34,475 nucleotides of DNA. Source: Candidatus Nanoarchaeia archaeon (GTDB taxonomy: Archaea > Nanobdellota > Nanobdellia > Pacearchaeales > GW2011-AR1). The notes below the pieces were generated by a model, which was not told the DNA's origin, did not search any database, and worked only from the letters and a program-made list of their open reading frames with translations. A program made the translations under genes and the position numbers. Location of the stretch: assembly GCA_028713045.1 (NCBI GenBank), contig JAQTOY010000005.1, positions 1 to 34,475 of the forward strand, read 5' to 3'. Shown here piece after piece: positions 1-34,475 of the stretch; the stretch's first letter is position 1; each line of letters opens with the position of its first letter.

Positions 1-125
1 TCGTCTTCGTCTTCAGACTCTTCTTCTTCTGCTTCCTCTTCATCCTCAGACTCTTCTTCATCTTCGTCTTCTTCCTCTTCCTCGTCTTCAGACTCTTCTT
101 CTTCCTCTTCGTATTCTTTTTCCAT
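1..125 (-). CDS. N-terminus of a highly acidic low-complexity protein (MEKEYEEEEEESEDEEEEEDEDEEESEDEEEAEEEESEDED...), truncated by window edge
   Basis: Reverse complement reads open from ATG at 125 to the window edge; Glu/Asp/Ser repeats; AGGAGA just upstream of ATG. Confidence 0.7.
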   Translation of the reverse strand, partial: MEKEYEEEEEESEDEEEEEDEDEEESEDEEEAEEEESEDED

Positions 126-220
126 TCTCCTTTAATGAATAATTTAATTAGAATAAAGTGTCCTCCTCTATTTTTAAACCTTTCCGAGAGGAATTTACCT
201 TATTGGAAGGTGACAAATAT

Positions 221-1333
221 CTACCTAATAGATTTATACTCTAAAATTCTTCCCTTAGAAAAAACTATCTGCCAGATTTGGATATTTCTGGCTCTAAAAG
301 CTCCGGCACATGAAAGAAGATAATATTCCCACATACGCTTGAATCTCTCAGGATATTTTTCCTTTAATTTATCCCAAGATTTTATAAAATTATGATGCCA
401 AGCAATTAAAGTCTTATCATAATTTACGCTAAAATTATGCAAATCCTCTAAAATAAATAAATTTTCAGAAGATTTTATTATTTGATTTAATGATGGAAGA
501 AATCCATTTGGAAAAATATATTTATTCAACCAAGGATCTGTTCCTCCTCGTGTATTCATGCTTCCAATTGTATGCAATAAAAATAATCCGTTTTCATTCA
601 AGCATTTATTAACAATCTCCATATATTTCCTAAAGTTTTTATGTCCAACATGTTCAAACATACCTAAAGAAACAATCCGGTCAAATTTCTCATCCAAATC
701 TTCATAATCCTGATATCGTATTTCCACATCAAGCCCCTTGCATAATTGGTTCCCTAGTTCAACCTGCTCTTTTGAAACAGTTATTCCAACACCTTTTATT
801 CCATATTTTTCAGCAGCATATTTTAAAAAACTTCCCCATCCGCAACCAATATCAAGCACTTTCATACCAGGTTTTAATTTAAGTTTTTCACAAGTCAATC
901 GCAGCTTATTTTCTTGTGCGGAATCAAGATTTTTTGCATTTTCCCAATATGCGCAAGTATAAACCATTCTTTTATCAAGCATTAGAGAAAAAAGGTCATT
1001 TCCAGTATCATAATGTTTTTTTCCTATATCAAAAGCATCTCTTCTTTGAGGATTAGTTAATTTAGCTTTAAGTATAATGGACATATTTGAAAGATTTTTT
1101 ACTTTTTTGTCTAATTCTGCCCTAAAAATTCTATTGATAAATTCATCAATAGCCTTGCAGTCCCACCATCCATCCATATAAGATTCTCCCAAGCCCAGGG
1201 AACCTTGAGAAAGAATTCTTTTGTATAATTCAGGATTATTGACCTTAATATCCCAAGGCCTATTTCCATTGATTTGAATATCTGCAAGCCCTAAAATTTC
1301 TCTGCAGGTTTTCTCATAACTTGTCTCAGCCAT
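221..1333 (-). CDS. cfa: Cyclopropane-fatty-acyl-phospholipid synthase-like SAM methyltransferase
   Basis: YDTGNDLFSLMLDKRMVYTCAYW, VLDIGCGWGSFLKYAAEKYGIKGVGIT and SLGMFEHVGHKNF motifs of the CFA synthase family. Confidence 0.9.
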   Translation of the reverse strand: MAETSYEKTCREILGLADIQINGNRPWDIKVNNPELYKRILSQGSLGLGESYMDGWWDCKAIDEFINRIFRAELDKKVKNLSNMSIILKAKLTNPQRRDAFDIGKKHYDTGNDLFSLMLDKRMVYTCAYWENAKNLDSAQENKLRLTCEKLKLKPGMKVLDIGCGWGSFLKYAAEKYGIKGVGITVSKEQVELGNQLCKGLDVEIRYQDYEDLDEKFDRIVSLGMFEHVGHKNFRKYMEIVNKCLNENGLFLLHTIGSMNTRGGTDPWLNKYIFPNGFLPSLNQIIKSSENLFILEDLHNFSVNYDKTLIAWHHNFIKSWDKLKEKYPERFKRMWEYYLLSCAGAFRARNIQIWQIVFSKGRILEYKSIR

Positions 1334-1403
1334 TTTAAACTAATCAAATTTTTAAGAAGAATTAACTATTTAATTATTTAGATGATATATTAAACTCCTC
1401 TGT

Positions 1404-2177
1404 TCATTCCTTCCTAGCTTTTATAATCAAATGTGAAGGATAATCATACTCCGTTCCCCAACTTGGACTTACCCTCCTATAATGTTCTCTAAAAACAGGT
1501 TCCTGAACTTCCTCAACTCTAAAATTCCTTTTAGTCAAAGAATTAACAAGAAAACTAAGGGGATGATGCCATATTTCTGAACTAAAACAATTTCCATTAA
1601 TATCATAAAGTTGCTGTGAAAATATCTGGCTTCTATCAATAGAAACATCTTCCAAAGGAGATAACTTAACCCAGCATTTTCCTCTTTTTCTTGCAGGGCT
1701 TCCATGATTAAACATTGAAGGATGAATTGAAGTTATTACCAATGGACAATTTTCTATTAATACTCTTTTAGCTTCATTTAAAAATGCTCCATATTGCTCG
1801 GGAGACAAATAAGGAACAACTCCTGTGCAGATAATTCCTTCATAACAATCCGAACCAAAATGTAAACAAGTTATATCTCCAAAATAATAATTTATTCCAA
1901 GAGGATTCGCTTTTTCAATTTCTTCTGCAATAGCCAGCATTTTATTAGAATTATCTACACCATGCACATCTGCTCCTCTTTGTGCAAGCATTCTTGAAAC
2001 ATAACCTGTTCCACATCCAGCATCTAAAATCAATTCATCTTTAATATCATCTTCAAAACTATTAACAAGTATCTCAACAGCCAAAGGCCTTTGCTCAAAA
2101 TCTCCAACTAATTTTGGATAATTTTTTCTCCAAAATTCAGTTTGTTGTTGATAAGATTGTTGAATTGAGGGGGTCAT
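1404..2177 (-). CDS. Class I SAM-dependent methyltransferase
   Basis: LILDAGCGTGYVSRMLAQRGADVHGVDNS motif I/II. Confidence 0.85.
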   Translation of the reverse strand: MTPSIQQSYQQQTEFWRKNYPKLVGDFEQRPLAVEILVNSFEDDIKDELILDAGCGTGYVSRMLAQRGADVHGVDNSNKMLAIAEEIEKANPLGINYYFGDITCLHFGSDCYEGIICTGVVPYLSPEQYGAFLNEAKRVLIENCPLVITSIHPSMFNHGSPARKRGKCWVKLSPLEDVSIDRSQIFSQQLYDINGNCFSSEIWHHPLSFLVNSLTKRNFRVEEVQEPVFREHYRRVSPSWGTEYDYPSHLIIKARKE

Positions 2178-2178
2178 A

Positions 2179-2601
2179 TTAATTTTTTCCTAAAATATAA
2201 TCATTTAATGCATCTAAATCAAACAATTCTTTAATATCCATAGGCGACATAACTCCAGGATATTCCACTCTTAAATCCAAAGCTAATTTCGGGAACCATA
2301 ATGCTGGAAATCCGAAATGAAAATATAACCTTCCTTCTTTTGATTCATCAGGAGTTTCAAAAACCACATCTGAACCTTTATACTTGAATTTAATTTTTGG
2401 ATATCCAATTCTTTCTAAATAGTTATCAATTCCCGGGCCTCCTGAGAATTTTCTTGGACCCATTCTTTCCCTAACTCCTTTTTTATCTTTAGGAGCAGTT
2501 TCATCCAAAAAATCCAATCTTGCTGTAAGAATCGTTCCAGTTTTAATAAACCTAGAATCCACAAGTTCTCGAAAAGATTCAAATCTATAACTAGTTATCA
2601 T
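2179..2601 (-). CDS. Hypothetical protein (start trimmed from 2634: the first 11 codons of the ORF cover the SD GGAGAAGGAG; likely start MITSYRF)
   Basis: ORF; SD GGAGAAGGAGTAAG directly before ATG at 2601. Confidence 0.6.
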   Translation of the reverse strand: MITSYRFESFRELVDSRFIKTGTILTARLDFLDETAPKDKKGVRERMGPRKFSGGPGIDNYLERIGYPKIKFKYKGSDVVFETPDESKEGRLYFHFGFPALWFPKLALDLRVEYPGVMSPMDIKELFDLDALNDYILGKN

Positions 2602-2602
2602 C

Positions 2603-3640
2603 TTACTCCTTCTCCAGAGTTCTTTCCAATTCATAAGTCAAAACTCTCACCGGAATTTCAGAATCTCTTTCAAAGAATAACCAATTAGAATCTGTTTTTT
2701 CAAGCAATCTGTTTTCGTCGGCTTTTTTTCTAAAAACTCCTGCAGAAGTCTGAACAGTTTGATTACCTAAACTAAATGAAGCATAATTATCGGTTGTAAT
2801 AAGATGCGGATTCACTTGCCCTAAACAAGCCTCAAGAGGCATTGTTAAATCATCGCGAAAACTAAGTTTTCTAGAAGGGTAAGTGAGGATTATCTCAATT
2901 TTTGGAGAATCTTGTTCAGATTCAACAGCAACAGGAGCTTTAATCTCTGACTTTTTTATTTCAGCCGAAGGAGAATTTAATTGAAGTTCAGTTTGAGGTT
3001 TTCTTTCCTCAGGCATTTTTTCTGGCTTTTTATCTCTTTTATTAATCTCGTCTATAATTCTAGCCTCTTCCTCTACCTGGGTTAATCTATCTCCATTCTC
3101 TTTTTTTCTTACAAGATGTGCCTCATCCCGAATATATTTTATAGAATCCTCGAGAAGTTGTCTTGCTCTTGAAATTTCATCGTCACTAAATCTAGGGACC
3201 TTATCCTTATCACTAGAACAAGGCTCATAATCCCAAGTACCATCCTTTTTAAAAACCGCACAATTGTATCCATTATCAACTTTTGGTTGAATAAAAAATT
3301 TCTCCCAGATTCCATCACCATTTTCATCTTTTCCACTAAGCACATAGGGAACTCCATCTTTGGTAATAGTATCTAGATGCACTCTTCTTTCAGTAACCCT
3401 TCTGCCTTTTTTATCTTCATCAATTCTTACCTTATAACCATTGGCAAATCCTCTGTATTCAACATATTCAAATGGAGCTTTTGCCTCTAAAGATTCTTGA
3501 TGTCTTTCATAAAGCACATATCCTAAAAAACCCAATGCACCTGCAAGAATTAAACCAAAGGCAGTATTTCCTTTCCAAGTTGTTTTTTCATTCCCCCATT
3601 CTCTAAATCTTTGTCTTAATGATTTTCTTTCAGTCGCCAT
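2603..3640 (-). CDS. Hypothetical single-pass membrane protein (likely start MATERKS)
   Basis: N-terminal hydrophobic segment TAFGLILAGALGFLGYVLY; SD GGAGAAG overlaps the 3' end of the upstream gene. Confidence 0.6.
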   Translation of the reverse strand: MATERKSLRQRFREWGNEKTTWKGNTAFGLILAGALGFLGYVLYERHQESLEAKAPFEYVEYRGFANGYKVRIDEDKKGRRVTERRVHLDTITKDGVPYVLSGKDENGDGIWEKFFIQPKVDNGYNCAVFKKDGTWDYEPCSSDKDKVPRFSDDEISRARQLLEDSIKYIRDEAHLVRKKENGDRLTQVEEEARIIDEINKRDKKPEKMPEERKPQTELQLNSPSAEIKKSEIKAPVAVESEQDSPKIEIILTYPSRKLSFRDDLTMPLEACLGQVNPHLITTDNYASFSLGNQTVQTSAGVFRKKADENRLLEKTDSNWLFFERDSEIPVRVLTYELERTLEKE

Positions 3641-3641
3641 C

Positions 3642-4394
3642 TTACTTCTCCTTCTTCTCTCCAATCAAAGGAACCTTTCCAGATTTAACTTCAAAATTAA
3701 TTCCCCCATACCAAATATTATCGGTCTCTATACCAATTTGATAACGTGCAAATCCGCTGACATCTATGGGCCCGATTTTACCAAAATTTGCAGAAACTCC
3801 TGGAGTTACATAAAGCATACCCTGCCTTCCATAAAAACCATCTGAATAAGCTAATTTCAAAGTAGGTGCAAAAGAAAAATCAGTCCCCTCAACGGGAAAC
3901 GTTTTTTTAAGATTTCCAATATAAATTGTCCCTCCGTCATCCAAAACACTTAAAGTCCTTAATTCAGCATTAAATCTATCTTTATTGTAATTTAATGCAA
4001 GGGCTCCAACAGGATTTTCTCCTATAGTAAACTGCCAGTATTGCAATCCAGAAGAAAAAGAAAAATTTTCATTTATATTAAATTTTCCTTCCAAACCATA
4101 ATCCTGTTCAACAGTTTTTGAATCAGTTATACTGTAATTTACCCAAGTAAAACCCGTTAAATCAAATTTTCCATTAGACAAACCCACATCAGCATAAGTA
4201 TGGGCGCATGGCCCTTTTCCAAATCTTATTCCAAGATTTGCAACAGTATCACTTACAATAGATTCACTTACAGAGCTTCTAGCAGTGATTGGATTTTGTT
4301 TTGTTGTTCCATCCATCAAACAACATCCACTATTAAATAAAGAAGTCAATCCGATTAGGCCTGTTCCGATTAATTTTAATAGAGATTTTTTCAT
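3642..4394 (-). CDS. Putative secreted/lipoprotein beta-rich protein, paralog 3 of 3
   Basis: Signal peptide with lipobox-like LFNSGC; shared TFPVEGTD and VTPGVSANFGKIGPIDVSGFARYQ motifs with 4779..5612 and 5609..6382. Confidence 0.65.
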   Translation of the reverse strand: MKKSLLKLIGTGLIGLTSLFNSGCCLMDGTTKQNPITARSSVSESIVSDTVANLGIRFGKGPCAHTYADVGLSNGKFDLTGFTWVNYSITDSKTVEQDYGLEGKFNINENFSFSSGLQYWQFTIGENPVGALALNYNKDRFNAELRTLSVLDDGGTIYIGNLKKTFPVEGTDFSFAPTLKLAYSDGFYGRQGMLYVTPGVSANFGKIGPIDVSGFARYQIGIETDNIWYGGINFEVKSGKVPLIGEKKEK

Positions 4395-4777
4395 TGTCTT
4401 TGTTCTCCTCTTTCAAATTGATAAGCAACAGCCATTTGGCCTGCATCTAGATGAAAGTTTAATCTGGTTACTGGTTCTCCTGTTTTTTCTTCTATTTCTC
4501 TAAAAACTGATTCAAGACGATCTCCTCCACAAAAAGGTCTTACTCTTACATCTCTGATTCCTTGTCTTTCTAAAGCCTCTTTAAGATATCGAGGATAAAA
4601 ACATTGTTCATCAAAAGTTATACTTGCAATATCATCAGATTCAACAACTCCGAAATCTGCAATTTCATGATATCTTTTATATTGCACTGCTAATTCTTCC
4701 ATTGCTGCAATAAATATTTCCTCATCTCCTTCTCTAGAATTCTCAGGAGTATATCCAACAACAATTACCTTTGCCAT
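4391..4777 (-). CDS. Hypothetical protein
   Basis: ORF with SD GGGGGAGTAAG before ATG; overlaps the next gene by 4 nt. Confidence 0.55.
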   Translation of the reverse strand: MAKVIVVGYTPENSREGDEEIFIAAMEELAVQYKRYHEIADFGVVESDDIASITFDEQCFYPRYLKEALERQGIRDVRVRPFCGGDRLESVFREIEEKTGEPVTRLNFHLDAGQMAVAYQFERGEQRQ

Positions 4778-4778
4778 C

Positions 4779-5612
4779 TTACTCCCCCTTTTTCAAATCA
4801 ACTTTCGGTGTAGCAATACTTGCAGTTACAGCTCCATACAAGAAACTGTCTCTCTGCCCATTTAATCCAAATTGATATTCAATATCTCCTGAAAAATCAA
4901 CAGGCCCTAAACTCCCAAGTTTGACTTTAACTCCAGGAGTTACATGCTGAAATCCTTTCTTTCCAACACACAAAAAATCATCAGAATAAGCAGTGCTTAA
5001 ATCAAGAGTTACTTTTTCTCCAACTTTTCTTGAAACAGTTCCGCAGTATAATTGTCCATTATCATCAAAAGAATGAAAAGTCTGGAATTTAACTCCAAAA
5101 TCATTTTGATTAAATGCAGCTCCTACAACTCCAACTGAATTGTGGATTCCTGCATATCCCCAATCCTGCATATCTACCAATAAAGATAAATTATCTGTTA
5201 ATTTTGTTGTTGTGCTTATTCCATAATCTTCTTCAACATTATGTCCTTCGCTGTAAACAGACCATCTCCATCCAGTCATTGAAAATCTTCCATTTTCAAT
5301 AGTAGCTCCTGTATCATTTGTCAATGCAGGGAATTTTCCAACATGATAACCTGATGATAAGACCATATCTCCAAATCTCTCAGACGAATATGCTCCTAAT
5401 TTCCAATTATCCGCATTATTTTCTTTTTTCGCTTGAGTATCTTCCTTAGGCTCAGCTGGAAGCTTAGTAGGATCATTTTGTGCAGGAACACAAATTGCAG
5501 GAGCCTGCAATACTGGAAGTTGTGAAGGCATAGTCCTGCATCTATCTGCGCATCCAAATGTGCTCAATCCAAGCACTCCAATTCCAATTAGATTTAATAA
5601 AGATTTTTTCAT
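4779..5612 (-). CDS. Putative secreted/lipoprotein beta-rich protein, paralog 2 of 3
   Basis: MKKSLLNLIGIGVLGLSTFGC lipobox-like signal; VTPGVKVKLGSLGPVDFSGDIEYQFGLNG shared with paralogs. Confidence 0.65.
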   Translation of the reverse strand: MKKSLLNLIGIGVLGLSTFGCADRCRTMPSQLPVLQAPAICVPAQNDPTKLPAEPKEDTQAKKENNADNWKLGAYSSERFGDMVLSSGYHVGKFPALTNDTGATIENGRFSMTGWRWSVYSEGHNVEEDYGISTTTKLTDNLSLLVDMQDWGYAGIHNSVGVVGAAFNQNDFGVKFQTFHSFDDNGQLYCGTVSRKVGEKVTLDLSTAYSDDFLCVGKKGFQHVTPGVKVKLGSLGPVDFSGDIEYQFGLNGQRDSFLYGAVTASIATPKVDLKKGE

Positions 5613-6382
5613 TTCTTCTCCCCGCTCAATGGCACTTTTCCAGTCCTGATTTCAAAATTAATTCCTCCATAAACAATATCCTTTCTTCCATTGAATCCAA
5701 ATTGATAGTTAACATCTCCAAGAACATCAATAGCTCCGATTTTTCCTAGATGAGCACTAACTCCGGGCGTAACATGCATAAGCCCATTTCCGCCTAAGAA
5801 ATCATCTGCATAACCAATGCAAGTTCTTGGTGTTATTGAAACATCTGTTCCTTCAACTGGAAAAGTTTTTCCCAAACTTCCAACATAAAGAACTCCACCA
5901 TTTCTCAAATCAACCATTGGTTTAAAAGCCGCAGTTGTTCCATCATGATTGTAAATAATTGGGAATTTTCCTACAAAAACATCTGCAGTCTGAGTTGTCC
6001 ATAAAGCGGGATCAACTCCAACTGTTATTGAATCGCTTAATTTTAATCTTGTTTCAAAAGTATAATCTTGTTCAGAATTTTTTCCATCCATAAGACTAAA
6101 AACACTCCAAGTTGAACCCGCAACATTAAACTTATCATTACCTACTCTAGCTTCTAAATAAGTCTCAGATGAAGGCCCATTTCCAACAATTTTTCCAGAA
6201 CCAAGAACAGTGTCGCTTGTAACTCTCTCCCATGCATAACCTTGCACAGTAACTGGCTTTTTTTCTGAAACAGTCAAATTGTCAGCGGGTTTTAAACCGC
6301 AATCCATTGTTGCGCAACCAGATAAAAACCCAGTTATTCCAAGAAGCCCTGCTCCTATGATTTTTGTTAGTGTGTTTGCCAT
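5609..6382 (-). CDS. Putative secreted/lipoprotein beta-rich protein, paralog 1 of 3
   Basis: LLGITGFLSGC lipobox-like signal; VTPGVSAHLGKIGAIDVLGDVNYQFGFNG shared with paralogs. Confidence 0.65.
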   Translation of the reverse strand: MANTLTKIIGAGLLGITGFLSGCATMDCGLKPADNLTVSEKKPVTVQGYAWERVTSDTVLGSGKIVGNGPSSETYLEARVGNDKFNVAGSTWSVFSLMDGKNSEQDYTFETRLKLSDSITVGVDPALWTTQTADVFVGKFPIIYNHDGTTAAFKPMVDLRNGGVLYVGSLGKTFPVEGTDVSITPRTCIGYADDFLGGNGLMHVTPGVSAHLGKIGAIDVLGDVNYQFGFNGRKDIVYGGINFEIRTGKVPLSGEKK

Positions 6383-6454
6383 TTTGTCTTGTTTTTTACT
6401 CCTCTGTAGTAATGTATATACTAAAAGAGAGAGATTTAAACATTTTTATTAAAC

Positions 6455-6482
6455 TATATATACCAGTATAAAAGTATATATA
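6455..6482. promoter_or_regulatory. Inverted repeat TATATATAC-N10-GTATATATA in divergent intergenic region, putative operator
   Basis: 9-bp arms; lies between the lipoprotein promoter (minus TATA near 6432-6442) and GAAAGATTTAAAAAGC TATA (6488-6503) of the AbrB-PhoU gene. Confidence 0.5.
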
Positions 6483-6522
6483 TTTTAGAAAGATTTAAAA
6501 AGCGGATTTTCCAAGATTAATC

Positions 6523-7422
6523 ATGGTAAAACGTAAAATAGTCAAGCAGGGCGCAGCAACAATGATGGTAAGCCTGCCTGCAAAATGGATAAAGAAAAAC
6601 AATCTCAGCAAGGGTGATGAGATTGATATCGAAGATAAAGGCAATGCAATCTTGATTCAAGCTGAACCACAATCCTCTGAAAAAGAAACCGAGATAAATA
6701 TAAGCTCTTTGACTGAATCCTCAATAAGAGTAATAATAACCAATTGTTATAGACTAGGATATAATAAGATAAAGATAAGCTTCAATAACCCTCTTGCAAT
6801 AAAAATAATTTCAGAAGTTATAAACAACAAGTTGATTGGTTTTGAGATTACAAAAAAAACAGAAAAATACTGCGAAATAGAGAACATAACCGAACCTTCC
6901 AAAGACCAGTTTGATAATATTTTTTCAAAAATACTGCTCAACATTGAAGAATTATTTGAAATTGCAGAAGCTAATCTAAAAGGAGAGAGAAAAGAATTTC
7001 TTGAAACCGAAAACAAAATACAGCAGTTTGATAATTTTTGCAGAAGAGTGATAATCAAGCAGGGTTTTGATGAAAATTCTCAACTAAAATGGCTTTTTCA
7101 TTCAGAACTTATCCATGCTCAAAGGGAAATCTTTCATATGTTAAAATATCTTGAAACAAATAAAATCAAAATAGATAATGACCCATTAATACTGCTTAAA
7201 GACTGCAGAAATTCCTTTGAATTATTAAGGCAAGCCTACAATGAAAAAAATCTTCCCAAGTTAGAAAAAATCCATGAATCTGAAAAAGAATTGATTTATA
7301 AAAAATCTTATTCATTACTAAACAAAAACAAAAACCCTATTTTAATACACCATCTAGCAAATGCAATAAGAAATTTTTATCTTGCTTCTTCGCCTTTAAT
7401 TGGATTATTGATTAAAAAATAA
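6523..7422 (+). CDS. AbrB/SpoVT-like N-terminal domain fused to PhoU-like domain, transcriptional regulator
   Basis: MVKRKIVKQGAATMMVSLPAKWIKKNNLSKGDEIDIEDKGNAILI swapped-hairpin AbrB motif plus helical PhoU-like C-terminus; paralog at 18526. Confidence 0.8.
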   Translation: MVKRKIVKQGAATMMVSLPAKWIKKNNLSKGDEIDIEDKGNAILIQAEPQSSEKETEINISSLTESSIRVIITNCYRLGYNKIKISFNNPLAIKIISEVINNKLIGFEITKKTEKYCEIENITEPSKDQFDNIFSKILLNIEELFEIAEANLKGERKEFLETENKIQQFDNFCRRVIIKQGFDENSQLKWLFHSELIHAQREIFHMLKYLETNKIKIDNDPLILLKDCRNSFELLRQAYNEKNLPKLEKIHESEKELIYKKSYSLLNKNKNPILIHHLANAIRNFYLASSPLIGLLIKK

Positions 7423-7426
7423 AATT

Positions 7427-9421
7427 TCATCTTCTGTAAGTTTTGGCCTCTCTAAATGCTGTTTCAATATCCGCCCTTTTTTCATCTATGTCCTTTAAAA
7501 CACTGCAACTTGGAACATCTATACCAATAAATGACTTATGAACTATTGTTGGTATCCAGTCATAATGAACCTCTCCTGCTTCATCTGTTATCATATACAA
7601 AGCCAATGCACTATTTATTAATTCTCTTTGATGAGGAGGCAAAAATTTATTGTATCCGGGTTTGATTGCAGTATCAACTAATCTAGGAAGATAAGTAGAA
7701 CTTCCTGTTTTTGACATTGAAGTACTCTGATCCAATCTTGATGAGAAATAATCTGCTAAAGTATCTTCAACAGTCTGATTCGGCCCCAAACATAATTTCA
7801 AATACATTAATCCATGCGCAACCACGCATCCAGGATCTTGAGCATCAGAAGGCCTATAACCAATTGTTGATGTTTTAATCATAAAACTTTCAGGAACAAA
7901 ACAAGGGCTGAGTCTTTTTTCATTAAACTCATTTCCATACTTTCCTATCAGATGTGTATTCAAATAGCAAGCCCTCAACCAAGAGGATGTAAGTCTCTTT
8001 GGCAACCTATGGACATCATGACCAAACCTAACCTCCTCTGCAACATCCCCCCTGCTTCCATGTCTAATTTCTTCAACAGTTGGAAGCAGTTTTTTTGCTC
8101 TTTCCATGTATGGAACTAAAACTGCATAAACGTATTCTTTATCCATTCCATCCAGATCTCCAAGATTATAATGAAGATAATCTGTCTGTCTTAACATCTC
8201 AACAACAGTCGGAGGACTAGGCCTTTTCGCTTCTAAATCATTTAAATATTTAACCACTCCTGCAGCCAAAAGCCCTGCAGCAACTGCCCCGGCAGTTGGA
8301 AGAACATATCTAGCTCCGGCAATCAATTTTTCTTTGAACTTTAACCAGAAACTTGATTTTATTCTATTAAATTCTCTATTAAAAGTTTCAATATTTTTTA
8401 CTGGCTTTTTATGTTCTGAAATTAAGCATCTTTCCAATAAACTTCCATATTTTTTTCTTAAAGTTCCATCCATTTTTGAAATTGCTGAGCGGACTCTTTG
8501 AGTATTTTCTTCTTCTGTTATTTCCTCTAAATCCTTTCCACCTGAACTAAGTTTTATTAAAAACTTTTTTCCACCAACCCCGATAACAGTTTCTTTATCA
8601 GTAGGTTCATAATCAGATTCAACAGCTACTCCTCTAAGTTTATAGTCAAATGGATCTTCTCCTGTCAATGCATACAAGATTGTAGCTGCAATTGAATGCA
8701 TCTCATCTTGCCTGGTGTAAGTTGTTTCTTCTCCCCTTAAAAGCCTATTTATCAAAGTATATCTTGTATATCTAGTCCCTCCTCTAGTAGGTTGTGCACT
8801 ACATCTAAAATGCCAATAATCCAAAACTGCATTCTGAAAATCAGTAAGAATTGGTTCACCAGAACTCATCAAAACATTAGATGGCTTAACATCTCTGTGA
8901 AGAACTCTAACATCAGGCCCATGCAGATATAAAAAAGGTTCAATTAAATTTTCAATAAACTTAACAGCTCTCTCTTCATCTCTCATAGGCCCATGATCAT
9001 TTACAAATTCCTCTAAGCTAACTGCCTTGTTTTTTTGTTGCTCAAAACTAACTATTCTTCCATCTTCTGTTTCAATTGTTCCAAGAACCGGTACGATTCT
9101 AGGATGGCCTTCAAGAGCATTATGTATTTCAACTTCTCTTAGGTTAACATCCCTTCTTGTTGTATTGATAAAACCTATTATAGAATCCTCTGGATTTACT
9201 GGTTTGGGGATTTTAACAGCAAGTTCCATTCTTCTCTCCCCTCTTTTGTAAACTCCATGATAAACAATTCTAGTCAATCCATCTCCAATTTTAACAGGCT
9301 CCTCAGGAAGTTTCACTCCAGATAATTCCAGTTCATCTAAATCTGTTTCAGATATCCCATACCTAGATGCTATTTCGCTTCTTGTGATTCTTTCTAGTTG
9401 TTCGAGTTGAGCGGTTGTCAT
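7427..9421 (-). CDS. Membrane-anchored Ser/Thr protein kinase with C-terminal extracytoplasmic domain (likely start MTTAQ with SD GGAGG)
   Basis: LAVKIPKP (VAIK-like), LHRDVKPSNVLMSSGEPILTDFQNA (HRD, DFG->DFQ), TM YVLPTAGAVAAGLLAAGVV. Confidence 0.85.
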   Translation of the reverse strand: MTTAQLEQLERITRSEIASRYGISETDLDELELSGVKLPEEPVKIGDGLTRIVYHGVYKRGERRMELAVKIPKPVNPEDSIIGFINTTRRDVNLREVEIHNALEGHPRIVPVLGTIETEDGRIVSFEQQKNKAVSLEEFVNDHGPMRDEERAVKFIENLIEPFLYLHGPDVRVLHRDVKPSNVLMSSGEPILTDFQNAVLDYWHFRCSAQPTRGGTRYTRYTLINRLLRGEETTYTRQDEMHSIAATILYALTGEDPFDYKLRGVAVESDYEPTDKETVIGVGGKKFLIKLSSGGKDLEEITEEENTQRVRSAISKMDGTLRKKYGSLLERCLISEHKKPVKNIETFNREFNRIKSSFWLKFKEKLIAGARYVLPTAGAVAAGLLAAGVVKYLNDLEAKRPSPPTVVEMLRQTDYLHYNLGDLDGMDKEYVYAVLVPYMERAKKLLPTVEEIRHGSRGDVAEEVRFGHDVHRLPKRLTSSWLRACYLNTHLIGKYGNEFNEKRLSPCFVPESFMIKTSTIGYRPSDAQDPGCVVAHGLMYLKLCLGPNQTVEDTLADYFSSRLDQSTSMSKTGSSTYLPRLVDTAIKPGYNKFLPPHQRELINSALALYMITDEAGEVHYDWIPTIVHKSFIGIDVPSCSVLKDIDEKRADIETAFREAKTYRR

Positions 9422-9422
9422 G

Positions 9423-9932
9423 TTAAGAAGAACCTCCGGATTTAATTTGAATATCAGAATCAAAACATTCTAAAGGAGTAAAATCTGCATGATTCTCTTC
9501 TACCCAGATTCTTTCAGCTTCTGGACTAACAATTCTAAACCCGCTATCTTTCGCAGATACTAATAATCTTTTTAACTGAGGATTAATTGCCAAATCGGAA
9601 AGAGAAGGTTTTGAATCTGTAACTAATTCATATAATAAATGTCCGTCTTGTTCAAATCTAAGATAATAACTCCAAATACCAATACCTGATGTAGCTCCAC
9701 ACCAATGATCTTGAGATTTTAATCCATTAACATAAAGTAATTTTCCAGATAATTTTTCATCTAGTTTGGGTTTATATCTTGAACCAAAAATAATTCCCTG
9801 AGCAGCAAGTTGAACAGGCATTTCATAATTAGTAAAACTATTCCAAAATCCCTGTTGATGAAAAAACCTATGTCTTGTATTTAAAAACCCATTTATTGAT
9901 TTATCTAGACTTGAATCTTTAGAAGTTACCAT
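9423..9932 (-). CDS. Hypothetical protein
   Basis: ORF in the same operon as the kinase. Confidence 0.55.
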   Translation of the reverse strand: MVTSKDSSLDKSINGFLNTRHRFFHQQGFWNSFTNYEMPVQLAAQGIIFGSRYKPKLDEKLSGKLLYVNGLKSQDHWCGATSGIGIWSYYLRFEQDGHLLYELVTDSKPSLSDLAINPQLKRLLVSAKDSGFRIVSPEAERIWVEENHADFTPLECFDSDIQIKSGGSS

Positions 9933-9937
9933 TTTAA

Positions 9938-10075
9938 TTAATCCTCCTCCTCAAATAATTTAGTTAAAGCATATTCAAACGCATGAGAACGGTTCCTGAA
10001 CTTCTGGTTCAAGATATTTTCATCTATCTTTGCCAAAGTCTCTTCATCAACTGATATGCAGATTTTGTTTTTCAT
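9938..10075 (-). CDS. 45-aa ribbon-helix-helix (CopG/Arc-like) DNA-binding protein; below the ORF track size limit
   Basis: MKNKICISVDEETLAKIDENILNQKFRNRSHAFEYALTKLFEEED, typical RHH pattern (beta strand, then two helices with RNRSHAFEYAL). Confidence 0.8.
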   Translation of the reverse strand: MKNKICISVDEETLAKIDENILNQKFRNRSHAFEYALTKLFEEED

Positions 10076-10099
10076 TACGAATACTAAAGATTATACTTA

Positions 10100-10116
10100 G
10101 TAATACCAGGTATTAC
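10100..10116. promoter_or_regulatory. Perfect palindrome GTAATACC-A-GGTATTAC between TATA and RHH start; putative autoregulatory operator
   Basis: 8-bp perfect arms; overlapping weaker repeat TACTAA-N9-TTAGTA at 10082-10102. Confidence 0.6.
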
Positions 10117-10142
10117 CTCCTTTTTAAATCTTTCTAATTGTA

Positions 10143-10158
10143 ATCACTTTAAAGTAAC
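10143..10158. promoter_or_regulatory. Near-palindrome ATCACTTTAAAGTAAC upstream of BRE/TATA of the RHH-kinase operon
   Basis: 14/16 identical to GTTACTTTAAAGTAAC at 22714-22729, same spacing to TATA. Confidence 0.6.
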
Positions 10159-10193
10159 AGCATAGATAAAAGGAAGTATTACAAGAATAAAAA

Positions 10194-10898
10194 TCACTCA
10201 AAATAAATCTTTTTCAGCTTTTCAAGATTTATTTTTTCTTTAATGTCTTTAAATACAATCTTCCCTGCCTGCAGCACGCATACTTTATTGGCAATTTCAA
10301 GAGCCATTTGAGCGTTCTGTTCAACTAAAATAATAGTTGTTCCATTTTCATTAATTTCCTTTATAATTTTGAATATTTCATTCATCATATTTGGAGCAAG
10401 CCCTAAAGATGGCTCATCCAAAAGCAATATTTTTGGTTTTAAAATCAAAGCTCTTGCAATTGAAAGCATCTGCTGTTGCCCTCCTGATAAAAAGCTGGCT
10501 TTTTGATATTTTTTATCATGCAAAGTAGGAAACAAAGAATAAATCTCTTTCATCCTTTCTTCTAATAATTTTTTATCGTTAAGAATAAAACCTCCAATTT
10601 CCAAATTTTCTTCAACAGTCATATTTTGGAAAACCATTCTTCCCTGAGGAACATAGGATATCCCCAATTTTACAATCTCATAAGGATTCTTCTTATTTAT
10701 CTTTTTTTCTTCAAAAATGATTTCTCCATTTTCAGACTTAAGGAGTCCAAGGATGGTTTTGAGAGTTGTTGATTTTCCGCTTCCATTTGGCCCTATGATT
10801 GCAATCAAATCACCTTGAAAAACTTCAATGTCAATTCCATTCAATACTTTCAGCTTTCCATAGCTTGCCTCAAGATTTTTTGTTTGAAGGATTGTCAT
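10194..10898 (-). CDS. livF: Branched-chain amino acid (HAAT/LIV) ABC transporter ATP-binding protein LivF-like
   Basis: Walker A IGPNGSGKST, signature LSGGQQQMLSIARAL, Walker B ILLLDEPSLGLAP. Confidence 0.9.
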   Translation of the reverse strand: MTILQTKNLEASYGKLKVLNGIDIEVFQGDLIAIIGPNGSGKSTTLKTILGLLKSENGEIIFEEKKINKKNPYEIVKLGISYVPQGRMVFQNMTVEENLEIGGFILNDKKLLEERMKEIYSLFPTLHDKKYQKASFLSGGQQQMLSIARALILKPKILLLDEPSLGLAPNMMNEIFKIIKEINENGTTIILVEQNAQMALEIANKVCVLQAGKIVFKDIKEKINLEKLKKIYFE

Positions 10899-11650
10899 TT
10901 CTTCCTCCCCAAATATGCTTCTGCAACTTGTTTATTATTCTGTATTTCTTGAGGAGTTCCTATTGCAATTTCTTCTCCATGATCCATTACAATGATTTTA
11001 TCAGAAATATCCATCAAGAATTTCATATCATGTTCAATGAACAGTATTGTCTTGCCTTGTTTCTTTAAATCAAAGATTATTCTTTTAATCTTATCTCTCA
11101 TAACCGGATTGACTCCTGCCACAGGCTCATCCAATAATATTAAATCAGCTTCTGTTGACATTGCTCTTGCAATTTCTAGTAATTTTTGCTGGCCATAACT
11201 AAGGTTCTTTGCAAACTCATTTCTTTTTTCCTCGAGTCCAACTAATTTTAAAAATTCCAGGCATCTGTCAATATTTGAAAGCTCCTCTTTTTTGATAAAA
11301 TTTGGTTTTGTAAAATTTTTAATCAATCTTTCTCCTTGTTTTTGCTTTGCAAGCAAAAGATTTTCCATTACAGAAAGCTCTGGAAATAATCTTATTAGTT
11401 GAAATGTTCTTGCAATTCCTAAAGAGGATATTTCATGCGGCTCCAATCCATTTAATAATTCTCCCTTAAATAAAATTTCTCCATTGTCAGGTTTAACCAA
11501 ACCAGTTATTAGATTGAATACAGTGGTTTTTCCAGCTCCATTTGGCCCTATTAAAGCTGCAATTTCATTTTCCTTGACCGCAAAATCACAACCAGTTACC
11601 GCTTTGATTCCATCAAAGCTTTTTTCCAATTTTTTAATTTCTAGAAGCAT
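10895..11650 (-). CDS. livG: LIV ABC transporter ATP-binding protein LivG-like
   Basis: GPNGAGKTT, LSYGQQKLLEIARAM, LILLDEPVAGVNP. Confidence 0.9.
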   Translation of the reverse strand: MLLEIKKLEKSFDGIKAVTGCDFAVKENEIAALIGPNGAGKTTVFNLITGLVKPDNGEILFKGELLNGLEPHEISSLGIARTFQLIRLFPELSVMENLLLAKQKQGERLIKNFTKPNFIKKEELSNIDRCLEFLKLVGLEEKRNEFAKNLSYGQQKLLEIARAMSTEADLILLDEPVAGVNPVMRDKIKRIIFDLKKQGKTILFIEHDMKFLMDISDKIIVMDHGEEIAIGTPQEIQNNKQVAEAYLGRKK

Positions 11651-12515
11651 TTTTTCCTCCCCAAAGCCCTTTTGGCTTGAAAATCAATAATATAATTAAC
11701 AATCCTGAATAAATCATCTGCCTTAAAGCTCCAAGAACCGATGAAGGCAAAGGTAAAAATCTAATTGGTTCTTGAATCAAGATTAAAAATGCAGCGCCAA
11801 ATATTGCCCCTCCAATAGAGCCTAACCCTCCAATAATCACCATTGAGATTATCAAAATAGATTCCAGAATTGTAAAAGATGAAGGGTCAATAAAACTTAT
11901 ATAATGAGCGTATAAACTTCCTGCGATTCCTGCAAGAAATGCAGAAACAGCAAATGCAATTATCTTGTATTTTATTGGATTTTTTCCAAGTGATGAAGCA
12001 GCAAGTTCATCATCCTTAACTGCTTTCAAGACTCTTCCAAAAGGAGACTTGACAATTTTCTTAACAATCCAATAGGTTATCAAAACAAAAACATAGACCA
12101 ATATTAGATACGAAAAACCTGTAAACTTGAATCCAAATAAGATTGGTTTTGGAATTCCTGGAAGCCCCAAAGGCCCATTTGTCAATGAAATCCAATTTTG
12201 AAGAATAGAAAAGATTATTATTGCAAATCCAAGAGTACCTATAGCAAGATAATCTCCTTTAAGCTTAGTGGTTGGAATTGCAAGAAGAATTCCAAATATG
12301 CTTGCAACTAATCCTCCGATTATAAGACCAAACCAAAATGGAACTCCCAAATTAAGAGCAAGAAGCGCAGAAGTGTAAGCTCCTATTCCATAAAATGCAA
12401 CATGTCCGATATTCAAAAGCCCTGTAAATCCCATTGCCAATTGCAATGCTAAAGCAAGTATAATATAGATTCCTACTAAAATTAATATGTGAATAAGGTA
12501 TGCTTCAAGTGCCAT
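11634..12515 (-). CDS. livM: LIV ABC transporter permease LivM-like
   Basis: GFTGLLNIGHVAFYGIGAYTSALLA and GLGSIGGAIFGAA LivM motifs. Confidence 0.9.
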   Translation of the reverse strand: MALEAYLIHILILVGIYIILALALQLAMGFTGLLNIGHVAFYGIGAYTSALLALNLGVPFWFGLIIGGLVASIFGILLAIPTTKLKGDYLAIGTLGFAIIIFSILQNWISLTNGPLGLPGIPKPILFGFKFTGFSYLILVYVFVLITYWIVKKIVKSPFGRVLKAVKDDELAASSLGKNPIKYKIIAFAVSAFLAGIAGSLYAHYISFIDPSSFTILESILIISMVIIGGLGSIGGAIFGAAFLILIQEPIRFLPLPSSVLGALRQMIYSGLLIILLIFKPKGLWGGKNASRN

Positions 12516-13123
12516 TATGATTGTTGCCTCCGAATTCTTTCACTAAATGGTTTAGCAAAACTTTCTTTTAACTGGTTTAGTTTGTCTAATTCAGATTCTA
12601 GACCTAATCTTAATGTATGGTCATGTAATGCTCTTTCAAGTCCAACAGCAGAAGATAAAAAAGTCCTGATTTCTTGTTTAGATCTATCTTCTAATCTAAC
12701 AATTGGAACAACAAAAGCATAACCCTTAGTTATAAGTAAAAAATCCCTGTCATCAGAATCACATCCATGAACTCTAACAGGAATCGCTTGATCAAATCCT
12801 GGTATTAATAATGAGAATAAATATCTTGAAGCATGTAAATTTGATTGTTGGAAAAAAGAAGTATCACTAATCAACACTGCAGGCTTAAATAATGCTACAC
12901 CTTCAAATTCGCGAAATGCAATAGCTCGAGGTCCGTCGTAATTATTATTATAACCTTCAAAATACTCTGGAGATTCTAAATTTAAAGGAGATTTAATTTT
13001 AACAAGACCATCACTTTTAGGATTTAAATTTCTTAATCCATAATAATCCCAAACTTCAGTTACTAATTTTTGATAATCTTGCAGTCCTTTTCCAGTAAAT
13101 AATGAGGATGTCATCTTATCCAC
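12515..13123 (-). CDS. Hypothetical protein embedded in LIV operon (paralog of 15413..16024)
   Basis: GLQDYQKLVTEVWDYYGLRN / VALFKPAVL / FLSSAVGLERALHD match the 15413 product; overlaps both neighbours by a few nt. Confidence 0.65.
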   Translation of the reverse strand: MDKMTSSLFTGKGLQDYQKLVTEVWDYYGLRNLNPKSDGLVKIKSPLNLESPEYFEGYNNNYDGPRAIAFREFEGVALFKPAVLISDTSFFQQSNLHASRYLFSLLIPGFDQAIPVRVHGCDSDDRDFLLITKGYAFVVPIVRLEDRSKQEIRTFLSSAVGLERALHDHTLRLGLESELDKLNQLKESFAKPFSERIRRQQS

Positions 13124-13997
13124 TCACCTCCTCTCGAGTCTTTACTCCAAAAAGGCCTTTAGGCCTTATCAACAAAAAGATAATAAGAATTACAAACGCA
13201 ATAGCGTCTTTAAATCCAGAAGGCAAAAACCAAATTCCGATATTCTCCACAATTCCAATTAAAAATCCTCCAATAAGAGCAGCAGGAACGCTTCCAATTC
13301 CTCCAACAACACTCGCAGTGATTCCTTTCAGTATTACTGAGAATCCCATTGCATGGTCCAGGTTCTGTTCTAAAGAAATCAGAATTCCAGCTATTCCGGC
13401 AAGCAAAGAAGAAATAATAAAAGTTATATTGGTAAATTTTTCTGTATTTATTCCAAGAGTTGAAGCTATTCTAGGATTATCTGAAATAGCCCTCAAAGCT
13501 TTTCCAATCTTTGTTTTTGTCATGAATAATTGTAGAGCAACAAATAATATCAAAGAAACAATAATAAGAATAATCTGGAGTTTTGTTATAACAATTCCTA
13601 ATATCTCGTATCCTTTTTCAATTGGAAAACCAAAACTTTTTACTTCAGCTCCAAAAATTAATAATATCATTCCTGTTAAAAAAAGAAAAACTCCAAACGA
13701 AGCCAATAACAAGGAAAAATTATCTGCTTTTCTTTTTCTAAGGGGCGTGTAAACAATCAGATTAATCAAAACCCCGCATATAGCAACAACAATCAATCCC
13801 AATAAAAGAGATATAAAAAAATTCATTCCAAAAAGAATATTGAAAGCATAAGTCGCAAATGCTCCAATAACAAATAATGCTCCAGGAGACAAATCCATAA
13901 ATTTTAATATATTAAAGATGAGCGAAAAGCTCGCAGCTACCAAAGCATAAATCGCTCCTGCGATTATTCCATTGACGATTAGTTGTGGAAGAAGCAT
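13116..13997 (-). CDS. livH: LIV ABC transporter permease LivH-like
   Basis: NGIIAGAIYALVAASFSLIFNILKFMDLSPGALFVIGAFATY LivH signature. Confidence 0.9.
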   Translation of the reverse strand: MLLPQLIVNGIIAGAIYALVAASFSLIFNILKFMDLSPGALFVIGAFATYAFNILFGMNFFISLLLGLIVVAICGVLINLIVYTPLRKRKADNFSLLLASFGVFLFLTGMILLIFGAEVKSFGFPIEKGYEILGIVITKLQIILIIVSLILFVALQLFMTKTKIGKALRAISDNPRIASTLGINTEKFTNITFIISSLLAGIAGILISLEQNLDHAMGFSVILKGITASVVGGIGSVPAALIGGFLIGIVENIGIWFLPSGFKDAIAFVILIIFLLIRPKGLFGVKTREEVSG

Positions 13998-14327
13998 TTA
14001 GTCACCTCGTTTTTTATCAACTTCAGGAAATTCTTTGGATAGCCTCTCGGCTAAGTTTTTTAATTCATGAGAATCAAAACCGGTTTTTACAATAGTAAGT
14101 AAACATCCAGTACATCTTGAAGTTCTTACTTCCTGTCCTTCGTAATTTCTATAAGCAAGTTCTTTCTCAGAACTTCTTCCTCTTTGTTCTAAAGCATAAA
14201 CAAGATCGCCCAAAGAATCAGTAGATGTTATTCCTAATTCTTCAACCCCATATAAAATCCTAATAAAATTACCATATTTGTAATATCTTTCAACATACAA
14301 TGTTAATATAGGACTATCTTCTGTCAT
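13998..14327 (-). CDS. Hypothetical protein embedded in LIV operon
   Basis: ORF; SD GGAGGAGGAAAAG before ATG at 14327; overlaps neighbour. Confidence 0.55.
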   Translation of the reverse strand: MTEDSPILTLYVERYYKYGNFIRILYGVEELGITSTDSLGDLVYALEQRGRSSEKELAYRNYEGQEVRTSRCTGCLLTIVKTGFDSHELKNLAERLSKEFPEVDKKRGD

Positions 14328-14791
14328 CTTTTCCTCCTCCCAACTTTCGGTTTTCTTGTTAATGCTCTATAAAACCCTGCAACAACCGAATCAAACCTTG
14401 CTTGAAAATAATCTTTTTGTTTCTCAGTAAAATCTCTTCTTGATAATTCAACACAATGAGATTCACCAAAAAATTTATCTCCAGTAACTATAAAAGTAAG
14501 ACTTGGATCATCAATATTTCCTTTCAAACCACTATCAACAATTAAAAAACCAAATTGGTCATTAGAACTAGGATCTAAACGTAATTCAAGATAGGACTCC
14601 TCACCTGCTTGTTCAACACCTTTGCCATCATGATCATAAAAACTTGCATATAATTTTCTTCGATAACTTAAATCTCTTTGAATAGTATAAATTTTAGATT
14701 TTGGGTCTGAAGATAGTGAAAGGCTTGGATTTAGATCATTTTCAACTAGATACATTGCAATTCTTTTTGTTAATGAATGATCAGTTGTCAT
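14324..14791 (-). CDS. Hypothetical protein in LIV operon (paralog of 14781..15416)
   Basis: SYLELRLDPSSNDQFGFLIVDSGLKGNID vs SRLELSLHPVREDQFGYSTTEHGLSGNFD. Confidence 0.65.
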   Translation of the reverse strand: MTTDHSLTKRIAMYLVENDLNPSLSLSSDPKSKIYTIQRDLSYRRKLYASFYDHDGKGVEQAGEESYLELRLDPSSNDQFGFLIVDSGLKGNIDDPSLTFIVTGDKFFGESHCVELSRRDFTEKQKDYFQARFDSVVAGFYRALTRKPKVGRRKR

Positions 14792-15416
14792 TTTCTCCTC
14801 CCCCTCTTTTTAATTCTTCTAAAACCCAAATCCTGAATTTATCATATCGTCTTTGAAGGTGGTCTATCAATAATTCTTCTTTTCTAGTAAAAGAAGTATG
14901 ATCTCTTCTTCCTCCAAAACCTTCTAAATCATAAGCCCCCATTTCAGAAGGAACCCCAAATAAAAATTGAAAACAATCAAAATTTCCGCTTAATCCATGT
15001 TCAGTTGTAGAATATCCAAATTGATCTTCTCTAACTGGATGTAAACTAAGTTCTAAACGAGAATTAGGCATAGGATCTTCCACAGGCCTATTATTAATAT
15101 TACAATAATATACCGAAAGTCTTCTTCCATCATCAAGAACTCTATCAATTCTATGATGTCCAGGTAATCTATATCCTTGTTCAAGTAATTCTACTTCAAC
15201 TCTTTTTACATGATCCGAATCTGATCCTTCTTGAAAATACCCCTCTCTTCCATGTTCAATTAAATATCTCGCAATAGCTTGTGATGTTGGATCTAAAACT
15301 CTATCTTTATCTTCCAATTGGCCTGTTGCAGAATCAAAAGGATTTAAAGCTCCTTGATCACTTTCTGATTTTCTTTCATACACTAAAAGTGATAAAAAAT
15401 GGAATAGATATTTCAT
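14781..15416 (-). CDS. Hypothetical protein in LIV operon (paralog of 14324..14791)
   Basis: Shared LEL.L.P...DQFG......GL.GN.D and .FT.K......F/LQ.R.D motifs. Confidence 0.65.
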   Translation of the reverse strand: MKYLFHFLSLLVYERKSESDQGALNPFDSATGQLEDKDRVLDPTSQAIARYLIEHGREGYFQEGSDSDHVKRVEVELLEQGYRLPGHHRIDRVLDDGRRLSVYYCNINNRPVEDPMPNSRLELSLHPVREDQFGYSTTEHGLSGNFDCFQFLFGVPSEMGAYDLEGFGGRRDHTSFTRKEELLIDHLQRRYDKFRIWVLEELKRGGGENDN

Positions 15417-16024
15417 CTTTTCCTCCTCATTCCCAATGATCCAGAAAGGTATTGCAACCTAAGATCAGAACCAATAAAACTCGCTAGACCTGATAATACT
15501 TTAACGGCTTCATCAAAAATAGGTTCTTTACAGAATTGATCTAGACCCAAAGTGGTCTCAAGAAAATTCTCTAGAAATGGTTTATCAATACCTGCTTCGC
15601 TCACCAAACCCATAGGATGACAAACATATAAAAATGGAACTGGCAAAGACCCTCTTTTTTTTAACAAAACTGGTTTTGATGCAATATCAGCATAAACTAA
15701 AACCTCACTTCTTAACAGATTTGCTACCTTTTCAGCAGGAACTAAATTACCATCTTCTTCAAATAAAATTGCAGGTCTAAATACCTTCTCTGAAATAATT
15801 TCTGCTACCGGTTTGGGATAAGCTTTTCTCCTTCCAAAAACCTGGTGATAATAGGTATCCTCAAAACCTTCGGTTAAAAATAATTTTTCATCTCTGCCAT
15901 TTCCAATATTATGTCTGTCCCAAACCTCTCTTACAACTTCTTGATATTGTCGAAGCCCTCTGGGAACTTGCATTGGTGCTAGAGGTTTAGTTTGTGTTTG
16001 TTCAGTCATATTCGCGATAGTCAT
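15413..16024 (-). CDS. Hypothetical protein in LIV operon (paralog of 12515..13123)
   Basis: GLRQYQEVVREVWDRHNIGN / EKVFRPAILFEED / FLETTLGLDQFCKE. Confidence 0.65.
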   Translation of the reverse strand: MTIANMTEQTQTKPLAPMQVPRGLRQYQEVVREVWDRHNIGNGRDEKLFLTEGFEDTYYHQVFGRRKAYPKPVAEIISEKVFRPAILFEEDGNLVPAEKVANLLRSEVLVYADIASKPVLLKKRGSLPVPFLYVCHPMGLVSEAGIDKPFLENFLETTLGLDQFCKEPIFDEAVKVLSGLASFIGSDLRLQYLSGSLGMRRKR

Positions 16025-16076
16025 TCATTTAATTCTATCGCCTCTTTGTCTACTTTTTTATGTTCAAATCTTGATT

Positions 16077-17219
16077 TCATACTAATTTCAGCACCTCTAT
16101 TTTTCCATTCTTGTAGGTTTTGATATTATAACTTCCAGATTCCCTATCTCCATTTGAATCAAAACTTATTGTTCCAGAAACTCCTGGGTAATCCTTGACT
16201 TTATACAGATTATCCTTGATACAGGTAGTATCTTCAGGATTCTCACATTTTTTCATAGCATCTGCGATTATTTTTATGGCATCGTAAACATTAGGCGAAC
16301 CAATCAGAACTTGATCAGAACCTGTTTTAGATTTCATCGCAGCCTTAAAATCCTCTGACAAAGGTGAATATTGTGCAGTATAAATCGCCCCCTCTCCTGC
16401 AGTTCCAACTTTTTGAAGAATACTCGGATCATCAAAAGTTTCTGTAGAAACTATTTGAGCATTAATTCCAAGATTTTCAAACTGCTGAAGAAAAATTATG
16501 GCTTCTTGATTATATCCAACAAAATAAACAACATCAGGATCAGACTGTTTTATCTTTGCTAATTGAGTCCTTAAATCTTTTGCATTCTGCTGAAAACTTT
16601 CTTCTGAAACAATCTCTCCACCCAGTTCCTTAAACCTTTTGATAAATGCATCTTTGACTCCTATCCCATAATCTATCTGCATAAATAAGATTCCTGCTTT
16701 TCTTTTTCCAAGTTCATCATAAGTATAATCTGCTCCAACTCTGCCCTGATATGCATCAGAAAGATAATCTCTAAAAACATAATCTCCAGCATTTGTTATT
16801 TTAGGAGAAGAAGCTGCAGTTGCAAATAATATTGTTTTTGATTGCTCTGCAAGAGGAGCCATTGCAAGTGTAGGGCCTGAACAAATCTCTCCAACAATGA
16901 CCGGAACCTTATCAACATTAATCAGTTTATTTGCTGCAGATACTCCCTCTTTGGCATCGCACTTTGTATCTTCAATAATTAATTCAATTTTTCTTCCATT
17001 AATCCCTCCGTTTGAATTGATTTCATCTACAGCAATCTCAATTGCATCTTTCTCACCAGCTCCAAAATTAGCCAAGTCTCCTGTTAATGGAATAGTCACT
17101 CCAAGTTTAATAGCCTCTTTTTCAGAAGTAACATTTCCAGTCAGTTTAGGAATGAAAAAAACAGCATTGGCTATAACCAGCAATGCTATTAAAATAATAA
17201 TAATCTGTTTAGAGTTCAT
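16077..17219 (-). CDS. livK: LIV ABC transporter substrate-binding protein (N-terminal membrane anchor)
   Basis: IKLGVTIPLTGDLANFGAGEKDAIEIAVDEINSNGGINGRKIELIIEDTKCD. Confidence 0.9.
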   Translation of the reverse strand: MNSKQIIIILIALLVIANAVFFIPKLTGNVTSEKEAIKLGVTIPLTGDLANFGAGEKDAIEIAVDEINSNGGINGRKIELIIEDTKCDAKEGVSAANKLINVDKVPVIVGEICSGPTLAMAPLAEQSKTILFATAASSPKITNAGDYVFRDYLSDAYQGRVGADYTYDELGKRKAGILFMQIDYGIGVKDAFIKRFKELGGEIVSEESFQQNAKDLRTQLAKIKQSDPDVVYFVGYNQEAIIFLQQFENLGINAQIVSTETFDDPSILQKVGTAGEGAIYTAQYSPLSEDFKAAMKSKTGSDQVLIGSPNVYDAIKIIADAMKKCENPEDTTCIKDNLYKVKDYPGVSGTISFDSNGDRESGSYNIKTYKNGKIEVLKLV

Positions 17220-17234
17220 TTTTATCTCCTATTA

Positions 17235-18440
17235 CTAATTCAAATTCTGAGAATTTCCATTTCTTACAACTTTAATTGCATACTGCGCTTTTTCCAAATC
17301 TCCATTTGAATCAAAACTTATTGTTCCAGAAACTCCAGGGTAGTCTTTAATTTTATATAATTCATCTTTGATTTTTGTTGGATCTGTTCCAACTTTTTCA
17401 ATCACTTGCTTGAGTAAATATACTCCATCATATGCTTGAGAAGAACATATAGTGATTTCATTGCTGCCTAATTTTTCTTTCATTGATTCTTTAAATTCAG
17501 AAGTTAAAGGTGCATAAGGAATAAAGAAAATAATACCTTCTGCGGCATCTCCAGCTTTTTCAAAAATAACCTTATCATCCCAAGCATCCCCGCCAACAAT
17601 TTCTGCATTGATTCCTAATTCTTTTATTTGTTTGAGTCCAATCGCACTTGCTTCAGTATAACCCAAAAAATAAATTACATCCGGATTAGCCTGCTTTATT
17701 TTTGTAAGTTGAGTTCTAAGATCTTTTGTAGTTTGTTCATAACCCTCTGAAGCAACTATTTCTCCGCCAAGATCTTTAAATTTTGGTTCAAATACTTGCT
17801 GGATTCCAACCCCCCAATCACTTAAAACATATAAAACTGCGACTTTCTTTTTTCCTAGATTATTATAAATAAAATTTGCTGCTTCTGCACCTTGATAAGA
17901 ATCTGAAGGATAATCCCTAAATATATAATCTCCTATCTCGGTTATTTTTGGTGAGGATGAGCATGGAGAGATCATAACTGTTTTAGTTTCTTCTGCAATA
18001 GGAGCCGAGGCAATAGTTTCAGAAGAGCAAGTACCGCCGATTATAGCAACAACATTATCTATATTCATAAGCTTATTTGCTGCATTTGAACCATCCTTTG
18101 CACTGCATTTTCCATCTTCATAAATAACTTGAATTTTTCTTCCACTAATTCCTCCTTTGGAATTGATCTCATCTACAGCAAGTTCAATCGCAGCTTTTTC
18201 ATTTAAACCAATGCTAGAAACATCCCCAGTCAAAGGTCCAATTGATCCTATTTTTATTGGTTCTTTTTCACTCCCAGTCACAGCCTTTCCAGTTGAACTT
18301 CCGGAATTAGCAGCATTAAAAATAAGAAGAACTCCAAGAAGCACAATTACAATTATACCCAAAACCAGCCAGATTTTGTTGCTTTTCTTAGTTTCAGTGC
18401 TAAATCCGTCTTCCATTTTATTTTTCCGTTTAAATAACAT
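17235..18440 (-). CDS. livK: LIV ABC transporter substrate-binding protein, tandem paralog
   Basis: IKIGSIGPLTGDVSSIGLNEKAAIELAVDEINSKGGISGRKIQVIYEDGKCS. Confidence 0.9.
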   Translation of the reverse strand: MLFKRKNKMEDGFSTETKKSNKIWLVLGIIVIVLLGVLLIFNAANSGSSTGKAVTGSEKEPIKIGSIGPLTGDVSSIGLNEKAAIELAVDEINSKGGISGRKIQVIYEDGKCSAKDGSNAANKLMNIDNVVAIIGGTCSSETIASAPIAEETKTVMISPCSSSPKITEIGDYIFRDYPSDSYQGAEAANFIYNNLGKKKVAVLYVLSDWGVGIQQVFEPKFKDLGGEIVASEGYEQTTKDLRTQLTKIKQANPDVIYFLGYTEASAIGLKQIKELGINAEIVGGDAWDDKVIFEKAGDAAEGIIFFIPYAPLTSEFKESMKEKLGSNEITICSSQAYDGVYLLKQVIEKVGTDPTKIKDELYKIKDYPGVSGTISFDSNGDLEKAQYAIKVVRNGNSQNLN

Positions 18441-18470
18441 TAAAACAAGATTTTAATATCTAACTGATAT

Positions 18471-18493
18471 TATTGATATCACTGATATCAATA
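18471..18493. promoter_or_regulatory. Perfect 23-bp palindrome TATTGATATCA-C-TGATATCAATA abutting a TATA box; putative operator
   Basis: 11-bp perfect arms between the divergent LIV operon and AbrB-PhoU gene; AAGTTTAAAAAGG immediately downstream. Confidence 0.65.
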
Positions 18494-18525
18494 AGTTTAA
18501 AAAGGACATATTTTTAGTTATTAGA

Positions 18526-19434
18526 ATGGAACGCAAACTAATCAAGCAAGGTGGGGGCGGGTATACTATTTACCTTCCAAAGAAATGGGTTGAGAAGAAA
18601 AACCTAAAACAAGGAGATTTTGTAAAGATTAGTGAAACTGACAATGAACTTATAATCGGAAGTGATATAAAAGGTGAAAAAGATCTGACAATAGATATAA
18701 CCAAAGAAAACGAAAAGAACCTTAAGAATATTTTAACTCATGCTTATAGAAAAGGTTTCAATAAAATAAAGATTAATTCTGCTAAGGATTATTTGATTAA
18801 TGAAATAAAAAAAATAACAAATGAGTTATTATTGGGTTTCGAGATAACTGAAAAGACCGATGAATATTGCATAATTGAAAATATTTCAGAACCTCATGAA
18901 GACAAATATGAAGTGATATTGAAAAAAGTTTTTCTTATAATAAAAGAAAATCAAGAATTAATGAAGGATCTTAAAATTAATTTTGAGGAGATTTCGGAAA
19001 TGAAAAACAATTCTGATAAGTTCATATTGTTTTGCAGAAGGCTTCTAATAAAAGAAAAATATCAAAAAAACATAATACTAGAATGGGAATTCTTGACATT
19101 TTTAATGCATATTTCCCATGCATATTATTATTTATGCAAATATGCCTATGAAAATAAAGTGGTTTTTAATTCTGAAGCAATTAAATATCTAAAAGCATTA
19201 CAGAATTACTATATTTTACTTGAAGATGCTTATGAGAATAAAAATATAAATTCAATCCATAAAATAAATGAATTAAGGTTAAATTATCACTTTGGACCTA
19301 TTCAAAAATCAATAGAAAAATCAAAAGGCAAAAATTCTGTTATATTATCATATATCCGAGAAATTTTTAGATGGATTCAATTAGGAACCAGCCCAATTTA
19401 CGGAATAATTTTTGATAAGTCTAATGAAGATTAA
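18526..19434 (+). CDS. AbrB-PhoU-like regulator (paralog of 6523..7422)
   Basis: MERKLIKQGGGGYTIYLPKKWVEKKNLKQGDFVKISETDNELIIG plus PhoU-like C-terminus. Confidence 0.8.
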   Translation: MERKLIKQGGGGYTIYLPKKWVEKKNLKQGDFVKISETDNELIIGSDIKGEKDLTIDITKENEKNLKNILTHAYRKGFNKIKINSAKDYLINEIKKITNELLLGFEITEKTDEYCIIENISEPHEDKYEVILKKVFLIIKENQELMKDLKINFEEISEMKNNSDKFILFCRRLLIKEKYQKNIILEWEFLTFLMHISHAYYYLCKYAYENKVVFNSEAIKYLKALQNYYILLEDAYENKNINSIHKINELRLNYHFGPIQKSIEKSKGKNSVILSYIREIFRWIQLGTSPIYGIIFDKSNED

Positions 19435-19445
19435 ACATTTTAGGA

Positions 19446-21116
19446 CTAATTCTGTACATGAATATTAGCCAACCAGGTATTAATAAAAACAATTTCATCA
19501 TTAGGAATCACTGAATTTCCATTTGAATATCGGGCATTTCTATAAATCGCATAATCTTCACTTCTTGAAATTCTCTTAGCTTCTGCGACCGTTTTTATAC
19601 CAACCCGAGCTATTGCACATGCATCTTCAAGATCATATTTATCATCTTTTCCAGACATTGTTAATGCATATTCAATTGACCTAGCCCAAACATTCCAAGG
19701 CTGCCCTGGAGGCTCATCAGCTCCAAATCCCCTATCCCCATGCAAGGTTCTCCATTCAGAATATACACTGAATTGTTCATCGGTGTAATCTCTTCTGTTA
19801 ATACCTCTTAAACTATTGCAGGTTTTAGCATGAGTTTTTACTAGATAAGCAACAACCCGATTATTTGAACTCTGCTTTGCCAGAAAATCAAATTCTTTAT
19901 CCTTGGACTCTTCAACCTTAGGTAAGTCTGGAATAACTTCAGAATCTGGAATAAGAATTTTTTCACCAACTTTTCCAGAATATAATTGTTCATGAACTTG
20001 AAGGCTAGGCATTCTCAAATCTTGAGGCTCATGTGTAGCCATTCTAACTGCTGCAAGTGTAATAAGCCCAAGTCCCAATAAAGAATACAAACCAATTCTT
20101 CTTAATTTTTGATTTCTCTCAACCCTTTCCCTTAATCTTACTTCTTCATCTCTTGCTTCAACTAAGTTATCTAAACTTTTACAAAATGCATTTCCGTCAC
20201 GATCACGATTATAAGAAAAATAATCTAAATTTTTAATAAGTAATTCTCGTAAATCTCTATCTTTCACTTCACGAGAAATATTATCCATGATTATTTGATT
20301 AAATCTCTCAGGACTTAATCCCAAAATTTCTTCATTAGAAAAACGTTCCAAAGGATATTTTCCAGTTATCAATCTATAACCTACTGCAGCAATTGAAAAT
20401 ACATCTGCAGAAGGCAATTCTACAAAATCCTCCCTAAATGCTTCTGGAGCTCTTATAGATTCATGTCCTTTTGGGCCTGTGCTATTCGCAGGATCAGGCC
20501 AATCAGAAATCGACCTATATACATTTGTTCCCAAATCTGCTAATTTTGCTTCTCCATGAACCCTGTGAAAATCTTCATCAGTATAGGTTTCAACAACAAG
20601 ATTACTAGGTTTTATATCACAATGAACTATCTTTCTTCTATGAAGTTCTCCAGCACCTGTTGAAATACCCTGGAGCCATAGTAATATAGTCTCCAGATTC
20701 AAACCATTTCCCAGATATTTTCTTTCACCCTCATCATTTATAATCTCAGACAAGAATAAACCCTTTAATGGCATTACAAGATAAGGCATTCCTTTTTGGC
20801 CATCAAAACCAACAAATTCCTGATCATAATTATAAAAATTTGGAACAACATGATCATATGAACCAAATCCTGCAATTGCTTCAACAATAGTTTGTTGTGT
20901 TGTTGAAGCTATTCCTCTCCTAAGCATTTCTCTTTGGGCCCTTTCTCCAGGATTTGGTACTTTAATTGCAGCAACTGCATCGAGTCTTAAATCTTTAGCA
21001 CGATAAACAATATTCCAAGTTCCTCTTCCAATCTCTTTACCAATTTCATATCTCCCAGATAAAACCTTCCCTTCAAGAGAAATTTCACTCCCCATTTTCA
21101 TCCCCTCCATTATCAA
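19446..21116 (-). CDS. Membrane-anchored Ser/Thr protein kinase (ORF-track start is a TTG; MKMGSEIS or MGSEIS starts are plausible)
   Basis: GRYEIGKEIGRGTWNIVYRAKD, AAIKVP, VHCDIKPSNLVV, KLADLGTN, TM LYSLLGLGLITLAAV. Confidence 0.85.
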   Translation of the reverse strand: MIMEGMKMGSEISLEGKVLSGRYEIGKEIGRGTWNIVYRAKDLRLDAVAAIKVPNPGERAQREMLRRGIASTTQQTIVEAIAGFGSYDHVVPNFYNYDQEFVGFDGQKGMPYLVMPLKGLFLSEIINDEGERKYLGNGLNLETILLWLQGISTGAGELHRRKIVHCDIKPSNLVVETYTDEDFHRVHGEAKLADLGTNVYRSISDWPDPANSTGPKGHESIRAPEAFREDFVELPSADVFSIAAVGYRLITGKYPLERFSNEEILGLSPERFNQIIMDNISREVKDRDLRELLIKNLDYFSYNRDRDGNAFCKSLDNLVEARDEEVRLRERVERNQKLRRIGLYSLLGLGLITLAAVRMATHEPQDLRMPSLQVHEQLYSGKVGEKILIPDSEVIPDLPKVEESKDKEFDFLAKQSSNNRVVAYLVKTHAKTCNSLRGINRRDYTDEQFSVYSEWRTLHGDRGFGADEPPGQPWNVWARSIEYALTMSGKDDKYDLEDACAIARVGIKTVAEAKRISRSEDYAIYRNARYSNGNSVIPNDEIVFINTWLANIHVQN

Positions 21117-21255
21117 TTACATTTATCGTAACTTCAGCAACAGTTCCAGGTTTAAGTTTATCTTCAAGAATTTTAGGTATAACTATGATTGCTTGTTTTC
21201 CGTGCTTTGCTATTCGCTTGGTTATCACAAATTGATTATTTTGTTTTTCGACCAT
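21085..21255 (-). CDS. 56-aa AbrB/SpoVT-like small protein, overlapping both neighbours; below ORF track size limit
   Basis: MVEKQNNQFVITKRIAKHGKQAIIVIPKILEDKLKPGTVAEVTINVIDNGGDENGE. Confidence 0.7.
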   Translation of the reverse strand: MVEKQNNQFVITKRIAKHGKQAIIVIPKILEDKLKPGTVAEVTINVIDNGGDENGE

Positions 21256-22651
21256 TTTCTATTCTCTCCCATACCTCATTAACATCCCATATAGGAACAT
21301 TTATTCCTTTTTCATGTAATTTCCTATCTCGGTCTAATCTACCTCTATAAAATTCTGGATTTGAATTATCTTCAAATTGAGCGACTTCACTTAAATAATG
21401 TAATTGATTAAAACTTAAATCAGAAAGATAATGCCATTTAACATCAGGTAGAATTCTTCTTAATCGATTATAATCCTCATGATATCTTCCAAGAATATCA
21501 TGTTCAAGATCTCTTTTTATTATCTCTATCCTTGCAAGAGTTTTCTTATCCATCCAAGGATTTTCTCTTAATACATTATATTTAATTTGAGAAGATTTAG
21601 GATCTTCATTCCAAGAATAAGTTCCTGCCATCAAATGAGAATGATACATCTCTTCTGCAGAAACTACTCCGTTCCCATCTAGATCTGCAACGTTTAATTC
21701 TTCTTTGCTAGGAATATTTTGATAAATTAAACTAGAGACAAATAAAGAAGCAGCCAGGGCCAATCCTGCCAAACCACTATAAACAAAATTTCTTGTTCTG
21801 GTTCTTGCTTCTATCTTTTCCCAATCATATCCGCGACCAGTATTAACAAGAACAACCCGGGCATCTTCTGAAATTCCATATTGCCTTCTTATTCTAGGAT
21901 CCTCTAAAACAAAACCAGCTGAACCGCTTATTTCTGCCTTTAATTTTCTTCTTTTTGCTCTTCTATTTGCTTTTTTAAAATCTCTATTAGAAACTTCAAT
22001 CAAAATATGTCCATGATTCCTAGCCTCTAAAATTTGATCTTTAAAGGAAGTGTAAGGGCAGACTAATTTATCAGCCAAACTTTTAGGGCTAAATTTTTTA
22101 TAATGCAAATTTCCATGTTCATCTGAATAAATATTATCCTCATTAAAAACTCCATTTTCTCCTTTTGGAAGAATCCCAATAAGTCGAGTCGAAAGCCCTC
22201 TTTCTTCAATAACCTTTCTTAAAGCTAAAAATAGTTTTCCACTTCCTACACCTAGACTAACATAATCTGGTTGGGATTCAAGAATTTCTTCAGCTTTTAA
22301 CGCATAAGCACGGGGTGTGAAATCTGTATAGTCTTTTACTTTTCCACAAGCTACAAGTCTTTCTCGAACATATTCTTCTCTTTCATCACTATCTCTCAAA
22401 ATTCTTTGTTCTTCAATAGCCACTTCCAAACAGTCTAAACCAAATGGCTTATTCCCTAAATTAACAACCTGAATTCTTCTTTCAAGCCCTCTTTGTCTAA
22501 TTTCAGAGAGTAAAGTTCTTATAAAATTTCCAGAACTTATCATAGAAATAGTCTCGACCCCATTTGCAATTGCATCATCGACTATCTCATTTATACCTAA
22601 AGATTTATGGGTTCTTCCATTTCTATTAAAATCATAGACTAAAATTTCCAT
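21236..22651 (-). CDS. Membrane protein: N-terminal PLP fold-type-II (threonine/cysteine synthase-like) domain, TM segment, then EF-hand-containing C-terminal region
   Basis: NGRTHKSLGINEIVDDAIANGVETISMISSGN, YVSLGVGSGKLFLALRKVI, AEISGSAGFVLEDPRI, VVLVNTG; TM LAGLALAASLFVSSLIY; EF-hand DLDGNGVVSAEE. Confidence 0.6.
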   Translation of the reverse strand: MEILVYDFNRNGRTHKSLGINEIVDDAIANGVETISMISSGNFIRTLLSEIRQRGLERRIQVVNLGNKPFGLDCLEVAIEEQRILRDSDEREEYVRERLVACGKVKDYTDFTPRAYALKAEEILESQPDYVSLGVGSGKLFLALRKVIEERGLSTRLIGILPKGENGVFNEDNIYSDEHGNLHYKKFSPKSLADKLVCPYTSFKDQILEARNHGHILIEVSNRDFKKANRRAKRRKLKAEISGSAGFVLEDPRIRRQYGISEDARVVLVNTGRGYDWEKIEARTRTRNFVYSGLAGLALAASLFVSSLIYQNIPSKEELNVADLDGNGVVSAEEMYHSHLMAGTYSWNEDPKSSQIKYNVLRENPWMDKKTLARIEIIKRDLEHDILGRYHEDYNRLRRILPDVKWHYLSDLSFNQLHYLSEVAQFEDNSNPEFYRGRLDRDRKLHEKGINVPIWDVNEVWERIENGRKTK

Positions 22652-22713
22652 TTTTTATACATCCCCTATGTATAAGAACTCTATTTAGGGGTTTTTAAAA
22701 CTTTCTCTTTGTA

Positions 22714-22729
22714 GTTACTTTAAAGTAAC
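22714..22729. promoter_or_regulatory. Perfect 16-bp palindrome GTTACTTTAAAGTAAC upstream of TATA of the 21236-22651 operon
   Basis: Perfect self-complement; near-copy at 10143-10158 at same distance from TATA. Confidence 0.65.
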
Positions 22730-22766
22730 ACCTGATCTAATAACTCAGAATAAATAAAAACCTCAT

Positions 22767-23120
22767 CTACTTTCTTTTCTTAATTTCCTTAATTACCTTG
22801 ACATCCTTTATGACATTCAGCTCTTTCTTCAAGGTTTCCTGCAAATCCTTTGCTTCATCATTGGATAATTCAATAATCCCTGAATCTGCTTTTCCCCTAA
22901 AGCATATAGAAATCTTCTTTTTAGTCGGCTCAATCAAATCTGCATTAACAAGAACTTCCTTTATTTCTCCGCCGCCCATTAATCTAACAAACCCTCTATT
23001 ATGCCTTTTCTTGACTTTAACAATCATTTTTTTATCACTTAAAATCAGTTTATAAGCATTAATATCCTCTAAAAATAGTGTTATTTTGATATAGTTAAAG
23101 GACCTATTAGAATTCTTCAT
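22767..23120 (-). CDS. Hypothetical protein
   Basis: ORF. Confidence 0.5.
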   Translation of the reverse strand: MKNSNRSFNYIKITLFLEDINAYKLILSDKKMIVKVKKRHNRGFVRLMGGGEIKEVLVNADLIEPTKKKISICFRGKADSGIIELSNDEAKDLQETLKKELNVIKDVKVIKEIKKRK

Positions 23121-23154
23121 AAAGCTAATAAATCAGAGAATATTTGTTAACTAA

Positions 23155-23589
23155 ATGAAAATAAAAAGCATCTTTAATAACACGGAAAAGATTCCGTCAA
23201 AATATACTGCTGATGGAGATGACATCAACCCACCATTAGAGATTTTCGATATACCGCAAAATGCAAAGACTCTTGTATTAATAGTTGATGATCCAGATGC
23301 TCCAGCAGGCGTTTGGGTTCATTGGATTCTTTTCAATATTCCAATCATAAACAAGATAAAAGAAAATTCAGTTCCAAACAATTCCAAACCGGGTATGAAT
23401 AGTGCGGGAAAAACAAAATATCATGGCCCATCTCCTCCATCAGGAACTCATAGATATTTTTTCAAACTATATGCTTTAGACACCATGTTAAATCTTCCAC
23501 AAGCTTCAAAAAGATCAGAGATAGAACAAGCAATGCAGGGGCATATATTAGCTAAAGCAGAGATTATTGGATTGTATTCGAGAACCTAG
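23155..23589 (+). CDS. YbhB/YbcL family PEBP-like protein
   Basis: LVLIVDDPDAPAGVWVHWILFNIP and HGPSPPSGTHRYFFKLYALD. Confidence 0.93.
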   Translation: MKIKSIFNNTEKIPSKYTADGDDINPPLEIFDIPQNAKTLVLIVDDPDAPAGVWVHWILFNIPIINKIKENSVPNNSKPGMNSAGKTKYHGPSPPSGTHRYFFKLYALDTMLNLPQASKRSEIEQAMQGHILAKAEIIGLYSRT

Positions 23590-23617
23590 GTTTTTTCTTT
23601 TATTTTTAACTAATACC

Positions 23618-23923
23618 TTAGGGTATAACTTTACCTCTGATAGGAATTCTTCCAGGATCTGGACGTTTTTTAAGGTTCCGATAAAATCTCTTCTTCGGTT
23701 TACTATAATTGTCAAAGGAATGTTCTATTAATCTATCTCTTCTTGCTTGTCTTGAGATTTCATCACAATAGTCTAAAAAATCATAATCCGTATCACCATC
23801 AAATGCATCTAAAGGAGTTTCAAATTCAGACCTTGGATGAACATTATCCGGTTCACATGAGAAATGAAAAGGGTCAGAGTCCTGATTTAAATCATCAAAA
23901 ACTCTAGGATAAAAAGAGGCCAT
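23618..23923 (-). CDS. Hypothetical protein
   Basis: ORF. Confidence 0.45.
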   Translation of the reverse strand: MASFYPRVFDDLNQDSDPFHFSCEPDNVHPRSEFETPLDAFDGDTDYDFLDYCDEISRQARRDRLIEHSFDNYSKPKKRFYRNLKKRPDPGRIPIRGKVIP

Positions 23924-23936
23924 TTTTATCAGTCTA

Positions 23937-24344
23937 TTAATCTAATTTAAAATCATATCTTGGATTTATTCCAGGATAATTTTTTTGCATAGCAGGTTCA
24001 GGTCTTATCACAATTGGTTCTTTTTGTTCTCGTTGAAGTTTGTATCTTGGATTTCTTTCAGGACAGTTTGGTTCTGCTCTTAAAATAGTTGGTTCTTTTT
24101 GTTCTCGTTGAAGTTTGTATCTTGGATTTCTTTCAGGACAATTTGGTTCTGCTCTTAAAATTATAGGACCTCTTTGTTCTCTAAAATAATCTGCAGGGTC
24201 TGTTGAATACCAACGAGTAGATAAAACTTTTGCAGGAGGTATCTCTTGATAAGTTTCAATTTTTAAATCAGCTCCGCTAGAACTTAAACTTGTCCCAGAT
24301 AAAGCCAAGACCAATGCCAAACCTTTTAAAAATTTTGATACCAT
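23937..24344 (-). CDS. Secreted repeat protein with signal peptide and 25-aa tandem repeats
   Basis: MVSKFLKGLALVLALSGTSLSSSGA signal; EPTILRAEPNCPERNPRYKLQREQK repeated. Confidence 0.65.
   Translation of the reverse strand: MVSKFLKGLALVLALSGTSLSSSGADLKIETYQEIPPAKVLSTRWYSTDPADYFREQRGPIILRAEPNCPERNPRYKLQREQKEPTILRAEPNCPERNPRYKLQREQKEPIVIRPEPAMQKNYPGINPRYDFKLD
24016..24165. repeat. 75-bp near-identical in-frame tandem repeat (2 copies plus partials)
   Basis: ggttctttttgttctcgttgaagtttgtatcttggatttctttcaggaca at 24016 and 24091. Confidence 0.9.
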
Positions 24345-24492
24345 TTTAATATATCTTACATAATTTTTCTAAGTTTATAAACCTATTGTTTTGTTACTAC
24401 TAGATAATAACTTATTTATTAAATAAACTAAATCTTAAAAATAATAGATATTTTTAAATATCATCTTTTCCCTATATTTTTACTATTATCTT

Positions 24493-24563
24493 CCCCAGGT
24501 CGTATAACGGTATTACCTTCGGCTGTAGACCGAAAGAAGAGAGTTCGACTCTCTCCCTGGGGA
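24493..24563 (+). tRNA. tRNA-Tyr (GTA)
   Basis: CCCCAGG/CCTGGGG acceptor, TTCGG-CTGTAGA-CCGAA anticodon arm, AGAG-TTCGACT-CTCT T-arm, archaeal C1-G72. Confidence 0.93.
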
Positions 24564-24709
24564 TATAACGTCCTACAAGGATGTTAAACATCTAAAGAGA
24601 GATGTTGATCAAGGATTCTTCATTTTTTCAATAAAGTTCGACCGAGCAGTTTCAATTTACTAAATTGTATAATGAAATAAGAATTGGAACTGCGAGATCT
24701 CTTGGGGAT
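24564..24709 (+). ncRNA. tRNA-linked structured element, Tyr copy (candidate novel RNA/DNA element)
   Basis: Hairpin TAACGTCCT-ACA-AGGATGTTA; T-loop-like GTTCGACC; CGA-GCAGTTTCAATT...AATTGGAACTGC-GAG; acceptor copy TGGGGAT. Confidence 0.65.
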
Positions 24710-24734
24710 GGAACATTTCTGTCACAATCCCTAA

Positions 24735-24756
24735 ATCCTTATAAAGGATGTTTTTT
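24735..24756 (+). terminator. Hairpin ATCCTT-ATA-AAGGAT followed by G and T6, terminator-like
   Basis: 6-bp stem, triloop, T-tract; lies 26 nt after the acceptor copy. Confidence 0.45.
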
Positions 24757-24808
24757 AGTAAATCCATAGGGGAGACATTTAAAGAAATATAATCCTTAAC
24801 TAATAATC

Positions 24809-25462
24809 ATGGCAATTAAAATTTCAGATGGCAGAGTAACCTATCAACCACAGCCAGCGCCTAATGAATATGCATTGGCTACGAGAACCGGATATAAACC
24901 TTGCTTTGAAAATTCCTTTTTATTTTGTCGTATTGGAAGAAAACCCGGTTCAAAACCAACCAACCCTGTCTTGGAATTTAAGTTATTTGGAGATTATGAC
25001 CTGACTTTTTTTAATGAAAGAAATCCAATAAGAACGCAACTCGAGGGGATTCAACATACTTTAGCAGATTTAGGGCAAGAATGGCTGATTTTAACTCATA
25101 TTTATATGGATGACAGACTTATCGCTTTAATAAACTCAAAAAATGAATCCGAAACTCCGGGAGTTTTGTATTTATCTGAAGGAGACAATCATAGTAAAGT
25201 TGCTCTATCTTCACAATCAGGATTTAATTACCTAAGATTGCAAGCCCTTTGTGAACCTTTTTTATATTCACCTGATTTAAGAAGAACCTATGAAAGAAGA
25301 GTTCAAGAAATAAAAGATGAGATTATAGAAGCCAGCGGTTCTAATGTTCCAGACCCTCAAGCATTTTTAGACCATTTCGCAGAGTTAAATTCCTTGAGAG
25401 TACAAGAAATTGATAAGATTAAAGATTATTTTAGGCGTAAAAAACTTGAAAGAATGAAATAA
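24809..25462 (+). CDS. Hypothetical protein
   Basis: ORF, 217 aa, upstream ACATTTAAAGAAATATA TATA-like. Confidence 0.55.
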   Translation: MAIKISDGRVTYQPQPAPNEYALATRTGYKPCFENSFLFCRIGRKPGSKPTNPVLEFKLFGDYDLTFFNERNPIRTQLEGIQHTLADLGQEWLILTHIYMDDRLIALINSKNESETPGVLYLSEGDNHSKVALSSQSGFNYLRLQALCEPFLYSPDLRRTYERRVQEIKDEIIEASGSNVPDPQAFLDHFAELNSLRVQEIDKIKDYFRRKKLERMK

Positions 25463-26842
25463 TTAAATCTTTTTTGGTTTATTGACATAAAAAGCCTTAT
25501 TTGATGTAGCTTCTTTCAATTCTCCATTAAGTTGATAAGTTGCTCTTGCAACCGGAAGTTCAAACTTCCCAAAAACTCCTATTTTTGAATAAACGATATA
25601 ACTGAAAATTTTCTCTTCGCCTTTATTCAAAGCTTCAGCATTCCATTGCAATTTCCTATTTTTCATATCGATATTATCCGGAGCAATTGCCCCAAATTTT
25701 TCATATAAAGTGACAATATGCGGTATCTTGTCAGTTATTTTTATATTTTCAAGATGCCTTCTTGCCTTAACCCTTATCTGAACCTTTAATGCAAATTCTC
25801 CGCCATTAGTTTTTACAAATGAAAGATTTTTCCTGAATACCACATCCATTTTTATGTATCTTACTATAAACACAATAATAAGAATCAGTAAGACTATGGC
25901 TATGATTGGATAAAGCCAATTAGTAGTTACAATAACATCCAGTTCATCTCCAGGAGATAAATCTTTTTCCCAAGTGTAAACGGTTGTTAAACCATTAGAT
26001 TTAACAAAAGATGGGTCGATGTTAGAACTTGTAAAGAAATAGGTAAATAAATTTTTTTCAACAATTGTCGTAACTCTTCTTTTAACATTTCCAAAATTTT
26101 CTTTGAGGATTTCATGCTTCTGTATAAGTACTCCCTTATTGGTTTCAGTAACTATCACATTCTCTTTTTCTGCATATCGCACTTTCGATTCAGCAGAGAC
26201 TTTCTTTCCAGCAAACTGAATTTCAACCTGGATGATATAATTACCCGAGTCCATTTTTTTCAACTTTTCTTTATCAATAGGAACTTCAATTATTTTATCT
26301 TCATAATTCTTGAAAGACAAATTTTCTTCATAATTGAAGAAAACCGAATCTAATTTTATTTTCATATCATCAAATTTATACATTAATCTGTTATCCAAAT
26401 TTATTCTTATTTTTTCAGAGTCTATATTAATATCATCGGATTTTACTATAATTGAATTAGCAAGACTCGATATATCAATGCTAAGTTGTTCTTTCTGTAT
26501 ATCTTTCCTAGAATCCATAATCTGATATTCAAGGGTTAATGGCCCTTCCCGGGATTTCAATGACTCTTGGGGCATGACTTCAATACGAATTGTCTTTGTC
26601 TGGCCAAAACCAATTATAAAAGAATCTTTAGGAGTTATATCAACACCAACCAAAGAAAAGATAGTGTAAGAACTGCCCTCCCCAAGATTGGTTATTGTCA
26701 AATCAAAAATTGCAGGCTTGTTAAGATCCGTAACCACTGCATTGGAAACTGATTTTGTTTTAACATCTAAATTTATTGCCGAAACAAGAGTTAAAGATAA
26801 AATTATTGCCAAAAAAAGAGTAATTGGTGCTTTTTTATCCAT
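25463..26842 (-). CDS. Secreted/membrane protein with signal peptide, beta-sandwich-like ectodomain and C-terminal TM
   Basis: MDKKAPITLFLAIILSLTLVSA signal; TM LYPIIAIVLLILIIVFIVRYI. Confidence 0.7.
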   Translation of the reverse strand: MDKKAPITLFLAIILSLTLVSAINLDVKTKSVSNAVVTDLNKPAIFDLTITNLGEGSSYTIFSLVGVDITPKDSFIIGFGQTKTIRIEVMPQESLKSREGPLTLEYQIMDSRKDIQKEQLSIDISSLANSIIVKSDDINIDSEKIRINLDNRLMYKFDDMKIKLDSVFFNYEENLSFKNYEDKIIEVPIDKEKLKKMDSGNYIIQVEIQFAGKKVSAESKVRYAEKENVIVTETNKGVLIQKHEILKENFGNVKRRVTTIVEKNLFTYFFTSSNIDPSFVKSNGLTTVYTWEKDLSPGDELDVIVTTNWLYPIIAIVLLILIIVFIVRYIKMDVVFRKNLSFVKTNGGEFALKVQIRVKARRHLENIKITDKIPHIVTLYEKFGAIAPDNIDMKNRKLQWNAEALNKGEEKIFSYIVYSKIGVFGKFELPVARATYQLNGELKEATSNKAFYVNKPKKI

Positions 26843-26993
26843 GATAAAGTAACAAACCCGCCCTTTTTAAACGTTTTGCAGATTTTATTATTATAAAAGA
26901 ATGATTATTTCTAAGTATATAGGATGAACTCAAATTTCAAAAAGATTTAAATAACCTTTTTTATATATAAACATAGTAAAAAGAGGAAAGAAT

Positions 26994-27491
26994 ATGGTAG
27001 AAAAGGATTCAATACTTAAGGAAAAACTCAAGCAGTCAGGAATTTTTAATTTCAAAGAACTTTATGAATTTGCATTTAATTGGTTTATGGATGAAAATTA
27101 CGACCTTAATGAAAAAAAATATAGTGAAAAAGTCGCAGGAGATACAAAAGAGCTTGAAATTGAATGGGAAGGACACAAAAAAATTTCAGATTATTTTAAA
27201 TTCGTCCTTAAAGCAAACTGGAAAATAACCGGATTAAAAAAAGTAAAAGTAAAAAAAGGTGATAAAGAAGTTACAATGGATTCTGGCGTAATTGAAATAA
27301 GATTTGAATGTGTTCTTCATAAGGATTACGAAAGTAGATGGGAGAATACTGCAACATTAAAATTTCTAAGGGGAGTTTATGACAGATATATAATCCGGAA
27401 CAGGATAGATCAATATGAAGGAAAATTAATAGGTGAATTTACAGACCTTATTAATCAGTTCAAAGCTTTCTTAGCCATCGAGGGAAAATGA
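26994..27491 (+). CDS. Hypothetical protein
   Basis: ORF with upstream TATA and SD. Confidence 0.6.
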   Translation: MVEKDSILKEKLKQSGIFNFKELYEFAFNWFMDENYDLNEKKYSEKVAGDTKELEIEWEGHKKISDYFKFVLKANWKITGLKKVKVKKGDKEVTMDSGVIEIRFECVLHKDYESRWENTATLKFLRGVYDRYIIRNRIDQYEGKLIGEFTDLINQFKAFLAIEGK

Positions 27492-27653
27492 ACTCATTCA
27501 AGTAATATATAAATAAAATAAGAAATGACTTTAATTTTAAAATAAAACCTGTTTAGTAATATGAATAATCTATATTCTCCAGTATATATATTAATTTTTA
27601 TCAATGTTTAAAAATAATTTTTCTATTGAATAATTGAAAAAAGGATTGATTAA

Positions 27654-27747
27654 TTGATGCTTTGCATCAACAAATCCAATTTAAATAAATGATGAATTTT
27701 TAATTCATCCAAATATCGCTTGGACAAAATCTCTTTAAGATTTTGTC
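27654..27747. promoter_or_regulatory. Three consecutive hairpins upstream of thermosome gene
   Basis: TTGATGC-TTT-GCATCAA (27654-27670), GATGAATT-TTT-AATTCATC (27691-27709), GACAAAATCT-CTTTA-AGATTTTGTC (27723-27747). Confidence 0.55.
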
Positions 27748-27760
27748 TATATACTAACCC

Positions 27761-29359
27761 ATGTCAGAAAAACAACCAGTTTACATACTCCCTGAAAACG
27801 TGGATAGAATGATTGGAAAAACTGCACAGAGAAACAACATTCTTGCTGCAAGATTAATTTCAGATGCAATTAAAACTACCTTGGGCCCTAAAGGGATGGA
27901 CAAGATGCTTGTTGATTCAATGGGTGAAATTACAATAACGAATGATGGTGTTACAATTCTTGAGAAAATGGATATAGAGCATCCTGCTGCAAAAATGATG
28001 GTAGAAATTTCAAAAACCCAGGAAAATGAAGTTGGAGATGGAACAACGACTGCGGTAATGATTGCTGGAAAACTATTAGAAAATGCAGAAAAATTATTGG
28101 ATTTAAAAATCCATCCAACAATGATAACAAAAGGATATAATCTTGCTGCTGAAAAAGCTAAGGAATATCTTAATGAAATTAGCATTGAAATTAATTCTTC
28201 AAAAGAAGATCTGTTAAAATTTTTGGTAATGACTGCGATGACCGGAAAAAGCGCAGAAACAGTTAAAGAAAAATTTTCAGAACTTATTGTAAAAGCAATA
28301 ATGCAGATAGAAGAGAATGGAACTATTAATATCTCAAACATAAAAATTGTAAAGAATAAAAGCAATGGAATTGAAGATACAGAACTTATAAAGGGGATGG
28401 TCATTGACAAAGAGAGAGTTTCTATTGATATGCCTCAGAAAATAGAAAATGCTAAAATAGCGCTAATTTCAGAATCCCTAGAATTAAAAACATTGAGCTC
28501 AGAAACAAAAATTGAGATAACAAATCCAAATCAATTGCAGGATTTTCTCAATAGAGAAGAAATAATCCTGAAACAGATGGTTGAACAGATAAAATCCTCT
28601 GGAGCTAATGTAATATTCTGCCAAAAAGGGATAGACGACGTTATTCAGTACTATCTTTCAAAAGAAAACATCTATGCATGCAGAAGGGTTCCAAAATCGG
28701 ACATGGAAAGTTTATCAAGAGCAACTGGTGGAAAAATTGTCTCAAATCTGAATGAATTATCTGAAAAAGAGCTTGGAAAAGCAGAAATTGTTGAAGAAAT
28801 AAAAACCGGTGAAGAAGCAATGACTTACATAAAAGGCTGTGAAAATCCAAAATCAATGACACTCATTATACATGGTGGAAGCGAACATGTCATTGATGAA
28901 GTTGAAAGAGCTATCAGAGATGGCTTGGGAGATGTTGCTGCAGTAATAAAAGACAAAAAAATAGTTGCTGGAGCCGGAGCAATTGAAATCGAATTGTCAA
29001 AAAAAATAAGGGAATTTTCAAACTCTCTTTCAGGAAGAGAACAGCTAGCGGTCCAGGAATTTGCAAACGCCTTAGAATTTATCCCAACTACTCTTGCAGA
29101 AAATGCCGGACTTGATCCAATTGACATTTTGACAGAATTAAAATCAAGACATGATAATGGATATAAGTATGATGGAATCAATATCCTGAATAATAAAATA
29201 GAAAACTGCCTAGATGTTGGGATTATAGAACCAATGAAAATAAAAACACAGGCAATCAGTTCTGCAACAGAGGTTGCAACAATGATATTAAGAATTGATG
29301 ATGTTCTTGCATCAAAATCTCAGCCATCAAGAACTAATCCTATCTCTGAAATGGATTAA
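27761..29359 (+). CDS. thsA: Thermosome subunit (group II chaperonin)
   Basis: ISDAIKTTLGPKGMDKMLVDSMGEITITNDGVTIL, VGDGTTTAVMIAG, AGAGAIEIELSKKIREF. Confidence 0.97.
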   Translation: MSEKQPVYILPENVDRMIGKTAQRNNILAARLISDAIKTTLGPKGMDKMLVDSMGEITITNDGVTILEKMDIEHPAAKMMVEISKTQENEVGDGTTTAVMIAGKLLENAEKLLDLKIHPTMITKGYNLAAEKAKEYLNEISIEINSSKEDLLKFLVMTAMTGKSAETVKEKFSELIVKAIMQIEENGTINISNIKIVKNKSNGIEDTELIKGMVIDKERVSIDMPQKIENAKIALISESLELKTLSSETKIEITNPNQLQDFLNREEIILKQMVEQIKSSGANVIFCQKGIDDVIQYYLSKENIYACRRVPKSDMESLSRATGGKIVSNLNELSEKELGKAEIVEEIKTGEEAMTYIKGCENPKSMTLIIHGGSEHVIDEVERAIRDGLGDVAAVIKDKKIVAGAGAIEIELSKKIREFSNSLSGREQLAVQEFANALEFIPTTLAENAGLDPIDILTELKSRHDNGYKYDGINILNNKIENCLDVGIIEPMKIKTQAISSATEVATMILRIDDVLASKSQPSRTNPISEMD

Positions 29360-29375
29360 AAACTATTTTACCAAA

Positions 29376-29954
29376 TTATCCTTTTCTAGAAAGCGAGATT
29401 GCAGAAAAAAAACGATGAACCAATGAATAAGTGGATATTATAGATAATATGATGAACATCAGAGTAAATTTTTGAAAAGGGATTAAAATGATAAATGCTA
29501 AAAATCTTAAAAATCTTAAGGAAACTGCGTCGCTTATCTTAGCATTAAGAACAGCTTCTATGTTAGCAGAAACATTTGTTGATATCATCATGGTTATCAG
29601 AGCATAGAGTCCTAATCTCAAATCTACAAACCCCAAAACTATGAATGAAGCAGTGATTATAGAATCATTAATTTTATCTATCAGTCTATCGAAAAATTTG
29701 CCAAAATTTGTTGCTCTTCCAGTAGCCCTTGCAACAGGGCCATCAACCGTGTCTAAAAAACCGCTAATCAAAATCATTAAAGAAGCAAGAATAAAAGAAT
29801 TATTGCTTAAAAAATAGCAAAAAAGGATAACTGCAAAAAAAGAAAGCAGGGAAATAAAATTGGGGCTGAATCTAAGGTATATGAAAGGTTTTGCTGCAAA
29901 TTCAAAAAATATCCGAGTCTTATCCCTTAAAATTTGTGTTTTCAAATTAATCAC
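29376..29954 (-). CDS. CDP-alcohol phosphatidyltransferase family protein
   Basis: Motif DGPVARATGRATNFGKFFDRLID (DGx2ARx7-8Gx3Dx3D). Confidence 0.9.
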   Translation of the reverse strand: MINLKTQILRDKTRIFFEFAAKPFIYLRFSPNFISLLSFFAVILFCYFLSNNSFILASLMILISGFLDTVDGPVARATGRATNFGKFFDRLIDKINDSIITASFIVLGFVDLRLGLYALITMMISTNVSANIEAVLNAKISDAVSLRFLRFLAFIILIPFQKFTLMFIILSIISTYSLVHRFFSAISLSRKG

Positions 29955-30079
29955 TATAATGTATAATTGATCAATGTTTATAAATTTTAGTCATAAGTTA
30001 AAATTTAATCAGACTAAAACTCTTGCAAAAAAACTTCTTAAAAAGAATAGTTTATAAGTTTAAAGAGATTTGAGGTTGT

Positions 30080-30973
30080 ATGAAAAAAATATTATTAACT
30101 GGAGGGACAGGCTTTCTAGGGGAAGAAATACTAAAAGAATTCAAAAATAGATATTTGATTTTCTCAATATTTAGAAAAAAGAAAGGTATCGAATCAAAAA
30201 ATATAAAGTGGATAAAACTGAACTTAAAGAATGAACTGGATTTTGAAAAAAACTTTGATTTGCTTAAAAAAGAAAATATTGATTATGTTATTCATGCCGG
30301 AGGTTCGACACCCAACAGAGCATATGAAGAAGGTAATTACGATGCCACAACAATGGGCACAAGATTTCTGGTTGAGCTATCTAAAAAATTGAATATTAAA
30401 AAAATAATTTTTATCTCGTCCATATCTGTAACTTATAAAAAAAAGGGGCCTTACGCAAGTTCTAAGTTAATTGCCGAAGACATTATAAAAAAATCAGGGC
30501 TGAATTATACAATTTTGCGGCCAGAGACAATAATCGGAGAAAACGCAAAGGATTTCAGAAGACTTGCAAATATATTAAAAGAAAAAAAATTTTTCGTGAT
30601 TATAGGGGCAGGAAATAATTTGAACCAACCAATATATGTTAAAGACCTTGTTAATATAATACACCTCTGCATAGAAAACCACAAAACAGACCATAAAACT
30701 TATTCAGTTTTTGGACAAGATTGTATGACAACAAAAGATTTTCTCAAAAAAATTGCAGAACTTCAAGGAAATAAAATAACCCTCATAGCCATACCTAAGT
30801 TCATAGTCTATCCATTTTCAATACTCTTAGGGGTTGTTGCACCAAGACTTGGGATAAATCCCGAAAGAGTGTACATAATGTCTTATTCAAAAGGATATCT
30901 AAAATCCACAGAAGATTTAAAGATAAAAACAATCAATATAGAAAAGATGCTATCATTCTTAAAAAAAGACTGA
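30080..30973 (+). CDS. NAD-dependent epimerase/dehydratase (extended SDR)
   Basis: ILLTGGTGFLGEEIL Rossmann motif; YASSKLIAE active site; LRPETIIG. Confidence 0.92.
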   Translation: MKKILLTGGTGFLGEEILKEFKNRYLIFSIFRKKKGIESKNIKWIKLNLKNELDFEKNFDLLKKENIDYVIHAGGSTPNRAYEEGNYDATTMGTRFLVELSKKLNIKKIIFISSISVTYKKKGPYASSKLIAEDIIKKSGLNYTILRPETIIGENAKDFRRLANILKEKKFFVIIGAGNNLNQPIYVKDLVNIIHLCIENHKTDHKTYSVFGQDCMTTKDFLKKIAELQGNKITLIAIPKFIVYPFSILLGVVAPRLGINPERVYIMSYSKGYLKSTEDLKIKTINIEKMLSFLKKD

Positions 30974-30978
30974 TAAGA

Positions 30979-32097
30979 TTATACCTTAAATTGATTCTTC
31001 ACATACTCAATAATCTTGCTTCCAGAAAGCAGAATTGTTGAAGCTCCGACCCTTATATAAAATTCTTCCAATCCATCATATCTCAAAAAAACAGGCTTGT
31101 TGCTTTTCATACACTCAACTTTCAACACATCTTTTTCCTCTATTCTAACAAGCTCAAAACTCATAAAAGGCAAGTATTCATTTCCAATCCTTTCTTTTAT
31201 AAGATTAGTAAAATGTCTGTTGAACATGTCATTATTTTCAAATTCATCTTTTCCTATACCCAAAATCTCTTTACTGTCGGAAATTCCTATAAGCAAAATA
31301 CCTCCCTCTGAATTCAAAAATGCAGCAATAGTCTTTAAAACCGCATTTTCAACTTTCTTGTCTTTTTCTCCAGTATGCAAATTCATCCTAAGTGTTGATT
31401 TCAATTCAAGTTTTTCATCCTCTCCTTTTTTTATCAAATTCAGGATTTCTTCAGGAGAATCTGTTCGTTTTATAAAAAAATTTGGATTCTTATTCTTAAA
31501 TCTATTTACAAAAAAACTGAAAGCTTTTAGTTTATATCCCTTCATATATAAATAACCAAAACAAGAAGAGATAAAAGCCCCTAATGCAACTAAAGTCAGA
31601 TTAGTCATAGTATAGGGATAATCTGAAAGAACATTTCCATAATCAAAATAAGTCTTAAGATAATATTTCATCAATTCTGCAATTAAACCAAAAGTGACTG
31701 AAAAGCTGAATGAAAAAAGCATTATAAGAAGATAATTTGCCCTAAATTTGCTGTGCGAAAAAAGGATAAGCATTATGGTAAACCCTATGAAACCAACTGC
31801 AATTCCAAAAAAAGTCTGTATTATGACTCCGCGTATTCCGCCTAAAAAAAATGAAATAATTATAAAAATCAAAAATATAAATTCAAATTCAGAAGGAATT
31901 TGAACCTCATAGTTCTTTCTTAAAAAATAAGGTGCAAATAAAAGAAAAAGCAGGAAAATATCTGCAATCAATATATGCCAAAGATGAAAATAAGTCGCAT
32001 GAAAGATTGAAAAAATCAGGATAATCTTAACTATGGTAGACAGGGAACCTTGTATTTTTCCCGCACTTCCTTTTAGCATTTCAAAGAATTTATGCAT
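30979..32097 (-). CDS. Multi-TM membrane protein fused to C-terminal AlbA_2/Schlafen-like domain
   Basis: EDEKLELKSTLRMN...VLKTIAAFLNSEGGILLIGISDSKEILGIGKDEF...FYIRVGAST. Confidence 0.8.
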   Translation of the reverse strand: MHKFFEMLKGSAGKIQGSLSTIVKIILIFSIFHATYFHLWHILIADIFLLFLLFAPYFLRKNYEVQIPSEFEFIFLIFIIISFFLGGIRGVIIQTFFGIAVGFIGFTIMLILFSHSKFRANYLLIMLFSFSFSVTFGLIAELMKYYLKTYFDYGNVLSDYPYTMTNLTLVALGAFISSCFGYLYMKGYKLKAFSFFVNRFKNKNPNFFIKRTDSPEEILNLIKKGEDEKLELKSTLRMNLHTGEKDKKVENAVLKTIAAFLNSEGGILLIGISDSKEILGIGKDEFENNDMFNRHFTNLIKERIGNEYLPFMSFELVRIEEKDVLKVECMKSNKPVFLRYDGLEEFYIRVGASTILLSGSKIIEYVKNQFKV

Positions 32098-32208
32098 AAA
32101 TATATCAGGATAAAAAGGTTTATATCTTTTTATGAACCAGAGGAGATAATTGAAATTAAATGCGCCAACTAAGTAACTAACTTTTTATAATGAACTAGTT
32201 AAAAAATT

Positions 32209-32487
32209 TTAAATAAATTGATAAACAAAATGTTCAACAGAAATATTTCTTCCCAAAATGATTTCAGTTTCTGAATCTACTCTTTGAAGGTTAGCAAAAT
32301 CTTTCAATCTTAATCCTCTTAATTTTCCTGTTCTTAAATTTATTGCTGAAGCGTTCCAATGAGTTCTTTCTTTTGTTACAGGATTATCGTAGGAGTTTCC
32401 TTGGAAAAGTAGATAAATCGCTCTTGTTTTCTTGTTCTCCCAATATCCCCTAATTGGCTGATTGTATAATTCGCTTTGTATAGCCAT
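32209..32487 (-). CDS. Hypothetical protein, downstream of the tRNA-Gly element
   Basis: ORF. Confidence 0.5.
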   Translation of the reverse strand: MAIQSELYNQPIRGYWENKKTRAIYLLFQGNSYDNPVTKERTHWNASAINLRTGKLRGLRLKDFANLQRVDSETEIILGRNISVEHFVYQFI

Positions 32488-32543
32488 TTTATTTGCTAAT
32501 CATTTAAAATAATTTTTAAGATGCCTATTCTCTAACTTTATGT

Positions 32544-32678
32544 TTTATGCGCCACCCTACTCGCAATCCCATTTCTTATTTTTTTATATTTACTAAAATG
32601 AAATTGCTCGAATTAAACCCTCCGGGTTCACTTACCGGAGAATAATAAATATACTATTTGCTCCGCAGATAGTATTTA
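32544..32678 (-). ncRNA. tRNA-linked structured element, Gly copy
   Basis: Hairpin ATACTATCTGC-GGA-GCAAATAGTAT; T-loop-like GGGTTTAATT; CGA-GCAATTTCATTT...AAATGGGATTGC-GAG; GGGTGGCGCATAAA copy identical to tRNA 3' end. Confidence 0.65.
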
Positions 32679-32749
32679 TGCGCCACCCGGGAATTGAACC
32701 CGGTTCCCATCCTTGGCAAGGATGAATTCTACCGGTAAACTAGCGGCGC
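32679..32749 (-). tRNA. tRNA-Gly (GCC)
   Basis: GCGCCGC/GTGGCGC acceptor, CATCC-TTGCCAA-GGATG anticodon arm, CGGG-TTCAATT-CCCG T-arm. Confidence 0.93.
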
Positions 32750-32809
32750 AGAGTTTTAGTATCTTAAACCCATTAGTTTAAGAAACTATGTGCCGTTATT
32801 AGCGGCGCA
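32741..32809. repeat. 10-bp direct repeat TAGCGGCGCA (tRNA-Gly 5' end) at 32741-32750 and 32800-32809
   Basis: Exact 10/10 copy of the tRNA 5' end 59 bp upstream. Confidence 0.7.
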
Positions 32810-32907
32810 TTATAATATAATTTAATTATAAAAGATAGTTTAAAAGATTTTACATTGCTCAAAATTCAATTCGTAACCTTTTAAAATACCATTTATTATA
32901 TTAGTAA

Positions 32908-33066
32908 ATGGAAAAAACAAAGATATGTCAGGATTGTAAAAAAGAATTTAAAATAATTAAAAAAACAAGATATGAAAGAAAATACTGCGATAAATGCAGC
33001 CAGCAAAGAAAAAAGGATTATGAAAATATCCATAATGTCACTTTTGAAGATTGTGACGAGGAATAG
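32908..33066 (+). CDS. 52-aa zinc-ribbon-like small protein (two CxxC), below ORF track limit
   Basis: MEKTKICQDCKKEFKIIKKTRYERKYCDKCSQQRKKDYENIHNVTFEDCDEE. Confidence 0.65.
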   Translation: MEKTKICQDCKKEFKIIKKTRYERKYCDKCSQQRKKDYENIHNVTFEDCDEE

Positions 33067-33191
33067 TTAATTGACAAAAATTATATAAAATAACAATTAG
33101 CTATTTCGAGCAGAGGAATAATTGTATAGTTTCTTCTTCAACCAAAAAATCAACAATTCGTAAGTTATTTAAATGACTTTTTTATGAAAAA

Positions 33192-33503
33192 TTGATGGTA
33201 ATTGAATCTATTGACCAGGTTGTAAATGTGTTCCCAGATTTGTCAGCATCTATTGCACACAGATTATTAGTTGGCACTGATTCAGAAAATCTTGCATCAA
33301 GAATACCTGAGGCTATAGGTTCCAGAGTATTTGGTTATTTTGGAGGATTAGGAATCCAGGCATTGACAGTTGGATATGTAGCCGGTCACTGCACAAATAG
33401 TTTCTTAGCAGGATTTGGAGCAGGAGTTTCAAGCGCAGCAGTTCCTTTTGCAGTAAAAACTGCAAAATTTGGATGGTATATGATTAGAGGAAGTATTTTG
33501 TAA
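33192..33503 (+). CDS. Small Gly/Ala-rich hydrophobic hypothetical protein
   Basis: ORF; FGGLGIQALTVGYVAGH and FLAGFGAGVSSAAVPFAV. Confidence 0.55.
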   Translation: MMVIESIDQVVNVFPDLSASIAHRLLVGTDSENLASRIPEAIGSRVFGYFGGLGIQALTVGYVAGHCTNSFLAGFGAGVSSAAVPFAVKTAKFGWYMIRGSIL

Positions 33504-33562
33504 AGAAATATCTCTCCGAATAATTAATCCGTCTAAAAATGATTCTGTTAAACCGAATTGTT

Positions 33563-33703
33563 TTATTTTTTTGATTTCCTAGGCAAAAAATTTAGGAACT
33601 GAAGGAACTGCAAGAAATGCAGGTAATTCCAAGAATTATAAACTCCTAAAAATCCTAAAAAACCAAGAAAACCTAAAAAACCAAGATATTGTCTTTTGTC
33701 CAT
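33563..33703 (-). CDS. 46-aa membrane microprotein with LGF repeats
   Basis: MDKRQYLGFLGFLGFLGFLGVYNSWNYLHFLQFLQFLNFLPRKSKK; SD GGGAGG upstream. Confidence 0.6.
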   Translation of the reverse strand: MDKRQYLGFLGFLGFLGFLGVYNSWNYLHFLQFLQFLNFLPRKSKK

Positions 33704-33721
33704 TTTATTTCTTAACCTCCC

Positions 33722-33934
33722 TTATTTTAACAATCTAAATTTTGATGTTGCGATTAAAGCAATTCCTATAATGCAAATTGTAATTCTCGCAGATAATGGA
33801 AGAATTCCAAAAAACATCAATATTGCACCAGTTAATGCTAAAATAATCCCTATAATAAACTGAACTAAATTTAATTTTGAGGTTTTCATTTTTCTGTTCT
33901 CCCCCATTGCCATTTTGGTTTTTCTCCTTTCCAA
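33722..33934 (-). CDS. Small two-TM membrane protein (a shorter start near MKTSKLNL is possible)
   Basis: LNLVQFIIGIILALTGAILMFFGILPLSARITICIIGIALIA. Confidence 0.55.
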   Translation of the reverse strand: MERRKTKMAMGENRKMKTSKLNLVQFIIGIILALTGAILMFFGILPLSARITICIIGIALIATSKFRLLK

Positions 33935-34188
33935 TATCCAAAAGCAAATATGATTGCTAGCATTAATAAAAATCCTAAACCTGCTGCTCCAGGAGAATCA
34001 TCAGTTTCTCCTACATAGATGCCTGCAATAAAAATAAATACTGCCAAAATGACTACTAGCCATCCTTGCCACTTAACCGGCACCCAACCCCAACCATAGA
34101 GTTTTCTCTTAAACCAATATCCTTCGGGATTATCTCTGATATATTCAATGCAATTTCTCCAAGTATATTTTTTTACGCTCTTTTTCAT
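33886..34188 (-). CDS. Small two-TM membrane protein
   Basis: WLVVILAVFIFIAGIYVG and GAAGLGFLLMLAIIFAFGYW. Confidence 0.6.
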   Translation of the reverse strand: MKKSVKKYTWRNCIEYIRDNPEGYWFKRKLYGWGWVPVKWQGWLVVILAVFIFIAGIYVGETDDSPGAAGLGFLLMLAIIFAFGYWKGEKPKWQWGRTEK

Positions 34189-34224
34189 ATTAAACTAAAT
34201 AACACTATCTTTAAAAAACTAGCC

Positions 34225-34359
34225 ATGGGCGCACGCTGCTCGCGAATCCAATTTTCATTCAATATTTAATTAGTAATTGAATTCGCTCGATCGAACCAAG
34301 GTTCGATTCCCTGCGTATGAATCCATTTATATCATATCGCTTTCAGCGATATGATTATA
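34225..34359 (-). ncRNA. tRNA-linked structured element, Val copy
   Basis: Hairpin ATCATATCGCT-GAA-AGCGATATGAT; T-loop-like GGTTCGATC; CGA-GCGAATTCAATT...AATTGGATTCGC-GAG; GCGTGCGCCCAT copy identical to tRNA 3' end. Confidence 0.65.
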
Positions 34360-34475
34360 TGGGCGCACGCGGAATCGAACCGCGGACAACTCGGTGTAAA
34401 CTAATGTATCATAAAGCTTCTATTATGTTACATTTAGCCAATTTCTTCGTGTTGTTCGTTTGAACCGAGCAATCT
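34360..34475 (-). tRNA. 3' part of an intron-containing tRNA, probably tRNA-Val (TAC), truncated by window edge
   Basis: CGCGG-TTCGATT-CCGCG T-arm + TGCGCCC acceptor + A73; anticodon loop TTTACAC followed by CGAGT, which can pair with GCTCG at 34466-34470 across a ~65 nt insert. Confidence 0.6.

Follow-up and report, generated by a model that had tools for sequence, protein, structure and literature searches.

Why should tRNA genes of a small archaeal genome be followed by a second copy of their own 3' ends? The stretch of DNA analysed here (the window, 34,475 nt) is one contig (G000:C30) of a genome of 0.96 Mb that is 88% complete (G000). It encodes an archaeal thermosome, and the named relatives that share its tRNA-Tyr motif belong for the most part to Candidatus Pacearchaeota. 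A first-pass annotation had reported that three tRNAs are each followed by an element composed of a 12-bp stem, a T-loop-like segment and a copy of the acceptor strand. These stems, T-loop-like segments and acceptor copies were found exactly as written at all three loci (Table 1). The tRNA-Tyr and tRNA-Gly genes were confirmed by ARAGORN and Rfam. For tRNA-Val only the 3' part is present; ARAGORN misses it because only this part of an apparently intron-bearing gene lies before the contig end. No Rfam family besides tRNA was matched in the window at the gathering threshold.

Several other features of the genome are worth recording. Two tRNA-Val loci at contig ends (G000:C23:9043-9331 and window positions 34376-34475) have a common intron-like segment of 85 nt. 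Downstream of tRNA-Val(TAC) there is a copy of this tRNA's whole 3' half, starting at the anticodon loop; it represents either an end duplication of a larger kind or an effect of assembly. The window also holds a bacterial-type lipid gene, encoding a cyclopropane fatty acyl phospholipid synthase (221-1333, 597 bits), on an archaeal contig, and, within a reduced archaeal genome, genes for two large proteins that contain Ser/Thr kinase domains of eukaryote-like type (7427-9463 and 19446-21116). Another contig, G000:C46 (5.6 kb), contains eight closely spaced tRNA genes in which CCA is encoded, which sets them apart from the rest of the genome's tRNAs; it is probably a virus or a foreign contig binned with G000.

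Table 1. Positions of tRNA genes, cassette parts and related hairpins (window coordinates, except for the last line)
Feature	Position	Strand	Basis
tRNA-Tyr(GTA), with the first sense copy (S1) formed by its T-arm and acceptor	24493..24563	+	ARAGORN and Rfam RF00005, 57.5 bits
Tyr H1 palindrome TAACGTCCT-ACA-AGGATGTTA, directly 3' of the tRNA	24566..24586	+	sequence
Tyr antisense T-arm copy (A) GAGAGATGTTGATC	24597..24610	+	reverse complement of tRNA-Tyr GTTCGACTCTCTC with changes
Tyr second T-loop copy (S2a) AGTTCGACC	24635..24643	+	sequence; kept at Tyr loci of other species
Tyr H3 hairpin, CGAG-[12-bp stem 24646-24657 / 24682-24693]-GCGAG	24643..24696	+	covariation; model R1, 78 bits
Tyr distal T-stem/acceptor copy (S2b) TCTCTTGGGGA	24698..24708	+	sequence; MFE partner of tRNA 5' acceptor
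Small hairpin then T6 past the Tyr cassette, terminator-like	24735..24756	+	sequence only
tRNA-Gly(GCC), S1	32679..32749	-	ARAGORN and Rfam
Gly H1 palindrome ATACTAT...ATAGTAT	32651..32675	-	sequence
Gly antisense T-arm copy CCGGTAAGTGAACCCGG	32622..32638	-	alignment score 24, reached by 0/100 shuffles
Gly second T-loop copy GGGTTTAATTC	32610..32620	-	sequence
Gly H3 hairpin	32560..32610	-	R1, 78.3 bits
Gly acceptor copy GGGTGGCGCA	32548..32557	-	identical to tRNA-Gly 3' end
tRNA-Val 3' part, apparent intron; gene truncated by contig end at 34475	34360..34475	-	sequence
Val H1 palindrome ATCATATCGC-TGAAA-GCGATATGAT	34331..34355	-	sequence
Val antisense T-arm copy ACGCAGGGAATCGAACC	34300..34316	-	sequence
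Val second T-loop copy GGTTCGAT	34290..34297	-	8-bp hairpin with antisense copy
Val H3 hairpin	34239..34289	-	R1, 66.2 bits
Val acceptor copy GCGTGCGCCCA	34226..34236	-	identical to tRNA-Val 3' end
Additional H3-family hairpin, no tRNA attached	33057..33113	+	R1, 31 bits, E 4e-4
In-frame H3 loci (genus genomes and G000:C57)	L057, L063, L064, L069, L115, L130, L137, L149, L164		

The downstream sequences of all 41 tRNA hits in G000 were laid out for comparison. Many of these tRNAs share one layout. The unit begins with the tRNA itself (S1) and continues with a palindrome (H1), an antisense copy of the T-arm (A), a copy of the T-loop, a hairpin insert and a copy of the T-stem and acceptor (S2). 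The cassette, about 110-150 nt in length, lies directly downstream of the tRNA. Copy A, between tRNA and stem, had gone unseen in the first-pass annotation; at most tRNAs with a cassette it exceeds shuffled controls significantly, and it matches the adjacent tRNA less strictly than S2 does. The triloop hairpin noted earlier past the tRNA was confirmed, though it lacks a sequence conserved from one tRNA to another; other species also have a hairpin in the H1 position of their orthologous Tyr loci, with a different sequence. The early suggestion of a pseudo-tRNA 3' half with a structured insert came close, since S2 is a copy of T-arm and acceptor with the hairpin placed at the T-loop or the first T-stem bases.

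The commonest insert, H3, has the form [CT]GAG-12 bp-loop-12 bp-(C)GAG. In most first units the match to the H3 model lies 29-86 nt past the tRNA. H3 breaks S2 cleanly between ATCC and T in Arg, Leu, Gln and Met tRNAs (e.g. ATCC/TGTC in tRNA-Arg and ATCC/TACC in tRNA-Leu) and between TTCGA and ATCC in tRNA-Gln. A second type of insert, found at Ile, Lys, Phe and Arg tRNAs, consists of two hairpins (e.g. AAGTCACCAAGAATT...AATTCTTGAG); in G007 this block has one orientation at Gly and Cys tRNAs and the opposite one at Phe and Arg tRNAs. Units free of an insert occur at tRNA-Phe of G017 and tRNA-Cys of G002. Tandem units are present at tRNA-Leu(TAG) of G000, tRNA-Gln of G019 and G013, tRNA-Tyr of G010, tRNA-Gly of G007 and tRNA-Phe of G017. 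The Tyr cassette is kept across several species, among which the helix formed by the antisense and T-loop copies shows wobble or compensatory substitutions. At about 1870-2040 of another contig of the source genome (L045, G000:C37) there is an orphan tRNA 3' end, CCTGCCCCCGCTA, resembling the initiator tRNA-Met of G014; it has a full cassette and no detectable 5' tRNA half.

How common are these cassettes, and how closely do they follow their tRNA? They do not follow every tRNA gene genome-wide: with criteria combined, 30 of 88 unbiased tRNAs of this Pacearchaeota genus carry one, about a third. Presence varies by isotype (permutation p 0.02). Among the 88, the Asn, Thr, His, Trp, Pro and Ala tRNAs (1-11 of each) were all without a cassette, though one at tRNA-Thr(ggt) exists in G002. 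When the last 16 nt of each tRNA were sought in its own downstream 300 nt (score at least 11), 17 of 68 unbiased tRNAs matched their own trailer, against 0.4-0.6% of swapped pairs; the test gave 5 of 22 in G007 and G014 together and 0 of 51 for tRNAs of other genera. Where tRNAs had the same anticodon and came from different species with different acceptors, S2 was nearer to its own tRNA in 88 comparisons, a few of which differ merely by a one-base register, and nearer to the other in none. The acceptor positions of S2 are identical to the tRNA in 401 of 420 cases, a figure biased upwards by the choice of units on their acceptor match.

Could the cassettes simply be mutational debris? Replicative template switching at the T-arm and at downstream hairpins might repeatedly produce sense-antisense-sense triplications, which would have neither function nor dedicated mobility and would decay; the hairpins would be independent repeats. 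The turn-around points do lie at palindromes, decayed copies exist (L138, L177 and L179), and at tRNA-Lys of G010 (L089) the direct repeat extends over the left H1 arm, which a foldback would predict. H1 itself has no strand bias (334 Watson-Crick pairs, 8 GU and 6 AC). Against this, the cassettes are frequent in one genus and confined to it (0/51 outside), their geometry is tight, one hairpin family sits at the same T-arm position of many tRNAs and the tracking of the tRNA is near-perfect. We consider debris an unlikely explanation.

The hairpin insert was followed beyond the tRNA genes. RNAalifold applied to 11 H3 copies of the source genome gave 14 consensus pairs, 7 of them with compensatory changes. 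The corresponding covariance model (R1) finds 13 strong copies in G000. Over 58 genomes it gave matches in 16 of 20 within the genus and in 4 of 38 outside, these 4 having one or two weak matches each. In a set of 118 copies, taken from the examined loci of the genus and a few relatives, 95.6% of cells are paired, and 397 cells are double-sided compared with 123 ± 8 in shuffled and 32-98 in slid controls. The covariation proposed from three loci is overwhelming over more copies, and the acceptor copies do follow their tRNA; both had been put forward as checks in the first-pass annotation. Absence from most tRNAs had been named in the first-pass annotation as a sign of coincidence; about two thirds do lack the element, and coincidence is nevertheless ruled out because of tracking and covariation. 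An artefact of a single assembly is likewise ruled out, as cassettes occur in many independent assemblies.

H3 carries [CT]GAG at its 5' foot and (G)GAG or GAA at its 3' foot, and has a long AT-rich loop. The tandem GA/GA at its base resembles a kink-turn and is also kept where H3 is antisense to transcripts. A bulge-helix-bulge intron inside the cassette can be ruled out, since the 12-bp stem is continuous and only GA/GA stands at its base; a C/D or H/ACA guide RNA finds no support either, as Rfam gives no such match in the window. In two species the intron of tRNA-Arg(TCG) is an H3-like hairpin, TGAGAATTTTCATTTGAC...AACAAATGAAAAATCGA (L171 582-709; G000:C31:5160-5290). A palindromic repeat may here have turned into an intron, or the reverse.

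The stem follows tRNA genes at three loci of the window, but it occurs away from them too. Of the 118 matches, 42 have a detected tRNA upstream on the same strand, 6 lie near tRNAs on the opposite strand and 69 have no tRNA detected nearby, some of these belonging to tRNAs missed by ARAGORN (L052, L055 and L060). H3 is a dispersed, strand-specific hairpin repeat; GAG stands at both of its feet, and its mid-stem is weak. Its similarity is 0.68 between different isotypes within a genome, 0.64 for the same isotype in another genome and 0.62 where neither is shared, so H3 likeness does not follow tRNA orthology. One subfamily occurs at Arg, Met, Leu, Gly and Val tRNAs in G005, G011 and G014 with similarity up to 0.9. 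H3 is also found in frame, on the non-coding strand and often in tandem (54 or 57 nt spacing), at the N-terminus of genes for '(N)SKRSQVTVFIIL' membrane-anchored proteins (Table 1); translated, these copies read as NSRS..LFNNN..NSKRS repeats. At L126, L128, L142, L144, L154 and L157 it lies directly past GGAGG-like Shine-Dalgarno sequences. In several such cases an ORF on the same strand starts a few bases downstream, and the 3' foot may serve as a new ribosome-binding site.

What would a transcript of tRNA and cassette look like? In minimum free energy (MFE) predictions, which model naked RNA only, the 5' acceptor pairs with the distal copy instead of the native one in 49 of 55 cases. The T-arm of the tRNA is drawn into a long hairpin with copy A, and H1 usually forms the cap; at the Tyr locus this T-arm is again the predicted partner of A, pairing with the T-loop copy being also possible. 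Forcing the native acceptor costs a median of 7.3 kcal/mol. When trailers were swapped between tRNAs (n=55), 33 used the native acceptor and 13 the distal one. The distal-acceptor fold arises largely because S1, A and S2 share one molecule. Trailers have a median folding z of -2.9 (-0.4 in controls), and whole trailers fold better as the sense strand in 49 of 61 cases (37 of 57 in controls).

A cis-acting RNA switch in the tRNA transcript is a possible but rather doubtful reading. In it, A would have two alternative partners, the T-arm of the tRNA and the distal T-loop copy, and the 5' acceptor would likewise have two, the proximal and the distal acceptor. On such a model the cassette might choose between the mature tRNA and a blocked or alternative form and so tune the yield of chosen isoacceptors, a role about which we are sceptical. 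Besides the two mutually exclusive folds that are predicted, with 49 of 55 distal at a median gain of 7.3 kcal/mol, against 13 distal and 33 native with swapped trailers, and the negative trailer z, the switch would fit the isotype-dependent presence, the long life of the Tyr cassette with its wobble and compensatory changes, and the terminator-like hairpin and T6 past that cassette. With an antisense T-arm and a spare acceptor on each such tRNA, the precursor would be bistable, either a normal tRNA or a form that the distal acceptor closes. The cassettes would then make up a new class of cis-acting tRNA switch, again something we think rather unlikely to hold. Sense-antisense-sense copies, however, yield an alternative fold by construction.

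If pairing in RNA had been selected, G.U pairs should outnumber A.C mismatches. The excess is slight in the helix of antisense copy and T-arm (12:5) and absent from H1 (8:6); changes in S2 relative to the 5' acceptor comprise 6 GU, 5 AC and 8 others. The earlier proposal that the distal acceptor competes in tRNA 3' processing has the fold predictions behind it, and the counts at H1 and at the acceptor copy give no sign of RNA-type selection. H3 behaves differently. Its G.T:A.C ratio is 21:2 past tRNAs and 32:3 antisense to genes, and the wobbles fall on mid-stem pairs 6-8, at the same positions in both settings. Since the rule also holds antisense to genes, it belongs to the hairpin itself and not to tRNA transcription. 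When trailers were split, the H3 part gave GU:AC = 34:1 and the part preceding it 17:14. The sense-strand folding advantage therefore cannot be taken as RNA selection, the pre-H3 part being unbiased and H3 being equally biased antisense to genes. In this respect H3 behaves like a REP-like hairpin of single-stranded DNA.

The explanation that we tentatively favour, while stopping short of calling it probable, is a tRNA-anchored, non-autonomous foldback cassette that evolves as DNA, carries a REP-like hairpin and is held in agreement with its tRNA through slippage, or through exchange, within tandem arrays. The tracking of the adjacent tRNA, the unbiased H1, the strand rule independent of transcription, the dispersed H3 whose likeness departs from tRNA orthology, the two-hairpin block in both orientations, the tandem and H3-less units and the clean breaks at ATCC/T all count for it. 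Counting against it, the tight geometry and the persistence of the Tyr cassette across species look like constraint, H3 near tRNAs is almost always in tRNA orientation (42 vs 6), and the trailers have their sense-strand folding advantage (49/61), though mainly from H3.

According to the foldback explanation, a tRNA 3' end that became single-stranded would fold back at its T-arm. The sense-antisense-sense duplication could then come from template switching at these hairpins, or from single-stranded DNA being cut and rejoined there. The REP-like H3, spreading between loci, would land in the half-palindrome of the T-loop in S2, the expendable copy. Slippage or unequal exchange among the S copies would add further units and, through turnover of the arrays, keep S2 identical to the tRNA by concerted evolution; it is the tandem arrays that point to this cause of acceptor tracking. 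The unprocessed transcript is predicted to prefer pairing of the 5' acceptor with S2 while A sequesters the real T-arm, so the cell would need to cleave the proximal 3' end before the cassette is transcribed.

An obvious question is which enzymes might move such a cassette. No integrase, Cas1 or transposase linked to the cassettes was found in the genus genomes, and no clean pair of empty and filled sites between strains was found, so that insertion was never directly seen; both results weigh against the foldback cassette. Y1_Tnp (PF01797) is absent from the carriers G000, G007, G010 and G012, and only one of six Y1 loci examined had H3 in the flanking sequence covered, about 1.3 kb away; REPs driven by RAYT are rejected on these grounds. 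As to viral carriers, two H3 patterns gave zero matches in 2.9 million viral contigs. A casposon (Cas1) origin is rejected on the lack of Cas1 in 19 of 20 genus genomes (it is present in one).

The cassettes could also be remnants or miniatures of elements that integrate at tRNA 3' ends with a tyrosine integrase or casposase, S2 being the displaced 3' end or a target duplication. Direct repeats starting in the T-arm and continuing through the acceptor, and the tandem accretion, would agree with this. Tyrosine recombinases are present in 20 of 20 genus genomes, mostly Xer-type-looking; most of them are probably the universal Xer-type gene and hence uninformative. The repeats, however, vary in length from about 10 to 44 nt, the 110-150 nt cassettes are gene-free, the antisense copy is unexplained, every tRNA would require its own matching element, and 19 of 20 genomes are without Cas1. 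We regard integration remnants as very improbable. Of the early idea of a small element inserting at the segment used by tRNA integrases, the broad notion of a tRNA-targeted element survives; a tie to integrase, Cas1 or transposase does not.

In this reduced DPANN genus, one tRNA gene in three has its own end copied in sense-antisense-sense form. The acceptor copy is almost identical to the tRNA while the rest diverges, which would be an unusual case of concerted evolution at the most constrained of genes. This raises the question of how tRNA is produced from transcripts predicted to favour the wrong fold. The cassettes are a natural system in which to study tRNA 3' processing and rearrangement driven by hairpins, and H3 extends REP-like strand-specific hairpins to archaea. 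Were the RNA switch true, a minimal archaeon would have isoacceptor-specific control of its tRNA supply.

No description of such tRNA cassettes was found in the open-access literature. Among the closest known systems are REPs and REPtrons (RAYT, TnpA-REP). Like these, H3 is a short, dispersed, imperfect palindrome, single or in tandem, with a conserved unpaired foot. In REPs the foot is GTAG, and those of E. coli need a bulge in the stem (PMC8266576); the hairpin is strand-specific in both cases, and the weak mid-stem of H3 may be compared with the mid-stem bulge of REPs (PMC8266576). H3 differs in being archaeal, in having GAG on both sides instead of a one-sided GTAG or CGTC, in its long AT-rich loop, in its attachment to copies of tRNA ends and in that several carriers are without Y1 transposase. 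Rickettsia palindromic elements lie in frame within protein genes, and some belong to a CGTC-tagged family without dedicated transposase (PMC3733652). H3 resembles them, as judged from sequence, in its in-frame position at the N-terminus of 'SKRSQVTVF' genes with a tandem spacing of 54 or 57 nt; the lineages are unrelated and belong to different domains of life. To our knowledge, Rickettsia palindromic elements do not carry copies of an adjacent tRNA.

Integrated elements displace tRNA 3' ends. Here, unlike in fragments displaced by an integrase, an antisense copy and hairpins intervene, a third of tRNAs are affected and no gene-bearing element was found between tRNA and S2, only about 70-270 nt separating the copies. 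Intron-bearing, split and permuted tRNAs of archaea likewise have tRNA pieces with structured sequence between them, and some true introns in the genomes studied here resemble H3. The bulge-helix-bulge at intron junctions consists of two 3-nt bulges with a 4-bp helix between them; in the cassettes the tRNA gene is complete and the H3 stem continuous, with no 3-nt bulge within. Casposons target the T-arm/acceptor part of tRNA genes and leave a duplicated end, with a fixed target duplication of 14-15 bp. The cassettes share the targeted part and the duplicated end. They differ from casposons as described (PMC4046053) in that Cas1 is missing in 19 of 20 genomes, in repeats of about 10-44 nt and in the presence of the antisense copy. 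Finally, partial tRNA copies in prokaryote genomes get mistaken for genes (PMC9897764), and the tRNA-adjacent copies described here can mislead tRNA annotation.
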